A stretch of 64,000 nt of DNA from Pseudomonadota bacterium (GTDB lineage: Bacteria; Pseudomonadota; Gammaproteobacteria; Burkholderiales; Gallionellaceae): the NCBI GenBank assembly GCA_021821945.1, contig JAJZTF010000004.1, positions 1-64,000 of the forward strand, read 5' to 3'. Positions 1 to 64,000 of this stretch are shown here, in pieces. Below the pieces are notes generated by a model. The model saw nothing but the letters and a program-made list of their open reading frames with translations, did not search any database and had not been told where the DNA came from. Numbering within the stretch: position 1 is the stretch's first letter; every line of letters starts with the position of its first letter. The translations under genes and the position numbers were made by a program.

Positions 1-72
1 CATCTGGTCAATCAGTTCTTTCGGAATGGACGGCAGTGCCGCCGGCTTCTTCTTGCTTGTCTTGTTTGGCAT
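1..72 (-). CDS. IS256-family transposase, N-terminal fragment (runs off window)
   Basis: Twenty-four codons are visible, starting ATG and continuing beyond the left edge. The lysine-rich opening followed by ALPSIPKELIDQ is the characteristic start of IS256/Mutator-type transposases, DDE enzymes that move their element by cut-and-paste or copy-out mechanisms. A strong ribosome-binding site (CCAAGGAG) lies 5-6 bases upstream of the ATG, so this is a true gene start. Whether the rest is intact cannot be seen. Family assignment rests on the short N-terminal peptide only. Confidence 0.7.
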   Translation of the reverse strand, partial: MPNKTSKKKPAALPSIPKELIDQM

Positions 73-125
73 ACATGCTCCTTGGTGACATGTTATGCCT
101 CAAACACAAAATTTATGACAGGCTC
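1..125 (-). mobile_element. Right-hand edge of an IS256-like insertion sequence
   Basis: The transposase start and about 50 bases of non-coding DNA upstream of it form the end of an insertion sequence. The likely terminal inverted repeat begins near 125, reading GAGCCTGTCATAAATTT on the minus strand, a pattern reminiscent of IS256-group ends. The other end lies outside the window, so neither inverted-repeat pairing nor a target duplication can be confirmed. The boundary is approximate. Confidence 0.5.
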
Positions 126-179
126 GTCATGACGAATAAACCAAAAAATCAAAAAGCGCCGCGTGCTGCGCGTTCAGCG

Positions 180-797
180 CTAGGTTTGCTTTCTTGAATC
201 ATTTGCCATCCTGTCTGCATCCCTGATCAAACGCTCCGCTACGAGTTCCAGCAGGAAGAACCCAAACTTGGGATTCTGGAAGTACATCTGCCGAACTTCG
301 TCATATGTGAGCAAGAGCAACAATCCGTCTTGCTCGCACACAACCGTCTGTGTTCGCTTTTTCCCCCTGGTAACCAGACCAAGTTCGCCGATTACGTCGC
401 CGGGGCCCAACACAACATCCGCTTCGATGGCACGGAATTGGCCGCTGAGTACAATCAGGAGTTCAACTGCTAGCTCCCCAAGCCGGAAAAGCACGTCCCC
501 GGCCTTTGTTGCTTTGCGCCGACTGAAAGGCTTGAGCCAGTCGAGTGAACGACTGGTCGTGGATGCGCTCTCGATCAGGCGGGTGAGTTGAAGCAATTGA
601 TTCAGGCGCCACAGGTTAAGGGGAAGAAGAGCGATGTGCAGCAGCATCACCGGATACACATGAGTTAGAACTCCATAGGATATGAATGCAAGGTTTGCTG
701 CGATACCAACCATTCGCAGGCGCAACATTGTCGTCATTGAGAACGTGGCAAGCGTGAGCAGCGCGCCAAGATATCCTAACGAATCCATCCAGTGCAT
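180..797 (-). CDS. Popeye-like membrane protein with cyclic nucleotide-binding domain
   Basis: This 205-residue protein has about three hydrophobic helices in residues 5-70 and then a cyclic-nucleotide-binding beta-barrel (about 90-190). The barrel contains GDVLFRLGE and a GPGDVIGELGL phosphate-cassette-like stretch. This order (three helices, then cNMP fold) is that of Popeye-domain proteins and their bacterial relatives. The cassette lacks the arginine that contacts the cyclic phosphate in CRP, so ligand binding is uncertain. I chose ATG 797 rather than ATG 842: GGAG lies 8 bases upstream of 797, and the longer reading would run into the vapC remnant on the same strand. No DNA-binding domain is present. 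It is probably a membrane sensor or scaffold, with unknown partner. Confidence 0.65.
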   Translation of the reverse strand: MHWMDSLGYLGALLTLATFSMTTMLRLRMVGIAANLAFISYGVLTHVYPVMLLHIALLPLNLWRLNQLLQLTRLIESASTTSRSLDWLKPFSRRKATKAGDVLFRLGELAVELLIVLSGQFRAIEADVVLGPGDVIGELGLVTRGKKRTQTVVCEQDGLLLLLTYDEVRQMYFQNPKFGFFLLELVAERLIRDADRMANDSRKQT

Positions 798-814
798 ACT
801 CGGATCTCCGTGAC

Positions 815-1096
815 TCAGCCAGCCTCTTTGGCCCAATAACACACATCCGGCAATCCCGAGAAGTGCGCATCGAAAGTGTAAAGCCTGCCTCCTGCAGCAC
901 GGGCAGTGGCGTAAATGATCGCATCCACCATCGCAAGGTTGCGCTGCGCCGCAAGTTCTGCCGCCAACAGCGCTGTGCGCGCATCAAGCACCTCTACCTC
1001 AGTCAGGCCAATGACGCCAAGCGCAGTCGCCTCATCGCGCTCCCTGACCGTCCATTAATATAGCCCGAACGCACCAGCGCAGGAACAGCCAAGTTC
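815..1096 (-). pseudogene. Remnant of VapC-type PIN-domain toxin
   Basis: In one frame the C-terminal half of a PIN-domain ribonuclease is readable: ERDEATALG..., then AAELAAQRNLAMVDAIIYATAR and FDAHFSGLPDV, ending at TGA 815. The acidic residues of the PIN active site (MVDAI and TFDAHF) remain. Upstream, DTENLAVPAL, another PIN segment, lies in a different frame. The first 40-50 codons, including the LDTS start, are absent. The gene is therefore N-terminally deleted and frameshifted, and cannot make toxin. It directly follows the vapB remnant in the usual antitoxin-toxin order. Confidence 0.7.
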
Positions 1097-1302
1097 TCAG
1101 TATCGTTCCGTGCGATCACGCACATGGTCCGGGTTGGCTCCTGCCAGCAATCCTCGCATCTGTTCCATGCTGCGCTTGTGCACCATCACGATGCTGTCGC
1201 CCTTGGAGAGAAGACGAACTGCTGTCCAGCTTTCAGATGCAACGCCTTCCTGAAGGCCTTGATGCCGATCTGGAATTTTTCTGTGAGTGTCGCGGCATGC
1301 AT
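1097..1302 (-). pseudogene. Frameshifted VapB/AbrB-type antitoxin remnant
   Basis: From ATG 1302 the product reads as an AbrB/SpoVT swapped-hairpin antitoxin (TLTEKFQIGIKAFRKALHLK, then AGQQFVFSPR) and then breaks. The rest of the domain (GDSIVMVHKRSMEQMRGLLA) is in the neighbouring frame and stops at TGA 1097. Adding one G in the G run near the SPR codons would restore the frame. The loop QIGIKAF also looks short against the usual IPKAVRE, suggesting a second small deletion. A good ribosome site (GGGGAGG) precedes the start. Paired with the vapC remnant, this is a dead toxin-antitoxin module. Confidence 0.7.
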
Positions 1303-1378
1303 GCTTACCTCCCCTGCATCGATATATGCAAGAATTATCGTTCGGGCATGCGAAACCTGCAAGATGCCCAATGAGCGG

Positions 1379-1439
1379 ACTGCTTCCTGAATATCGCGAT
1401 AAAGATGTAGAAACCTGCGAACGCACAGGACAGTGGGAA
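1379..1439 (-). pseudogene. Duplicated fragment of an ABC-2 permease 3' end
   Basis: Sixty bases here align without gaps to 1981-2040, the end of the NodJ-like permease gene, with about 48 of 60 bases identical by eye. On the minus strand it reads AFAGFYIFIAIFRK, against [14 protein letters not shown] in the intact gene, then continues into unrelated codons. Similarity fades upstream of about 1450 and a stop cuts the frame. It is the relic of a second permease copy or of a partial duplication, and is not expressed as a protein. Confidence 0.6.
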
Positions 1440-1573
1440 ATTGCCGATATGATTTGCAAAGCCCGACTATGAGGAAGGGCGCGCCACACACTTGCCCATC
1501 TGCCGATGGACAGAATCTTCTCATGAGGGCCTTCCGATCAAGTGCCAGGCATGGCGGAAGGCCCGACATGAGT

Positions 1574-1831
1574 TCAGCTGTTGGTCTCTGCTTCCCAGCT
1601 GTTTCTGCCGCTGTATGCGGTGGAGTGTCTGTGGTGCAACTTGGCCGAGGATTCGCACCCGGGCAACGCCATTGCGGGAGTCCAGGATTTGGTGTGCACG
1701 CAGACACCGTGATCGTCCCTGACGAAATTGCCGTATCTGTCGGTTACATAGCCATTCGCTCCGGGAAGCCCGCTGGCCATCGCCAGGGACGAGAAGAGTC
1801 CAAGCGCACAAAATAAAATGAGGGGTTTCAT
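1574..1831 (-). pseudogene. Truncated OmpA-like protein, 5' head only
   Basis: The frame begins at ATG 1831 with a clear AGGAGA ribosome site and a signal peptide (MKPLILFCALGLFSSLAMAS). The mature start, GYVTDRYGNFVRDDHGVC then WTPAMALPGCE, is the typical N-terminal segment of betaproteobacterial OmpA-family proteins. After that cysteine the frame runs through 24 unrelated residues to a stop at 1574. The linker and C-terminal OmpA peptidoglycan-binding domain are missing. Most likely an ompA-like gene cut by rearrangement. A short secreted product could still be made from the 86 codons. Confidence 0.55.
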
Positions 1832-1969
1832 GATATCTCTCCTGTCGATTAGGTTAACAACAGTTTCGAGCTCTCTGGTGAATCATTGGCGCCGTAACTT
1901 TGTGTGTCTGGAAGGCCGAAAAGTTCAAAAAAAATACATCTATGACCACGCAAAAGGCCTGCACACCCG
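1832..1969. other. Short intergenic stretch, nothing recognised
   Basis: 138 bases between the truncated OmpA head and the NodJ-like permease gene. The promoter for the OmpA fragment should be here. There is an A-run (AAAAAAAAT near 1930) that reads as a T-run on the minus strand after the permease gene, but no convincing hairpin precedes it. I see no gene. Confidence 0.4.
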
Positions 1970-2749
1970 CTACTGCGCCAGCCGCTTCCTGAATATCACG
2001 AGCGAGATGTAAAAGCCTGCGAACGCATAGGCCAGAAGGACCGCGATGTCCGTTGCGACATGCTTCGGAATTGCCCCGTTCAGCAGCGGGCGAGCAAGGC
2101 TGACCGCATGGGTCAGCGGCAGTGCGGCCGATACGCCCTGCAATGCGATGGGGAGCTCCTCTATCGGAAAGAACACGCCGCAAAGCAGCGTCATCGGCGT
2201 GATCACGAGCGTGAAGTAGTACATGAAAAATTCGTAACCCGGGGCGAGCGCTGTCACGATCAGACCCGTCGCGGCAAAGCAGAGGCCCACCAGCAGCGAG
2301 AGCGGTATCACCCACAAGGACAGGACAGAGTGGGAAAGCCCGAGCACCCAGATCACCATCAGCACCGCCATGCCCGAGAGCAGGCTCTTGCTCGCGGACC
2401 AGGTTATCTCGGAGAGCACGACGTCGTCCAGCGTCACCGGCGTGTTGAGTATGGCTTCCCAGGTGCGCTGTTCCTGCATGCGGGCGAACCCGGAATAGAG
2501 CGCCTCGAAGCTCGCGCTGTTCATCGTGCTATAGCAAACGGTCCCTGCGGAAAGGAAGGCGATATAGGACATGCCGCCAATTTGGGGAAGCATGCCGCCA
2601 AGCCCGTAGCCCAGGCCCAGCATGTAGATCACGGGGTCCGCGAGGTGGCCCAGTATGGAAGGCCCCGCCATCTTCTGCCACACCATGTAGTTGCGCCGCC
2701 AGATCGGGAAAAAGCGCATGCTCAGTTGCGGAAAAGAGAATATACTCAT
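1970..2749 (-). CDS. ABC-2 type transporter permease, NodJ family
   Basis: A 259-residue inner-membrane protein with six predicted helices and the ABC-2 permease layout: [21 protein letters not shown] before the first helices, and [11 protein letters not shown] with ALPLTHAV near the C-terminal third, which are typical NodJ/DrrB-like signatures. It pairs with the ATPase gene just upstream, whose stop overlaps its start by four bases (ATGA at 2746-2749). Together they form an exporter; rhizobial NodIJ exports lipo-oligosaccharide, while homologues in non-rhizobia have unknown substrates. A decayed copy of its 3' end lies at 1379-1439. Confidence 0.85.
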
Positions 2750-3669
2750 TCGCGCATCTCCCTCCCTGTGAGCTTCAGGAACACGTCCTCGAGGTTGGCC
2801 GGCCTGTGCACATAACTAAGCTCCGGATGCTGCTGGAGTTCATGCAACAGGTCCTTCGCATCATTCACATAGCAGAACACAGACTCTCCGCTCACCTCGA
2901 AGCGCTCGGCGTGGTTCGCCGCGTGCGCCCTTGCCCAGTTGGATGCCGCCTCGCCATAGACCTCGACCACCTGCGGCTCGATGTTGCCGGCGATCAGCTC
3001 CCTTGGCGTTCCAAGGCTGATGATCCTTCCGTTGTCCATCACCGCAAGGCGGTGGCAAAGCCTCTCCGCCTCGTCCATGAAGTGCGTGGTCAGCAGGAGC
3101 GTCTTTCCGCGCGCGGTGAGTTCCCTCAGCCTCTGCCATATCAGGTGGCGCGCCTGAGGATCCAGGCCCGTGGTCGGCTCGTCCAGGAAAATCAGGTCGG
3201 GGTCGTTCACCAGGGCGCGGGCGAGCGTCAGCCTTCTCTTCATGCCTCCAGAGAGTGCGGGTACCTTTGCATCCTTCTTGTGCGCAAGATTCGCAAACTC
3301 GAGAAGTCCGGGCAAACGCGCCCTGATTTCATCATCCCTCATGCCGAAGTAGCGCCCGTACACGATCAGGTTTTCGGAAACGGTGAAATCGGGATCCAGG
3401 TTGTCCATCTGCGGCACGACGCCTACGCGGATTCTCGCCTCCCTCGCCGCTGCCGGAACAGGATGCCCCAGCATGCTGATATTGCCGCCATCGGGTGCGA
3501 TGAGGCCCAGCAGCATGCGCAGCGTAGTGGTCTTGCCTGCACCGTTCGGCCCCAGCAGGCCGAAGCATTCCCCCCTGGAGACCTCAAGGCTAATGCCGTC
3601 GACGACGCGCTGCCCGCCATAGAGCTTGACTATGTTTTCAGCCACAATCACGGAGTTCACAGGCAGCAA
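2746..3669 (-). CDS. ABC transporter ATP-binding protein, NodI family
   Basis: The 307-residue ATPase has Walker [10 protein letters not shown] at residues 40-48, the signature [15 protein letters not shown], Walker [14 protein letters not shown] and the switch histidine in TTHFMDEAE. The roughly 70-residue C-terminal tail is typical of NodI/DrrA-like subunits. It energises the NodJ-like permease encoded next. Its start lies inside the last codons of the upstream hydrolase gene (13-base overlap), so the genes from the ferredoxin to the permease are probably one transcript. The substrate is not predictable from sequence. Confidence 0.88.
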
Positions 3670-4271
3670 CCCTGGAATTCGTCGAGCACGATCTGCTTGA
3701 TCTGGTTCAGGCGCCCGTGAAAGAAATGCCCGGCCTCCGGCAGCACGACGATAGGCAGATGCTGAGGCCTCGCCCAGTCCATGGCATCGGACAACGGAAT
3801 GACCTCGTCCATTTCGCCGTGTATCAGAAGCGAGTTGTGCGGAACGGAAGGCATCGCGAACCTGCCAACGGCGGGGGCAATCAGCACGAGCTTGTGCGCC
3901 TTTGGATGCAAACGTTCCGCTGCCCGCGCCTGCACGTAGCCGCCGAACGAGAATCCTGCAAGGATCAACGGAAGATGGCCGAATCCGTCCTTCATGTGCT
4001 CTATTGCAGAGAGCGCATCCTCGACCTCGCCGTTTCCTTCGTCGAACGATCCCTCGCTCTCACCCGCGCCGCGGAAATTGAAGCGCAGCGCAGCAAATCC
4101 GAGCTCGGCGAAAGTCTTTGCAAGCGTGGTGACGATCTTGTTGTCCATCGTGCCGCCCATCGTGGTCAGCGGATGCGCGACCACGGCGATCGCGCGCGGA
4201 TCCTCTTCCGGCAGGTGCACGACACCCTCCAGTCTTCCCGCACCTCCCTCAAAAACCGTCCTGTGCGCCAT
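3657..4271 (-). CDS. Alpha/beta hydrolase (COG2945-type)
   Basis: A 204-residue cytoplasmic alpha/beta hydrolase. The nucleophile elbow is GFSFGG, the acid is probably the Asp in HGEMDEVIP, and the histidine lies in AGHFFHG. The opening [17 protein letters not shown] with [13 protein letters not shown] matches the COG2945 family of small esterase/dienelactone-hydrolase-like proteins. Its natural substrate is unknown. The ATG shares a base with the stop of the preceding ferredoxin gene (TGATG) and its end overlaps the NodI-like gene, so it is translationally embedded in the operon. Confidence 0.85.
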
Positions 4272-4582
4272 CAGATCTTCAGCCGCTCGACGATGCGGCC
4301 TTGCTTCAAATGCTGCTCCATGATCTCGTCGAGATCGCTCTCATCCACATAGGTGTACCAGACGCCTTCCGGATACACCACGATCACGGGCCCCAGTTCG
4401 CAGCGGTCCATGCATCCCGCGTTGTTGATGCGTATCCTGTTATTCTCGCCCGAGATGCCAAGCTCCTTGACCTTCCTCTTCATGTAGTCGCGCGCCTTCT
4501 GCGCGCCATGGTCTGCGCAGCACTGGCTGCCATCCTTGCGCCGGTTGGTGCAGAAAAAAACATGCTTGTCGAAATAGCTCAT
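4271..4582 (-). CDS. Thioredoxin-like [2Fe-2S] ferredoxin
   Basis: A 103-residue protein of the thioredoxin-like [2Fe-2S] ferredoxin class (Shethna/NuoE-like fold). The four cluster cysteines are probably the first one in VFFCTN and the C/C pair in GCMDRCE, with CC in GSQCCADHG supplying the other. PVIVVYPEGVWY is the conserved strand after the cluster. Such proteins are common near NodIJ or hydrolase genes in betaproteobacteria; their electron partner is not established. First gene of the tight run 4582-1970. Confidence 0.85.
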   Translation of the reverse strand: MSYFDKHVFFCTNRRKDGSQCCADHGAQKARDYMKRKVKELGISGENNRIRINNAGCMDRCELGPVIVVYPEGVWYTYVDESDLDEIMEQHLKQGRIVERLKI

Positions 4583-4607
4583 GAAGTCTCCAACGATACG
4601 CTTGAAA

Positions 4608-5666
4608 TTATACGTCCCTCATCCGCCACAGGTGAAACAGCAAAAGCACGGGGAAGATCATCGCGATGGTCTGCGCCAGGCCGTTGTAGTTCAACAGATG
4701 AAGATAGTGCCAGTGGTAGATGGACATCGCGGCGGAAGGCGTGCTGCGGTCCACCACGAAATTCACGATCACGAAATAGCTCGCCGCGACCAATGCGCCC
4801 ACGCTGATCACCGCGACCCTGGGCAGCCAGACGATGGCCATCAGCAGCATGAATCCCAGAAGTATTCCCAGCATCGCCTCGCCGTTGATCCAGAGAAACA
4901 GCGCCCAGGACTTCAGTAGCACTGCCGCGATGATGAATTTCAGGAGCGCGACCATGCACAGCACCACAAGCAGGGTCGTCAGCACGCGGCGCGGCGTGCG
5001 CATGAGCGTCAGCAGCAGCGTGCCCAGCATCAGCAGGTTCAGCGCGACGGCGATGCTCGCCCACCAGCCGAACGGTTCGGCCGGAACCGATGCGAAAGGC
5101 TGGCGCTCCATCTCCGCGATGAACACGTTGCCGAGCAGGGGCAATGTCGGGTTGATGTGGCCGAAAACCCAGAGCGCGAGGAGCGCCAGGCCCAGGTCTG
5201 ATCCCTTGCCGTGCTGGAAGAAATGGCTGCGCCAGCGTTTCACCGCGAGGCGCAGCCTGACCCATGAAGACATGCTGACCGCGACCAGGCCGCCGAGCGC
5301 CGAGCCCGAAGTGTTGGTCAGTATGTCGAGATTCGAGCTCACGCGGGAGGGCAGATACATCTGAAGATATTCCATTCCTGCCGAGACGAGCATGCCGAAG
5401 ACCAGTGCCAGCAATGCGCTCGACAAGGCGCCAAGACGCGATCTTAACGCAAGCGCCACCAGAAACCCGAACGGCATATAGGACAGCATGTTCACTGCGG
5501 CGTCGAATGCCGTGTAGGTCAGGTGCAGCGGCTCTTTCAGGACATCGGCGAAATTGAGCCCCTGATCCCGCCACCCCGTGAAGGGGGAGAGGCTGCCATA
5601 GAGGATGAAGAGGAAATAGCCCGCGATCAGGAGCAGCGGAAGGCGCACACTGGACCGCTCTTCCAC
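4608..5666 (-). CDS. VanZ-family integral membrane protein
   Basis: About 352 residues with ten or so hydrophobic helices. Residues 10-130 form a VanZ-like domain with NMLSYMPFGFLVALALR, SAGMEYLQMYLPSRVSS and DILTNTSGSALGG, and the C-terminal half adds further helices. VanZ proteins give low-level teicoplanin resistance in some Gram-positives; in proteobacteria the role is unknown. I chose GTG 5666, which begins two bases after the stop of the EamA gene. An open frame continues upstream to 6140 but it lies over the EamA gene and has no VanZ character. GTG 5648 is an alternative start. Confidence 0.75.
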   Translation of the reverse strand: MEERSSVRLPLLLIAGYFLFILYGSLSPFTGWRDQGLNFADVLKEPLHLTYTAFDAAVNMLSYMPFGFLVALALRSRLGALSSALLALVFGMLVSAGMEYLQMYLPSRVSSNLDILTNTSGSALGGLVAVSMSSWVRLRLAVKRWRSHFFQHGKGSDLGLALLALWVFGHINPTLPLLGNVFIAEMERQPFASVPAEPFGWWASIAVALNLLMLGTLLLTLMRTPRRVLTTLLVVLCMVALLKFIIAAVLLKSWALFLWINGEAMLGILLGFMLLMAIVWLPRVAVISVGALVAASYFVIVNFVVDRSTPSAAMSIYHWHYLHLLNYNGLAQTIAMIFPVLLLFHLWRMRDV

Positions 5667-5668
5667 GC

Positions 5669-6103
5669 CTATCTCGCAAGGCTCAGCACGATCACGCCCG
5701 CCGTGACCAGCAGGATGCCGGTCCACTCCCTGAGGCTGGGACGCTCCCCCAGGAAGGCGACGGCAAAGATGGCGACCAGCACCACGCTGAACTTGTCCAC
5801 GGGTGCAACCTTGGACGCCTCTCCGATCTGGAGCGCGCGGAAATAGCAGACCCACGATGCGCCGGTCGCAAGCGCGGAGAGGGAGAGAAAGAGCCAGGTC
5901 TTGGCCCCGAGCGCGGAAGGATCGCTCCATTTTCCGGTGAAATACACGAAGCATGACAGCACGAGCAGGATCACGAAGGTGCGGATCAGCGTTGCGAAAT
6001 CGGAATTCACCCCCTGCAGACCGATCTTCGCGAATACCGCCGTCATCGCGGCAAAGACCGCGGAGAGCAGTGCCCAGTAGAACCATCCGTGCGATGAAAC
6101 CAT
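5669..6103 (-). CDS. EamA-domain (DMT) transporter, single-domain
   Basis: A 144-residue protein with five hydrophobic helices forming one EamA/DMT unit. The end (FLGERPSLREWTGILLVTAG) is the diagnostic EamA hairpin. Full-size DMT exporters have two such units, so this half-size protein probably works as a dimer, like the 140-residue COG2510 proteins. The start is ATG 6103, preceded by a near-perfect AGGAGGAA; an ATG at 6124 lacks a site. The substrate is unknown. Confidence 0.82.
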   Translation of the reverse strand: MVSSHGWFYWALLSAVFAAMTAVFAKIGLQGVNSDFATLIRTFVILLVLSCFVYFTGKWSDPSALGAKTWLFLSLSALATGASWVCYFRALQIGEASKVAPVDKFSVVLVAIFAVAFLGERPSLREWTGILLVTAGVIVLSLAR

Positions 6104-6123
6104 GTTTCCTCCTGAAAGAGGCA

Positions 6124-6429
6124 CTAGTCGGGCTGGACAAGCACCCAGGGGCTCACCACCACGGCCCAGAGCGTCGCGTCCGCATCGAACCAGATCCTCG
6201 CCTGATCATCCGTGACCTTGCCGAAGAGTCCCGCCTTCATCCATTGACTGATCAGCGCCGCATTGTCCTCCGACATCTGAAATGCCGTCTCGACGAGATC
6301 CAGATCGGGAGAAACATAGAGTGCGGCGCCGCTTGCGAAATAGCGCTGCATCTCCCGCCACGGCATCCTGGCGGTCTCGAGATTGACCTTGGCCCTGAAG
6401 ATTTCCTGCCTGCCGGATTCGTCTGACAT
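6124..6429 (-). CDS. DUF2288 family protein
   Basis: A 101-residue acidic cytoplasmic protein matching the DUF2288 family: AKVNLETARMPWREMQRYFA near the start and GKVTDDQARIWF towards the end. The family is found in proteobacteria and cyanobacteria with no known function. The gene starts one base after the carbonic-anhydrase gene ends, so the two are co-transcribed. Nothing in the sequence suggests catalysis or membrane association. Confidence 0.8.
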   Translation of the reverse strand: MSDESGRQEIFRAKVNLETARMPWREMQRYFASGAALYVSPDLDLVETAFQMSEDNAALISQWMKAGLFGKVTDDQARIWFDADATLWAVVVSPWVLVQPD

Positions 6430-6430
6430 G

Positions 6431-6967
6431 TCAGCTCCCCTGGCCCAGGTAATCGTTCTTGCCCTTGATGTAATGGTCCGCGGAATAGCGGAAATAGGCG
6501 ATCTCGTCCGCAGTGAGTTCCCTCACCGCCCTCGCCGGCCTCCCCATGTAGAGCATCCCGCTTGCGAGTTTCTTTCCCGGCGACACGAGGCTGCCCGCGC
6601 CGATCAGCACATGGTCCGGTATCTCGACGTCGTCCATGACGATGGACCCCATGCCGATCAGACATTCGTTCCCTATCCTGCAGCCGTGCAGGATCACGGA
6701 ATGGCCGACCGTCACATAGTCGCCTATGATCAGCGGCGACCCCTCCGGCTTGTCCCTAGTCGCATGGGAGACATGGCACATCGTGAGATCCTGGATGTTG
6801 GTGCCGACCCCGATGGAAATGCGGTTCACGTCGCCGCGCAGCACCGCATTGCACCATACCGAGCTGTCGTCTCCCATTCTTACATCGCCTATCACCTGGC
6901 AGGAAGGATGGAGATAGACCCTACTTCCCAGCACGGGAAACGCATCGAGATAGGGGCCTAGAGGCAT
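6431..6967 (-). CDS. Gamma-class carbonic anhydrase family protein
   Basis: 178 residues forming a left-handed parallel beta-helix of hexapeptide repeats ([36 protein letters not shown]). The zinc histidines of the CamH/YrdA group are at about 65, 89 and 94 (MCHV, VGHS, LHGC). YrdA-like members are often inactive as carbonic anhydrases in assays, so bicarbonate chemistry is likely but unproven. The ATG lies inside the last codons of pyrC, a 10-base overlap. Starting at 6967 gives the standard length; a longer frame through pyrC is an artefact. Confidence 0.87.
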
Positions 6968-7992
6968 GGCTCCATCCTCCACTTCATGGTTTCTCCGGCC
7001 CTGAGCGGCACGAGGCGGTGCCCCCCGAAATCGAGCGCATCGGGAACCCGCCATTCCTTTTGGGATAGCGTGATCTTTCCCTGGTTGCGCGGCAGACGGT
7101 AGAAGTCGGCGCCATGGAAGCTCGCGAATCCTTCCAGCATGTCGAGCTTCCCGAGTTGCCAGAAAGCCTCCGCATAGAGCTCCATCGCCGCGTGGGCGGT
7201 GTAGATCCCGGCGCAGCCGCAGGCCGCCTCCTTGGCGTGCTGCGCATGGGGCGCGCTGTCCGTTCCCAGGAAGAATTTCCTGCTGCCGCTGGTGGCGGCC
7301 TTTCCCAGGGCCTCGCGGTGATGCTCGCGCTTCAGGATAGGCAGGCAGTAGTAGTGAGGCCTCATGCCCCCCTCGAACATCGCGTTGCGGTTGTACAGAA
7401 GATGGTGAGCGGTGATGGTCGCCGCGATGTTGTCGTTCGCCTCCGTCACGAACTGCACCGCATCCTTCGTGGTGATGTGTTCGAACACCACGCGAAGCTC
7501 CGGCATGTCCTTCAGCAGCGGCATCATCACCCGCTCTATGAACACGGCCTCCCGATCGAAAACGTCGACGTCCGTGACTTCGCCGTGCACCAGAAGCGGC
7601 ATGCCGCATTCCTGCATCTCGAAAAGCGCGGGATAGGCGCGCCTGATGTCGGTCACGCCCGCGTCGGAATTGGTGGTAGCACCCGCAGGATAGAGCTTCA
7701 CCGCATGCACGAGACCGCTCTCCCTGGCCTTCCTGATTTCGCCGGCCGTCGTGTTGTCGGTCAGATAGAGCGTCATCAATGGCTCGAATGAAGCGCCTTC
7801 CGGCAACGCGTCGAGTATCCGTTTCCTGTATTCCAGGGCCAATTCCGTCGTGGTGACGGGAGGCTTCAGGTTCGGCATGACGATCGCCCGCGCGAACTGC
7901 CTCGCGGTGTCCGGCAGCACCGATTTCATCAGCGCGCCGTCGCGCAGATGCAGATGCCAGTCGTCGGGCCGCGTGATTGTGATTTGCTGCAT
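6958..7992 (-). CDS. pyrC: Dihydroorotase (class II, PyrC)
   Basis: A 344-residue zinc amidohydrolase that cyclises carbamoyl-aspartate to dihydroorotate, step three of pyrimidine synthesis. The metal motif DWHLHLRD is at 11-18 (His13, His15), the carboxylated lysine is Lys99 in [13 protein letters not shown], and further ligands are in LLVHGEV and VVFEHITT, with [10 protein letters not shown] near the end. Length and motifs match the E. coli PyrC class rather than the longer Bacillus type. First gene of a run with the carbonic anhydrase and DUF2288 genes. Confidence 0.96.
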
Positions 7993-8029
7993 GATGTTGT
8001 CCTGCTTGATATACAGGCGGAATTATAAA

Positions 8030-9742
8030 TCAAACGCCGGTCCCTGACCCTCCCGCATATTCTTCCGAGCTGAAAAGCCTCCATCCTCCCTGGCCGTCGA
8101 GTTCAAGAACCTGGGCGTGATATTTCACTATCGATGTCCTGTGGGCGACGCTGATCAGCGTCGTGCCGCTTCCTGCAAGTTCGCGGTAGAGATGCTCCTC
8201 GTTTTCCTCGTCCAGCGCGCTGGTCGCCTCGTCGAGTATCGCATAGCGGGGAGCTGCCAGCAGCGCCCGCGCGAAGGCCACGCGCTGCTGCTCTCCCACC
8301 GATAGCACCTTGGCCCAGTCGAGCTCGGCATCAAGCCCGCCCAGCCTTTCCGCGACATCCGGCAGGTTGACGCGGGAAAGCAGACGCAGAAGCTCTTCGT
8401 CCTTAACATTCATGTCTTGCCTTGGGTAGACAAGCTGGCTGCGCAGGCTCCCCAGCAGCATGTAGGGCCTTTGCGGCAGGAAGAGCATTCCGTCGTGATC
8501 CGGGCTCACGATGCGCCCGCTGCCCTCGTGCCACAGCCCGGCAATCGCGCGAAGCAGCGAACTCTTCCCGGAGCCGCTGATCCCCGCGATCATCAGACCG
8601 CTTCCGGGCTCTACCGAGACTGTGAGATTGCTTACCAGGATGCGCCCCCGGTTGGGCGTCCTGACGGTCAGGTTTTCCAGGGAGACCCTGCCGCCCTCGG
8701 CCATGGTGATGCTTTTTCCGGAACCTTCATGTGCGGATAGATAATCCGAGAAGCTCTCCAGCCTGTCTATCCCCGCCACGAACCTGCTGAAGCCCTCGAA
8801 GTTGTCGACGATCAGCGTGAGCGAACGCAGTATCGCGGCAAACGCGCCCGCAGCCTGTATCGCGCTGCCGACCTCGAGCTTGCCCGAGAGCACCCGGTTG
8901 GCGATGATCGCGCTGGGCAGGATGATGGTCAGAAAGCTGTAGCCGTACTGGAACAGGTTCAGGTTGAGCTGGGACCTGATGAGCCTGATGTAATTGTCAA
9001 AGGCCTCATTGAAGCGGCCCTCGGCCGCTGACGCTTCCTGCTTCTCTCCGCGGTAGAACGCGATGGCCTCCGCGTTCTCGCGCACGCGCACCAGGCTGAA
9101 GCGGAAGTTGGCCTCCCGCTTCAGCTGATAGAAATTGAGGCCGATCAGGACCTTGCCGAAGACGGCCAGCACGATTGCAGTGCCGGCGAACGCATAGGCG
9201 ATCAGGAAGTAGACGAAGTCGGTCGAAATGGACCAGAGGACTCCGCTGAAAGCCAGAAGGTCGAAGACCGATCCTATCACCACCATCAGATAATAAAGCG
9301 ACCTCTGGGTGAAGGTATTGATGTCCTCGGAGATGCGCTGATCCGGATTGTCGATCTCGGTGCTCGAGTTGAGCTCATAGTAGGCGCGCCTTTCGAAATA
9401 GCCGCTGAGAAACTTCCTGGTCATCCAGCGCCGCCAGCCGATGCCCAGCCTGTCGCGCACATAGTAGTAGAAGGCATAGATGGGAACGGCCAAGACGAGG
9501 ATCAGGAAACATTCCCTGATCGCGGCCCAGAACCTCGGCGCATCCTTTGCCGCAAGCGCGGAAGTGAACTCCCCGGTCAGCTGGTTGAAAAGGACGGAAA
9601 ACCCTGTCTGCCCGAACAGCAGCAGCAAGAGCAGAAAGAGTAAGCCCCTGGCCTGCCACTTCTCGTCCTGCAGCCAGTAGGGCAGCGCCATCGCGCAAAA
9701 GCGCCGCCAGAGATGACGATCGAAAAGGTTGGAGTCCGGCAT
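8030..9742 (-). CDS. SbmA/BacA- or ABCD-type ABC transporter (fused permease-ATPase)
   Basis: About 570 residues. The N-terminal half has an SbmA/BacA-like six-helix membrane domain (WLQDEKWQARGLL..., EIDNPDQRISEDINTFT is its diagnostic loop). The C-terminal half is an ATPase with Walker A GISGSGKSS, signature LSVGEQQRVAFARAL and Walker B AILDEATSALD. The fusion is the layout of YddA and peroxisomal ABCD proteins, which move acyl-CoAs or peptides; bacterial substrates (peptides, vitamin B12 in Mycobacterium) vary. Start ATG 9742 removes an unconserved arginine-rich extension that would overlap the TetR gene. Confidence 0.88.
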   Translation of the reverse strand: MPDSNLFDRHLWRRFCAMALPYWLQDEKWQARGLLFLLLLLLFGQTGFSVLFNQLTGEFTSALAAKDAPRFWAAIRECFLILVLAVPIYAFYYYVRDRLGIGWRRWMTRKFLSGYFERRAYYELNSSTEIDNPDQRISEDINTFTQRSLYYLMVVIGSVFDLLAFSGVLWSISTDFVYFLIAYAFAGTAIVLAVFGKVLIGLNFYQLKREANFRFSLVRVRENAEAIAFYRGEKQEASAAEGRFNEAFDNYIRLIRSQLNLNLFQYGYSFLTIILPSAIIANRVLSGKLEVGSAIQAAGAFAAILRSLTLIVDNFEGFSRFVAGIDRLESFSDYLSAHEGSGKSITMAEGGRVSLENLTVRTPNRGRILVSNLTVSVEPGSGLMIAGISGSGKSSLLRAIAGLWHEGSGRIVSPDHDGMLFLPQRPYMLLGSLRSQLVYPRQDMNVKDEELLRLLSRVNLPDVAERLGGLDAELDWAKVLSVGEQQRVAFARALLAAPRYAILDEATSALDEENEEHLYRELAGSGTTLISVAHRTSIVKYHAQVLELDGQGGWRLFSSEEYAGGSGTGV

Positions 9743-9777
9743 GCGCCAGATTGTAAGCCGGATTGGCAGCCCGTGCG

Positions 9778-10392
9778 CTATTTGACAGCGCGCAGCGCGG
9801 GGAGGGAGAAATCGGCGATGTGGCGTGCGATCGCTTCGATTTCCTTGCGGTCGTAATGCAGCGTCGGGTTCATGCGCTGCAACACCGGATGGGAGTTCCT
9901 GTAGAACAGGCACTGGCCGAGTATGCTGTATACACAGCGGCGCACATCGGCATCCATCATCTTCCTTGCCGCGACCTCCTTCACCAGCCTGCCCAGGAAT
10001 TCATGCAGGGGTGCGATCGCCTCGACCACGATCTTGTCCAGCGCAGGGGACGGATCCGCCAGCTCGCGCGCCATCATCTGGCATTGGCGCGAGGCATTGT
10101 CCTCGTCCAGCAGCATCAGCATGAAGTCCATGATGAAGGCGCGCAGGCGCTCCTCCGGACTGGCATCCGAGGATTCTGTCGCGCTCTGCAAGGCCTTCAG
10201 CCGGTTGAAATTGAGCGCCTCGGAGAGCAGGCCATGCTTGCTGCCGAAGTGGTAGTTCACCGCGGCCACATTGGCATCCGCGCGGCGACAGATCTCGCGC
10301 ACCGTCGCTCCCTGGAAGCCGTGCTCGGCGAACACCTCGCGTGCCGCCTCGACCAGACGCGCCCGGGTATTCTCGCCTGCCGTGTCCATCAT
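9778..10392 (-). CDS. TetR-family repressor (CecR-like), probable regulator of the RND operon
   Basis: 204 residues: an N-terminal TetR helix-turn-helix (residues 10-55; EVFAEHGFQGATVREICRRA, then NYHFGSKHGLL) and a CecR-like C-terminal ligand domain with FMLMLLDEDNAS and MMARELADPSPALD. It is the last gene of the acrA-acrB-oprM run, its ATG overlapping the oprM stop by four bases. A repressor at the end of its own efflux operon usually binds the operon promoter, and a palindrome fitting TetR binding lies there at 16131-16146. The inducer is unknown. Confidence 0.87.
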   Translation of the reverse strand: MMDTAGENTRARLVEAAREVFAEHGFQGATVREICRRADANVAAVNYHFGSKHGLLSEALNFNRLKALQSATESSDASPEERLRAFIMDFMLMLLDEDNASRQCQMMARELADPSPALDKIVVEAIAPLHEFLGRLVKEVAARKMMDADVRRCVYSILGQCLFYRNSHPVLQRMNPTLHYDRKEIEAIARHIADFSLPALRAVK

Positions 10393-11780
10393 CGCTTTGC
10401 CACCGTGTCCCCGGCCAGCGCGGAATAGAGCTTGGTCGCCGCATTGAGGAGTGCCAGCCTTGCCTGCAGTTCCGCCTGGATTGCGGTGTCCGCATCGCGC
10501 TCCGCATCCAGAAGCTCGATATTGCTTGCGATGCCCGCACGGAAGCGCGCCTCGGTGAGCTTCAGGCGCTTCCTCTGGGATTTTGCATTCGCCTTCTGGG
10601 CATCTAGCTGGCGGCTCAAGCTGTCCCGCGCATTGAGCAAATCAGCCACTTCGCGAAAGGCCTGCTGTATGGTCTTCTCGTACTGGGCGACCGCGATCAC
10701 CTTGCGCGCCTTGGCAAGATCCAGATTCGACCTGTTGAGCCCGGCATCGAAGAGCGGGAGCGTGAGCGAGGGCTCGAAAGTCCATGCCTTGCTGCCCGCA
10801 TCGAAAAGGCCGTTGATCTGGCGGCTCGCGGAGCCGAATGCGCCGGTCAGATTTATGCTCGGCAGAAAGGCCGCCCTTGCGGCGCCTATGTTGGCATTCG
10901 CCGCGATCAGCTGCTGCTCTGCCGCTTCTACATCCGGCCTGTTCACGAGGACCTCGGCCGGCATGCCCGCAATCAGATCGGGTTCGATGCCCTGATCCTC
11001 GAGACTCAGCCCTTTTGGAAGATTGTCTGGCATCTTGCCCACGAGCTGCGTCAGGAGGTTTTGCGCCGCAGATTCCTGCTGCCCTATGGCCGCCTCCTCG
11101 CTGACCGCAGACTGATATGCGCCTTCGGCCGCGAGCACATCCAGGTCGCTCGACACCCCGAGCTCGCGGCGCCTCGTGGTCAGGTCGAGCACTTCCTTTC
11201 TTCCTTTGGTCGTGTCGGCCGCAACCTTTGCCGCTTCCTGGAGCTCGACCAGTGAAAGATAGGCATTGCTCACGTCTGCGATCAGGGAAAGCCTGAACGC
11301 ATGCTCGGCCGCCTCGGTCGAGAGGTAGTTGGCCTTGGCCGCGGCGCTGAGGCTGCTAAGCCTTCCCCAGAAGTCGAGCTCGAATGACACGAGGCTCGCG
11401 TTCACGTCGTAGCGCTGGTACTCGTAGGGTATGGGCAGGAAGTTGACGCTGGGAGGCGTGAACGAGGCGGTCCGCGAGACGTTCGCGTTCACGTTGGGCA
11501 GCCTGTTGGACTGCTGTATGCCGTATTGCGCTCGCGCCTCCGCGATGCGCGCCGTCGCAATGCGCAGATCACGGTTGTTCTCGAAGGCCGCGACGAGCAG
11601 TGCCTGCAGTCTCGGGTCGGGGAAATAGGTCTTCCAGTCCGGCATCAGCCTCTTGCCTTCGGGCTTCGCGGTATCGGGCCATGCAGGGGACACCGGAAGT
11701 TCCGGCCTGTGATAGGCCGGAGCCAGCGAACAGCCGCCCAATGCGGCAAGCAACAAGGTCAGCAGCAGTTTCTTATTCAT
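10389..11780 (-). CDS. RND efflux outer-membrane channel lipoprotein (OprM/NodT family)
   Basis: 463 residues with a lipoprotein signal (LLLAALGGC, lipidated Cys17) and two OEP repeats rich in long helices. The start of the mature protein ([19 protein letters not shown]) and the second repeat ([20 protein letters not shown]) are classic OprM/CusC signatures. It forms the trimeric outer-membrane duct that docks to the AcrA- and AcrB-like proteins encoded upstream. Its start overlaps the end of the transporter gene by eight bases. Confidence 0.93.
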
Positions 11781-14700
11781 GTCCGTTCTCCTGCTGTTTT
11801 GGCTTTCCCGGGAAGATGCGCCTCACCAGCACGAAGGAAAGCGGCACGAAGAAGATGCCAAGCCCCGTCGCGGCCAGCATCCCGCCAAGCACGCTCGTGC
11901 CGATCGCGTTCTGTCCTCCGGAGCCCGCGCCGTGGCTGATCGCAAGCGGCAATACGCCGAAACCGAACGCGAGCGAGGTCATCAGTATGGGGCGCAGCCT
12001 CATGTGCACGGCCTCCAGCGTCGCATCGATCAGGCTGGCTCCGTGCTCTTCCATCTGCGCCTTCGCGAACTGCACGATCAGGATCGCGTTCTTCGCGGAA
12101 AGGCCGACGGTGGTGAGCAGCCCCACCTGAAGATAGATGTCGTCGGCGAAGCTGCGCATCGTCGATGCGAGGAGCGCGCCGAAGATGCCCAGTGGCACGA
12201 CCAGCATCACCGAGAAGGGGATGGACCAGCTTTCATAAAGCGCTGCAAGGCAGAGGAAGACGAAAAGCAGGGAGACCGCATACAGCGCGGGAGCCTGCGA
12301 TCCTGAGCTGTGCTCCTGGTCGGAAAGGCCAGTCCATTCGAAGCCTATGCCGGGGGGAAGCTGTGCGACCAGCTTCTCCATTTCTGCAAGCGCCTGCCCG
12401 GAGCTCTTGCCGGGTGCGGCCGCTCCCTGTATCTCCATCGCGGGCAGGCCGTTGTAGCGCTCGAGGCGCGGCGAGGCATAGGCCCAGTGCCCAGTCGCGA
12501 AGGCGGTGAAGGGAACCATGTCCCCCTTGTCGTTGCGCACGAACCACTTGCCGATGTCCTGTGGCAGCATGCGGGATGGCGCGTCGCCCTGCAGGAAGAC
12601 GCGCTTGGTGCGCCCCTGGTCGGTGAAGTCGTTCACGAAGGCGCTGCCCCAGGCGATGCTCAGCGTCTGGTTGATGTCGGCAAGATTAAGCCCCAGCGCG
12701 CTGGCCTTCTGCTTGTCGATTTCCAGGCGGTACTCTGGCATGTCATCCTGGCCATTGGGCCGCACTGCGAAGAGCAGCGGATCCTTGTGAGCCAGACCCA
12801 GAAGCTGGTTTCTGGCCGCCATCAGCTTGTCGTGCCCCAGCCCAGCCCTGTCCTCCAGCTCTAGGTCGAAGCCGTTCGCGTTGCCGAGCTCGAGCGCCGC
12901 CGGGGGCGCGAAGGCGAAAACCATCGCATCCCTGATGTGCGAGAAGGACTTCATCGCATTTGCGACGATCGCCTGGACCTTCTGATCCGGGCGGGTGCGC
13001 TCGTCCCATGGCTTCAGGCGCACGAAAGCGAGGCCCGCATTCTGACCGGTTCCGCCGAAGCTGAAGCCCGCCACGCCGAACATGGTCGCAACCGAATCCT
13101 TCTCGTCGACCAGGAAGTGGTGCTCGACCTGCTTGATCACTTCCAGCGTGCGCTCCTGGGTCGCCCCTGCCGGCAGCACGATCTGGCAGTAAAGTATCCC
13201 CTGGTCCTCGTCCGGCAGGAAGCCGCTGGGCTGGCGCAGGAAGATCGCGCCTGTAGCGATGACCACGACCAGATAGACCAGAAGATAGGGGGCGGAGCGA
13301 TGGATGATGCGCTTGACCCTGCCTTGGTAATTTTTGTTCGAGCGGTCGAACATGCGGTTGAACCAGCCGAAGAACCCGCGATGCTTGATGTGCTCGCCCT
13401 TAGCGATGGGCTTCAGGATAGTTGCGCATAGGGCAGGGGTGAGGATCAGCGCGACGATCACCGAGAGCACCATGGCGGAGACGATGGTGACGGAGAACTG
13501 CCTGTAGATCACGCCTGCAGAACCGCTGAAGAACGCCATGGGGATGAACACGGCGGAGAGCACGAGCGCGATGCCGACCAGCGCGCCGGTGATCTGGCTC
13601 ATCGATTTCCGGGTTGCCTCCCTCGGCGGCAGCCCCTCCTCGAACATCACGCGCTCCACGTTCTCGACGACGACGATCGCATCGTCGACCAGAAGGCCGA
13701 TGGCCAGCACGATCGCGAAAAGGGTGAGCGTGTTGATCGAGAAGCCCGCAGCGCTAAGAACCCCGAAGGTGCCCAGAACGACGACTGGCACCGCGATCGT
13801 GGGGATCAGCGTTGCGCGGAAATTCTGCAGGAAAAGGTAGATGACCAGGAAAACCAGGACGATCGCCTGCAGCAGCGTCTTGATCACTTCCCTGATCGAT
13901 AGCCTGACGTAGGGTGTCGTGTCATAGGCCACCACCGCCTTCATGCCGGGTGGGAAGAATTTCGAAAGCTCGTTGACCTTGGCCTTGATCGCCTCCGCGG
14001 TATCGAGCGCATTCGCGCCCGTGGACATCTTGAATGCGACGCCCGTTGCCGGATGCGTGTTGAAGCGCGCAAGCTTGCTGTAGTCCTCGCTGCCCAGCTC
14101 GATGCGTGCCACGTCCTTGAGATACACGGTCGCACCGCCCTGGTTGGTCTTCAGGATGATCTCGCCGAACTGCTTGGGCGTCTGCAAACGGCTCTGCGAG
14201 GTGACGGTCGCATTGAGCTCCTGGCCCTTCACGGCCGGAACGCCGCCGAGCTGGCCGGACGAGACCTGGGCATTCTGCGCCTGTATCGCATTGACGACAT
14301 CGACAGGCGTCAGTTTGTAGCTGTTGAGCTTTGCAGGATCCAGCCATATCCTCATGCCGTATTGTGCGCCGAACATGATGGTGTCGCCGACGCCCTTGAC
14401 GCGGCTCACCGTGTCGAGCACGTTGGCGGCGACATAGTCGGCGAGATCCGCCTGGCTCATCTTGCCGTCTTCGGACACGAAGGCCATCACCATCAGGAAG
14501 TTCTTGGTGGACTTCGCGATGCTCAGGCCCTCCTGCTGCACTTCCGGAGGCAAAAGCGGCATCGCAAGCTGCAGCTTGTTCTGCACCTGGACCTGGGCGA
14601 CATCGGGATTGGTGCCGCTGTCGAAGGTCAGCGTGATGCTCACGGCACCCGAAGAATCGCTGGTAGACGACATGTAGCTCAGACCGTCTATACCCTTCAT

Positions 14701-14904
14701 CTTCTGCTCTATCACCTGCGTGACGGCATCCTCGACGGTCTTCGCGGATGCACCTGGATAGTTGCCGGTGATCGAGATCGCGGGGGGCGCGATCGCAGGA
14801 TACTGGGCGATGGGCAGGCCGATGATCGCAAGCACGCCCGCCATCATGATGACGATGGCGATCACCCAGGCAAAAATCGGACGGTCTATGAAAAAGCGTG
14901 ACAT
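11773..14904 (-). CDS. RND multidrug efflux transporter, HAE1 family (AcrB/MexB-like)
   Basis: A 1043-residue inner-membrane proton antiporter. The start [20 protein letters not shown] is the invariant HAE1 opening. The proton-relay aspartates are in [17 protein letters not shown], and [15 protein letters not shown] and [17 protein letters not shown] are family landmarks. The frame is open upstream to 15030 but only shadows the acrA gene; ATG 14904 gives the standard length. It should expel hydrophobic drugs or solvents through the OprM-like duct. Specificity cannot be read from sequence. Confidence 0.95.
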
Positions 14905-14918
14905 GGGCTCCGCTCCTT

Positions 14919-16058
14919 CTACTGCGCAGTTTCCAAAGGCACCGCCTTGGCTTCCGCCCCGGGCTTGACCTTCTGCAGCCCGTCGACGATCAGCAGATCC
15001 CCGGCATTCAGCCCGCTCTTGACCACCCACTTGTTGCCCATCGCCTCGCCAAGCTCGAGATCACGCTTTTCGACCTTGCCGTCCGGATTCAGGACAAGCG
15101 CCGTAGCCCCTCCCCTGGTGTCGTGGGTCACGCCCTGCTGGGGCACGACTATGCCCTTTTCGTTCACGCCCTCTTCAAGCACTGCGCGCACGAACATGCC
15201 CGGCAGAAGCTCGTGCCTGGGATTGGGAAAAAGCGCACGCAGCGTGACCGTTCCCGTTCCCTGGTCCACCGTGACGTCCGCGAATTCGAGCCTGCCTTCC
15301 AGTCCGTAGACCGTGCTGTCGTCGAGCTTCAGTCTCACCTTGACCGAGTTTGGCCCCGCGCTCTTCAGTTTTCCGCTTGCGAGTTCATTCTTCATGCGCA
15401 TGAGGTCTGCCGTGGGCTCGACGACATCGACGTATATCGGGTCGAGCTGCTGCACGGTCGTCAGAGCATTCGCCTGGTTCGCCGTCAGAAGCGCGCCCGG
15501 GGTGACGCTCGAGATGCCCGTACGCCCGGAAATCGGCGAGACGATGCGCGTGTAGTCGAGATTGATGCGCGCAGTCTCGACGGCCGCCTTGTTGGAAGCG
15601 ACATCGGCCTCGGCCTGCTTCAGCGCGGCATCCGCATCGTCCGTATCCTGCCGGCTCACTGCATTGATCCTGACCAGCTCCCGATACCTGTCCGTCTTGA
15701 GTTTGATGGTTTCGAGGTTGGCTTCCGCCTTGGCAAGGCTCGCCTCGGCATTGTCCAGGGCCGCCTTGTAAAGCGCCGGGTCTATCTGGTAGAGCGTCTG
15801 ACCGGCCTTGACGTCAGCCCCTTCGACGAAGAGGCGCTTCTGCAGTATGCCGCTCACCTGCGGGCGCACCTCGGAAATCTGGTAGGGCGATGTGCGTCCT
15901 GGCAGCTCCTCTGTCACCATCACCTTTTCCGCCCTGATCTGGACCACGCCCACCGGCGTGGGACCCTTTCCGGGTGCAGCACCCTTGGGCTTGTCGCATC
16001 CTGCCAGCGTCACTGCCAGCACCAGAAAGGCAAATTTGGCTTGCGTCATGAGTCTCAT
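14919..16058 (-). CDS. RND efflux periplasmic adaptor lipoprotein (AcrA/MexA-like)
   Basis: 379 residues. A signal with lipobox VTLAGC (Cys21) anchors it in the inner membrane. The lipoyl half-motifs [20 protein letters not shown] and [18 protein letters not shown] flank an alpha-helical hairpin rich in Ala/Lys/Glu. The C-terminal barrel and membrane-proximal domains follow ([20 protein letters not shown]). It bridges the AcrB- and OprM-like partners. ATG 16058 has GGGA eight bases upstream; ATG 16049 is the other option. First gene of the operon, behind the operator and hairpin described separately. Confidence 0.93.
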
Positions 16059-16078
16059 CTCGATGGTCCCGTATGGAT

Positions 16079-16113
16079 AAAAAAGCGCATCCCTTCCTTC
16101 GGCAAGGGATGCG
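16079..16113 (-). terminator. Terminator-like hairpin in the acrA leader
   Basis: On the minus strand CGCATCCCTT pairs with AAGGGATGCG (a perfect 10-bp stem, loop of eight) and is followed by GC and then six Ts. It looks like an intrinsic terminator, but it lies between the predicted acrA promoter (16125-16153) and the acrA start codon (16058). It would therefore form at the very 5' end of the efflux mRNA. It may attenuate the operon, protect the 5' end, or stop read-through from the upstream gene if the promoter is misplaced. Confidence 0.6.
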
Positions 16114-16124
16114 TCACAGGGATC

Positions 16125-16153
16125 AAGATATCAAACGCCTGTTTGAAAGTAAA
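16125..16153 (-). promoter_or_regulatory. Predicted acrA promoter with palindromic TetR operator
   Basis: On the minus strand a -35 TTTACT (16148-16153) and a -10 TATCTT (16125-16130) are 17 bp apart, each with four of six consensus bases. Filling the spacer at 16131-16146 is TCAAACGCCTGTTTGA, a palindrome with 6-bp arms TCAAAC/GTTTGA. An operator between -35 and -10 is the usual position for TetR repression. The TetR-family gene ending this operon is the natural candidate to bind it. Inferred from sequence only. Confidence 0.6.
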
Positions 16154-16172
16154 GGCATAGACAATGAAAGCA

Positions 16173-16199
16173 ACAAGGGCATCCCGAGGATGCCCTTGT
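16173..16199 (-). terminator. Hairpin terminator after the TPR membrane protein gene
   Basis: A perfect 12-bp inverted repeat (ACAAGGGCATCC and GGATGCCCTTGT) with a three-base loop lies 24 bases after the stop of the gene ending at 16223. The following tail is TGCTTTC, only weakly T-rich, so efficiency is uncertain. It probably isolates the efflux operon from that gene. Confidence 0.55.
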
Positions 16200-16222
16200 G
16201 CGCGGTTCAGGCTGAAGGGAAA

Positions 16223-17050
16223 TCAGCCCCAGTCGCTGTCGCCCGAATCCGCAAAGTTCGAGCTGTCGTCCCAGGAAGAATTGTCCGCGATGCCGAAGTC
16301 GTTGCCGCCCATGTTGTCGGGCGAATCGGTCCATGAATCCGCAACCGGATTGATGTTGTTACCGGACGAACTGCCCGAGGAGCTTCCATCCATGAAGTGA
16401 TGGGCCAGCGCCTCGCCCGCCACCATGCCAGCGCCCACTGCGGCGCCCGTCGCAAGTCCGCCCATGATAGTGCTGCCCATGCCGCCCGACATCGGCGCAG
16501 CACCGCCATAGGGCTGGCCGTAAGGCTGCGGCGCATAGGGCTGGTTGCCATAGCCTTGAGGCTGGCCATAGCGCTGGGCAGGCTGATAGGAAGACACCGC
16601 ATTGCGCGCACTGATCGCGCGCATGATCAGGAAGAGGATCGCGATCGCGCCGCCCGCCACGAACAGCATGCCCCATGGAAATCCGGAAGATGCGGGCTGT
16701 GCAACGGACATCGCGCCGGAACGGCGTCCGCCAATCCGGCTCTTCAGTTCCTGCACGGCTTCGGGTTTCGCGAATGGCAGGCCGGGCTTCAGCTCTTCAG
16801 CCTTGCCGAGCTCCGACGAGGCCCTTTCCATCTGGCCCTGTTTTGCCGCTATCTCGGCTTCGACGAAATGCGCCTTCGCGCTGTTCGGATGCTGTTGAAG
16901 CACGACATCCATCATCCTTTGCGCCTCGTTCAGGTTGCCCGATTCGGCCGCCTTGTAGACCTGATCGATGCTGGGCGAATTCTCCGCCAGAGCGATGCCG
17001 CTCGCAAACAGCATCGCCGCCATCAATCCATACACCGCTTTCTTCAACAT
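16223..17050 (-). CDS. Exported membrane protein with TPR-like and Tyr-Pro/Gly-rich segments
   Basis: 275 residues: a signal peptide (AAMLFASGIALAE), a TPR-like helical region (about 30-95; VYKAAESGNLNEAQRMMDVV, AHFVEAEIAAKQGQMERASS), one membrane helix near 125-143, a low-complexity Gln/Pro/Tyr/Gly segment (about 155-185), a glycine-rich hydrophobic patch (MGGLATGAAVGAGMVAGEAL) and an acidic Ser/Asp tail. Similar small proteins occur in betaproteobacteria and are annotated only as tetratricopeptide or hypothetical. The TPR part may bind partners in the periplasm. Function unknown. Confidence 0.7.
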   Translation of the reverse strand: MLKKAVYGLMAAMLFASGIALAENSPSIDQVYKAAESGNLNEAQRMMDVVLQQHPNSAKAHFVEAEIAAKQGQMERASSELGKAEELKPGLPFAKPEAVQELKSRIGGRRSGAMSVAQPASSGFPWGMLFVAGGAIAILFLIMRAISARNAVSSYQPAQRYGQPQGYGNQPYAPQPYGQPYGGAAPMSGGMGSTIMGGLATGAAVGAGMVAGEALAHHFMDGSSSGSSSGNNINPVADSWTDSPDNMGGNDFGIADNSSWDDSSNFADSGDSDWG

Positions 17051-17221
17051 TCAAAAATCTCCTTTAAGTTCCTGCCGGGCAGTTCTGATTCCCGGACAGT
17101 AATGCTACTATAGATGCACGAGCAATCAGAACATATTTCACCGGCATAAGTTCCATCTGGGTGCGAAGGGTTGATATTTCAAGCTCCCGCGCCAGAAGCC
17201 GACGACCCTGGAAGAGCACAA

Positions 17222-17752
17222 ATGAAAAAATTCCTCATCGCAGCAATCATGGCACTTACGGCCTGCGCATCCCCCAATCAGGCGCCGATCAAGTCGGCAA
17301 GCCCGCAGCAGACCGGAAGCGCGTCGGGCGCTTCAGGCGCCTCCCAGACCGGCACGCTCACGCAGTCCGATCTCGAAGCAAGCCCGCTGTCAGGCCAAGG
17401 CACGAAGACCCTTCAGGAACTCAACAAGCAAAGCGTGTATTTCGACTACAACGCTTCCGACATCAAGCCTGAATACATCAAGATCATCGAGGAACAGGCG
17501 GGTTTCATGAAGTCCCACCCAAACGATGAAGTGACATTGCAGGGCAACACCGACGAGAGAGGGAGCGACGAGTTCAACCTGTCCCTCGGCGCATCGCGCG
17601 CGAACAGCGTACGCAAGATGATGGTGACGCTGGGCGTCCCGCTCTCGAGAATCAAGATCGTGAGCTTCGGATCGCAGAAGCCTCGCCTCACCTGCCACGA
17701 GGAGAGCTGCTGGAAGGAGAACCGCCGCGTGGATTTCCTGCACGGCAACTGA
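17222..17752 (+). CDS. Pal-like OmpA-domain outer-membrane lipoprotein
   Basis: 176 residues starting at ATG 17222 (GGAAGAG upstream). Lipobox MALTAC places Cys15 at the mature end. A low-complexity Ser/Gly/Ala linker (about 20-60) leads to an OmpA C-terminal domain with VYFDYNASDIKPEY and GNTDERGSDEFNLSLGASRA, which bind meso-diaminopimelate in peptidoglycan. It ends SCWKENRRVDF, as in Pal. The true pal is in the tol cluster at 27.5 kb, so this is a second, free-standing Pal-like anchor. Divergent from the TPR protein gene with 171 bp between them. Confidence 0.85.
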   Translation: MKKFLIAAIMALTACASPNQAPIKSASPQQTGSASGASGASQTGTLTQSDLEASPLSGQGTKTLQELNKQSVYFDYNASDIKPEYIKIIEEQAGFMKSHPNDEVTLQGNTDERGSDEFNLSLGASRANSVRKMMVTLGVPLSRIKIVSFGSQKPRLTCHEESCWKENRRVDFLHGN

Positions 17753-17754
17753 AA

Positions 17755-18402
17755 TCAGTTTGCAGCCAGTATCGGGAAGAGTCCCTGAAGGCCGCTCGCG
17801 ATGAATTCGACCGCGATCGCTGCCAGTATCAGCCCCATGATGCGCGTGAAGATGTTGAGCCCCGTCGCCCCCAGATGGCCTGCGATCCACGGAGCAAGCC
17901 TGAGCACCCCCCATACGGCGAGCCCGATCAGCAGGATGCCTGTCGATATGATCATGTAGTGAGCCAGGCCGCTCGACTTGTGCGCCTCCAGTATCACCGT
18001 GCTGATCGCACCCGGCCCTGCAAGCAGCGGCATCGCAAGAGGCACGATCGCGACCGACTCCTTCTCTGTCGACTCATCCGCCTCCTCTTCCGTCTGCCGG
18101 ATCAGGCTGGTCTTCGCATGCAGCATCGCGATCGCCATCAGCAGTATCAATATCCCGCCGCCCACCCTGAAGGATGCGATGCTGATGCCGAAGAACTCGA
18201 GGAACAGGTCCCCGAAGAACAGGGATACGAGCAGGATGACGGACACGCTGGTGGCCACGACCCTGACCGTCTGCCTGCGCTGCCCGTCGCTCTGGTCAGA
18301 GGTCATGCCGATGAAGATCGGGATCACGCCGAAGGGGTTGATGATCGCCAGAAGCCCAATGAACATCTTGACATACTCGGAATAATTGAGCATGTGGCTC
18401 AT
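17755..18402 (-). CDS. MarC-family membrane protein
   Basis: 215 residues with six hydrophobic helices. The MarC signatures INPFGVIPIF near the start and VPLAMPLLAGPGAISTVI in the middle are clear. MarC was once linked to multiple antibiotic resistance in E. coli, which was later disproved, and its role is unknown. It is the last gene of the rsmI run, overlapping the preceding gene by four bases (ATGA). Its stop lies two bases from the convergent Pal-like gene end. Confidence 0.9.
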   Translation of the reverse strand: MSHMLNYSEYVKMFIGLLAIINPFGVIPIFIGMTSDQSDGQRRQTVRVVATSVSVILLVSLFFGDLFLEFFGISIASFRVGGGILILLMAIAMLHAKTSLIRQTEEEADESTEKESVAIVPLAMPLLAGPGAISTVILEAHKSSGLAHYMIISTGILLIGLAVWGVLRLAPWIAGHLGATGLNIFTRIMGLILAAIAVEFIASGLQGLFPILAAN

Positions 18403-18779
18403 CTCGGAAAGTCCTTGAGACAGCAGCGCCCTGAAGGGTTGCTCGTTTCACATGAACAAAGCTTGAGCCCCGTCTTTTCGAGCACGAAATCGCGGACCCC
18501 GTTCAGCGCATCCGCATGGGTCACGCCGAAGCAGAAGCAGAGCAATTCCCCCTTTGCGGGATTTCGCAGCTCAGCGGTTCTGATTACGGCGCCGTCTTCG
18601 CCGAAATATACGATGTCGCAGTCCGGGTCGCCGCAATAAAAGTAGCGCTGTCCGGTGTCATGCCACAGCCAGGGACTTTTTATGTGATGCAGGATGGTTC
18701 TCGCCGATACTTCGGCGCATTCGAGCCCGTTTCCGGGGCAGCGGCGTTTGTTGGGATGCGGGGTGCAGCAGTCGCTCAT
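18399..18779 (-). CDS. CopZ-like zinc/[2Fe-2S] metallochaperone-type protein
   Basis: 126 residues with thirteen cysteines: an N-terminal CC/C/C set (SDCCTPHPNKRRCPGNG), FYCGDPDCDIVYF, ELLCFCFGVTHAD and LCSCE plus GRCCL. This pattern matches the N-terminal domain of Archaeoglobus CopZ, which holds a zinc and a [2Fe-2S] cluster of BFD type, without the heavy-metal-associated domain found there. A metal-handling or redox role is likely. It overlaps both neighbours by four bases, so it is translated as part of the rsmI-kinase-marC run. Confidence 0.72.
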   Translation of the reverse strand: MSDCCTPHPNKRRCPGNGLECAEVSARTILHHIKSPWLWHDTGQRYFYCGDPDCDIVYFGEDGAVIRTAELRNPAKGELLCFCFGVTHADALNGVRDFVLEKTGLKLCSCETSNPSGRCCLKDFPR

Positions 18780-20272
18780 GTCTTTCCGGCCTCCAGCCTG
18801 ATTGTATCAGCCAGTTCGTCCTGCCCCAAAGGCATGGCTGTTGCAAGCTGGTGCTCGAGGACGCGAAGATCGGCCTCCGAGGCGTCCCTCCCTTGTTGAT
18901 GCCGCGCCCTGATGCGTTCTCTCAGGACCTCGGGAGGCGCCTCTGCATCCAGTATCCTGAAATCCGCACCCATGCTTTTTGCAAGGCTGCGGAAGAGATC
19001 GCGCTGGCTGCGCTCGAGGAAGGCCGCATCGATGACGACGGGGTAGCCTTCCCTGACGAGATCCTCTGCAAGCCGGTGCAGTCTGGCATAGGTTTTTGCG
19101 CTGGCCTCGCTGCTGTAAAGACCCGCCTCGATTCCGCTGCTGCTCTTCTCAAGGGCCGAGAGCCCGAAAATCCGCTTCCTCTCCACATCCGAGCGCAGGC
19201 GTATCATGCCGCGCTCCTCGAGCAGGCCCTGGGTAAGGGTGGTCTTGCCAGATCCCGACAGGCCGTGGGTTATCCAGAGCTCAGCCGGGCGTCTTTCTGA
19301 TAACCGCATCGCCAGTTTCAGAAATTCCGATCTTTCCCTCAATGCATCCTGTTTATCGCTTTCCTGCTGCGCCCGCAGCCCCGCGACCTTTGCGCGCACC
19401 ATCGCGCGGTACGATGCGTAGAAGGAGAGCAGGGCAACGCCCTGATAGTCGCCGGTTTCCGAGAGCCAGGCATTGAGGAAGCGCCATGCCATAGGCGCCG
19501 ATTTGCGGTGCAGCAGATCCATGTAGCAGAAGGCAACTTCCGATATGGGGTCTATCCAGCGAAGCCACGGGTCGAACTCCAGACAGTCGAATATGACCAG
19601 CTTCCCGTCATCCCATGCGACATTCGCAAGATGAAGGTCGCCGTGGCATTCGCGCACGGTTCTTCTGCTCATGAGGTCGGCAAGCCGCCCTTGCTCCTCC
19701 TCGCACCAGCGCTCGAGCTCTTCAAGATTTTGCCTTTCCGTTGCATCATCGAGCAGCTTCGTCAATATCGCGAAGTTGTCCCTGACTGGACGCATGATTG
19801 CATCGACGCCTCCCCATGGGCTGCCAGGAGGCAGGGCAGCGCATTCGTGCAGGTGAAAGCGCGCGACCCTCCGGGCCAGAAGGTCTATGTGCAACGCCTT
19901 CAATTCGCCACGCTCTGCCATCAGATCCAGCGTCGAGTCTGCCGGAAACTCCCTCATCTTGACCGCATATTCGAGCGCTGCGCCATCACCGTTGATGCGG
20001 GGCGCTGCGATGCTTCCCGCGATGCTGACCACCTCGAGATAATATTCCGCCGCCAGCCTCCTGTTCAGCCTCAGCTCCTCGCGACAGTATTCCAGCCTCT
20101 TTTCCAGCGTGCTGAAATCCAGAAAACCCAGGTTCACAGGCTTCTTGATCTTGTAGGCATACTTTCCCGTGAGTATCACCCATGAGATGTGGGTCTCGAC
20201 GAGGCTCAGCCTTTTTACCGGATGATCGTAGCATTCAGGCGAATTCAAAAGCGCCTCGATCAGGGGTGACAT
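18776..20272 (-). CDS. Fused aminoglycoside-phosphotransferase-like and AAA/P-loop kinase protein
   Basis: 498 residues in two parts. Residues 1-330 resemble COG2187 phosphotransferases (VETHISWVILTGKYAYKIKK, catalytic-loop ECHGDLHLANVAWDDGK, then FDCLEFDPWLRWID). Residues 335-498 are a P-loop kinase of COG0645 type (HGLSGSGKTTLTQGL, LRSDVERKRIFG, VIDAAFLERSQR). This two-domain architecture is widespread in proteobacteria without a proven substrate. It begins two bases after rsmI and overlaps the next gene by four. Confidence 0.82.
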   Translation of the reverse strand: MSPLIEALLNSPECYDHPVKRLSLVETHISWVILTGKYAYKIKKPVNLGFLDFSTLEKRLEYCREELRLNRRLAAEYYLEVVSIAGSIAAPRINGDGAALEYAVKMREFPADSTLDLMAERGELKALHIDLLARRVARFHLHECAALPPGSPWGGVDAIMRPVRDNFAILTKLLDDATERQNLEELERWCEEEQGRLADLMSRRTVRECHGDLHLANVAWDDGKLVIFDCLEFDPWLRWIDPISEVAFCYMDLLHRKSAPMAWRFLNAWLSETGDYQGVALLSFYASYRAMVRAKVAGLRAQQESDKQDALRERSEFLKLAMRLSERRPAELWITHGLSGSGKTTLTQGLLEERGMIRLRSDVERKRIFGLSALEKSSSGIEAGLYSSEASAKTYARLHRLAEDLVREGYPVVIDAAFLERSQRDLFRSLAKSMGADFRILDAEAPPEVLRERIRARHQQGRDASEADLRVLEHQLATAMPLGQDELADTIRLEAGKT

Positions 20273-20274
20273 CT

Positions 20275-21132
20275 TCAGCCCTTCATGCGCAAGGCGAGCT
20301 GGTACAGCTCGCTGCGGTTGGCGCGCGTGATGTTTGCCGCAATCTGCACCGCCTGCCTGAGCGGCAGCGCCTCCAGAAGCTCCGAAAGCACGCCTTCGGT
20401 CTCGGTGGAAATCCCTGTCCCGGCTTCTCTACCCGAGACGAGCAGGACGAATTCCCCGCGCTGCCTGTTCTCATCCTCCAGAAGCCATGAGACCGCATCG
20501 TCCAGGGCGCATTCGTGCACCGTCTCGAAGAGCTTGGTGATTTCGCGCGCCAGGGCTATCCGCCTGTCACCTCCAAGAACCGAGCGAAGGTCTGAGACGC
20601 AATCGACGATGCGGTGCGGCGCCTCGTAAAATACCAGCGTGTAGGGGTGGCCTGCCAATTCATGGAGCGCGCTTTTCCTGGCTGCCGACTTGCTTGGCAG
20701 GAATCCGTAAAAGAGGAAATGCGGCGCAGTGAATCCGGATGCCGAAATCGCCGCGACAAAAGCGCTTGCCCCCGGCACGGGGATCACGCGAAAGCCCGCA
20801 GCTCTCACTTCCCTGACCAGCAGTGCACCCGGATCGCTCACGGCGGGCGTTCCCGCATCGCTGACAAAGGCCACGCTCAGGCCTTCCTTCAGCATCGCCG
20901 CGATCCTTTCCGCGGAGTGGCGCTCGTTGTGCTGATGCACCGCGATCAGCCTGTTTGCATGTATGCCGTGATGCTTCAGAAGATGGGATGTGTTGCGCGT
21001 ATCTTCTGCTGCGACCACGTCTGCCTGCTGCAGGACGTCGAGCGCGCGCAGCGTGATGTCGCGCAGGTTCCCAATCGGGGTGGCAACTACATATAATGCA
21101 GCTTCCAACTTTTGCGGGTGTTCGATATGCAA
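20275..21132 (-). CDS. rsmI: 16S rRNA (cytidine-1402-2'-O)-methyltransferase
   Basis: 285 residues of the tetrapyrrole-methylase fold: LYVVATPIGNLRDITLRALD, VAAEDTRNTSHLLKHHGI, VAFVSDAGTPAVSDPG and FYEAPHRI are all RsmI hallmarks. It 2'-O-methylates C1402 in the decoding centre. No ATG is available: TTG 21132 has AAGGAAG upstream and a TTG 24 bases downstream is an alternative. The start overlaps that of lpoA on the other strand. The genomic pairing with lpoA-yraN-diaA-dolP matches the E. coli yraL-P cluster. Confidence 0.93.
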   Translation of the reverse strand: MHIEHPQKLEAALYVVATPIGNLRDITLRALDVLQQADVVAAEDTRNTSHLLKHHGIHANRLIAVHQHNERHSAERIAAMLKEGLSVAFVSDAGTPAVSDPGALLVREVRAAGFRVIPVPGASAFVAAISASGFTAPHFLFYGFLPSKSAARKSALHELAGHPYTLVFYEAPHRIVDCVSDLRSVLGGDRRIALAREITKLFETVHECALDDAVSWLLEDENRQRGEFVLLVSGREAGTGISTETEGVLSELLEALPLRQAVQIAANITRANRSELYQLALRMKG

Positions 21133-22286
21133 CGCGTCTTCCTTCTGAAGTGGTTTCGGTTTTCCTTGTTCGCACTATACGTGAGCGTTTCTGCCAATGC
21201 CACAGCCGACGCGCCGACCCCAGGAGCCGCGCCCAACCTAGCACTCCTGCTGCCTGTCGACTCGCCCGACCTTGGCCCTGCCGCAAGGGCAGTTCAGCAG
21301 GGATTCATGGCTGCAGCGAAGATACTGCACGCCGGGCTTCCGATACGCGTATACGCTGATTTCGACGATCAACACAGCGTCGTGGATGCCTACAACGAGG
21401 CGGTCAGCAACGGCGCCGTCGCGGTGGTGGGGCCACTGACGCGCGAAGACATACGCAAGCTTGCCGCTGAACCCGGCCTTCCGGTGCCCACGCTGGCGCT
21501 CAACGTCGTCGAGGGGTCTGCATCGCGCCAGCTGTATTTCTTCGGCCTCGCAATTGAAGCGGAAGCACAGCAGGTCGCGCGCCTCGCGCGCAGGCAGAAG
21601 CTAAGACAGGCCATCGTCATCTCCGACAGCGACCCGCTTTCCAGGCGCCTACAATATGCGTTCGAGGAACAGTGGACTGCGCTCGGCGGAAGCGTGGCGC
21701 AGGAAATCGACTTTGACGGCGATGCTGCGGTTTTGGCTGCCATCTCGCCCACGCCGGACAGCATGGTGTTTCTGGCAACCGACATCGAAAAGTCGCGCCT
21801 GATACGCCCCTATCTTCCCAACAGCCTTCCGGTCTATGCGACTTCACAGATATTCGCCGGCAACAGCGACACCCTGGTCAACTTCGACCTGGACGGCATA
21901 CGCTTCGTCGACATGCCCTGGCTGATGCAGATGGACCAGCCCGCGATCTCCGCATATCCTCGCGCGAATCCCCCGCTCCCGACAGATCAGGAACGCCTCT
22001 ATGCGCTTGGCATAGACGCATACAACCTGATCCAGATACTGATCGCCAACCAGATGAAAACCGCGCTGCCTTTCGACGGGGTCACCGGGACCATCAGGCT
22101 CGAAAGACAGACTTTCGTGCGCGAGGCGCTTCCCTCGCTGTTCGTGCAAGGCCATGCGCAATGGGCGGATGCGCCCATCGCCCCCGCCGCCCCGATGTTC
22201 CCGGCTCAGACAAGGAACGCTTCCGGCGTGGATGCCGCATCTTCGGTGCTCGAGGCCGCGCCCGTGGAATCCACCCCCATCAACCC

Positions 22287-22290
<4 letters not shown>
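21127..22290 (+). CDS. lpoA: LpoA-like penicillin-binding protein activator
   Basis: 387 residues from ATG 21127: a signal peptide (FSLFALYVSVSANATA) and then a periplasmic-binding-protein-like domain corresponding to the C-terminal part of LpoA (NLALLLPVDSPDLGPAARAV, DDQHSVVDAYNEAVSNGAVA, VVGPLTREDIRKLA). It is much shorter than E. coli LpoA, lacking the N-terminal TPR domain, and the signal has no lipobox cysteine. It may therefore be soluble rather than a lipoprotein. Its place between rsmI and yraN supports the identification; PBP1A activation is inferred by homology. Confidence 0.82.
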
Positions 22291-23280
<990 letters not shown>

Positions 23281-23282
23281 AA

Positions 23283-23843
23283 ATGCGCGTTGTACTCTTC
23301 ATCATGATTTTTTCAGCCTCTCTTCAGGGCTGTTTCCCGGTCGTCGCGGCAGGGGCCGGCGCCGGCGTAATGGCCGCACAGGACAGGCGCACGAGCGGCG
23401 CCCTGGTCGAGGACGGCGCCATCGAGGCGAAGGCCTTCGACCGCATCAGCACGCAATTCAAGGACAAGGTTCATGTCAGCGTCACGAGCTATGACCGCAA
23501 CGTGCTGATCACGGGCCAGGTCCCGGACGTCGATACCAAGGCCCAGGTCGAGCGCATCGTCGCGAACATCAGGAACGTCGCAAAGATCTACAACGAGCTG
23601 ACCATAGGACCCAACAGTTCGCTCACCGAAAGAAGCAACGACGCGCTGATCACCTCGAACGTGAAGCTTCGCTTCGTCGGCGACAAGCGCTTCAGCGCGA
23701 ACAGCATCAAGGTCGTCACCGAGAGCAATGTCGTCTACCTGATGGGCATCGTCAATCACGCGGAAGGCCAGGCCGCTTCCGAAGTGGCGAGCGGAAGCCA
23801 GGGCGTGAAGAGCGTCGTGACCCTTTTCGAATACGTGGATTGA
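23283..23843 (+). CDS. dolP: BON-domain outer-membrane lipoprotein (DolP/YraP-like)
   Basis: 186 residues. A short signal with lipobox SLQGC (Cys17) is followed by two BON domains: about 45-115 (VHVSVTSYDRNVLITGQVPD) and 120-186 (IKVVTESNVVYLMGIVNHAE). E. coli DolP sits at the outer membrane, binds anionic phospholipid through its second BON domain and supports BamA and envelope integrity. It starts two bases after the diaA stop and its own stop touches the ATG of hldE2, so it is within one operon. Confidence 0.9.
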   Translation: MRVVLFIMIFSASLQGCFPVVAAGAGAGVMAAQDRRTSGALVEDGAIEAKAFDRISTQFKDKVHVSVTSYDRNVLITGQVPDVDTKAQVERIVANIRNVAKIYNELTIGPNSSLTERSNDALITSNVKLRFVGDKRFSANSIKVVTESNVVYLMGIVNHAEGQAASEVASGSQGVKSVVTLFEYVD

Positions 23844-24322
23844 TGGTCGTCGATTTCGAAAGAAAGATCGCCTCGCCCGACCGGTTTTCCGAGCGGGCTG
23901 CATTGCTGCCGCGCCCTCTGGTCTTCACCAACGGCTGCTTCGACGTGCTGCACCGCGGCCATGTCACCTATCTCGCGCAGGCAAGGGCGCTGGGCGCATC
24001 GCTCATCGTGGGCGTGAACAGCGACGAGTCCGTGAGGCGGCAAGGCAAGGGGCATGACCGTCCCATAAACTGTTGCGAGGACCGGATGGCCGTGATCGCC
24101 GCGCTCGAATCGGTCAGCCTGGTCGTGCCCTTCGACGAGGACACGCCGCTCAACCTGATACTCGCCAGCCGGCCCGACGTGCTCGTCAAGGGCGGGGACT
24201 GGAAGATCGAGAACATCGTGGGCGGCAGGGAGGTCGTATCCTTTGGGGGCTCGGTCCACAGCATCCCCTTTTTGCATGAACGTTCCACCACCGCATTATT
24301 GAGGAAGATAAGATCGCTATGA
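23843..24322 (+). CDS. hldE2: D-glycero-beta-D-manno-heptose 1-phosphate adenylyltransferase
   Basis: 159 residues, the stand-alone nucleotidyltransferase corresponding to the C-terminal domain of E. coli HldE (RfaE domain II). The cytidylyltransferase-like site is FTNGCFDVLHRGHVTYL (HxGH at 37-40), with VNSDESVRR and DVLVKGGDW downstream. It makes ADP-heptose for the LPS inner core. The kinase half must be encoded elsewhere. ATG 23843 shares a base with the dolP stop (TGATG). Confidence 0.93.
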   Translation: MVVDFERKIASPDRFSERAALLPRPLVFTNGCFDVLHRGHVTYLAQARALGASLIVGVNSDESVRRQGKGHDRPINCCEDRMAVIAALESVSLVVPFDEDTPLNLILASRPDVLVKGGDWKIENIVGGREVVSFGGSVHSIPFLHERSTTALLRKIRSL

Positions 24323-24672
24323 CACCCACAGAAATCACCCTGCACCAGCAGTCCAGAATGCTCGAAATCGCCTTCGACGACGGCGCCCGCTACAAGCTTC
24401 CCTTCGAGTTCCTGCGCGTCTATTCCCCTTCCGCAGAGGTTCGCGGCCACGGCCCAGGACAGGAAGTCCTGCAGACCGGAAAGCGCAATGTCGTGATCAC
24501 CGCAGTCGACCCGATAGGCACCTATGCGATCAAGCTTACCTTCGACGACGGCCACGACAGCGGCCTCTACTCCTGGGAATATCTGCACGATCTTGGCCAG
24601 CACATGGATGCGATGTGGAACGACTACCTGGAAAACCTGAAGGCTGCGAACGCGAGCCGTGATCCGAAATAA
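24319..24672 (+). CDS. DUF971 (GBBH-like N-terminal domain) protein
   Basis: 117 residues of the DUF971 family, related to the N-terminal zinc-binding domain of gamma-butyrobetaine hydroxylase: ITLHQQSRMLEIAFDDG, LPFEFLRVYSPSAEVRGHGP and LYSWEYLHDLG. The cysteines of the eukaryotic zinc site are not present. Members often sit beside ubiE, as here, which suggests a link to quinone metabolism or iron-sulfur repair, unproven. The start overlaps the hldE2 stop by four bases. Confidence 0.85.
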   Translation: MTPTEITLHQQSRMLEIAFDDGARYKLPFEFLRVYSPSAEVRGHGPGQEVLQTGKRNVVITAVDPIGTYAIKLTFDDGHDSGLYSWEYLHDLGQHMDAMWNDYLENLKAANASRDPK

Positions 24673-24681
24673 GGAGATGCC

Positions 24682-25413
24682 ATGAGCCAGACCCATTTCG
24701 GCTTCGAAACCGTCGACGAAAAGGACAAGGCGAAACGCGTGGCTGGCGTTTTCACCTCTGTTGCAAGCAAGTACGACATCATGAACGACCTGATGTCCGC
24801 GGGCCTGCACCGCGTCTGGAAGCGCTTCGCGATCAGCATCGCGGGGGTGAGGCCAGGCCAGCGCGTCCTTGATGTCGCCGGAGGCTCTGCCGACATGGCC
24901 CGCCTCTACTCCAAATCGGTCGGGAAAAGCGGTGAGGTCGTGCTGACCGACATCAACAATGCGATGCTGCGGGTTGGGCGCGACCGCCTGCTGGACGAAG
25001 GCATCAGCATGCCCGCATTGCAATGCGATGCAGAACACCTGCCTTTCCCCGACAACCACTTCGATTGCGTGAACATCTCGTTCGGGCTGCGCAACGTCAC
25101 GCACAAGGAAGCTGCGCTCCGTGAGATGCAGCGCGTCGCAAAACCCGGAGGTCGCATCATCGTGCTCGAGTTCTCCAAGGTGGCGAAACCTCTGGAGAAA
25201 GCCTATGACCTATATTCATTCAAGCTGCTGCCCAGGATGGGGAAGCTGATCGCGGACGACGCGGACAGCTACCGCTATCTCGCAGAATCGATACGCATGC
25301 ATCCAGGCCAGGAGGAGCTCAAGCAGATGATGATCGATGCAGGTCTCGCGCATGTCGAATACTTCAACCTGACAGGCGGCATCGTCGCGGTGCACAGAGG
25401 ATACAAGGTCTGA
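24682..25413 (+). CDS. ubiE: Ubiquinone/menaquinone C-methyltransferase
   Basis: 243 residues of the class I SAM methyltransferase UbiE/COQ5. [19 protein letters not shown], then [21 protein letters not shown] is the UbiE start; [15 protein letters not shown] is the SAM motif [14 protein letters not shown] and VLEFSKV follow, ending [16 protein letters not shown]. It C-methylates the benzoquinol ring in ubiquinone synthesis. Good ribosome site (AAGGAGATGCC). Last gene of the plus-strand run; queC ends one base away on the other strand and no terminator is visible between. Confidence 0.96.
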
Positions 25414-25414
25414 G

Positions 25415-26083
25415 CTATCTGTAGCGCGTGGGGTCCGGCAGGCCCGCCGCAGCGAAACCCTCGCGGCGCAGCCTGCATGAATCGCAAAGCCCGCAGGCGC
25501 GCCCCGCTTCATCGGCCTGGTAGCAGGAGACCGTCATTCCATAGTCCACACCCAGCTTCGTGCCCTCGCGCACTATCTCGGCCTTCGACATGTGCATGAG
25601 CGGCGCATGTAGGGTCAAGGGGCGGCCCTCGACTGCCGCCTGGGTCGCGAGGTTGGCCATGCGCTCGAACGCCTCTATGTAGGCCGGGCGGCAATCCGGA
25701 TAGCCTGAATAATCCACCGCATTCACGCCGATGAAGATGTCATCGGCATGCAGCACCTCGGCCCAGGCCAGCGCCAGGGACAGCATGATGGTGTTGCGCG
25801 CGGGGACATAGGTCAGCGGAATTCCCTCCGAGGCCTGCTCGGGGACGGCGATGCTGCTGTCCGTCAGCGCGGAACCGCCGAACACCGTCAGGTCTATGTT
25901 CACCACGCGATGCTGCCTTGCCCCCAGCGCCTCTGCCACGCGCATCGCCGCATCCAGCTCCGAATGGTGGCGCTGCCCGTAATCCACGCTCAGCGCATGG
26001 CACTCATAGCCTTGTGCCCTTGCCATCGCGAGCACGGTTGCCGAATCAAGCCCTCCGGACAGAAGCACGACTGCGTTCTTCAT
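25415..26083 (-). CDS. queC: 7-cyano-7-deazaguanine synthase
   Basis: 222 residues. The PP-loop ATP site is [12 protein letters not shown] (residues 7-18) and four zinc cysteines lie at 187, 197, 200 and 203 ([18 protein letters not shown]). It converts 7-carboxy-7-deazaguanine to preQ0 with ATP and ammonia on the way to queuosine tRNA modification. The ATG shares one base with the queE stop. The frame continues far upstream through queE but without homology. Confidence 0.96.
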
Positions 26084-26736
26084 CAGTGCCCCGCCTCGTT
26101 GTTCCAGAGTATCTTGTGCAGCTGGATCTGGAATCGCACCGGAAGGCGGTCGCGCAGTATCCATTCGGCAAGCCTCCTCGCATCTAGCTCGCCCTGGGAT
26201 GGCGAAAACAGCACCCCGCATCTGTCGTTCAAGCGGTGCGCTTGGAGTATGCCGACAGCCCATCGGTAATCGTCTTCGCTGCAGATGACGAACTTGATCT
26301 CGTCGGTGGGCTTCAAGAGCTCGAGGTTCTCCCAGCGGTTCTTGTCCGCCTCCTTGGAATCCGGCGTCTTGATGTCGACCACGCGCATCACCCGGGGGTC
26401 GACGCCGCCTATGTCCAAAGCGCCGCTGGTCTCGAGGGAGACCTGGTATCCTGCATCGCAGAGTTCTTTCAGAAGCATCAGGCAATTCTTCTGCGCAAGC
26501 GGCTCGCCGCCCGTCACGGTGACATAGCGCGGCGCATACTGCGCGACCTGCTCCAGGATTTCGGATATCGGGATGCTCTTCCCGCCGGTGAATGCATAGG
26601 CGGTATCGCAGTATGCGCAGCGCAGCGGGCAGCCCGTGAGGCGTATGAAGACGGTGGGCAGCCCCGTGCGGCTGGTCTCCCCCTGCAGCGAAAAGAATAT
26701 TTCCGTTATGCGCAGCTGCGCCGCAAGATCAGGCAT
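26083..26736 (-). CDS. queE: 7-carboxy-7-deazaguanine synthase (radical SAM)
   Basis: 217 residues. It has the radical-SAM cluster motif CX3CX2C (Cys36, Cys40, Cys43 in [11 protein letters not shown]), the standard spacing of the superfamily, also found in QueE proteins. [20 protein letters not shown] precedes it, and [13 protein letters not shown] binds SAM. It forms the deazapurine ring from carboxy-tetrahydropterin. Its start touches the cpoB stop, and queC follows directly, so preQ0 synthesis genes are appended to the tol-pal operon as in many betaproteobacteria. Confidence 0.95.
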
Positions 26737-27479
26737 TACCTGCTCTCGGCAAGCAGCTTCTTCGCGCTGGCAGCCGCAGTGCTGTCCGGGTATTTTGAAA
26801 TGAGCTGCTTCAGCGTTTCCCTGGCCTGCGTCACCGCCTTCAGGGAATGCTGGCAGATCGCGATGTTGAGCATCGCATCAGGCGCCTTGTCGGATCTCGG
26901 ATGGGACTTCAAGAGTTCGCGGTATGCGACCAGCGCGCTCTTGTAGTCCTTCATCCCTAGCTCGGCATTGCCGAGCCAATAGAGGGCATAGCCCGCATGG
27001 ACCGAATTGGGATACTTGTCCAGAAAATCCTGCAATGCCTTCACGGCATCGGCATTGTTGCCGGACTTGACGAGTGCGTAGGCCTTCTCGATCGCGCGAT
27101 CCTCGGCAGCAGGATCGTCTGGATCCGCAGCCTGAGCCGCCTCGGCTGTCTTGGCCTGCGCCTCCTGTGACTCGAAATGGCGCAATCGCGTATCGAGATC
27201 CACATAAAAATCCTTTTCGCGTTTTTCGGCATCCTGCAGGCCGTGCGAAATTTCTTCATTCTGTCCGCGCAACTGGCGGATCGTGCCATTCAGCGATTCG
27301 ACCTGACCCTGCAGATCGAGTATGGTTTGCGTCTGCTGCTTGTTCTGGTCTTCCAGGGTTTGAACGCGCGTCTCGATCTGCTGGATACTCTTGCGCGCCT
27401 CTTCGTCCGAAAACAGCCCCGCCTGCGCGGAGGAGGCACAGCACATACCCAGCAGAATCAGGACGCGCGGTTTCAACAT
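26736..27479 (-). CDS. cpoB: Tol-Pal accessory periplasmic protein CpoB (YbgF)
   Basis: 247 residues: signal peptide (LILLGMCCASSAQAGLF), an N-terminal coiled coil (about 28-75, rich in Gln and Glu, trimerising in E. coli), a linker, and a C-terminal TPR domain (130-245; AYALVKSGNNADAVKALQDF, AGYALYWLGNAELGMKDYKS). CpoB couples PBP1B and Tol activities during division. It starts three bases after pal ends and overlaps queE by one base. Confidence 0.94.
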   Translation of the reverse strand: MLKPRVLILLGMCCASSAQAGLFSDEEARKSIQQIETRVQTLEDQNKQQTQTILDLQGQVESLNGTIRQLRGQNEEISHGLQDAEKREKDFYVDLDTRLRHFESQEAQAKTAEAAQAADPDDPAAEDRAIEKAYALVKSGNNADAVKALQDFLDKYPNSVHAGYALYWLGNAELGMKDYKSALVAYRELLKSHPRSDKAPDAMLNIAICQHSLKAVTQARETLKQLISKYPDSTAAASAKKLLAESR

Positions 27480-27482
27480 CTG

Positions 27483-27986
27483 TTACTGCATGTAGTCGAT
27501 GTCGGTGCGGCGGTTCTGCGCCCAGGCTGCTTCGTTGTGACCCAGTGCGCGTGGCTTCTCCTTGCCGTAGCTGATTGCGCTCAGCTGGGATGCCTTGGCG
27601 CCGCCCGCTTCCAGCATCTTCATCACGCCATCCGCGCGACGCTGACCCAGACCCAGGTTGTATTCCGAGCTGCCGCGCTCGTCGCAGTTGCCTTCCAGGC
27701 GAACCTTGCGATCAGGATGCTGGCTCAGGTACTTGGCATGAGCCTCGACCAGGGGCTTATCGGCCGCCTGAACGACGGACACGTCGAAGGGGTAGTAAGT
27801 GCTGCGGCCAGCCAGTATGCTGTGCGGATCGTTAAGCGGATCGACGGCTGTCTGTGCTGGCGCTGCAGGTGCTGCTTTTGCTGCAGGTGCTGGTGCTGGG
27901 GCAGGTGCCGCTGCTTCTTTAGGCTTCTGGCTGGCACAAGCTGCCAGCAGATTCAGTAATACGATACTGATGACGAGTTTCTTCAT
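27483..27986 (-). CDS. pal: Peptidoglycan-associated lipoprotein Pal
   Basis: 167 residues from ATG 27986 (GAAGGGA upstream). Lipobox LLAAC, an Ala/Pro-rich linker (about 25-50) and the OmpA-like domain with YYPFDVSVV and GNCDERGSSEYNLGLGQRRA, ending NRRTDIDYMQ. Pal tethers the outer membrane to peptidoglycan and binds TolB. An ATG 15 bases upstream is open but lacks spacing for a ribosome site. Gene order tolQ-R-A-B-pal-cpoB is canonical. Confidence 0.96.
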   Translation of the reverse strand: MKKLVISIVLLNLLAACASQKPKEAAAPAPAPAPAAKAAPAAPAQTAVDPLNDPHSILAGRSTYYPFDVSVVQAADKPLVEAHAKYLSQHPDRKVRLEGNCDERGSSEYNLGLGQRRADGVMKMLEAGGAKASQLSAISYGKEKPRALGHNEAAWAQNRRTDIDYMQ

Positions 27987-28013
27987 GGCAATTCCCTTCA
28001 TTTAGTAAAATTT

Positions 28014-29279
28014 TTAAGGTTGTGGTCCCCATACAGGCTCGCGAGCATCGCCGCTTTGCGTGAACATGTGTTGCTGGACACGACCATCGCTGGACACAGT
28101 CGCTAATATACCACGGCCGCGGGCTTCGCTGGCAAACAGAATGATTTTTCCATTGGGCGCGAAGCTCGGCTTTCTCTCCCATCCGCCTTCTGTGAGCGTC
28201 TGCATCTGTCCGTTCTGCAGATCCTGAACGGCGATATAAAACTGTCCGCCTGTCAGATGCGCGAAAACAAAGGACTTGCCGTCTGGGCTGTAGCGCGGCG
28301 AGAAAGCGTTGCCGCCTGCAAAGGTCAGACGCTGCGGCGCGCCGCCTGAGGCCGGCATCTGGTATATCTGTGGGCTTCCCCCCTGATCCGATGTGAACAG
28401 GATGGATTGCCCGTCTGGAGAGAAATTGGGTTCGGTGTCTATCGCACCGCTGAAGCTGATCCGGCGCAGGCCTGTCCCGTCCGGATTCAGGAGATAGATC
28501 TGCGAACTTCCGTCATGGGTCATCACGATCGCAAGCTGCTTGCCGTCAGGCGACCAGGCTGGCGCGCTGTTGCTCCCCGGGAAGTCAGCCACTGCCCTGC
28601 GCTTGTTGTTGAGCAGGGACTGCACGTACACTGCCGCATGACCCGTCTCGAAGCTCACATAGGCCAGGCTCTTGCCGTCAGGAGACCAGGCAGGAGACAT
28701 GATGGGCTCTCTCTGTCTCAGGACGACCTGGTCGTTGTAGCCATCGCTGTCCGCGACGATCAGGCTGTAGCTCTTGGACTGGCGGTTCACATATGCGATT
28801 CTCGTACTGAACACGCCCTTGTCACCGGTCAGCTTCTCATAGATCAGGTCCGCAATGCGGTGGCCCACCGCGCGCATCTGGCTGTCGCTTGCGGACACCG
28901 CCTCTCCCAGTAGCTGGCCGTGCTTCACCACGTCCAGCAGCCGAAAACGCGCCTCTATGCGCCCGTTCTGCACGCTGACATTGCCTATCCCAAGCGCATC
29001 CGCGCCTCGCAGCTGCCAGTCGCTGAAATTCACATCCGCCGTCTCGTGAGGCGATTTTCCCGTGGTGTCGACGATGCGGAAGAGCCCGGAGCGAGTGAGA
29101 TCGCCCGTCACCACATCGTTGATCTCTGCGCCCAGCTTCTCGTCTCCCCCCATGGGCACGAGCGCGATCGGAATCTGGTGCTCCCCCGCTCCTATGATCT
29201 CGATGCTCAAGGCCGCATTTGAAACGGCGCTATGCGCCAGCATCAGAAGTCCCAGCGCGCCTGAAAATATTTTCAACAT
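28014..29279 (-). CDS. tolB: Tol-Pal system beta-propeller protein TolB
   Basis: 421 residues: signal peptide (GALGLLMLAHSAVSNAA), an N-terminal D1 domain (about 25-150), and six beta-propeller blades with repeated SPDGKSLAYVSFE, SPDGKQLAIV and SPDGQSILFTSDQGG motifs. TolB binds Pal or TolA in the periplasm. ATG 29279 with GGAAAGG upstream is chosen over an in-frame start 21 bases earlier. It begins four bases after tolA. Confidence 0.96.
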   Translation of the reverse strand: MLKIFSGALGLLMLAHSAVSNAALSIEIIGAGEHQIPIALVPMGGDEKLGAEINDVVTGDLTRSGLFRIVDTTGKSPHETADVNFSDWQLRGADALGIGNVSVQNGRIEARFRLLDVVKHGQLLGEAVSASDSQMRAVGHRIADLIYEKLTGDKGVFSTRIAYVNRQSKSYSLIVADSDGYNDQVVLRQREPIMSPAWSPDGKSLAYVSFETGHAAVYVQSLLNNKRRAVADFPGSNSAPAWSPDGKQLAIVMTHDGSSQIYLLNPDGTGLRRISFSGAIDTEPNFSPDGQSILFTSDQGGSPQIYQMPASGGAPQRLTFAGGNAFSPRYSPDGKSFVFAHLTGGQFYIAVQDLQNGQMQTLTEGGWERKPSFAPNGKIILFASEARGRGILATVSSDGRVQQHMFTQSGDAREPVWGPQP

Positions 29280-29283
29280 TAGA

Positions 29284-30069
29284 CTACCTTTCCTTTCCAT
29301 CTGGTCTGAAACTCAGTTTCAGTTCGCGAAAATGGCTGAACACGCTCGCATCCGAAGGCAGCGGCAAGGGATCGGACTTCAGGATCGCGCGTTCCACCGC
29401 ATTGTCATAAGCCACATTGCCGCTTGATTTCGTGAGCCTCGCGTTCATCACCGATCCGCCGGGCAAGAGCGTCACCGTGAACTCGGCCTTCGCATCTGGC
29501 GCGACATTGGGCGGCATCACGATGTTGCTGCGTATCTTGCTCGCAATTTTAGCAGTATATTCGTCCACCACCTTGCCCGACACGGCATCCTGCACCGTCT
29601 GTGCATTCGTCTTGGAAGGGGAAGAGCGGCCGGGTTGCACATTTGCCCAGAGCTGCGCCTCCTCCTTCGCGGAGAGCTTCTTCGAAGGCTTCTGTTCAGT
29701 CTTAACCTTGGGTTTAGGCTCTGGGACAGGCTTGGGCTTGGGTTTGACCTCGGGCTTTGGCTTGACGACTTCAAGCCTGGGCTTCTTTTCAGGAAGCGCG
29801 ATGTCGGGCTTGGCCTTCTCCTGCACGGGCTCGGGAGGCGTTTCCACCGGCTTCACGACTGGACGGGGCGGAGGCGGGGGAGGGGGTTCGGAGACAGGCT
29901 TGGCTGTCGGCAGATTCTGCCAGAGCTCCACGCTCATCGCGGACTGAGCCTGCGGCTTGGTCTGCCAGGCGAGGCCGAAATAAAGGAACCCGAAGAAAAG
30001 AAGATGAACGAGCAGGGCCAGTATGCCCGCCGGCAGCTTGTAGGGTTCCTGGTAAACCGCCTCGCTCAT
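29284..30069 (-). CDS. tolA: Tol-Pal energy transducer TolA
   Basis: 261 residues. One membrane helix near 15-35 (LLVHLLFFGFLYFGLAW), then a long Pro/Lys/Glu-rich periplasmic span (60-135) with repeated KPK and PEPKPK units, and a TonB-like C-terminal domain (160-255; VTLLPGGSVMNARLTKSSGN). TolA spans the periplasm and transmits the proton-motive force from TolQR to TolB/Pal. Its ATG overlaps the tolR stop by four bases. Confidence 0.94.
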   Translation of the reverse strand: MSEAVYQEPYKLPAGILALLVHLLFFGFLYFGLAWQTKPQAQSAMSVELWQNLPTAKPVSEPPPPPPPRPVVKPVETPPEPVQEKAKPDIALPEKKPRLEVVKPKPEVKPKPKPVPEPKPKVKTEQKPSKKLSAKEEAQLWANVQPGRSSPSKTNAQTVQDAVSGKVVDEYTAKIASKIRSNIVMPPNVAPDAKAEFTVTLLPGGSVMNARLTKSSGNVAYDNAVERAILKSDPLPLPSDASVFSHFRELKLSFRPDGKER

Positions 30070-30491
30070 TGCTTGACGGCTTGAGTCAGAAGGCCCACTT
30101 TCCTGATATGCTGCTGCTGAAGCACGTCCATCACGTTCATGACCTCTTCATAGCGCACGCTCTTGTCGGCCGAAATCACCACCGCCTGGTCGGACTGCAT
30201 GTCCTGCCTGGCCTTCAGGATAGAGACCAGTTCATCCCTGGAAACTGCAGCTTCCACATCTCCCTTGGCATGGTCGCGCAAGGAAAGCGTGCCGTCCTTC
30301 TTGATGATGACTTCAAGCGGGGCAGGGGAGGGAACGGAAGCCTTGCTGACCTGTGGCAGGTCTACCTGGCCGGGATTCATCATCGGGGCAGCCACCATGA
30401 AGATCACCAGCAGCACCAGCATCACGTCGATGTAGGGCACGACGTTGATATCGTTCATCAGGCGGTTTTTCTTGCGCGGCATCGATCTCAT
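30066..30491 (-). CDS. tolR: Tol-Pal proton channel subunit TolR
   Basis: 141 residues starting MRSMPRKKNRLMNDINVVPY. The single helix contains the essential aspartate in YIDVMLVLLVIFMV (Asp22), and the periplasmic ExbD/TolR domain has VVISADKSVRYEEVMNVMD. With TolQ it forms the ion channel driving TolA. ATG 30491 overlaps the tolQ stop by four bases; an apparent longer frame through tolQ is not real. Confidence 0.95.
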   Translation of the reverse strand: MRSMPRKKNRLMNDINVVPYIDVMLVLLVIFMVAAPMMNPGQVDLPQVSKASVPSPAPLEVIIKKDGTLSLRDHAKGDVEAAVSRDELVSILKARQDMQSDQAVVISADKSVRYEEVMNVMDVLQQQHIRKVGLLTQAVKQ

Positions 30492-31165
30492 GGCTGGCGC
30501 TGCAGTACGTTGGAAAATTCTTCGGTGAAACTCTCGAAGCGGGTCGAAAGCCTGTCTATCGCATGGGCATAACGGTTGTATGCGACCACCGCCGGAATGG
30601 CCGCGAAAAGGCCCATCGCGGTTGCGACCAGCGCCTCTGCGATGCCGGGCGCGACATGGGCGAGCGTTGCCTGGCCTACATTCGCAAGCCCCCTGAACGC
30701 GTTCATGATGCCCCATACCGTGCCGAAGAGACCAACATAAGGGCTCACCGATCCCACGGATGCAAGGAATGCGAGATGCGATTCCAGCCTGTCCATCTCC
30801 CTCTGGTAGGTCGCCCTCATCGCACGGCGCGTACCCTCCATCACCGCGCTGCTGTCCACGCCATGCTGTTTCTTGAGCTTCACGAACTCGACGAAGCCTG
30901 CGGCGAAGATACGCTCCAGCGCCCCCTGGTCGGACCTCGAGGGATTATTCACAGACCTGTAGACATCGTTGAGATTGGGATTGCGCCAGAACGACTCCTC
31001 GAATTCCCGCGTCAATCTCGTCTCCCGGCGTATCGCGAAGAGCTTCAGGAAGATGTACCACCACGACATCATGGACACGAGAAGCAATAACCCCATCACC
31101 ATCTGCACCAGCGCGCTGGCCGTGCTGATCAAATGAACAAAAGACAGATCCTGTGTGACTTCCAT
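30488..31165 (-). CDS. tolQ: Tol-Pal proton channel subunit TolQ
   Basis: 225 residues of the MotA/TolQ/ExbB family with three membrane helices: the first at about 13-35, the other two around VSPYVGLFGTVWGIMNAFRG and GIAEALVATAMGLFAAIPAV. It is the channel scaffold around TolR. ATG 31165 has AGAAAGG six bases upstream; TTG 31171 is the other possibility. Follows ybgC by 19 bases in the canonical order. Confidence 0.96.
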   Translation of the reverse strand: MEVTQDLSFVHLISTASALVQMVMGLLLLVSMMSWWYIFLKLFAIRRETRLTREFEESFWRNPNLNDVYRSVNNPSRSDQGALERIFAAGFVEFVKLKKQHGVDSSAVMEGTRRAMRATYQREMDRLESHLAFLASVGSVSPYVGLFGTVWGIMNAFRGLANVGQATLAHVAPGIAEALVATAMGLFAAIPAVVAYNRYAHAIDRLSTRFESFTEEFSNVLQRQP

Positions 31166-31184
31166 TCGCAACCTTTCTTAAAAT

Positions 31185-31598
31185 TTAGATATCCGCCTGG
31201 TGCAGCATCCTCGAGCGCAGCGCATCCGGCACCCCGACCGGCCTGAACGCCTCCTTCGAGACGCATACTAGATGCACTTCGCCCGTGGTCAGCAATTCTT
31301 CCTCGCGTCTTACCGTCTGCAGAAGCGTCAGGCGGGAGCGCCCGATATCTGAGACCGCAGCCGTCACCTCGAGCATGTCATCGAGCAGTGCGGGCTTCAG
31401 ATAATCCAGCTTCAGCGATCTCACCACGAACATCACGCCGAATTCGCGAAGCAGATCCGCATTGCTGTAACCGTGGGAGCGCAGCCACTCAGTCCGCGCT
31501 CGCTCCATAAAGTTCACATAGCTTGCATGATAAACCACGCCGCCCGCGTCCGTGTCCTGGAAATACACGCGTATTGGCCAGCTATAAGGATCACTCAT
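31185..31598 (-). CDS. ybgC: Tol-Pal-associated acyl-CoA thioesterase YbgC
   Basis: 137 residues of the hot-dog thioesterase fold. The active-site region is [22 protein letters not shown] with the catalytic Asp, then [11 protein letters not shown]. Members hydrolyse short or long acyl-CoAs and associate with phospholipid enzymes at the inner membrane. It is the first gene of the tol cluster and its ATG lies eight bases inside the end of ruvB, so tol transcription may start in or before the ruv genes. Confidence 0.94.
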
Positions 31599-32646
31599 CG
31601 AAAAGATCCTCGTCCCCGAGATGGCTCGCCACCGTCAGGCCGAAGTGGAGATAGGCATTCGCGGTCGCCATCCTTCCGCGGGGCGTGCGCTGCAGATATC
31701 CCTGCTGGATCAGATAGGGCTCCAGCACATCCTCTATCGTATCGCGCTCTTCGCCTATCGCGGAGGCCAGGTTGTCCACGCCAACAGGGCCGCCAGAAAA
31801 TTTTTCGATGATCGTCAGAAGAAGCTTCCTGTCCATCAGGTCCAGTCCTTCCTTGTCCACATCCAGCATGGTGAGCGCGGCATCCGCAACCTTCTGAGTC
31901 GCATCGCCCTTCGATTTCACGTCCGCATAGTCTCGTACACGGCGCAGCAAACGATTCGCGATGCGCGGGGTTCCGCGGGAGCGACGCGCGATTTCCAGCG
32001 CCGCGTCTTGTGAAAGCTTCATTTCCATAAGCCCAGCGGAGCGCATCGTGATGCGCTGCAATTCTTCCGGCGTATAGAACTCCAGCCTAGAGACGATGCC
32101 GAAGCGGTCGCGCAACGGATTGGTCAGCATGCCCGCCCTGGTCGTCGCACCCACCAGGGTGAAGGGGGGAAGATCGAGTTTCACCGAGCGTGCGGCGGGC
32201 CCCTCTCCTATCATGATGTCGATCTGGTAATCCTCCAGCGCGGGATAGAGTATCTCCTCGACCACAGGCGAAAGCCGGTGAATCTCGTCGATGAACAGCA
32301 CGTCGTTGGGTTCCAGGTTGGTGAGCAGCGCGGCAAGGTCTCCCGCCCTTTCCAGCACGGGACCCGAGGTGTGGCGCAGATTCACGCCCATCTCGCGCGC
32401 GATGATCTGCGCGAGCGTGGTCTTGCCAAGGCCGGGCGGCCCGAACAGCAGGACATGGTCCAGGGGTTCCGAGCGCTGCTTTGCCGCCTGCATGAAAATG
32501 CCAAGCTGCTCGCGTATCTTTTCCTGCCCCACGTATTCTTCGAGCTGCTTGGGGCGCAGCGCACGCTCCAAGGCCTCCTCCTGGCGCGATGCGACGGCGG
32601 GCGTGCTAAGACGCGGTTCGCTTGTCAAGTTTTCGCTGTGTATCAT
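31591..32646 (-). CDS. ruvB: Holliday junction branch-migration helicase RuvB
   Basis: 351 residues of AAA+ ATPase: Walker [10 protein letters not shown] (69-77), Walker B LFIDEIH (Asp120, Glu121), sensor [10 protein letters not shown], and a C-terminal winged helix ([16 protein letters not shown]). It forms hexameric rings that pump DNA at RuvA-bound junctions. It overlaps ruvA by four bases and ybgC by eight. Confidence 0.97.
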
Positions 32647-33221
32647 GCCTTGGATAATAGCTTGAGCGCCTGCCTTATGCCATCAGAAACGCCGACATCA
32701 TCCGGCAGCTGCCGGGCGGCCCAGTCCGCCTCCTTGCCGTTGTAGCCCAATGCCTGCAGCGCATTGACGATGTCGCTACTGCCACCCGCATAGGCATCGC
32801 TTTGAATTGAAGCCGCACCTTCCGAAAACTTTCCCTGAAGCTCGAGCAGCAGTCTCTCCGCCGTCTTCTTGCCCACGCCCGGTATCCGGGTCAGCATCCC
32901 GGTCTCCTTGTTCGCGACCGCATGGGCGAGATCGGCGAGGCTCAATCCCGAAAGCACGGAGAGCGCAAGCTTGGGCCCCACCCCGCTGATCTTCAGCAGC
33001 TGGCGGAATGCGGTGCGCTCCTCGCTGGAGCCGAAACCGTATAAAAGATGCGCATCCTCGCGCACGATCAGCTGGGTGTGCAGCACCACCCTTTCGTTGA
33101 GGGAGGGAAGGTTGTAGAAGGTGCTCATCGGCACGTCGACCTCATAGCCCACTCCCTGCACGTCGAGCAGGATCTGTGGCGGATTCTTCTCCAGCAATAT
33201 TCCGGTTATGCGACCTATCAT
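32643..33221 (-). CDS. ruvA: Holliday junction-binding protein RuvA
   Basis: 192 residues: N-terminal OB fold ([20 protein letters not shown]), two helix-hairpin-helix units ([38 protein letters not shown]) and a C-terminal domain III ([20 protein letters not shown]) that contacts RuvB. It recognises and flattens Holliday junctions. It begins 14 bases after ruvC. Confidence 0.96.
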
Positions 33222-33235
33222 CCAGTATCTCCGGT

Positions 33236-33757
33236 TCAGACCAGACGGCCGGCGCGCACCCTGAATCCGCGCGTCGGAAATTTCCCCAGCCCCTGCCCGC
33301 CGTGCGCATGGCAGATCGCGCAGGCCAGCGCATCCGCCGCATCCGGACTCGGCGTGCCTGTAAGCCTCAAGAGGCGCTGCACCATCATCTGAACCTGCTC
33401 CTTTTCTGCATGACCATTGCCGACGACGGATTGCTTGATCTGCAGCGCCGTGTATTCTCCAACCTCGAGGTCGGCCAGCACCGCGGCGCAGACCGCGGCT
33501 CCGCGCGCCTGCCCGAGAAGCAGAGTGGACTGCGGATTGACATTGACGAACACCTTTTCGACCGCCACCTGATCGGGCCTGTGCTGACTGATCACCACAC
33601 CCAGTGAGTCCAGGATGACCTTGAGCCTGCCCGGCAGCGATTCCTCGCTCTGCGTCCTGATGCAGCCGCTCGCGACATAGTTGATGGCCTGGCCTTCCGC
33701 ATCGATCACGCCGAATCCCGTGACGCGCAGGCCGGGGTCTATGCCCAGTATCCTCAC
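33236..33757 (-). CDS. ruvC: Holliday junction resolvase RuvC
   Basis: 173 residues of RNase H fold. The acidic catalytic set is Asp7 (GIDPGL), Glu67 (VAVEKVF), and Asp139/Asp142 ([13 protein letters not shown]). [15 protein letters not shown] is a RuvC hallmark. It cuts junctions symmetrically after RuvAB migration. The start overlaps the yebC stop by four bases. Confidence 0.97.
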
Positions 33758-34479
33758 TCTTCTATGACAGCCGTGGTATAGACTTCCTGAACGTCGTCCA
33801 GGTCCTCCAGCGCGTCGAGCAGCTTCTGCATCTTCACCGCATCCTCACCCGTGAAGATCACTTCGTTCGCGGGCTTCATGATGACTTCGCCGAATTCGGG
33901 CTTGTAGCCTGCGGTCTCGAGCGCCTGCCTGACCGCGATGAAGTCGTTTGGCGCCGTGATCACCTCTATGCTGCCGTCGTCGTTGCTCACGATGTCCTCC
34001 GCACCGGCATCGAGTGCGACTTCCATCAGGCCGTTCTCGTCCGTTCCGGGCGCGAATATCATCTGTCCGCAATGCTTGAACATGAATGCGACCGATCCGT
34101 CCGTGCCAAGGTTGCCGCCATATTTGGTGAAGGCATGGCGCACTTCGGCCACGGTGCGCGTCTTGTTGTCCGTCATGCAGTCCACCATCACCGCGGCGCC
34201 GTTGATGCCGTATCCCTCGTAGCGGATCTCGGTGTATTGCACGCCCTCGAGCTCGCCGCTTCCGCGCTTGATCGCGCGCTCCACGTTGTCCTTGGGCATG
34301 TTGTTCGCATAAGCCTTGTCCATCGCAAGGCGCAGACGCGGGTTGCCCGCAGGATCGCCGCCGCCCATGCGCGCGGCCACCGTGATTTCCTTGATCAGCC
34401 TCGTGAATATCTTGCCCCGCTTGGCATCCTGCTTGCCCTTGCGGTGCTGGATATTCGCCCACTTGCTGTGTCCTGCCAT
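33754..34479 (-). CDS. yebC: YebC/TACO1-family regulatory protein
   Basis: 241 residues beginning [20 protein letters not shown], the invariant family start, with [20 protein letters not shown] and [20 protein letters not shown]. YebC proteins are DNA-associated or ribosome-associated factors; recent work on relatives points to translation of difficult sequences such as polyproline, and older work to transcription control. It precedes ruvC in most proteobacteria. A longer frame upstream of 34479 is not conserved. Confidence 0.95.
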
Positions 34480-34555
34480 GATGTTCTCCAAATCGATATC
34501 GGGCGATGTTATCATTTCCCCCCGATTAACCCAATATGCGGGGAGTCGCCCGACG

Positions 34556-35158
34556 ATGAAAGCCATATTGATCGCAAACCCCAAGGGGGGCAGCGGAAAG
34601 ACCACGCTGTCCGTTAACATCGCGGGTTTTCTGGCCAACCAGGGAAAGCATGTCGCGCTGCTGGACCTTGACCGGCAGAAGTCGGCCACGCTATGGGTCA
34701 ATGCGCGATCAAGCGAGCTTCCCGAGATCACGACCCTGGAATCGAAGAAGGGCGAGGGCTACCTCATGGACAGGCTGGTGATAGATACGCCCGCCGGGCT
34801 GCACGGCAAGAACCTGGCCCATGCCATGAAACTTGCCAGGAAGATCATCGTTCCGATCTCCCCATCGCTTTTCGACCTCCATGCAAGCCGGGATTTTTTG
34901 CAAACCCTGTCAAAAGAGGCGAGAAGATGCCAGATAGGCGTGGTCGGCATGCGCATGAGCGCTCGCACCCACGCGGCAGCGGCACTGGAAAACTTTCTTG
35001 CGGGACTCGATCTTCCGGTGCTCGCCTATCTGCGGGAAACGCAGATCTATGTGAATGCCGCCTTCGAGGGGAGATCGCTTTTCGATCTTCCTCCCCATCT
35101 TGCGGCGCGCGAGCTGGAACAGTGGGAATTCATGCTGGACTGGCTGGAAAAGGGCTAG
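34556..35158 (+). CDS. Orphan ParA-family ATPase
   Basis: 200 residues with the deviant Walker A KGGSGKTT (residues 10-17), [17 protein letters not shown] and [10 protein letters not shown] as switch motifs. There is no parB or centromere repeat nearby, so it is not the chromosome partition gene. Such orphan ParA proteins position various cargoes or are of unknown role. It is divergent from yebC and its stop overlaps the end of the next minus-strand gene by four bases. Confidence 0.82.
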
Positions 35159-35388
35159 CCTCTTTTCGCCCTGGCCGCCTCCAGCGCATCCTTCAGCGTG
35201 TCCTCGCTCAGCGCATTCAGTGCCTTGGAGAGCCTTTCCGCCGCATCCATGACCGATGCGGGCAGATCCTTCGCTTCGGCATGCGAGATCATCATGGCGG
35301 CAGCACCCACGACATCGAGCAGCATCGCCCTCTCCCGCATCAGCATCTCGATTTCCTCGCTCAGCAACTCGACTTCCTGCTTGTTCAT
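35155..35388 (-). CDS. Small conserved helical protein
   Basis: 77 residues, almost all helical (NKQEVELLSEEIEMLMRERA, then MDAAERLSKALNALSEDTLK). I do not recognise a named family. ATG 35388 has GGAG upstream; the earlier ATG 35409 overlaps a TATAAT sequence (35408-35413) that may be the -10 of its own promoter, so the shorter form is preferred. Lies between hrpA and parA-like genes, on the strand of hrpA but downstream of it. Confidence 0.6.
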   Translation of the reverse strand: MNKQEVELLSEEIEMLMRERAMLLDVVGAAAMMISHAEAKDLPASVMDAAERLSKALNALSEDTLKDALEAARAKRG

Positions 35389-35427
35389 CGGCTTCTCCCA
35401 AAATGCCATTATAGCGCGCCTTTCCCG

Positions 35428-38400
35428 TCAGGACTTGATGGAGGCAAGCATCTTCTCCAGCCGCTTTGCGGAAACGATCACGGGCGTCTTCAACTCCTGT
35501 GCGAAGAGGGACACGCGAAGCTCCTGCAACAGCCAGGCAAACTCTTCCACTCTCGGATCCTGCGCACCCTGCTTCTGGAATTTCTGCAGCGCCTGCAGCA
35601 ATGGCTGGAGCTCCGCCATGCACTTTGCATCGCGCGCCGGATTGGTTCTCAGCTTTTCCATCCGCAGTGCGATCGCCTTCAGGTAGCGCGGCAGATGCTG
35701 CAGCCTTTCATAGGGGGTGTTCGAGATGAAATCCTTGCGCAGCAGCCATTCAAGCTGCGCCTTTATGTCGGAACCCGCCTGCGGATGGCCCCTGATCTGC
35801 ATGGGCGACTTCTGCACCGCCTGATGCTCCGTCAGCACCTGGGAAACCAGCCTTGCGATCTCCTGCGCGATCAGCATGAGGCGGTTCTTCGCCTCCTTGG
35901 CCCGCGCATTGAAGGACGCCTCGTCAACCGGCAAGGGGTCGTTCAGGCATGCCCGGTCGAAGGCCATCGCCAGTATCTGCTGATGAAGCTGCTGCTTAGT
36001 GCCGAAAGGCATGAACATCATGCCCAGCGAATCGGGAAGATTCTTTTCCAGTTGCTTCACCTGTTCCTTCAGGGCAAACATGAAAAGTCTGCGCAGTCCT
36101 GCCCGATGCGCCGCAAGCGCCTGATCCCTGGTGTCGAAGGCGCGCAACACAACGGCGTCCGCATCGTCGACCAGCGCATTGTATAGCGTGACCTTCTGGC
36201 CTGCGCGCCTGACCTCCCGCGTTTCGGAAAAACTCCCGAAATCCCATGAAGTGCTGCGATGCTCTGCAAGTTTGTCCTCCTTGTCCATGATGGACAAGGC
36301 GGGGACTGCGCGCGGAGCAAGCATTGCATGGAGCTCAGAAAAGTTGCGCGACATGCCAAGCTGCCTGCCGTGTTCGTCCAGCACGCGAAAATTCATCATG
36401 AGATGCGCGGGCAGCTGTTCCATGCGAAACGCATCCTGAGGCACGTCGAGCTGCTTCTGCTCGCGAATGTAGCGGATCAGCGCGGGCAGCAGCGGAGAAC
36501 TGGAAGGCTTGACGTCCATGCAGAACGAGGCCGCAAACTCCGGGACGGGAACCAGATGCCTGCGTATCTTCTGCGGCAGCGTCCTGATGAGCTGGGCGAT
36601 CTTTTCGGGCAGCAGCCCGGGAACCAGCCATTCGCACAGCGCGCCTGACACCTGGTTGATCAGCGCGAGCGGCACCGAAAGCGTGATGCCGTCATCGTTC
36701 CTTCCGGGCGAAAAGTTGTAGCTCAGCGCGAATCCCACCCCGTCCATCTTCAATTGCGGCGGAAACTGGTCTGTGGTGATCCCGGCCGCCTCGTGGCGCA
36801 TCAGGTCTTCCTTGTTGAGATAGAGCAGCCTGGGTGCTAGCCTCTCCGCCTCCTTGCGCCAGGCCTCGAAGGCTGCGCCATTGTGTATGTGCTTGGGGAT
36901 GTGGCTGTCGTAGAATGCATAGATCAGCTCGTCGTCGACCAGCACATCGGGACGGCGCGACTTGTGTTCCAGCGCCTGGACTTCTACAATCAGTTTCTGG
37001 TTGTGGGAAAAGAAGGGCGCTCTCGTGTCGAACTCTCCTGCGACCAGCGCCTGGCGTATGAAGATTTCGCGGGATTCGGCGACATTCATGGGACCGTAAT
37101 GCACGCGCCTTTTCGCATTGAGCAGGAGGCCATGCAGCGTGCTTCTCTCGAAAGCCACCACCTGGGCCGGCTTCTTTTCCCAGTGGGGGTCGTAGTAATG
37201 GCGCCTGATCAGATGCCCGCCCGTCTCCTCCAGCCATTCGGGCTCTATCCTCGCAACCGTCCGGGCATATAGCCTGTGGGTCTCGACCAGCTCTCCCGCT
37301 ACCACCCACTTAGGTCCTTTCTTGGCCAGCGTGGAATTCGCCGCAATATGGAACTTGATGCCGCGCGCGCCGAGGTATTCGTTCCCGTCCATGCTCTTCA
37401 TGCCGATGTTTCCCAGGAGGCCGCAGAGCAGCGCCTTGTGTATCTGCTCATAACTTGCGGGAAGCTCGTTCTGGCGCATGCCCATCTCGGACACCTGCGC
37501 ATGAAGCTGCTGGTATAGCTCCCGCCATTCCCGAAGGCGCAGGGGCGAGAGGAAATTCTTGCGGCATTCCTCCGCCAGCAGCCGGTTGGACTGCTTGTGG
37601 GCCAGTGCCTGCTCGAACCATGCCCATATCTTGATGAAAGCCAGAAAATCCGAGCGCTCGTCTTGAAAGCGCCTGTGCGCCTGATCCGCCGCCTCCTGAC
37701 GGTCCAGCGGGCGCTCTCGCGGATCCTGGACGGAGAGCGCGCTTGCGATCACGAGGATCTCGGTCAGGCACTGGTACTGCCTGCCCGCAAGAAGCAGCCT
37801 CGAGATCTTGGGATCCAGGGGAAGCCTGGCAAGTTCTTTCCCCAGGCTGGTCAGTTCTTGCGCATCGTCTATCGCATTCAATTCGGACAGCAGCTGATAA
37901 CCGTCTGCTATCATCCTCGGCGTCGGCGGCTCTATGAACGGAAACTTCGCGACATCCCCGAGATCGAGCGCTCTCATGCGCAGGATGACGGTGGCCAGAG
38001 ACACGCGGAAGATCTCGGGATCCGTGAACTCATCGCGCTGCAGGAAATCCTCCTCGTCGTAGAGCCTGATGCAGATTCCGCTCATCACGCGACCGCAGCG
38101 CCCGGCCCGCTGGTTTGCGGCTGCCCGGGAAATCTTCTCTATGTGCAGCTGTTCGACCTTCTGGCGTATGCTGTAGCGGTTCACGCGCGCAAGGCCGCAG
38201 TCGATCACATAGCCTATGTTGGGCACGGTGAGCGAAGTCTCGGCCACATTGGTCGCCAGCACCACGCGCCGCTTACCTCCGGGCTTGAACACCCTGTCCT
38301 GTTCTGCGGCGGAGAGGCGGGAGAAAAGCGGCAATATCTCAAGCCCATGCGGCCCTGTCTGATGGCGGCGCAATGCGTCCGCGGTATCCCTTATCTCGCG

Positions 38401-39147
38401 TTCCCCCGGAAGGAAGACCAGCACATCCCCGCGCAGACTTCCGAGCTCGTCGAGCGCCGCGCCTATGGCGCCCGGCAGGTCCTGCGCCTCGCCTTCCTCG
38501 CTGACCTTTAAGGGCCGGTAGCGTATCTCGACTGGATAGCTGCGCCCTGAAACCTCGACGACGGTCGCGCCGAAATGCCTGGCGAACCGCTCGGCATCAA
38601 GGGTTGCCGATGTGATGACGAGCTTCAGGTCGGGGCGGCTTGGCAAAAGCTGCTTCAGGTAGCCCAGCAGGAAATCGATGTTGAGCGAGCGCTCGTGAGC
38701 CTCGTCTATGATGATGGTATCGTATCTCGAAAGCCTGGGATCGCTGTGTATTTCGGCCAGCAGTATGCCGTCTGTCATCAGCTTGATCACGGTGTCGGGC
38801 GCGACCTTGTCGTTAAAGCGCACCTTGTAGCCGACAAGCCCGCCAAGCTCGGTCTTGAGTTCCGCCGCGATGCGCGAGGCGACCGAGCGCGCCGCCACGC
38901 GCCTGGGCTGGGTATGCCCTATCATTCCCTCTACGCCGCGCCCGAGTGTCAGGCATATCTTTGGCAGCTGCGTGGTCTTGCCGGAGCCGGTCTCTCCGCA
39001 GACGATCACGACCTGATTGTCGCGGATCGCGCGCGCCAGATCCTCCCGCTTTGCCACCACTGGCAGGTCGGCGGGAAACTCGATTCCCGCCAATGCTGCT
39101 ATGCGCTCGCGGCGGCGCTCCCCGGACCGGGACAGAACCTGATTCAA
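35428..39147 (-). CDS. hrpA: DEAH-box ATP-dependent RNA helicase HrpA
   Basis: 1239 residues. The helicase core shows Walker A GETGSGKTT (51-59), DEAH at about 148-151 (IIIDEAHERS), TSATL, the motif VI QRAGRCGR, then winged-helix, OB and the long C-terminal region typical of HrpA. In E. coli HrpA rescues stalled ribosomes and processes fimbrial mRNA. Length is near the usual 1300. Transcribed alone, with the small helical protein gene after it. Confidence 0.95.
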   Translation of the reverse strand: MNQVLSRSGERRRERIAALAGIEFPADLPVVAKREDLARAIRDNQVVIVCGETGSGKTTQLPKICLTLGRGVEGMIGHTQPRRVAARSVASRIAAELKTELGGLVGYKVRFNDKVAPDTVIKLMTDGILLAEIHSDPRLSRYDTIIIDEAHERSLNIDFLLGYLKQLLPSRPDLKLVITSATLDAERFARHFGATVVEVSGRSYPVEIRYRPLKVSEEGEAQDLPGAIGAALDELGSLRGDVLVFLPGEREIRDTADALRRHQTGPHGLEILPLFSRLSAAEQDRVFKPGGKRRVVLATNVAETSLTVPNIGYVIDCGLARVNRYSIRQKVEQLHIEKISRAAANQRAGRCGRVMSGICIRLYDEEDFLQRDEFTDPEIFRVSLATVILRMRALDLGDVAKFPFIEPPTPRMIADGYQLLSELNAIDDAQELTSLGKELARLPLDPKISRLLLAGRQYQCLTEILVIASALSVQDPRERPLDRQEAADQAHRRFQDERSDFLAFIKIWAWFEQALAHKQSNRLLAEECRKNFLSPLRLREWRELYQQLHAQVSEMGMRQNELPASYEQIHKALLCGLLGNIGMKSMDGNEYLGARGIKFHIAANSTLAKKGPKWVVAGELVETHRLYARTVARIEPEWLEETGGHLIRRHYYDPHWEKKPAQVVAFERSTLHGLLLNAKRRVHYGPMNVAESREIFIRQALVAGEFDTRAPFFSHNQKLIVEVQALEHKSRRPDVLVDDELIYAFYDSHIPKHIHNGAAFEAWRKEAERLAPRLLYLNKEDLMRHEAAGITTDQFPPQLKMDGVGFALSYNFSPGRNDDGITLSVPLALINQVSGALCEWLVPGLLPEKIAQLIRTLPQKIRRHLVPVPEFAASFCMDVKPSSSPLLPALIRYIREQKQLDVPQDAFRMEQLPAHLMMNFRVLDEHGRQLGMSRNFSELHAMLAPRAVPALSIMDKEDKLAEHRSTSWDFGSFSETREVRRAGQKVTLYNALVDDADAVVLRAFDTRDQALAAHRAGLRRLFMFALKEQVKQLEKNLPDSLGMMFMPFGTKQQLHQQILAMAFDRACLNDPLPVDEASFNARAKEAKNRLMLIAQEIARLVSQVLTEHQAVQKSPMQIRGHPQAGSDIKAQLEWLLRKDFISNTPYERLQHLPRYLKAIALRMEKLRTNPARDAKCMAELQPLLQALQKFQKQGAQDPRVEEFAWLLQELRVSLFAQELKTPVIVSAKRLEKMLASIKS

Positions 39148-39178
39148 TCAAACCTCAAACCGATGACGCCGCGCCTGC

Positions 39179-39733
39179 TTATTTCGATCTGCCGTACTTC
39201 GCGGTGAAGCTCGCCTTGGCCAGCATGTTCGCATGGATCATGTAGCCTGTCAGCGCGGCGGATGCGTCTGCCGGAACGTCGAGCTTGTCCGTCTTCAATG
39301 CATACACGGTGAAGATGTAGCGGTGCGGCTTGTCACCCTGGGGAGGGCAGGTGCCGCCCCATGCGTTGACGCCGTAATCCGTGCGGCCCTGCACCGCCCC
39401 CTTGGGCAGCGTCGTGCTGTTTTGCGCGCCCGCGTCCGACGCAAGCTCGGTCACGTCGGCAGGAATGTTGATCACCACCCAGTGCCACCAGCCCGAGCCC
39501 GTCGGCGCATCCGGATCATACATGGTCACTGCGAAACTCTTCGTGCCCTTGGGCGCTCCGCTCCATTTGAGCGCGGGAGACTTGTTTTCCCCCGAGCAGC
39601 CGAATCCGTTGAACTCGAAGCGCTTGGGCATGGTGCTGCCGGCCTTGATCTCGGGGCTCGAGAGCTTGAAATCCTGGGCGCACGCCAGGCTGGAAAAGCA
39701 AACCAGGGCTGCAACTGCAAACAAACGGCGCAT
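39179..39733 (-). CDS. Secreted YbhB/YbcL (PEBP-like) protein
   Basis: 184 residues from ATG 39733 (AAGGAG upstream): signal peptide (LFAVAALVCFSSLACA) then a Raf-kinase-inhibitor-like PEBP fold with KSFAVTMYDPDAPTGSGWWH and GVNAWGGTCPPQGDKPHRYI. The DPDAP and GxxxxHRY signatures line the anion pocket. The bacterial family has no settled function; the signal peptide places this one in the periplasm. Confidence 0.88.
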   Translation of the reverse strand: MRRLFAVAALVCFSSLACAQDFKLSSPEIKAGSTMPKRFEFNGFGCSGENKSPALKWSGAPKGTKSFAVTMYDPDAPTGSGWWHWVVINIPADVTELASDAGAQNSTTLPKGAVQGRTDYGVNAWGGTCPPQGDKPHRYIFTVYALKTDKLDVPADASAALTGYMIHANMLAKASFTAKYGRSK

Positions 39734-39863
39734 GCTGATTCTCCTTGTTAAGTATCCGGGTCGCGGATTGTAGCATCGAATCCTTGCATGAATCGCCGCG
39801 CAACTGTGCAAGCCATCGGACTGGCGCTAGAATTAGCCACCTCCAATTCATATCCCGTCGCCC

Positions 39864-42800
39864 ATGAAACCCAGGCTGCCCTCTTTGAAGACATTGGCGC
39901 TGACCCTGCTGGGTTTGGCGGCCGCATTCCTGTTGCTGAGCTACCTGGTCTTGCCTCGCGTATTGCAATCCCAGGCCGAGAAATACATCCGGGAAAGGAC
40001 GGGCCACCACCTCGCCATGGACAGGCCCGAATTCAACCCCTTCAAGCTCAGCCTGCACCTGGCCAACCTGCGTCTGACCGAGCCCGACGGCAAACCGCTT
40101 CTCAGCTTCCGCGATCTGATCGTCGATTTCTCGGCTTCGAGCGCATTCCGGCGCGCGCTGGTCTTCGACGACATCCGCCTTGACGGACTCAACGCATCTG
40201 TCGTTTTGCTTTCAGACGGCAGGATGAACTGGAGCGCGCTCCTGGATGCGATGAAGGGAAAACAAAAGAGCACATCGGATTCATCCCTGCCCCGTTTCGA
40301 CATCGACCATTTCAAGCTTTCAGGCGCCACGCTCGAATTTGCCGACAGGCGAACCGAACCCGTCTTCAGGACAGACATCGAGCCGATAGACCTCGAGCTC
40401 ACGGACATATCCTCCATTCCCAACGACGTGGGGCGATACAGGTTTTCCGCGCATACCTCGTTCGGCGCAGAGATTTCATGGCAGGGCGAGGGCAGCCTCG
40501 AACCTCTTGCGATGAAGGGCGCATTCAGCATATCCCATGCGAACATAGCGCCCCTCAAGGACTTCCTGCAGGGATTTCCCCCGGTTCAGGGTACGGCCAG
40601 CCTGTCTTCCGATTACGAGCTGCGCTATGCGGACGGCAAGCTGGGCGTCAGCCTCGCACACATCAAGTCCCGGCTTGACGGCTTCGAACTCACACAACAT
40701 GCGGGACCTTCCGCGAAGGTCAAGACCATCACTGCGGAGGGCGGCAGCTATGACCTCGTGAAGAATGCTTTCCGGCTCTCCTCTCTCGACATCAGCGGGG
40801 CCGGTTTCAGGCAGGGCAGGAGTCTGCTCGACCTCGATGCATTCTCCGTCAGGGACATATCCCTGGACCTTGCGGAAAAGCGGATCGAGGTCGGGAGCAT
40901 AGCGGTCAGGGGCGGCAACATGAGCACGCTGCGCGATGCAAAGGGCAGGCTGGATATCCCGGGCCAGTCAGGGCAGTCCGACTCCAAATCCGCCTGGCGC
41001 TACCGGCTGGGCAAGTTCGATCTCTCGGGATTTGCAGCGGAATTCAGGGACGAGGGCAATTCTGCAAGGTTTGCACTCCAGGACATCGAACTGCATGCAG
41101 GCGGCATCAGCGACAATTTGAACGATGCCGTGGCCCTGCAGGCCTCCTTCAAGTCAAAAGATGGCGGAAGCTTCGAGGCAAAAGGCAATGTCGTCCCCGG
41201 ACTACCTTCTGCCGATTTCGACATCAGGCTTGCCGGGCTCAACATAACGCCCGCGCAGCCCTATCTTTTTTCGGTTGCAAGGCTGAAGCTCACCGATGGC
41301 GCATTGTCGACAACCGGCCATGCGCACTATGACCCGAAGGCATACGCCTACAAGGGCGACTTTGAGCTGAGCCGTCTCGCAACCAGAGAGTCGGATACGG
41401 GCGCCCCCTTTCTGGCATTGAAATCGCTTTCCAGCCGCTCCATTTCGGCCACGCAGAACGGCCTGGACATAGGCGAACTCACGCTCGTCGGACTTGATAC
41501 CAAGCTCATCATCAACAAGGACAAGTCCGTGAGCTTCAAGCGCATCCTGCGCGAGCCGCCAAAGACTACATCCAGGCCGGCCAGAACCGGCAAACCTTAC
41601 CCCATCGAAATAGACCGGCTGAGATTCGACAGGGGAGAACTCGATTACGCGGACTACTCCCTGACCATGCCCTTCGGCACCCGCATACACCGCCTGAAGG
41701 GCGTGATCACGAATCTCTCCTCGAGGCCCGGAGCGATCGCCGAGGTCAGGCTTGATGGCCGCGTCGACGAATATGGAATGGCGCGCGCGACAGGGCAGCT
41801 GGATCTCTTCAATCCCGCAGATTCGCTCGACCTCAACGTGATATTCCAGAACATCGAGATGGCGAACCTGACTCCTTATTCGGTGACCTTTGCTGGCCGC
41901 AAGATCGATTCCGGAAAGCTCGACCTCAACCTTGAATATCAGATACACCAGAGACAACTCGAGGCGAAAAACGAGATCGTCATGAAACAGCTGACGTTGG
42001 GCGATCGCGTTGCAAGCCCGGAGGCCAAGGACCTCCCTCTGGATCTTGCGATCAGCATCCTTGAGGATTCGAATGGGCGCATCGATCTGGACCTGCCGAT
42101 GTCGGGCAGCCTTGACGATCCCAAATTCAGCTATGGCGCCATCATCTGGAAGGCGATCGAGAACGTGATCGTCAAGATCGTCACCGCGCCTTTCCGCGCC
42201 CTTGGCGCGCTTTTCGGCGGCGGCGAGAAGTTCGAGAACATTTCATTCGAAGCTGGCCATGCCGCACTGAGCCCTCCCGAACAGGAAAAGCTGGCACACC
42301 TGGCCGACGCCCTCATCAAGCGACCCGGATTGTCCCTCGCCGTGCAGGGAGTGTATGCGGACCAGGACAGGATAGCCCTCCAGGACCGCATGCTGCGCCG
42401 CGCCATCGTCGAGAAAAGCGGCCAGCATCTCGCGCAGGATGAAGACCCGGGTCCGCTCGCCATGGAGGAACCCAAGATAAGGTCTGCAATCGAGAAGCTC
42501 TATTCGGAAAAATTCGGCAGCGGAGAACTAGCCGCCTACAAGGCCGCCTACCGCGAGGCGAATCCGGGCAAACTCAAGGAGAGCCTGACCGGCAAACTTT
42601 CGTCCGGCCTGACCGGGCTGTTCCAGAAAAAGCCCGTCCTCAGCGAGCAGCAGATTTCCGGCATGAAGGGAGGCGACTTTTACACCATGCTTTTCAACCG
42701 GCTGCGCGATCAGATCGCAGTCAGCGACGACAGCCTGCACGCCCTGGCTTCCGCGCGCGCCGCCTCGATCGATGCGGCGCTGAAGGCGGCAGGTGTGCCT

Positions 42801-42902
42801 GCGGAACGATTGTCAACACTCGCTGTCGAAAAGACCGTTGCCAGCGGCCAGGATGTCCCGATCAAGCTGGTTCTGGATTCGAGCAACAAGAAAACCAATT
42901 AA
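39864..42902 (+). CDS. Large AsmA-like DUF748 envelope protein
   Basis: 1012 residues. An N-terminal membrane anchor (LALTLLGLAAAFLLLSYLVL) is followed by a very long periplasmic region with DUF748/AsmA-like features (LHLANLRLTEPDGKPLLSF, DIRLDGLNASVVLLSDGRMN, RIHRLKGVITNLSSRPGAI), and a C-terminal part with an OmpA-like stretch (FEAGHAALSPPEQEKLAHLA). AsmA-like proteins are now thought to form bridges for phospholipid traffic to the outer membrane; that role is inferred here by fold only. A short glutaredoxin gene follows by 14 bases. Confidence 0.85.
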   Translation: MKPRLPSLKTLALTLLGLAAAFLLLSYLVLPRVLQSQAEKYIRERTGHHLAMDRPEFNPFKLSLHLANLRLTEPDGKPLLSFRDLIVDFSASSAFRRALVFDDIRLDGLNASVVLLSDGRMNWSALLDAMKGKQKSTSDSSLPRFDIDHFKLSGATLEFADRRTEPVFRTDIEPIDLELTDISSIPNDVGRYRFSAHTSFGAEISWQGEGSLEPLAMKGAFSISHANIAPLKDFLQGFPPVQGTASLSSDYELRYADGKLGVSLAHIKSRLDGFELTQHAGPSAKVKTITAEGGSYDLVKNAFRLSSLDISGAGFRQGRSLLDLDAFSVRDISLDLAEKRIEVGSIAVRGGNMSTLRDAKGRLDIPGQSGQSDSKSAWRYRLGKFDLSGFAAEFRDEGNSARFALQDIELHAGGISDNLNDAVALQASFKSKDGGSFEAKGNVVPGLPSADFDIRLAGLNITPAQPYLFSVARLKLTDGALSTTGHAHYDPKAYAYKGDFELSRLATRESDTGAPFLALKSLSSRSISATQNGLDIGELTLVGLDTKLIINKDKSVSFKRILREPPKTTSRPARTGKPYPIEIDRLRFDRGELDYADYSLTMPFGTRIHRLKGVITNLSSRPGAIAEVRLDGRVDEYGMARATGQLDLFNPADSLDLNVIFQNIEMANLTPYSVTFAGRKIDSGKLDLNLEYQIHQRQLEAKNEIVMKQLTLGDRVASPEAKDLPLDLAISILEDSNGRIDLDLPMSGSLDDPKFSYGAIIWKAIENVIVKIVTAPFRALGALFGGGEKFENISFEAGHAALSPPEQEKLAHLADALIKRPGLSLAVQGVYADQDRIALQDRMLRRAIVEKSGQHLAQDEDPGPLAMEEPKIRSAIEKLYSEKFGSGELAAYKAAYREANPGKLKESLTGKLSSGLTGLFQKKPVLSEQQISGMKGGDFYTMLFNRLRDQIAVSDDSLHALASARAASIDAALKAAGVPAERLSTLAVEKTVASGQDVPIKLVLDSSNKKTN

Positions 42903-42916
42903 GGAAAGGATAAACG

Positions 42917-43291
42917 ATGAAGCTGTTTTTCAGGACGCTGCGCATGGCGCTGACACCGTTCATGCTGCTCTGGGCAGGGCTTGCCACACCCAAAGGCATC
43001 TCGCGCGACGCTGACGCCCAGCGCAAGATCGATCAGCAATGCAGCCGCCTTGCGCTATATCACTTCAAGACCTGCCCGTTCTGCATCAAGGTCCGACACG
43101 AAATGGCCAGGCTTTCCCTGCCGATAGCGCTGCGCGACGCGCAGCACGACGAGAACCACCGCAGCGAACTCCTCAAGGAAGGGGGAAAGGTCCAGGCGCC
43201 ATGCCTCAGGATCACGGATGAGACAGGGAAGGTGAACTGGCTATACGAGTCGGGCGACATCATCAAGTACCTGCAACAGCGTTTCGCCTGA
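42917..43291 (+). CDS. Membrane-anchored glutaredoxin-like protein
   Basis: 124 residues. A hydrophobic N-terminal segment (about 8-25) precedes a glutaredoxin domain with active site CPFC (LYHFKTCPFCIKVRHEMARL) and the cis-proline region APCLRITDE, ending IIKYLQQRF. The GSH-binding proline appears to be in QAPCLR. The anchor suggests it works at the membrane surface. Good ribosome site AAGGAAAGG. It is last of the DUF748 pair, before a GC-rich hairpin. Confidence 0.82.
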   Translation: MKLFFRTLRMALTPFMLLWAGLATPKGISRDADAQRKIDQQCSRLALYHFKTCPFCIKVRHEMARLSLPIALRDAQHDENHRSELLKEGGKVQAPCLRITDETGKVNWLYESGDIIKYLQQRFA

Positions 43292-43296
43292 ATTCA

Positions 43297-43317
43297 CGGG
43301 CCGCGATCTGCGGCCCG
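43297..43317 (+). terminator. Intrinsic terminator after the glutaredoxin gene
   Basis: CGGGCCGC pairs perfectly with GCGGCCCG across a five-base loop, six bases after the stop, followed by GCTTTA. The T-tail is short, but the stem is strong. It separates the plus-strand pair from the convergent TusE-like gene. Confidence 0.6.
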
Positions 43318-43325
43318 GCTTTAAC

Positions 43326-43640
43326 TCAGCCCGTGCTCCATCCTCTGGGGCGCTTCATGCCTGCGATCCTGCAGGCCTGCTTCACATATCCGTAGGGAAA
43401 CAGCTCGAAAATCCTGTTGCGTGAATCCGGGCCAAGCCGCTCGGCCAGATGCTTCATCACATGGCGCACATCGGGCGCGATCTGGTGCTCTGCGTAGTAC
43501 TCCCTCATGAAGTTGATCGCGTCCCAGTGGTCGCCGTTGAGCTCTATGTTTTCCTGTTTTGCAAATTCCTGTGCTATCTCCTCGTTCCAGGCGTTAGGCT
43601 CGACCAGATAGCCTTCCCCATCAATTTCTGGCAGTTGCAT
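43326..43640 (-). CDS. TusE/DsrC-family sulfur-relay protein lacking the terminal cysteine
   Basis: 104 residues of the DsrC/TusE fold: EGYLVEPNAWNEEIAQEFAK, INFMREYYAEHQIAPDVRHV and ELFPYGYVKQACRIAGMKRP. DsrC proteins carry sulfur between two C-terminal cysteines. Here the first of them (in QACRIAG) is kept but the usual penultimate Cys of the GC ending is Trp (RGWSTG). Sulfur transfer by TusE needs that last Cys, so this may be a regulatory or altered member. Strong AAGGAGG site. It shares a regulatory gap with the marR gene. Confidence 0.85.
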   Translation of the reverse strand: MQLPEIDGEGYLVEPNAWNEEIAQEFAKQENIELNGDHWDAINFMREYYAEHQIAPDVRHVMKHLAERLGPDSRNRIFELFPYGYVKQACRIAGMKRPRGWSTG

Positions 43641-43684
43641 TTTTTCCTCCTTTTAAAGTCTGTCGGATCTCATGCTGCGCGATA

Positions 43685-43726
43685 AATATATCACATATTG
43701 ACTATATCACAATATGATGTTAATTT
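43685..43726. promoter_or_regulatory. Divergent promoters with inverted repeat, probable MarR operator
   Basis: CATATTG and CAATATG (43694-43700, 43710-43716) form an inverted repeat with a nine-base spacer, and TATATCACA occurs twice 16 bases apart. Rightward: -35 TTGACT (43698-43703), 17 bp, -10 TAATTT (43721-43726), towards marR. Leftward: -35 TTGTGA (43707-43712), 16 bp, -10 TATATT (43685-43690), towards the TusE-like gene. Both promoters overlap the repeat, so the adjacent MarR-family product could control both genes. Confidence 0.6.
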
Positions 43727-43756
43727 GATCCCACATTAAATTTTCAGCGTCACGAA

Positions 43757-44179
43757 ATGGCCAGAAACACCCCCAGCAAAAAGGAGATCGAAGCGCTTTC
43801 GGATTTCCGCTATCAGTTGCGATGCTTCTTGAAGTTCAGCGAGGACCTGACCCGCGGCTTCGGCATCACGAACCTTCAATACCTCCTCCTGCTGCACGTC
43901 AAGGGATACAAGGGCAGGGAATGGGCGACGATAAGCGAGCTTGCCGAACGCCTGCAGGCACCGCACAACGGCGTAGTCTCGCTTGCATCGCGCTGCGAAA
44001 AGCTCGGACTGATCTATCGCGAGCGCGGCAAGGAGGACAAGCGCGAAGTCCGCATCTATCTGACACCGGAAGGGGACGATCTGGTGAAGAAGATCGCAGG
44101 CCTGCACCGCAACGAGCTGCTCAACCTTCAGGGCATCTTCAAGATCCCGAGCCCTCACGAACTGGGAATGAAACCATGA
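43757..44179 (+). CDS. MarR-family transcriptional regulator
   Basis: 140 residues with a MarR winged helix-turn-helix: LLLHVKGYKGREWATISELA, ERLQAPHNGVVSLASRCEKL, GLIYRERGKEDKREVRIYLT. First gene of an operon with the CBS-domain and HPP genes (four-base ATGA overlap with the next). It probably represses itself and, from the shared inverted repeat, the TusE-like gene opposite. The effector is unknown. Confidence 0.87.
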   Translation: MARNTPSKKEIEALSDFRYQLRCFLKFSEDLTRGFGITNLQYLLLLHVKGYKGREWATISELAERLQAPHNGVVSLASRCEKLGLIYRERGKEDKREVRIYLTPEGDDLVKKIAGLHRNELLNLQGIFKIPSPHELGMKP

Positions 44180-44775
44180 TGCATGAAGACGATGAAACCG
44201 AACTGACGGACGGCGACATACTGGATGCGATGCAGCATATTCCGGGCTACCTGGACATCAGCACAGAGGACTTCCGCTCCATCTACCATCTCGCCCACAG
44301 GCATGCCGTCGAGCGCCTGTTCAGGGGCATCACTGCAGGGCGGCTGATGCGGACCGGGATCGTTCCGCTGCAGACCGCAATGACGCTGGACAAGGCGGCA
44401 CACCATCTTGCAGGCTCAGGCTACAAGGGGCTGCCCGTCGTGGATGCCGAAGGGATCGTCGTGGGCATGCTCACCGAAACCGATTTCATGAAACGCCTCA
44501 ACGCCAGGAATTTCATGGAGCTTCTCTTGAAGCTGCTGGACGACATGTACGAATTCACGCACCGCTGCCACGAGACCCTGGTCTCGGATGCGATGACCCA
44601 GCCCATAGTGACGATAGATCGGAATGCGGGATTTACCGACATCATGAAGAGATTCGATTCGCACCCGGGTCGCAGCATGCCTGTCGTGGACATGGATGGA
44701 AGGCTGCTGGGCCTGCTTCTGCGGAAGGATTTCATCGCCGCCTACAAACCAAGGAATACAGATGAGTCTGCGTGA
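44176..44775 (+). CDS. CBS-domain protein
   Basis: 199 residues. After an acidic N-terminal extension (to about 45) come two CBS motifs: ITAGRLMRTGIVPLQTAMTL to LTETDFMKRL, and LVSDAMTQPIVTIDR to LLRKDFIAAY. CBS pairs bind adenine nucleotides and gate enzymes or transporters. Lying between a MarR gene and HPP membrane proteins, with 14 bases overlapping the first HPP gene, it is a likely regulator of that transporter. HPP proteins in other bacteria are often fused to CBS domains, which supports this. Confidence 0.85.
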   Translation: MMHEDDETELTDGDILDAMQHIPGYLDISTEDFRSIYHLAHRHAVERLFRGITAGRLMRTGIVPLQTAMTLDKAAHHLAGSGYKGLPVVDAEGIVVGMLTETDFMKRLNARNFMELLLKLLDDMYEFTHRCHETLVSDAMTQPIVTIDRNAGFTDIMKRFDSHPGRSMPVVDMDGRLLGLLLRKDFIAAYKPRNTDESA

Positions 44776-45310
44776 ATATTTTAAGAAGATGAAAGGCTCG
44801 ACCAAGGGCAGCCCGCCCAGGGTCAGCAACGATGAAATCTTCTGGTCGTGGATAGGCGCGTTCCTGGGCATATCGGCGGTGGCCGGGCTCAATCGCCTCT
44901 ATTTCGACGGAACGGATCTTTCGCTGATGATAGGCTCACTGGGCGCCTCATCGGTTCTGATCTACGGCGCGATACGCAGCCCGCTCGCCCAGCCCCGCAA
45001 TCTGATGGGTGGGCATTTTCTCTCGGCGATCATTGGGGTCACCTGCTGGAAGCTCTTTCACGCACATCCATGGCTTGCAGAGTCGATGGCCGTCGCAACC
45101 TCCATCGCGGTCATGCATGCCACCAAGACACTGCATCCCCCTGCTGCCGCGACAGCCCTGATCGCGGTCGCGGGTTCTCCGGCAATTCACCATGCGGGAT
45201 ATCTGTATGTGATCGTTCCGGCCACCATCTCGCCACTGGTGCTGCTTATCGTCGCATTGCTGGTGAACAACATCCCGGCCTCAAGACGCTACCCTGAAAT
45301 CTGGTTCTGA
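44762..45310 (+). CDS. HPP-family membrane protein, possible nitrite transporter
   Basis: 182 residues with four or so membrane helices and the family HPP motif (MHATKTLHPPAAATALIAVA), preceded by GASSVLIYGAIRSPLAQPRN and LMGGHFLSAIIGV, all conserved in the family. HPP proteins of cyanobacteria (NitM) and plant chloroplasts transport nitrite. The neighbouring nitrate-assimilation genes make the same role plausible here, but this is inference. ATG 44762 lies 14 bases inside the CBS gene. Confidence 0.82.
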   Translation: MSLREYFKKMKGSTKGSPPRVSNDEIFWSWIGAFLGISAVAGLNRLYFDGTDLSLMIGSLGASSVLIYGAIRSPLAQPRNLMGGHFLSAIIGVTCWKLFHAHPWLAESMAVATSIAVMHATKTLHPPAAATALIAVAGSPAIHHAGYLYVIVPATISPLVLLIVALLVNNIPASRRYPEIWF

Positions 45311-45315
45311 ACATC

Positions 45316-46248
45316 TTGGGAAAATTCATCGGATTATTGCTGATCGGTGAGCTGACCTCGCTGGCCTATATCGGCGGCGTCTCGGAAGCCGCCGTGCTGA
45401 CCGGCATCTCCTATCTGCTTTTTCCCGAGCTTGCCGCCCTGTCCTACGATGTGTTCACGCGCCCCGCGGGAACCTGGGCAAGATCGCCGTTCCTTCTGAT
45501 CATCACGCCCCTGATCACCGCGATCATGGGCCTTCTGATCGAACAGCACCTGGGTTACAGCGCATATTCCGTGCTGCTTTCCATTGCGTTTGCACTGCTG
45601 GTCATAAAGCTTCTGAATTCTCCGATTGCGCCAGCGATACCGGCAGGCCTCCTTCCCATCTTCCTCGAGGAAAAGAGCTGGTGGTATCCGGCGGCGATTC
45701 TCCTGGGGACCTCCCTGCTCGTTCTCGGACTGCAGGTATACAAGAGGGTATTCTCAGACATCATACCGCAGGTTAAAAGCCTCCCCGGCCTGATAGACGA
45801 CATCGTCGAGCAGCCGCCAAGGTTCTATTCATGGCTGCCCCACTTTGTCCTCTTCCTGCTGGCCGATGCCGCCCTTGCAAGGCTCAGCGGGCTGCGCTTC
45901 ATCATGTTCCCGCCACTTGTGGTGATCGCATTCGAGATGTACGCGCATCCGGACGTCTGCCCTTGGGCGAACAAGCCTGTCCTTCTGATCACAGCATGCA
46001 CGCTTGCTGCAGCAGCAGGCGTTTCATTCGAGATGCTGATGGGAAACAACCCATTCTCGGTGATGCTCTCGATGGCCGTCGCGATGGGGCTCATCAGGCT
46101 TTTCAGGCTGCATGCGCCGCCTGCGGTTGCAGTCGGGCTTTTGCCCTTCGTGATCGAACGCCCTAACTTCACCTTTCCTCTGGCTGTCGCGGCAGGCACG
46201 CTGCTTTTGGTCGGCATGTTTTCGATGCAGAGATCATTTCGCCGTTAG
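45316..46248 (+). CDS. Tandem-repeat membrane protein of HPP-like type
   Basis: 310 residues with many helices. Two halves repeat: residues 36-145 (FPELAALSYDVFTRPAGTWA, NSPIAPAIPAGLLPIFLEEK) and 198-308 (FPPLVVIAFEMYAHPDVCPW, RLHAPPAVAVGLLPFVIERP). Each ends with a Pro-Ala-Gly-Leu-Leu-Pro motif that looks like a divergent HPP signature. The only available start is TTG 45316, five bases after the HPP gene. Its last 15 bases overlap the end of nasT on the other strand. It is likely a partner or paralogue of the HPP protein. Confidence 0.72.
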   Translation: MGKFIGLLLIGELTSLAYIGGVSEAAVLTGISYLLFPELAALSYDVFTRPAGTWARSPFLLIITPLITAIMGLLIEQHLGYSAYSVLLSIAFALLVIKLLNSPIAPAIPAGLLPIFLEEKSWWYPAAILLGTSLLVLGLQVYKRVFSDIIPQVKSLPGLIDDIVEQPPRFYSWLPHFVLFLLADAALARLSGLRFIMFPPLVVIAFEMYAHPDVCPWANKPVLLITACTLAAAAGVSFEMLMGNNPFSVMLSMAVAMGLIRLFRLHAPPAVAVGLLPFVIERPNFTFPLAVAAGTLLLVGMFSMQRSFRR

Positions 46249-46812
46249 CTCTTCCGACAGTATGATGGCCTCGGCGATCTCGGCGATGCGCTTTCCCCTG
46301 TTCATCGCCATGCTGCGCATCCTCCTGTAGGCTTCCGCCTCGTCAAGCCCCATGCGCTGGATCAGTATCCCCTTGGCCCTGTCCACCAGCTTGCGCTCCT
46401 CAAGCTGATCCTTCACTTCTCTCAGCTCGTCGCGCAATCGCTTGTGCTCGGCAAACCGCGCCGCCGCGACCTGGATGATCCCGCTGAGGTCCTCGCCCTC
46501 CACGTCGTGCGACACATAGGCGCTGACCCCAGCACGCATTGCAGCCTGTATGCTCCGGCTGTCCTTCTGGGCACGCAGCACGACCACCGGCTTTTCCAGT
46601 GTCCTGGACATCAGGCTGATCTGTTCCAGCGTATCGCGCCCGGGCGCGTTCGCATCGACGATGATCACGTCGGCCGCGGCCGCCTGTATCGACCTCTCAT
46701 CGACCTCATCCCAGCTCAGCGCGCCGACCACGACGTATTCCGCAAGTTCGAGGCTCGCCTTGAGCCATAGCGCCCTGTCCCTTGCATCGTCGATGATCAG
46801 TATGCGTTTCAC
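46234..46812 (-). CDS. nasT: NasT nitrate-responsive antiterminator (ANTAR domain)
   Basis: 192 residues: a receiver-like domain (LIIDDARDRALWL, DVIIVDANAPGRD, phosphoacceptor region near Asp52) and a C-terminal ANTAR RNA-binding domain (about 130-190; ERKLVDRAKGILIQRMGLDE, AYRRMRSMAMNRGKRIAEIA). In Azotobacter and Pseudomonas, NasT binds leader RNA with two hexaloop hairpins and prevents termination unless held by NasS. Its likely target is the nirB leader at 51230-51332. Last gene of the narK operon, 34 bases after nasS. Confidence 0.92.
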   Translation of the reverse strand: MKRILIIDDARDRALWLKASLELAEYVVVGALSWDEVDERSIQAAAADVIIVDANAPGRDTLEQISLMSRTLEKPVVVLRAQKDSRSIQAAMRAGVSAYVSHDVEGEDLSGIIQVAAARFAEHKRLRDELREVKDQLEERKLVDRAKGILIQRMGLDEAEAYRRMRSMAMNRGKRIAEIAEAIILSEELTAK

Positions 46813-46846
46813 CGCTGCCTTCCCTTACGCCTCTCGACAAGTTCCT

Positions 46847-48010
46847 TCATGCCTTGATCGCGAAGCCTGAGGCATATCCAGCCGGATCCCGCCCGTCCCA
46901 AACCTTGCCGTCCATCAGCTTCGAGGTGCGCATGGCATCTCCGGGCAGGGGCATTTTCACCTGGTCCGCAGCCTGTCTGTACAGTTCTATCTGGTTGATT
47001 TCCCTGGCGACCGCCAAATAGTCAGGATCATGCTTCAAAAGCCCCCAGCGCCGAAACTGCGTGAGAAACCACATCCCGTCGGAAAGATAGGGGAAGTTGA
47101 CCTCGCCCTGATCGCAGAACTTTATGCAGTCGGGATCCTTCCATTTGCGCCCCAGGCCGTTTTCATAATCGCCCTTCATGCGCGGTTCTATCATGCCGAC
47201 CTGGCAGTCGATGTAGGCCTCTCCCGCGATGATTTCCGACACCTTGTCGCGGTTTTCCATTTCATCGACATATCTGGATGCTTCGAGCACCGCCATGATC
47301 AGGGCACGCGAGCTGTTGGGATATTTCTTCGCGAACTCTGCGGTGCATCCCAGCACCTTTTCAGGATGATCAGGCCAGATTTCCTGGGAGGTCGCGACAG
47401 TGAATCCGGCATGCTCGCGTATCGCAAGGCTGTTCCAGGGCTCTCCTGCAGAGTAGCCGTCCACCTTCGCCATCCTCATGCTCCTGACCATCTGCGGCGG
47501 CGGCAGCGTGACGATACCGGCATCGTTCAGCGGATCGATGCCGTGGCTTGCAAGCCAGTAATAAAGCCACATCGCATGGGTGCCCGTTGGAAACGTCTGC
47601 GCAAGGACGAGATCACGCCTATCCCTATCCATCAGGGACTTCAGGGCCGCACCGCTGGTTGCGCCCCGTTTTCCGAGTTCTCCGGACAGGGTGATACCCT
47701 GGCCATTCCTGTTCAGCGTCATCAGGACGGACATTGCCCTGGGCGCGCCTCCAATGCCCATGTGCACGCCGTAGATCAGGCCGTAAAGCGCATGCGCCGC
47801 ATGCAGCTCGCCGCCGATGAGCCTGTCGCGGACCCCGGCCCAGGAAACCTCCTTAGACAGGACGATCTTGATGCCATGCTTCTCGTCGAATTTCAGCGCG
47901 CTTGCTATGACCAGCGATGCGCAATCGGTCAGCGGCATGAAGCCCACCCTGATTTCCCTGATCTCTGGCGCATCTGAACCAGCAATCCGGTTGGTCAAGA
48001 CGGTGTTCAT
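46847..48010 (-). CDS. nasS: NasS cytosolic nitrate/nitrite sensor (NrtA-like)
   Basis: 387 residues of the NrtA/CmpA nitrate-binding fold: EIREIRVGFMPLTDCASLVI, HMGIGGAPRAMSVLMTLNRN, VDGYSAGEPWNSLAIREHAG, EVNFPYLSDGMWFLTQFRRW. There is no signal peptide or lipobox, unlike the ABC-transporter NrtA, and nasT follows, both marking it as NasS. Known NasS sequesters NasT and releases it on binding nitrate or nitrite. Its start overlaps the PP2C-kinase stop by four bases. Confidence 0.9.
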   Translation of the reverse strand: MNTVLTNRIAGSDAPEIREIRVGFMPLTDCASLVIASALKFDEKHGIKIVLSKEVSWAGVRDRLIGGELHAAHALYGLIYGVHMGIGGAPRAMSVLMTLNRNGQGITLSGELGKRGATSGAALKSLMDRDRRDLVLAQTFPTGTHAMWLYYWLASHGIDPLNDAGIVTLPPPQMVRSMRMAKVDGYSAGEPWNSLAIREHAGFTVATSQEIWPDHPEKVLGCTAEFAKKYPNSSRALIMAVLEASRYVDEMENRDKVSEIIAGEAYIDCQVGMIEPRMKGDYENGLGRKWKDPDCIKFCDQGEVNFPYLSDGMWFLTQFRRWGLLKHDPDYLAVAREINQIELYRQAADQVKMPLPGDAMRTSKLMDGKVWDGRDPAGYASGFAIKA

Positions 48011-49704
48011 TTTTTTGCAAGGTACAGAAGAAGGAGCAGGATATTCGCAAAGATCGAAGCCATCGCGAGCATCTTAAGACCCAGCACAGGATCGCGCCTG
48101 AAAAGCGGGGTGTTGCGCGCAACGAAGAGCGGCCGCTGGGCTCCGCGCTCCAGCGCGAGCAGAAACTCCTCCGCCGTCTCGAAGCGTTCCTGGGGATCGC
48201 GGGCGACAGCCTTGAGCATCACGGACTCGAGCCACTCCGGGATGTCCGGACGGTAGCGCACAGGAGGCACAGGGTCGCCGAAGCGGGGATTCTGGAATGG
48301 CTCTATCTCGCCATATGGATATTTGCGCGTCAGAAGATGATAGACCGTGACGCCTGCCGCATACAGGTCGCTCGACTCGCTCGCAGCGACACCCCTGTAG
48401 AGCTCCGGCGCCATGAAGGAGGGCGTGCCCGGGTTGCCTGTTTCACCCGATATCTCCTGTTCATCGAAGCCGCGCGACGCGGCAACGCCCAGATCGAGCA
48501 GGCGCAGCTGGCCGTCCGCGCCGAGGTGCAGGTTGTCTGGCTTGATGTCGCGATGAACGATGCCCATTCTGTGCAGCACCTTGAGCGCCTTCAGCATGCG
48601 GCCGGCAATGTCTGCCGCCTCGATGGGCGTGAATCTCCTGCCCAGCTCCAGATGGCGGGCGAGCGTAGCGCCTTCATGCCAGCTCATCAGGTAATACAGG
48701 AAAGTGCGCTGCGGCCGGTTCAGCGCCTGCGGAAAATACGCACTGACAACGCGCCTGGCAAGCCATTCCTCGCGCGCGATGGCTGCGATGTCCGAAGCAT
48801 CGGCATGCAGCGTCTTCAGCACGCAGCGCTGATCCGTTGCCGGATCGCGCACCAGATAGAGTATCGCGTTTCGCGAGTCATGGATCACATCCTGGACTTC
48901 CAGGCCGTCCACGCATTGGCCGGGCTTGAGCCTAGGAGGAAGCGGCAGCTCTGAAACGCTTGCCAAATTGTCTCGCAGGCTCTCTGCGGGCAGGCTCAGG
49001 ATGCGCACGATCAGCGCCGTGCAGTTGTCGGTGCTGCCGGCATGGATTGCGGCAAGCGTGATCCGCGAGGCGACGTCTTCAAGGACGTCAGGGCATCCCA
49101 ACAGCCTGATCAGCTCCTTTTCGTCTAGCGCATTCCAGACGCCATCGGTAGCAAGCAGGAAAATATCGCCGGCTTCAAGCTCCCCGTCGATGAAATCGAT
49201 CGAGATATTCGCATCCAGTCCCACCGCCCGCGAAAGCACATTGTCGAATTCCGGATGCGCCCATACATGGTCTTCGGTCAGAAGCGACAGTTCCTTGCCG
49301 CGCAGGCGATATATGCGGGTGTCGCCGACATGCGCGATGGTATAGCGCCTGCCCCTGAATGCCACGGCAGACAGCGTGGTCGCCATGCCCGCGGTTTCAC
49401 GCGCTTTCCTGCTGTGCGCATGGAGCCAGCGGTTAACCGCAACCATGACCTTCTCGAGAGACTGCGCAATGCTCAATGTGTCCGGCGTCGAATAGTAGTC
49501 GGACAAAACGCTGCGCACAGCGTATTCGGCGGCTTCCCGCCCGTGTGCATGCCCGCCCAGACCGTCGGCGATCGCGACCAGCGCACCCTTGTTCCCGAGC
49601 GCCTCCCCGTCCGGTGTGACGCCTGCGCAGTAGTCCTCGTTTGCGGGCCTCAATCCAGCCAGCGAGGCATGGCCGAGACCGATCCGCAGGGCGGCCTTTT
49701 CCAT
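48007..49704 (-). CDS. Fused PP2C phosphatase and Ser/Thr protein kinase, membrane-anchored
   Basis: 565 residues. Residues 1-240 are a PP2C-type phosphatase (VAIADGLGGHAHGREAAEYA, MATTLSAV, IAHVGDTRIYRL, LLATDGVWNA, STDNCTALIV). Residues 265-520 are a Hanks-type kinase: catalytic loop HRDIKPDNLHL, activation-site GTPSFMAPELYRG, but DLG instead of DFG and no clear glycine-rich loop. A C-terminal helix (MLAMASIFANILLLLLYLAK) anchors it. Such fusions sit by narK in several proteobacteria; the target, perhaps the transporter, is unknown. It overlaps narK by one base. Confidence 0.88.
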   Translation of the reverse strand: MEKAALRIGLGHASLAGLRPANEDYCAGVTPDGEALGNKGALVAIADGLGGHAHGREAAEYAVRSVLSDYYSTPDTLSIAQSLEKVMVAVNRWLHAHSRKARETAGMATTLSAVAFRGRRYTIAHVGDTRIYRLRGKELSLLTEDHVWAHPEFDNVLSRAVGLDANISIDFIDGELEAGDIFLLATDGVWNALDEKELIRLLGCPDVLEDVASRITLAAIHAGSTDNCTALIVRILSLPAESLRDNLASVSELPLPPRLKPGQCVDGLEVQDVIHDSRNAILYLVRDPATDQRCVLKTLHADASDIAAIAREEWLARRVVSAYFPQALNRPQRTFLYYLMSWHEGATLARHLELGRRFTPIEAADIAGRMLKALKVLHRMGIVHRDIKPDNLHLGADGQLRLLDLGVAASRGFDEQEISGETGNPGTPSFMAPELYRGVAASESSDLYAAGVTVYHLLTRKYPYGEIEPFQNPRFGDPVPPVRYRPDIPEWLESVMLKAVARDPQERFETAEEFLLALERGAQRPLFVARNTPLFRRDPVLGLKMLAMASIFANILLLLLYLAKK

Positions 49705-50915
49705 CAGATCTTGGCCGCGGTCAGATGCGACGCGCCCCAGGTCGTGCGCCAGCGCGTCTTGACTCCGGTCAGCCCCATCAGGGCGAAGACCGTCAATGCG
49801 GCGAAAATCATGAAGCCTGCCTGATAGCTGCCGGTCATCTGCCTGGAATAGCCGAGGCTGGATGCCAGATAGAATCCACCCATGCCGCCTGCCATGCCGA
49901 CGAGTCCGGTCATCACGCCGATCTCCTTCCTGAAGCGCTGCGGCACGAGCTGAAACACCGCGCCGTTGCCCATCCCCAGGCTCAGCATCGCAACCACGAA
50001 CATCGCGAGCGCCGTCCAGGCGCTGTCTGGCGCGAAGCTCACGCTGGCGAGCGAAATGCCCGCTATGCAATACATCGCCGTGAGCGACTTGACGCCGCCG
50101 ATGCGGTCCGCGATGTTGCCGCCCATGGGGCGCACCATGGATCCGGCGAACACGCAGGCAGCCGTGAAGAAGCCGGCCGTCTTCGCATCCAGCCCGTATT
50201 GCGTGTTGAAATAGATCGTCAGAGAGGACGCGAGTCCCACGAAGCCGCCGAAGGTGACCGAGTAGAAGAACATGAACCACCATGCATCGCGGTCCTTAAG
50301 AACGGCGATGAATTCCCGCAGCGACTTTGGCGGCGGACCGTCAGGCGCATCCTTGGCCATTTTCATGTAGAAGATGAAAACGGCGCTGAGCGGTATCAGT
50401 GCAAGGCCAAAGACGTTTGTCCAGCCGTATGCAATCGCCAGGCTTGGCGCGACCAGCGCGGCCAGGGCAGTCCCGGAATTTCCCGCCCCCGCGATGCCCA
50501 TCGCTGTTCCCTGATGCTCTGCCGGATACCACCTGGATGCGAGCGGAAGGGCGGCCGCAAAGGAAGCGCCGGCAACGCCTAGAAACGCGCCCAGCACCAG
50601 CGCCTGTCCGTAAGTATGTATGCCCGCGCGCCATGCAAGGAAGAGCGCTGCGATGATGATGATCTGTCCGATCGCCCCGGCGCGCTTGGGCCTGATCTGG
50701 TCGACGAGCAGACCCATGACGACGCGCAGCAGGGCGCCGGACAATATCGGTGTGGCGACCATCATGCCTTTCTGTATCGGTGTCAGATGCAGGGTGGCGG
50801 CAATCTGCACGCCGAGCGGCCCCAGCAGCACCCAGACCATGAAGGCGAGGTCGAAATACAGAAAGGCCGCAAGCAATGTGGGCGCATGACCCGCCTTCAA
50901 AAAGTTTTTGTACAT
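49704..50915 (-). CDS. narK: NarK/NasA-type MFS nitrate/nitrite transporter
   Basis: 403 residues with twelve predicted helices and the nitrate signatures of the NNP family: GAGNSGTALAALVAPSLA and GMGNGAVFQLVPQRF, each with the GN-rich loops that face the substrate. FDLAFMVWVLLGPLG with GVQIAATLHLTPIQKG is the usual first helix. ATG 50915 with GGGAGAG upstream is chosen; a longer frame to 51104 crosses the promoter. First gene of the narK-kinase-nasS-nasT operon, transcribed from a sigma-54-like promoter. Confidence 0.92.
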   Translation of the reverse strand: MYKNFLKAGHAPTLLAAFLYFDLAFMVWVLLGPLGVQIAATLHLTPIQKGMMVATPILSGALLRVVMGLLVDQIRPKRAGAIGQIIIIAALFLAWRAGIHTYGQALVLGAFLGVAGASFAAALPLASRWYPAEHQGTAMGIAGAGNSGTALAALVAPSLAIAYGWTNVFGLALIPLSAVFIFYMKMAKDAPDGPPPKSLREFIAVLKDRDAWWFMFFYSVTFGGFVGLASSLTIYFNTQYGLDAKTAGFFTAACVFAGSMVRPMGGNIADRIGGVKSLTAMYCIAGISLASVSFAPDSAWTALAMFVVAMLSLGMGNGAVFQLVPQRFRKEIGVMTGLVGMAGGMGGFYLASSLGYSRQMTGSYQAGFMIFAALTVFALMGLTGVKTRWRTTWGASHLTAAKI

Positions 50916-50950
50916 GTCGTCTCTCCCAGGGGTTTCGGTTTTTGAAGCCA

Positions 50951-50966
50951 AGCAATTCATGTGCCA
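50951..50966 (-). promoter_or_regulatory. Sigma-54 promoter of the narK operon
   Basis: On the minus strand the sequence is TGGCACATGAATTGCT, matching the -24/-12 consensus TGGCAC-N5-TTGC exactly. The expected start point is near 50940, 25 bases ahead of the narK ATG, so there is little room for an attenuator. It would need RpoN and an enhancer-binding activator such as NtrC. Confidence 0.8.
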
Positions 50967-51013
50967 GCGGGCGATTTCTCCGCAGTCTTCTGCAAAATGG
51001 CCGGAAGGAGGCG

Positions 51014-51098
51014 TGCGATTTGGTGCATGAATCGCGCCTGATGCGACAAGATGGTGCGCTTCATCCTGCGTCAGGAGCACCATGCCCGGAATAGGTGC
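51014..51098. promoter_or_regulatory. Cluster of NtrC-like half sites
   Basis: Three copies of the half site GGTGC lie here (51022-51026, 51053-51057, 51094-51098). The second and third are preceded, five bases apart, by imperfect left halves GCGAC and GCCCG of the NtrC consensus GCACC-N5-GGTGC; the first sits in TGCGATTTGGTGCA. An inverted GCACC is at 51077. The block lies between the two sigma-54 promoters, a suitable enhancer position. Weak by sequence alone. Confidence 0.45.
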
Positions 51099-51200
51099 GC
51101 GCATTTGCAGGGTTCAACCGATGATCAACGAATTGATCCACATGCGTTTTCCTTCTCCATCCGGGATGTACGCGGAAATCCCATCAGTTCAAGGACGCAG

Positions 51201-51216
51201 TGGCATGAAGATTGCT
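51201..51216 (+). promoter_or_regulatory. Sigma-54 promoter of nirB-nirD-nasA
   Basis: TGGCATGAAGATTGCT fits the -24/-12 consensus with the invariant GG and GC correctly spaced. Transcription should begin near 51226, just before the first leader hairpin. The pair of divergent sigma-54 promoters fits nitrogen-regulated nitrate assimilation. Confidence 0.78.
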
Positions 51217-51229
51217 GCATGATGAACGT

Positions 51230-51275
51230 GCTCCGGCCAAAGGCGGTCGGGGCGTTAACACCGACAAAGGCGTCG
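51230..51275 (+). promoter_or_regulatory. NasT-type ANTAR leader: two hexaloop hairpins
   Basis: P1: GCTCCGGCC (51230-51238) pairs with GGTCGGGGC (51245-51253), nine pairs including two G-U, around the loop AAAGGC. P2: CGAC (51262-51265) pairs with GTCG (51272-51275) around the same loop AAAGGC (51266-51271). ANTAR proteins recognise two consecutive stem-loops with hexanucleotide loops having A at position 1 and G at 4, which both loops satisfy. P2 uses bases of the terminator's 5' arm, so NasT binding would block termination. nasT is 5 kb away in the divergent operon. Confidence 0.8.
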
Positions 51276-51332
51276 ACCCGATTTCCTGGTGGTACTCAAC
51301 AGTGCCTGCAGAAATCGGGCGGCGCCTTTTTT
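51266..51332 (+). terminator. Leader terminator before nirB (attenuator)
   Basis: The arm AGGCGTCGACCCGATTTC (51268-51285) pairs with GAAATCGGGCGGCGCCT (51311-51327), about 16-17 pairs with one bulge, followed by a run of six Ts (51327-51332). The 25-base top can fold into a small inner hairpin (GGTAC/GTGCC, loop TCAACA). It lies 15 bases ahead of the nirB ATG, so it would end transcription by default. It is mutually exclusive with P2. Confidence 0.82.
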
Positions 51333-51346
51333 ACTGAGAGGATGAG

Positions 51347-53800
51347 ATGATGGATACTAAGCCCAGGCTGGTGGTGATAGGCAACGGCATGGCGGGCATG
51401 CGCACGATAGAGGAACTGCTCAAGATGTCGCCTGACGATTTCGACATCACGGTGTTCGGCAGCGAGCCGCGTCCCAATTACAACCGCATCCTGCTCTCTC
51501 CCGTTCTGTCCGGCGAGATGCGGTTCGAGGAGACGATACTCAACGATCTCAACTGGTACGAGGAAAACCGCATCGCGCTGCACGTGGGCAGGACCGTCTC
51601 CAAGATAGACCGGTTCCGCTGCCATGTGGAGACTGAAGAAGGACTCCGTGCGCCATATGATCGCCTTCTGATCGCAACGGGTTCTAACCCCATCATGCTG
51701 CCCATACCCGGAATGGATCTTCCTGGGGTCGTGGCCTATCGCAGCATGGACGACGTCGAGAAAATGCTCGCTGCGGCTGAAAGCGGCAAACGCGCGGTGG
51801 TGATAGGCGGCGGCCTCTTGGGGCTCGAGGCCGCGAACGGCCTCTCGATGCGGGGCATGAAGGTGTCAGTCGTGCATCTGTGCGACTGGCCGATGGAGCG
51901 CCAGCTGGACAGTGTGGGCGGCGGCCTGCTCAAGGATGCGCTGGAAAGGCGCGGGCTCAGGTTTTATCTGTCGCGCCAGACCGAGGCGATACTGGGCGAA
52001 GAAAGGGTCACGGGCGTGCGCTTCAAGGACGGCGAGGAAATCGAGGCAGACCTTTTGGTCATGGCCGCAGGCATACGCCCCAGCATTGCGCTTGCCAAAT
52101 CGGCCGGCATCCATTGCGAGCGCGGCATCGTGGTCAGCGACACGATGCAGACCTATGACCCCAAGATCTATTCGGTTGGCGAATGCGTGCAGCATCGCGG
52201 CCAGACTTATGGCCTCGTGGCACCCCTGTTCGAACAGGCCAGGGTTGCAGCCAACCACATCGCGCGCTATGGCAGGATGCGCTATGAAGGCTCTGCCGTT
52301 TCCACAAAACTCAAGGTGACCGGCATCGATCTCTTCTCCGCCGGCAATTTCAATGCCGGTGAGGAAGACGAGGAGCTGCTGCTGCAGGATGCCTCGCGCG
52401 GCGTTTACAAGAAACTGGTGCTGCGCGACAACAAATTGCGCGGCGCCGTGATGTATGGCGATACCGTGGACGGCCCCTGGTATTTCCAGCTGATGCGCGA
52501 CGGAACCGACTTGTCCGAGTTGCGCGAGCACCTTCTTTTCGGCCAGGTGCATCTGGGCGATGCGGGGCGCGGCGGCGCATCGAATGTCGCGAACATGGCC
52601 GACTCCGCGGAAATCTGCGGCTGCAACGGCGTGTGCAAGGGGGCCATCGTGGATGCCATCATAGGCAAGAAGCTCTTCACGCTGGAGGAAGTGCGCGCGC
52701 ATACCAAGGCATCCGCCTCGTGCGGTTCCTGCACCGGCCTAGTCGAAGCCTTGCTTGCCAACACGCTGGGCGGGGACTATTCTGCAAGGCCCAGCAAGAA
52801 GCCGATCTGTTCCTGCACGGAACACGCGCACCAGGATGTGCAGCAGGCAATTTCCAGACTGGGGATCAAGAACATGCCGGATCTGATGCGCGCGCTCGAT
52901 TGGAAGACGGCTGACGGCTGCCATGTCTGCCGGCCTGCGCTCAACTATTATCTGATGACCGCATGGCCCGGAATCTATCAGGACGACAGCCGCTCCCGTT
53001 TCATCAACGAGAGGGTGCATGCGAACATCCAGAAGGACGGCACCTATTCCGTGATACCGCGGATCTGGGGCGGCGTGACCTCGCCAAAGGAACTGCGCAC
53101 GATCGCCGAGATCGCGGAAAAATACCGGGTGTCGACGGTTCACATCACCGGGGGTCAGCGCATCGGTCTTTATGGCATCAGCAAGGAGAACCTTCCGGGG
53201 ATGTGGGGCGAGCTTGTGCAAGGCGGCTTCGTCTCGGGTCACGCCTATGGCAAGGCCTTGCGCACCGTGAAGACCTGCGTGGGATCGGAATGGTGCCGTT
53301 TCGGCACCCAGGATTCGACAGGCCTCGGCATCCGGGTGGAGAAGATGACCTGGGGTTCATGGACTCCTCACAAGTTTAAGATCGCGGTCTCGGGCTGTCC
53401 GCGCAACTGCGCCGAGGCGACCATCAAGGATTTCGGCGTGGTGTGCGTGGATTCCGGTTACGAGATCCATGTGGGCGGCAATGGCGGCATCAAGGTGCGC
53501 GTCACGGACTTTCTCTGCAAGGTGGAAAGCGAGGAGGCAGTTCTTGAGCATTGCGGGGCATTCATGCAACTCTACCGCGAGGAGGCGAATTACATGGAGC
53601 GCACCGCGCCCTGGATAGAGCGCGTGGGGCTTGCCTATGTCAGGCAGCATGTCGTGGAAAGCGAAAAGGAGAGGGCAGAACTATATGAACGTTTTCTGGA
53701 ATCGCAGCGCCATTCGCAGGACGATCCCTGGAAGGCTCGTGCGGAAGGGAAGGACGCGCACGAATATGCGGCGCTGGCTACCCTGGGGGAGGTAAAATGA
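51347..53800 (+). CDS. nirB: NAD(P)H-dependent assimilatory nitrite reductase, large subunit
   Basis: 817 residues: FAD site GNGMAG (12-17), NAD(P) site VVIGGGLLGLEAA (about 145-157), two BFD-type [2Fe-2S] segments (ICGCNGVCKGAIVD with CGSC, near 420-465; then CSCTEHAHQD and DGCHVCRPALNY), and the siroheme/[4Fe-4S] domain with ligands Cys644, Cys650, Cys684 and Cys688 (TCVGSEWCRFG, VSGCPRNCAEA). It reduces nitrite to ammonia by six electrons in the cytoplasm. The ribosome site is GAGAGGATGAG. It overlaps nirD by four bases. Confidence 0.96.
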   Translation: MMDTKPRLVVIGNGMAGMRTIEELLKMSPDDFDITVFGSEPRPNYNRILLSPVLSGEMRFEETILNDLNWYEENRIALHVGRTVSKIDRFRCHVETEEGLRAPYDRLLIATGSNPIMLPIPGMDLPGVVAYRSMDDVEKMLAAAESGKRAVVIGGGLLGLEAANGLSMRGMKVSVVHLCDWPMERQLDSVGGGLLKDALERRGLRFYLSRQTEAILGEERVTGVRFKDGEEIEADLLVMAAGIRPSIALAKSAGIHCERGIVVSDTMQTYDPKIYSVGECVQHRGQTYGLVAPLFEQARVAANHIARYGRMRYEGSAVSTKLKVTGIDLFSAGNFNAGEEDEELLLQDASRGVYKKLVLRDNKLRGAVMYGDTVDGPWYFQLMRDGTDLSELREHLLFGQVHLGDAGRGGASNVANMADSAEICGCNGVCKGAIVDAIIGKKLFTLEEVRAHTKASASCGSCTGLVEALLANTLGGDYSARPSKKPICSCTEHAHQDVQQAISRLGIKNMPDLMRALDWKTADGCHVCRPALNYYLMTAWPGIYQDDSRSRFINERVHANIQKDGTYSVIPRIWGGVTSPKELRTIAEIAEKYRVSTVHITGGQRIGLYGISKENLPGMWGELVQGGFVSGHAYGKALRTVKTCVGSEWCRFGTQDSTGLGIRVEKMTWGSWTPHKFKIAVSGCPRNCAEATIKDFGVVCVDSGYEIHVGGNGGIKVRVTDFLCKVESEEAVLEHCGAFMQLYREEANYMERTAPWIERVGLAYVRQHVVESEKERAELYERFLESQRHSQDDPWKARAEGKDAHEYAALATLGEVK

Positions 53801-54120
53801 ACTGGATACAGGTGGGACTTCTTTCAGACATTCCCAGACAGGGCTCAAGGGTGATCAAAACTTCAGGAGGCGAAATCGCGCTCTTTCGCAGCGTGGACGA
53901 CGAAGTATTCGCGCTGGATGACCGCTGCCCGCACAAGGGAGGCCCCCTGTCCCAGGGCATCGTGCACGGCCATCGTGTGACCTGCCCCTTGCACAGCTGG
54001 GTGATTGCGCTGGAAAGCGGTGAAGCGGTGGCGCCCGATGCTGGCTGCGCGCACCGCCATGAAGTGCGCCAGGCGCACGGGTTATTGTTCCTGAATTTTG
54101 ACGGCGAGCTGGAAAACTGA
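53797..54120 (+). CDS. nirD: Nitrite reductase small subunit (Rieske-like)
   Basis: 107 residues, NirD. It keeps a full Rieske set: Cys44, His46 (RCPHKGGPL) and Cys63, His66 (TCPLHSW). Many NirD proteins have lost these ligands, so this one probably holds a [2Fe-2S] cluster. It partners NirB. ATGA overlap with nirB and two bases before nasA. Confidence 0.95.
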   Translation: MNWIQVGLLSDIPRQGSRVIKTSGGEIALFRSVDDEVFALDDRCPHKGGPLSQGIVHGHRVTCPLHSWVIALESGEAVAPDAGCAHRHEVRQAHGLLFLNFDGELEN

Positions 54121-54122
54121 AC

Positions 54123-56759
54123 ATGCATTGCAAAGCCGCAGCGATCCGCAGCACCTGCCCCTATTGCGGGGTGGGATGCGGCGTGGAAATCGACGGGGCA
54201 GGGAGACTTGCCGGGGACAGACTTCATCCGGCGAATTTCGGCAGGCTTTGTTCCAAGGGGGCGGCGCTTGCCGACACGCTGGAACACGATGGCAAGCTCC
54301 TCCATCCCGAGGTCTATGGTAAGCGCGCCACCTGGGATCAGGCGCTCAATCTGGTGGCGGAAAGATTCAGCAGCGTGATTGCCGAGCACGGGCCGGATGC
54401 GGTTGCCTTCTATGTCTCGGGACAGCTGCTGACCGAGGATTATTATGTCGCAAACAAGCTGATGAAGGGTTTCATCGGCAGCGCGAACATCGACACCAAT
54501 TCAAGGCTCTGCATGGCTTCTGCAGTTGCGGCGATGAAGCGTGCATTCGGGGCCGATGCGGTGCCTGTCTGCTATGAGGACATCGAGATTGCGGACCTGA
54601 TCGTATTGACAGGTTCCAACTATGCATGGGCGCACCCCGTTCTTTACCAGCGCCTTGCTGCCGCAAAAAAGAAACGGCCTGCCATGCGCGTGGTGGTGAT
54701 AGACCCCCGCCGCACCGCGACCTGCGACATCGCCGATCTTCATCTGGCGATCAGGCCGGGATGTGACGCCCATCTGTTCAACGGCCTTCTGCACCATCTG
54801 CGTCGCGAGGACCTGCTGGACCTTGCCTACATAGAAGCGCATGTCGAAGGATATGCAGCTGCCTTTGCCGCTGCCCGGGATGCGGGTTCCGTTCCCAAGG
54901 TGGCGAAGGCATGCGGCATCAGCGAGTCCGCTGTTGCAGAATTTTTCAGTCTGTTTGCGCGCACGGAAAAAGTCGTGACGGTGTTTTCCCAGGGCATCAA
55001 CCAGTCCTCGAGCGGAGTCGACAAGGGCAATGCGATCATCAACGTGCATCTTGCCACCGGCAGGATGGGGCAGCCCGGCATGGGGCCGTTTTCCGTGACG
55101 GGCCAGCCGAATGCGATGGGTGGGCGCGAAGTAGGCGGACTTGCCAACCAGCTCGCATCCCACATGGATTTCTCTGACCCCGCCGGCATGGATCGCGTTG
55201 CGCGTTTCTGGAATTCCGAAAACATCGCAAGGCAGCCGGGCTTGAAGGCCGTGGACATGTTCGATGCGATTGCAGATAAGAAAATCAGGGCTGTCTGGAT
55301 CATGGGCACCAATCCCGTTGTGAGCATGCCGGATGCCGACAGGGTCAGGGAAGCGCTGCTTGGTTGCGAGCTGGTGGTCGTATCCGATTGCGTGCGTCAT
55401 ACCGACACCACCGAATGCGCGGACATATTGCTGCCCGCCTGCGGCTGGGGCGAGAAGGACGGCACGGTGACCAATTCCGAGCGGCGCATCTCGCGCCAAC
55501 GATCCTTCGTTCCCGCTTCAGGGGAAGCACGCCCCGACTGGTGGATCATCACCGAGGTCGCGAGACGCATGGGTTTTTCAGCAGCCTTTCCCTATGCGAG
55601 GCCGGCCGATATATTTCGCGAGCACGCACGCCTTTCCGGTTTTGAAAATGCCGGCGAGCGCGCATTCGACATCAGCGCCTTGAGCGGATTGAGCGACGAA
55701 CAATACGACGAGCTGCAACCCGTGCAGTGGCCTGTGAATGCAAAAGCGCCGAATGGCACGGCGAGACTTTTCGAAGATGGAAGATTTTATACGCCGGGCG
55801 GACGCGCGCGCATGATCGCGGTCCATCCCAGGCTGCCCGCGATGCCTGTCGATGAGAATTTTCCGCTGGTGTTGAACACCGGCCGCATGCGGGACCAGTG
55901 GCACACGATGACGCGCACCGGCCTCGTGCCGCGCCTGAATTCGCATTCCATTGAACCTTATGTAGAGGTGCATGCATCGGATGCGCATGGGCTTGCCGAA
56001 GGAAGTCTTGCGCGCCTGATAAGCCGCAATGGCAGCATGCTTGCGCGTGTGAAGATCAGCGATGAGCAGCGGCCGGGTTCGGTGTTCGTGCCCATGCACT
56101 GGAGCGATGCCTATGCCAGATCGGCAAGGGTGGATGCGCTGGTCGCACCCGTCACCGATCCGATCTCGGGCCAGCCCGAATCCAAGCATGCGCCGGTGCG
56201 CATCGAACCCTATCGCCCGCTGTGGCAGGGGTTCGTGCTGAGCCGCAGCCGTCTTGCATTTCCGGATGCCAGCTATTGCGCCTGCACCCAAGGTTCAGGC
56301 TACTGGCGGCACGAGATTGCCGGCGAAAGTCAGCCGGCTGACTGGCGAACCTGGGTAAAGATGAATCTGGGTCGGCCGTCGGATGCAGACTGGATCGAAT
56401 ACCTGGATGCCGCAATGGGGCGATATCGCGCTGCCTGTCTGATAGAGGGAAGGCTGGAAGCGGTATTCTTCATTTCAGCGGATCATCGCCTGCCCGAACG
56501 CGAATGGCTTGCCAGCCTGTTCAAAAAATCGCAACTCGAACCTGCCGATCTGTCCGGCCTTCTGGCAGCAAGAGCGCCCAAGGATGCCGATGCCGGGCGC
56601 ATCGTGTGCGCCTGCTTCAGCGTGGGAGAGAAAACCATACTGGATGCGATACAGTCGCAGGGATTGAAGAGCGTCGAGGAAGTTGGCCAATACCTGAAAG
56701 CCGGCACCAATTGCGGCTCATGCGTTCCCGAAATCCGCAAGCTCCTTATGCGCCATTGA
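54123..56759 (+). CDS. nasA: Assimilatory nitrate reductase catalytic subunit
   Basis: 878 residues of the Mo-bisMGD family: [4Fe-4S] cysteines 12, 15, 19 and 43 (TCPYCGVGCG, RLCSKG), molybdenum ligand Cys130 (NSRLCMASAV), FSQGINQSSSGVDKGNAIIN, LNTGRMRDQWHTMTRTG near the MoCo-binding C-terminal part, and a final BFD-like [2Fe-2S] domain (IVCACFSVGEKTI, GTNCGSCVPEIRKLL). That last domain is what the cytoplasmic NasA of Klebsiella has, and likely takes electrons from a flavoprotein. No signal peptide, as expected. A decayed copy of its last 95 bases lies at 57528-57623. Confidence 0.95.
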   Translation: MHCKAAAIRSTCPYCGVGCGVEIDGAGRLAGDRLHPANFGRLCSKGAALADTLEHDGKLLHPEVYGKRATWDQALNLVAERFSSVIAEHGPDAVAFYVSGQLLTEDYYVANKLMKGFIGSANIDTNSRLCMASAVAAMKRAFGADAVPVCYEDIEIADLIVLTGSNYAWAHPVLYQRLAAAKKKRPAMRVVVIDPRRTATCDIADLHLAIRPGCDAHLFNGLLHHLRREDLLDLAYIEAHVEGYAAAFAAARDAGSVPKVAKACGISESAVAEFFSLFARTEKVVTVFSQGINQSSSGVDKGNAIINVHLATGRMGQPGMGPFSVTGQPNAMGGREVGGLANQLASHMDFSDPAGMDRVARFWNSENIARQPGLKAVDMFDAIADKKIRAVWIMGTNPVVSMPDADRVREALLGCELVVVSDCVRHTDTTECADILLPACGWGEKDGTVTNSERRISRQRSFVPASGEARPDWWIITEVARRMGFSAAFPYARPADIFREHARLSGFENAGERAFDISALSGLSDEQYDELQPVQWPVNAKAPNGTARLFEDGRFYTPGGRARMIAVHPRLPAMPVDENFPLVLNTGRMRDQWHTMTRTGLVPRLNSHSIEPYVEVHASDAHGLAEGSLARLISRNGSMLARVKISDEQRPGSVFVPMHWSDAYARSARVDALVAPVTDPISGQPESKHAPVRIEPYRPLWQGFVLSRSRLAFPDASYCACTQGSGYWRHEIAGESQPADWRTWVKMNLGRPSDADWIEYLDAAMGRYRAACLIEGRLEAVFFISADHRLPEREWLASLFKKSQLEPADLSGLLAARAPKDADAGRIVCACFSVGEKTILDAIQSQGLKSVEEVGQYLKAGTNCGSCVPEIRKLLMRH

Positions 56760-56800
56760 TGGCGGCCTACTTGGAGAAACGCTTTCGGTGGAATTTAAGA

Positions 56801-57103
56801 TCATGTCGTGTGGATGCGCTCTGCATGCAATTTCAACCCCAGCGCAGAAATCACTTTGAGGATCGTTGCAAAACTTGGATTGCCTTCACCAGACAAAGCT
56901 TTGTATAGACTTTCGCGTCCCAGCCCCGTTTGCCTGGCAAGCTGTGTCATCCCTTTTGCGCGAGCGATCGTGCCGAGTGCCTTGGCAATAAAGGCAGCGT
57001 CATCCCCCGCCTCTTCCATGCAGGCTTCCAGGTATTCCGCCATATCCTCGTCTGTCTTTAGATGTTCGGCGCTATCCCATTTTTTCAGTTTGATGGTCTT
57101 CAT
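56801..57103 (-). CDS. higA: HigA-type antitoxin (XRE family)
   Basis: 100 residues: addiction-module antidote of the XRE/HigA1 type with helix-turn-helix GMTQLARQTGLGRESLYKAL and SGEGNPSFATILKVISALGL; DDAAFIAKALGTIARAKG precedes it. ATG 57103 has GAAAGA eight bases upstream; ATG 57118, touching the toxin's TAA, is an alternative giving 105 residues. It neutralises the RelE-like toxin encoded just upstream and probably represses the shared promoter. Confidence 0.88.
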   Translation of the reverse strand: MKTIKLKKWDSAEHLKTDEDMAEYLEACMEEAGDDAAFIAKALGTIARAKGMTQLARQTGLGRESLYKALSGEGNPSFATILKVISALGLKLHAERIHTT

Positions 57104-57117
57104 ATTTATATCTTTCA

Positions 57118-57408
57118 TTAAACATTTCGTGCAATTTCGAGCGCAGTTTTGATGTCATTTTTCTGGGTGGATTTGTCGCCGCCTGCCAGTAGGATAACAA
57201 TTTCCTTTCCCCGTTTTACAAAATAAACCCGATAACCCGGCCCGCAATGAATCCTCATTTCAGATACGCCTTCGCCTACTGGTTCGCAATCGCCGAAGTT
57301 GCCATCTTCTGCACGATCAATTCGCACCTGGATGCGTCGGGCAGCTTTTGCATCTTTCAGCCCTGCGAACCAGTTATCAAATACTTCCGTTGTTTGAATT
57401 GAATTCAT
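57118..57408 (-). CDS. higB: RelE/HigB-like toxin
   Basis: 96 residues of the RelE/ParE barrel family, DUF891/HigB-type: FDNWFAGLKDAKAARRIQVR, GVSEMRIHCGPGYRVYFVKR, EIVILLAGGDKSTQKNDI. The family cleaves mRNA at ribosomes. ATG 57408 sits only eight bases after the -10 box of its promoter, so the message may have no leader. Toxin first, antitoxin second, as in HigBA. Confidence 0.88.
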   Translation of the reverse strand: MNSIQTTEVFDNWFAGLKDAKAARRIQVRIDRAEDGNFGDCEPVGEGVSEMRIHCGPGYRVYFVKRGKEIVILLAGGDKSTQKNDIKTALEIARNV

Positions 57409-57415
57409 GCGCAAG

Positions 57416-57444
57416 ATTGTATTATTTGGGATACATGCCGTCAA
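57416..57444 (-). promoter_or_regulatory. Strong sigma-70 promoter of higBA
   Basis: On the minus strand -35 TTGACG (57439-57444), 17 bp, and -10 TACAAT (57416-57421), each five of six consensus bases. The expected start point is 57408-57410, coinciding with the toxin ATG. Confidence 0.75.
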
Positions 57445-57527
57445 TCTGCGATTTGTAATGAATCGACCAGGGCAACACCTACGGCAGCAGACACTCTTTC
57501 CTTAACTCATCAAGCGGACATTGGGCA

Positions 57528-57623
57528 GGCTGAAGGAGCGTCGAGAAGATTGGCCAACGCCTGAAAGCCGGCACCAATTGCGGCTCGTGCGTTTCCGAAA
57601 TCCGCAAGCTCCTGGCACGTTGA
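57528..57623 (+). pseudogene. Decayed copy of the nasA 3' end
   Basis: This stretch repeats 56661-56759. From CCTGAAAGCCGGCACC onward it differs at only two of about the first 55 bases and reads LKAGTNCGSCVSEIRKLLAR and stop, keeping both cluster cysteines of the BFD-like tail. Upstream, small indels break the frame (GAGAAGATTGG against GAGGAAGTTGG). It is followed by unrelated DNA. It and the nasA end bracket the toxin-antitoxin pair. Confidence 0.8.
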
Positions 57624-57627
57624 TCAA

Positions 57628-58263
57628 TCAGTCTTCGATCGATCCGTTCAGGAAGAACCGCACCCACACCTCGAACTGCAGCACCTTGCCGGCGAATCCG
57701 GCAGGCGGCGCAGGATAGGCAGCCGCTTCAACGGCTCTTTTGGCCGCCGCATCGAGGATGCCGGAGCCGCTCGATGTCACGACCGACAGATTGCTCACCT
57801 GACCGTCCAGATAATTGAAGGCCACCTTGGTCCTGCCCGCGACATGCGCCATGCGGGCGGATGCCGGATACACCACTGCCGCCTGGACGGCAGCCTTCAC
57901 CGCGCCCTTGAAGCTGTCCGAAACCGTCGCCGGCGGGGCTGGCCTTGGCGGTTCGGCAGGCTTGACCGGCAGGGTAACGGGCGAGGCTTCCGCCACCGGT
58001 TCAGGCTCCTCAATCTTTGGAACGGGCTCGGGCGTCTCCCTGGGCTTCGCCTGTGGCGCCTTGTGCTGCTGAGGCCTGGGCGGCTCCACCTTCTTTTCCG
58101 GAGGCGTCTCGGGCTTCACGGGCTCGGGAAAGCTAAGCATCACGGCAGGTTCCGGCGTTTCAGCCTTGGCCGGATTCTTTGCGGCAATCAACACCAAGGA
58201 GGCGATCATCAGCGCTTCGATCGCCAGCGCCAGCAGCGCCGATTTTGTCATGGCAAGTTTCAC
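57628..58263 (-). CDS. tonB: TonB energy transducer
   Basis: 211 residues: an N-terminal membrane helix (SALLALAIEALMIASLVLIA), a Pro/Glu/Lys-rich periplasmic span (about 35-110) and the TonB C-terminal domain (VYPASARMAHVAGRTKVAFN, VRFFLNGSIED). It spans the periplasm to drive the TonB-dependent receptor. GTG 58263 (AGGAAG upstream) overlaps the exbD stop as GTGA; ATG 58251 is the other choice. Last gene of the uptake island. Confidence 0.9.
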   Translation of the reverse strand: MKLAMTKSALLALAIEALMIASLVLIAAKNPAKAETPEPAVMLSFPEPVKPETPPEKKVEPPRPQQHKAPQAKPRETPEPVPKIEEPEPVAEASPVTLPVKPAEPPRPAPPATVSDSFKGAVKAAVQAAVVYPASARMAHVAGRTKVAFNYLDGQVSNLSVVTSSGSGILDAAAKRAVEAAAYPAPPAGFAGKVLQFEVWVRFFLNGSIED

Positions 58264-58667
58264 GGCGCTTCCTGCTTCTGTGCGGCAAGACCGATCTGCG
58301 TCACTCCCGCAAGCCGGCATGCATCCATCGCATGCATCAGGCTCTGCGTCGAGGTTGTTGCATTTGCGATGATCGTCACGACCGTGTGGTCGCCCTTCTG
58401 TCGCAACATGGCCGTCAACTGTTCAAGGCTCGTCTTTTTCCCGTCCACGTCGATATTGCCTGCCGCATCCACGTTCACGATCAGCTTTGGCTGGTCGAGT
58501 GCGGTTGCCGTCGAGCTCTTCGCAAGGCTCGAACTGATGCCTGTCGATGGGATCATGTGCAGCGTGATCATGATGAAAAACACCAGCAGGAAAAACATGA
58601 TGTCTATCATCGGAATGATTTCGATGCGCGCCTTCTTGTTGACCTCGAAATATTTCATCGCAGCCAT
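58260..58667 (-). CDS. exbD: ExbD biopolymer transport protein
   Basis: 135 residues, with the channel helix IEIIPMIDIMFFLLVFFIMI carrying the essential aspartate near Asp22, then the periplasmic domain (LIVNVDAAGNIDVDGKKTSL). With ExbB it forms the proton channel that energises TonB. Starts one base after exbB. The opening MAAMKYFEVNKKARIEII is usual. Confidence 0.93.
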   Translation of the reverse strand: MAAMKYFEVNKKARIEIIPMIDIMFFLLVFFIMITLHMIPSTGISSSLAKSSTATALDQPKLIVNVDAAGNIDVDGKKTSLEQLTAMLRQKGDHTVVTIIANATTSTQSLMHAMDACRLAGVTQIGLAAQKQEAP

Positions 58668-58668
58668 C

Positions 58669-59343
58669 TCAGGCCACCCTTACCTTGGGCCCCGGGACGA
58701 TTCTTGGCGGATTCGTTGCGTCCTGGTAATGCAGATACATGCGGTTCACCAGCATCACCTTGAGCGTTTCCAGCTGATGCATGATCACGCGCACCCTGTT
58801 GTTCAACGCATTGAAGAAGAACAGCCCTATGATCGCGATGACCAGACCGAAGGCCGTTGCGAGCAGCGCTTCGGCCACACCGCCCGTCACCTTGGTCGGC
58901 GCGCTTCCCGCATCGCCCAGAACCTGGAATGCATTGAACATGCCGAGTATGGTCCCAAGCAATCCCAGAAGCGGCGCCATCGTGACGATGGTGTCGAGTA
59001 TCCAGAGGTATCGATCTATGCCAGGCGCCTCGCGCATGATGGATTCGTCGAGCTTGTCCGAAATCCTGTCAAAGTCGTGCGCGAGATCATGCTTCATGGC
59101 AACATCGATCACGCTTGCATGCGGCAGCAGCGCATACCCTTCGCCAAGATGGGAAAGAGTCTGATCGCCTAGGCGCGTCTCGGATTCAAGCTTGTCCATG
59201 ATCTGATTGCCCTGCTTGATCACCTTCATCAGATGCCAGCTGCGCTCGATTGAAATGGTCAGTGCAACCAGCAGAAGCACCGCCATCAGATAAAGTATTC
59301 CGCTGGAAGAATTCGCAACGTGTTCTATCGTTTCCATGTTCAT
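58669..59343 (-). CDS. exbB: ExbB biopolymer transport protein
   Basis: 224 residues of the MotA/TolQ/ExbB family with three helices. TIVTMAPLLGLLGTILGMFN and GVAEALLATAFGLVIAIIGL are the two channel helices. A good ribosome site (AAGGGGA) precedes ATG 59343. It is distinct from the tolQ homologue at 31 kb. Followed directly by exbD and tonB. Confidence 0.94.
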   Translation of the reverse strand: MNMETIEHVANSSSGILYLMAVLLLVALTISIERSWHLMKVIKQGNQIMDKLESETRLGDQTLSHLGEGYALLPHASVIDVAMKHDLAHDFDRISDKLDESIMREAPGIDRYLWILDTIVTMAPLLGLLGTILGMFNAFQVLGDAGSAPTKVTGGVAEALLATAFGLVIAIIGLFFFNALNNRVRVIMHQLETLKVMLVNRMYLHYQDATNPPRIVPGPKVRVA

Positions 59344-59365
59344 TTTTCTATCCCCTTTAAATAGC

Positions 59366-60709
59366 CTATTCGATGCGCGCCCGATCGCAGACGGAGTGAC
59401 TGCCGTCTATCGCACAGGTATTTCGCAGTTTTCCATTTACATCCCAAACCTGGGCTACCCACTTCACGGCCCCTGTCCTCTCCAGAGTCATGTAACCGAA
59501 ACCTCCCACCCAAGAGCTCAGATGTTCAACGACAGCTCCCGGCGCCGGAGCAACATCAATGGAGTCTGGCAGAGGAGACGTATCTTCCATGGTGCCGGAA
59601 AAACCCGCGATGAATTGCGCGGGATGCGGGCTCGAGAAGCTCACCTGTTGCCATGCATGCACATGGCCTGAAAGCAGCAAGTCCACGCCTGATGGCAGAA
59701 ACTTTGGATCAAGCGCGCCAAATACCGACTGGATTCCCTGATTCCCCGGAAGCACGCGACCGTCTTCGGAAGTCGAGAAGCCGAGCATGGGCTGATGGTT
59801 TGCGACTATGTTGTAGGAGGCCTGCTTCACCAACTCTGCCAGCATCTCATGCATCCTGCTATATTTGACCCAGCGGATGTCCTCTGCTGGAACCGCATGT
59901 TCCGGCGAATTGGACGTATCCATCACGATAAGCTGCGCGCCATCTCCCAAAGGAACCGCATAGGGATCGCTGTAATCGCCGATATCGTCATCGGCAGCGT
60001 TGTTGCAATCCCTCCTTGATTCCAGAGGTCGAGGATCAATCATGCGCCACCAGCCCTGGCCTGCCCTGGAGCAGGATTCATGGTTGCCGCGTACCAGTAC
60101 CCATGGTGCTGCCTTAAGCAAGGCTTTCCCAGGCATGAAGAAGTCCGCCTTCCACACATCCCATCCATATCCCCATGGACTGCCCTTGCACCCCGGATGG
60201 TCAAAAGGGCATGGGCTTTCCCTGTACAGAAGATCGCCGACATGCAAGACGAGATCTGGCTTCCATCTTGCCGCTTCCTCGGCTATCCTTGCAAACGGAT
60301 ATTGCCTATCGTCGTTGCATCCCTGGTATGCATGGTCTCCCATCTTCAGCCTGCAACCCGTATCGCCGATGACGACCATTTTCTTCACAAGCTTGGGTAC
60401 CAGCGGCAGAAGTTCATGGCCCACCGATACCCCTCCGGCCTTTTCAGGAATCTCCATCTCGCAGGTGAGCCTCGGAAAATCAGACGGCTTTCCCCATCTG
60501 CCAGGCAGCGAAACTGGCTTGGCTCTCACTTTCATGCGCAATTCCTGTCCGTCGATCCGAATCAGCGGACATATCGAACCTCTGGTGACAACCCTTGCCA
60601 CCTGAGCGCCATTCTCTCCCAGCACGACGTAAGCAATGTCCTCCGCGAGCGCAGTCCTGCCTGCAAATGCAAACAGTATGCATAAAATGATGCCGATGTA
60701 TCCTGGCAT
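59366..60709 (-). CDS. Secreted metallophosphoesterase
   Basis: 447 residues: signal peptide (ILCILFAFAGRTALAE), an N-terminal domain (to about 105), then a calcineurin-like dinuclear metal site: VVIGDTGCR, LVLHVGDLLYR, LVRGNHESC, IVANHQPML and LLSGHVHAW. All five metal motifs are complete. It should hydrolyse phosphate esters in the periplasm; purple-acid-phosphatase-like proteins are the nearest relatives by look. It lies between a TonB receptor and exbB, suggesting that substrate or product is imported by that system. Confidence 0.85.
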   Translation of the reverse strand: MPGYIGIILCILFAFAGRTALAEDIAYVVLGENGAQVARVVTRGSICPLIRIDGQELRMKVRAKPVSLPGRWGKPSDFPRLTCEMEIPEKAGGVSVGHELLPLVPKLVKKMVVIGDTGCRLKMGDHAYQGCNDDRQYPFARIAEEAARWKPDLVLHVGDLLYRESPCPFDHPGCKGSPWGYGWDVWKADFFMPGKALLKAAPWVLVRGNHESCSRAGQGWWRMIDPRPLESRRDCNNAADDDIGDYSDPYAVPLGDGAQLIVMDTSNSPEHAVPAEDIRWVKYSRMHEMLAELVKQASYNIVANHQPMLGFSTSEDGRVLPGNQGIQSVFGALDPKFLPSGVDLLLSGHVHAWQQVSFSSPHPAQFIAGFSGTMEDTSPLPDSIDVAPAPGAVVEHLSSWVGGFGYMTLERTGAVKWVAQVWDVNGKLRNTCAIDGSHSVCDRARIE

Positions 60710-60736
60710 GAGCTTTTCCTCTCGCGCGAATGGAAC

Positions 60737-60752
60737 AGGGGCGAAAGCCCCC
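60737..60752 (-). terminator. GC hairpin between receptor and phosphoesterase genes
   Basis: GGGGC and GCCCC flank a four-base loop (TTTC on the minus strand) in the 55-base gap. There is no T-run, so it may lower expression of the downstream genes or stabilise processed mRNA rather than stop transcription completely. Confidence 0.35.
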
Positions 60753-60764
60753 GTTTCTTTCGTA

Positions 60765-62954
60765 TCACAGATCGACAGACAAACTCACCATCACGGTGCG
60801 CGTCGGCATCGCGTAGAACATCGGATTGCCATTCGCATCGTTGGCAAAGGACGCGTAGATCTGGTTCTTGTTCAGCAGGTTGTCGATCTGGAATCCCAGC
60901 CTTGCATTCCTGCCTAGGAATCCGCCCTTGTCCAGCATATAGCTCGAGGCGAAATTCACGAGGGTGTAGCTCGACATGGGAATCGCATTGCCGTTGACAT
61001 CCACACCGCTGTAATACCGCCCGACCTCCTTGGCCATAAGGGAAGCATAGGCCGGTCCTTGGTTGTAAATCACGCCCAGAGCGGCCGTTCCCTTCGGTAT
61101 GTTCTGCAACACCGTGCCTGCCGTGCTCACCGAATAGTTGTTGATCGCATAGTTGCCGTAGAGGCTTACTCCCCCGCCCAGCATGTAGGTGCCTTCCCCT
61201 TCGATGCCGCTGTATTTCACCCCGCCCGTGTTGTTGTAGCAGGTGTAGATTCCACAGGGCGTCGGGGTATTCTGGTTGGAAAAATCGATGTAATAGACAT
61301 CGGCGGACAGCGCCAGCTTTTCGGTATTCCATGTCGTGCCCAGCTGGTAGTTGGTCGACTGGGAAGGCTCCAGCGTGCCGGGCTGGGTGGCGACTGTACC
61401 GCCTTTCGGATAAAACGCGTTGAGGTTGGGGGCGAGCATGCCCTGTGCATACTGGGCATAGACCGACAGATCAGGCTGGACCATGTAGCGCGCAGTCAAG
61501 GTCGGCAGCGCCTTGGTCCAGGTCTGCGATGAACTCAGTGGCGCACCCGTTGAACCCTGATTGACCGTTGCATCTATCGTGCGGTTGAAGGACACATATT
61601 TCAATCCTGGCGTCACGGTCAGATCCTTCATCGGCTTCCATTCATACTGCAAATATGGCTGTATGGTGGTCAGCGTGTCGGTCATCAGGCGGTCTATCCC
61701 GTTTATGCCGCCACCCGCTGGATTGAGCGCGCCATTGAGCGAAAAGTCGACCTCGATCTGTGAACGGTTGTTCGCCTGATGATCGACCCACAGCCCCATG
61801 TCGATCTGGCCAGGACCTGCCGGCCTGGACATGCGCAGGGTGTTGCCTACCGACCTGTAATTCATGGTCATCATCTGTCCCGGCACGTTGTTCGGGCCAT
61901 ATGTCGTGCCGTTGGGCTGGCCAAGCCCGGGATCCACACCGTTTGTGCCGTCGTGGTAATAGGCATAGGTGTAGAGCTTGTCGTCTATCGTCCAGTCTCC
62001 CTGCAGCGTTTTCAGGCCGACATACTCGAAATCGGAAGTGATGTTGTCGATGTTGTAGCCTGCGAAATCCTGGCTGGTCGGATCATTGTTGAGCCCGAAA
62101 TTGGTGCCGAACTTCTGCATGTTGGCTGCGGTCGTTCCGAGTGCCACGTTCTGGTGTATCTTGTTCTGCATGGTGACGAAGGTGAGCAGGGAATCATCCC
62201 CCACCGGCCTGATGTATTTGAAGAACAGGTTCTCGCGGCGCTGGGCTGCATTGGTCAGATAGCCATCCGTCTGGAAATTCTTGTAATCGATGAAGGCGCG
62301 CGCATCCCCGGCGTCCTTCATCGTTCCGGTATCCAGCTCTGCGCCGAACAGCCTGGTGTTGAAGCTTCCGACCGTCGCATAGGGCGTCACGCCGCCCTGT
62401 GAGCTGACATCCTTGGAAGATACGGCGATCGTGCCGCCGAATGTCGCATTGCCGATGTTGCTGGCATCACCCGGGCCACGGTCGACGACGATCTTGCCGG
62501 TATCCTGCTGCATGAAATAGGATGTCGAGTGCTGCGTGAAATCGTTGGAGTCACCCCAAGGTATGCCGTCGAAGGTCACGTTGTACTGGCCGTTCTGGAA
62601 TCCCCTCATCGACAAGGCCTGGGTTTCCATCATGCCAGCGCCGTTGGGATCCACGCTCATCACGCTCGGGGCTATGGCCGCGATGTCCGAATAGTTGGAA
62701 CCGGGCGCTGCGTTTTCCTGGATGTAGTGCTGGTTGATGATGGATTGCGGTTCTGTTGCGACAAGAGAACCCTTGGTCGGCGCCTGATAGATCGCTGAAT
62801 CCTGGGTCTGCGCGGGCGCGCTATCCGAACCGCTTCCGCTCTGTACCGTCCCCAAGTCTACCGCGTCCTGGGCTATGGATAACTGGGTTGCGCTGATCAA
62901 TGCACCGCTCAGCATCAGCTGAGCGAGTTTTTTCATCTTGAAGCCGACTTGCAT
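60765..62954 (-). CDS. TonB-dependent outer-membrane receptor
   Basis: 729 residues: signal peptide (QLMLSGALISATQLSIAQ), a TonB-box region near VDLGTV, the plug (about 60-190; LSMRGFQNGQYNVTFDGIPW, GKIVVDRGPGDASNIGNATF), and a 22-strand barrel ending VMVSLSVDL, with the terminal aromatic replaced by leucine. The substrate cannot be told, but the adjacent phosphoesterase and ExbBD-TonB set suggest a phosphorylated compound. ATG 62954 has AGGAGA upstream. Confidence 0.9.
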   Translation of the reverse strand: MQVGFKMKKLAQLMLSGALISATQLSIAQDAVDLGTVQSGSGSDSAPAQTQDSAIYQAPTKGSLVATEPQSIINQHYIQENAAPGSNYSDIAAIAPSVMSVDPNGAGMMETQALSMRGFQNGQYNVTFDGIPWGDSNDFTQHSTSYFMQQDTGKIVVDRGPGDASNIGNATFGGTIAVSSKDVSSQGGVTPYATVGSFNTRLFGAELDTGTMKDAGDARAFIDYKNFQTDGYLTNAAQRRENLFFKYIRPVGDDSLLTFVTMQNKIHQNVALGTTAANMQKFGTNFGLNNDPTSQDFAGYNIDNITSDFEYVGLKTLQGDWTIDDKLYTYAYYHDGTNGVDPGLGQPNGTTYGPNNVPGQMMTMNYRSVGNTLRMSRPAGPGQIDMGLWVDHQANNRSQIEVDFSLNGALNPAGGGINGIDRLMTDTLTTIQPYLQYEWKPMKDLTVTPGLKYVSFNRTIDATVNQGSTGAPLSSSQTWTKALPTLTARYMVQPDLSVYAQYAQGMLAPNLNAFYPKGGTVATQPGTLEPSQSTNYQLGTTWNTEKLALSADVYYIDFSNQNTPTPCGIYTCYNNTGGVKYSGIEGEGTYMLGGGVSLYGNYAINNYSVSTAGTVLQNIPKGTAALGVIYNQGPAYASLMAKEVGRYYSGVDVNGNAIPMSSYTLVNFASSYMLDKGGFLGRNARLGFQIDNLLNKNQIYASFANDANGNPMFYAMPTRTVMVSLSVDL

Positions 62955-63006
62955 GGGTATCTCCTGTTGAATTAATCCGACCATTCCAACAGGATAAAAA
63001 TCGAGA

Positions 63007-63028
63007 CTTAATCCAGAGTGAAATTAAG
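63007..63028. promoter_or_regulatory. Inverted repeat upstream of the receptor gene
   Basis: CTTAAT and ATTAAG are separated by ten bases, in the 99-base gap between the kinase gene and the receptor gene. CTTAAT-type half sites are known for PmrA/QseB response regulators, usually as direct repeats. The regulator partner of the kinase may bind here. Sequence inference only. Confidence 0.4.
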
Positions 63029-63053
63029 ATGAACTTTTTGTTACTTGCCGCCT

Positions 63054-64000
63054 TCATGCCAGCCGGCTGAATACCACCGTTGCCCTTATTCCCCTTGCAT
63101 CCTTCCTGTTCTCAAGGCTGACTTCAGCAGACTCCCGCTTTGCGATCGCATTCACGATGGACAACCCAATCCCGCTTCCTTCCGTCTGATGGCCATGCAC
63201 GCGAAAGAATCTGTCGAATACGCGGGGCAACAGCTCTTCAGGAATGCCGGGCCCGTTGTCCACGATGCTGACTATGGCCCTATCTCCTTCGACTTCGACC
63301 GAGACATCCACCTTTCCTCCGCGGGACGTATAGCGAACCGCGTTGTCCAGCAGGTTGCCTATCAGGATCGCCAGATCGTCCTCGTTTGCAAGGATCTCCG
63401 CCTCCTCGTCGCATACCATTCCCAGGTCGACGCCTGATTTTTCAGCAAGAGGAATGATCGCGCTGATGCAGCGCTTGACCGTATCTCCAAGATCAACCTG
63501 CTTCCTGACCGACTCAGGCTGTCCGGATTCATAGTGGGCCATTTTCAGCAACTGCCTGACAATATGCGCCGAACGCTGCATCCCGAATTGCAGCTCTCTG
63601 ATGCGTGCCTGCAGATCTTCCTGCGAGTGGCACTTGGAAAGATTGTCGATTTGCAGATGGAGGGCTGCGAGCGGTGTGCGCAATTCGTGGGCAGCATCCA
63701 GCACAAAGTTGCGCTGCGATTCAATCGATTCTTGAATGCGCAATAGCAGGCTATTGATTTCAGTGATCAGCGGGGCGGCTTCTTCAGGAATGTTTTTGCT
63801 TGAAATCGGTTCAAGGCTGGATGCATCGCGCATCGTGACTGCCATCGTTACATCTGCAAGCGGCTTCAGGATGCGTCCTACGCCTAAAACCACCAGCAAC
63901 CAGGAAAACGGAAGCAGGCCTGCAATGGGCAGTGCGGCAAATAATGCGGCGTCCGATGCGATGGCTCTTCTGACAACATCGGATTGCGAAACCTGAACCG
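63054..64000 (-). CDS. Sensor histidine kinase, QseC-like (C-terminal part; runs off window)
   Basis: About 315 codons are visible; the N-terminus lies beyond the edge. Visible parts: a membrane helix (ALFAALPIAGLLPFSWLLVV), a linker, the DHp box with the phospho-histidine DAAHELRTPLAALHLQID, and the HATPase domain (N box LLDNAVRYT, DNGPGIPEE, GSGIGLSIVNA). It is the QseC/PmrB type of kinase. The receiver partner is presumably upstream outside the window. It is on the strand of the receptor gene, 99 bases ahead of it. Confidence 0.9.
   Translation of the reverse strand, partial: VQVSQSDVVRRAIASDAALFAALPIAGLLPFSWLLVVLGVGRILKPLADVTMAVTMRDASSLEPISSKNIPEEAAPLITEINSLLLRIQESIESQRNFVLDAAHELRTPLAALHLQIDNLSKCHSQEDLQARIRELQFGMQRSAHIVRQLLKMAHYESGQPESVRKQVDLGDTVKRCISAIIPLAEKSGVDLGMVCDEEAEILANEDDLAILIGNLLDNAVRYTSRGGKVDVSVEVEGDRAIVSIVDNGPGIPEELLPRVFDRFFRVHGHQTEGSGIGLSIVNAIAKRESAEVSLENRKDARGIRATVVFSRLA

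Follow-up and report, generated by a model that had tools for sequence, protein, structure and literature searches.

The question raised by this locus is how the DNA at 51201-51346 controls the nitrite and nitrate reductase genes that lie behind it. In the window, by which we mean the whole stretch of 64,000 nucleotides analysed, nirB is followed by nirD and, after 2 bases, by the nitrate reductase gene (Table 1). The minus strand carries, in this order, narK, an ORF with PP2C phosphatase and protein kinase domains, nasS and nasT. The earlier note had placed nasS and nasT in the divergent operon, and the NMT1_2 match of the one and the response regulator and ANTAR matches of the other are found there. 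For narK, whose ATG lies at 50915, the MFS_1 search was run on 49704-50918, one codon longer than the gene. The PP2C-kinase ORF overlaps narK as an ORF, and its true start is probably further in; it sits between narK and nasS, and a similar gene is found before nirB leaders in L122 and L171. Beyond the reductase genes, two short adjacent ORFs on the minus strand (56801-57444) resemble a HigB/HigA-type toxin-antitoxin pair.

Table 1. Features of the nitrate assimilation locus, in window coordinates
Feature	Position	Strand	Basis
nasT, ANTAR antiterminator (response regulator + ANTAR)	46234..46812	-	Pfam
nasS, nitrate/nitrite sensor of NrtA type	46847..48010	-	Pfam NMT1_2
ORF with PP2C phosphatase and protein kinase domains	48007..50283	-	Pfam
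narK, MFS transporter, probably for nitrate/nitrite	49704..50915	-	Pfam MFS_1
Second exact sigma-54 site, 35 bases before the narK ATG	50951..50966	-	exact pattern match
Sigma-54 (-24/-12) promoter of nirB-nirD-nasA	51201..51216	+	TGGCATGAAGATTGCT, exact pattern match
Rfam RF03032 (narK RNA) match	51202..51276	+	43.3 bits, gathering cut-off 43.2
Predicted leader RNA, about 106 nt if terminated	51227..51332	+	sigma-54 geometry and folds
P1 hairpin, 9 bp (arms 51230-51238/51245-51253), hexaloop AAAGGC 51239-51244	51230..51253	+	sequence, fold, covariation
P2 hairpin (antiterminator half), 4 bp (arms 51262-51265/51272-51275), hexaloop AAAGGC 51266-51271	51262..51275	+	sequence, covariation, prefix folds
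Intrinsic terminator, six T at 51327-51332	51266..51332	+	folding; 5' arm starts in the P2 loop
nirB, nitrite reductase large subunit	51347..53800	+	Pfam
nirD, Rieske small subunit; overlaps nirB by 4 bases	53797..54120	+	Pfam
Assimilatory nitrate reductase (nasA), molybdopterin domains and C-terminal BFD [2Fe-2S]	54123..56759	+	Pfam

All elements that the earlier note had described in front of nirB were recovered: the -24/-12 sigma-54 match is exact to the base, the two stem-loops with the shared hexaloop AAAGGC lie where they had been placed, the run of six T is read directly, 14 bases before the nirB ATG, and the terminator reuses the loop and the 3' arm of P2, so that the second stem-loop indeed shares bases with the terminator's 5' arm. 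Both loops have A at position 1 and G at position 4, as is characteristic of ANTAR hexaloops, and P1 and P2 are separated by a linker of 8 nt (51254-51261). The start of the leader, about 51227, was inferred from its distance of 12 nt past the -12 GC of the sigma-54 site. Attenuation by a leader peptide was considered and rejected: between 51227 and 51346 the sole ATG, at 51342, comes after the T run, and GTGs are found at 51228, 51289 and 51302. A generic promoter and terminator scan returned 10 terminator-like sites vs 9.5 by chance, and near the leader it found nothing but a different short stem at 51303-51321.

Folding of 51226-51346 gave P1 together with the terminator at -58.7 kcal/mol (z -5.1; 0/200 shuffles as good), with a terminator stem that spans 51266, the first base of the P2 loop, to 51329, within the T run. 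Because the terminator pairing begins at the first P2-loop base, P2 and the terminator are mutually exclusive. Folding with and without P2 constrained, which had been suggested as a check, bears this out: P2 is absent from the minimum-energy fold of the full leader, and when P1 and P2 are forced, the terminator stem keeps its inner part but ends short of the T run. P2 alone (4 bp) is worth -4.6 kcal/mol; it is part of the best fold when the RNA stops at 51276 or at 51320, while 3' ends at 51296-51304 give a different structure, without P1 or P2. With P1 and P2 forced, the leader is 13.4 kcal/mol less stable than in the terminated fold, and P2 is short; NasT would therefore have to act before the terminator arm has been transcribed.

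Relatives that lack the two hexaloops would have spoken against the earlier note, but the loops are kept. Of 30 leaders (the window and 29 loci), 23 were aligned from P1 to P2, with neither promoter nor terminator included; L074, L085, L090, L091, L098, L100 and L101, which have long or extra-hairpin linkers, were left out. Changes on both sides were observed in 7/8 pairs of P1 and in 3/5 pairs of P2, the fifth, outermost pair of P2 being missing in 14/21 aligned sequences, and the covariation score was 0.58, where shuffles gave 0.18 and slid versions no more than 0.16. In this alignment, each loop is invariant at A1, A2 and G4 only; the identity of the two window loops is a local feature.

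The covariance search for the ANTAR motif that the earlier note had proposed was carried out with R1, a promoter-free P1+P2 model built from the 23-sequence alignment. In 100 genomes of the family, R1 found 49 places at E<=1e-3, all of which were examined and four of which (L102, L105, L113, L119) are rows of the model. The leader in the window is the best of these places with 51.4 bits, being itself one of the 23 model rows. A1 and G4 were present in P2 at 49/49 places and in P1, as placed by R1, at 48/49, counts that are partly circular because R1 asks for these loops. A terminator that reuses P2, an element outside the R1 model, was found at 49/49 family places, by a lenient rule that 234/980 shuffles pass, and therefore the base-pairing counts carry more weight. 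The first downstream match at the family places was nirB (18), a NasS-like gene (27), narK (3) or nasA (1), where the NasS-like gene is probably nrtA. In 300 genomes of the order, R1 found 72 places at E<=1e-3; 43 of them were examined, after leaving out the 23 model rows, four loci that had already been folded and two that belong to the family set, and a terminator reusing P2 was found in 43/43.

The pairing that would permit switching can be followed at a single base. The 3'-side base of the fourth (outer) pair of P2 can pair with a base of P2 or with a base of the terminator, and the three letters involved were C-G-C at 17 family places, G-C-G at 29, A-T-G at 2 and A-T-A at 1. Thus, the outer P2 pair is C-G, G-C or A-T, with the terminator partner changing in step, and both folds are kept at 49/49 places. 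For the remaining three P2 pairs, both folds are kept in 49/49, 48/49 and 49/49 in the family, and in the order set the four P2 pairs gave 37, 40, 40 and 43 of 43, all of these counts referring to sequences and not to independent events.

NasT is the only ANTAR protein found in the genome of the window (one PF03861 match); it has a receiver domain, and a nitrate-sensing NIT domain, as in NasR, was not found in it. Across the 100 family genomes (leader at E<=1e-3, NasT at E<=1e-30), 32 have both leader and NasT, 65 have neither, one has only the leader (G341) and two have only NasT (G352, G361); without the four model genomes the numbers for both, leader only, NasT only and neither are 28/1/2/65. 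Relaxing the NasT threshold to E<=1e-15 adds one more family genome (G320) with a NasT-like protein. In the 300 order genomes (NasT at E<=1e-15), both were found in 63, only the leader in 4, only NasT in 51 and neither in 182, or 41/3/51/182 without the 23 model genomes. Of the 114 order genomes with a NasT-like protein, 51 gave no leader match at E<=1e-3; these may contain ANTAR proteins of another sort, or the stricter filters may have passed over their leaders. Among the seven named loci nearest to the window, assigned to Proteobacteria, Gallionella, Gallionellales, Hydrogenophilales, Gallionellaceae (two) and Thiobacillus, L002, whose NasT is the nearest (86%), shares the divergent layout, in L003, L004, L006 and L007 the leader comes after nasT and on its strand, and the remaining two, L005 and L008, are short contigs in which an R1 match is absent.

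The promoter accompanies the leader in most of the relatives. A sigma-54 site within 60 nt was found at 37/49 family places (33/45 without the model rows) vs 0/48 control stretches, and three more have one within 120 nt (40/49); in the order set, 41/43 places have a site within 130 nt vs 0/42 controls. Of the 12 family places without a site within 60 nt, L129, L130 and L174 do have one, with P1 misplaced by R1, eight lie before nirB and have no site, and L179 is doubtful. The NasT of L129, L130 and L174 is more distant (37-40% identity), and these leaders have a further hairpin between P1 and P2. The eight NasT-type attenuators before nirB that have no sigma-54 site (L108, L164, L165, L167, L168, L169, L170, L180) apparently lie between genes and would be a second, internal checkpoint within an operon, as in the eut locus.

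In the window itself, the pattern TGGCAYN5TTGCW occurs exactly twice (0.21 expected; two reached in 3/100 shuffles), at 51201-51216 on the plus strand and at 50951-50966 on the minus strand. The two form a divergent sigma-54 pair around a shared stretch of 234 bp. The minus-strand site is absent from the earlier note, which listed one site; an exact site before narK is also present in L131 and L126, and not in L175. This site agrees with a 2025 survey in which sigma-54 promoters were predicted for genes of a group of ANTAR proteins including nasT (PMC12316311). No attenuator was found behind it, either with Rfam (E<=1 in 50400-51500) or with R1 (E<=0.1 in the window), and 35 bases before narK leave too little room for an attenuator of the NasT-leader kind. 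As for the activator, the genome has one sigma-54 gene and, among 54 partial or full NtrC-like matches, one NtrC above the cut-off; five further long NtrC-like proteins below the cut-off could also be the activator. A convincing NtrC enhancer site was not found in the window, where the best match to the consensus (51042-51058, 11/14) was equalled in 1/100 single-base shuffles. In several relatives, TGCACCA half-sites are found again some 130 nt upstream of P1, and many of the best NtrC-like matches in relatives are no better than single-base shuffles.

The leader overlaps an RNA that is already in Rfam. RF03032, or narK RNA, is the only Rfam match above a cut-off in the window, with model positions 1-72 of 72 aligned. 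Model positions 1-15, GGCaCAgcucUUGCU, are the -24/-12 promoter, the paired hairpin of the model is P1 (with the model loop AACGGC), and CGACAAAGACGUCG, which is P2, is drawn unpaired in the structure line. Hence promoter DNA is part of the Rfam model and the P2 pairing is not, and narK RNA appears to be a NasT leader with its promoter attached, which may already be published. The Rfam table line describes RF03032 as a cis-regulatory RNA only and names no protein or ligand; NasT is now supplied as its likely protein partner. The genome of the window has one RF03032 place and one R1 place, and in the 300 order genomes RF03032 gave 34 matches at E<=0.001, three of which reach the cut-off. In the part of the literature that our search covered, no paper on narK RNA or RF03032 was found.

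Some relatives outside the family carry more than two hexaloops. Where at least 24 nt separate the predicted start from P1, a further hexaloop hairpin was found in 14/22 order leaders and in 40/4400 shuffles, although in two of the 14 (L246, L247) the extra hairpin may be P1 itself, with P1 misplaced by R1. Three hexaloops are present at 13/43 order places, namely 12 of the 14 and L244, in which the extra hairpin lies between P1 and P2; by a narrower rule, none was found among the 49 family places. Leaders with three hexaloops include L219, L228, L229, L231, L235, L236, L240, L182, L186, L194, L202 and L204, and further ones are L075, L081, L091, L096, L100 and L101. An ANTAR RNA with three hairpins does in itself have a precedent, since the RNA bound by the ANTAR protein PdtaR is described with three predicted hairpins, in an account that does not state hexaloops (PMC8131098). 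It is thus tempting, albeit at somewhat less than even chances, to regard narK RNA as a cassette of NasT antiterminator and sigma-54 promoter that exists in a two-hairpin form, as in the window, and in a three-hairpin form (P0-P1-P2) outside the family; in such a cassette, the first hexaloop hairpin would usually start a few bases from the predicted transcription start. If this is true, the extra NasT site of the three-hairpin form could sharpen or grade the nitrate response, and this variant could serve to probe the number of loops that an ANTAR dimer recognizes.

The window has close counterparts among characterized systems. In Paracoccus denitrificans, NasS-NasT is reported to dissociate with nitrate or nitrite, and NasT to bind the nasA leader (PMC3795266), of which two hairpins have been studied (PMC3795266, PMC5424462); that leader lies between nasTS and nasA, and the order of nasT and leader is common in relatives of the window but is not that of the window. 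A further counterpart is NalA, compared here by its description, the leader of nirBD that a review with references to Pseudomonas presents as started from sigma-54 under NtrC and opened by NasT (PMC12830290). Like NalA, the window combines a sigma-54 promoter, NasS and NasT, a leader in front of nirBD and a terminator that NasT would open; unlike NalA, it has a molybdenum nitrate reductase gene after nirD, and its nasST genes are divergent and lie behind narK and the kinase gene. According to the account of the dual-hexaloop mechanism worked out for EutV, the eut locus has terminators before four genes and the linkers of its leaders are 5-12 nt long, a range that includes the 8 nt of the window (PMC3369931). 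The targets of EutV, NasR and AmiR share with the window the two A1/G4 hexaloop hairpins and the alternation of P2 with the terminator (PMC3369931), but, unlike in NasR, the signal in the window presumably arrives via NasS and not through a NIT domain. RF03032 resembles the window in that the match is above the cut-off, and differs in having P1 alone paired and promoter DNA included. In Bradyrhizobium, most genes whose expression falls in a nasT mutant are reported to have no clear NasT hairpin, and narK and bjgb, with predicted NasT hairpins, are nevertheless up in the mutant (PMC6759348), a rise that we count against the NasT-antitermination reading.

Other explanations of the leader have to be weighed against attenuation. 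The RNA could sense a small molecule by itself, with P1 and P2 as parts of an aptamer, and the Rfam entry, which gives a cis-regulatory RNA and neither protein nor ligand, would be compatible with such a riboswitch; however, two simple hairpins within about 45 nt that carry the A1/G4 signature of ANTAR loops, and the close co-occurrence of leader and NasT in the family, make it very improbable. We regard as equally improbable that the main product of termination is a free small RNA, which might for instance titrate NasT, with the control of nirB being secondary. Titration of ANTAR proteins by RNAs acting in trans is reported from other bacteria (PMC8131098), and the Pseudomonas leader carries a name of its own, NalA, but the T run lies 14 bases before nirB, the first match downstream of the 49 family places is nirB, a NasS-like gene, narK or nasA, and the exclusivity of P2 and terminator is kept. 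That the leader has decayed or become constitutive and has lost its response is hardly to be expected at all: although the match is merely 0.1 bit above the Rfam cut-off, the P1+P2 score is the best in 100 family genomes, albeit that of a model row, and the genome retains NasS, NasT, sigma-54 and NtrC. Judged from sequence, then, the leader is very probably a transcription attenuator that is opened by NasT and stands behind a sigma-54 promoter. The prediction that it permits the synthesis of nirB-nasA only after the release of NasT is supported by the conservation of the hexaloops, the terminator and the co-occurrence with NasT.

From the DNA elements, the exclusive pairings, their conservation and covariation, and the co-occurrence with NasT, we infer transcription starts, NtrC as activator, NasT binding, a response to nitrate and the following order of events. 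Under nitrogen limitation, sigma-54 RNA polymerase, most likely activated by NtrC, would start at about 51227, and P1 would fold at once. When nitrate is absent, NasS would hold NasT, the P2 bases would pair with the downstream arm and polymerase would stop at the six T. When nitrate or nitrite is present, NasS would let NasT go, and a NasT dimer would grip both hexaloops by A1 and G4, fix P2 and keep the 5' arm from the terminator, so that nirB-nirD-nasA would then be transcribed. The genes for NarK, the kinase, NasS and NasT are probably read from the divergent sigma-54 promoter, behind which no attenuator was found, and therefore the sensor and the transporter could be made before nitrate arrives.

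In summary, the window adds a member of a known mechanism and no new principle. Its control looks like a double gate, with sigma-54, probably signalling nitrogen limitation, as one input and nitrate as the other. The control logic of nitrate assimilation, sigma-54 (nitrogen shortage) AND NasT (nitrate), can thus be read from the DNA alone.
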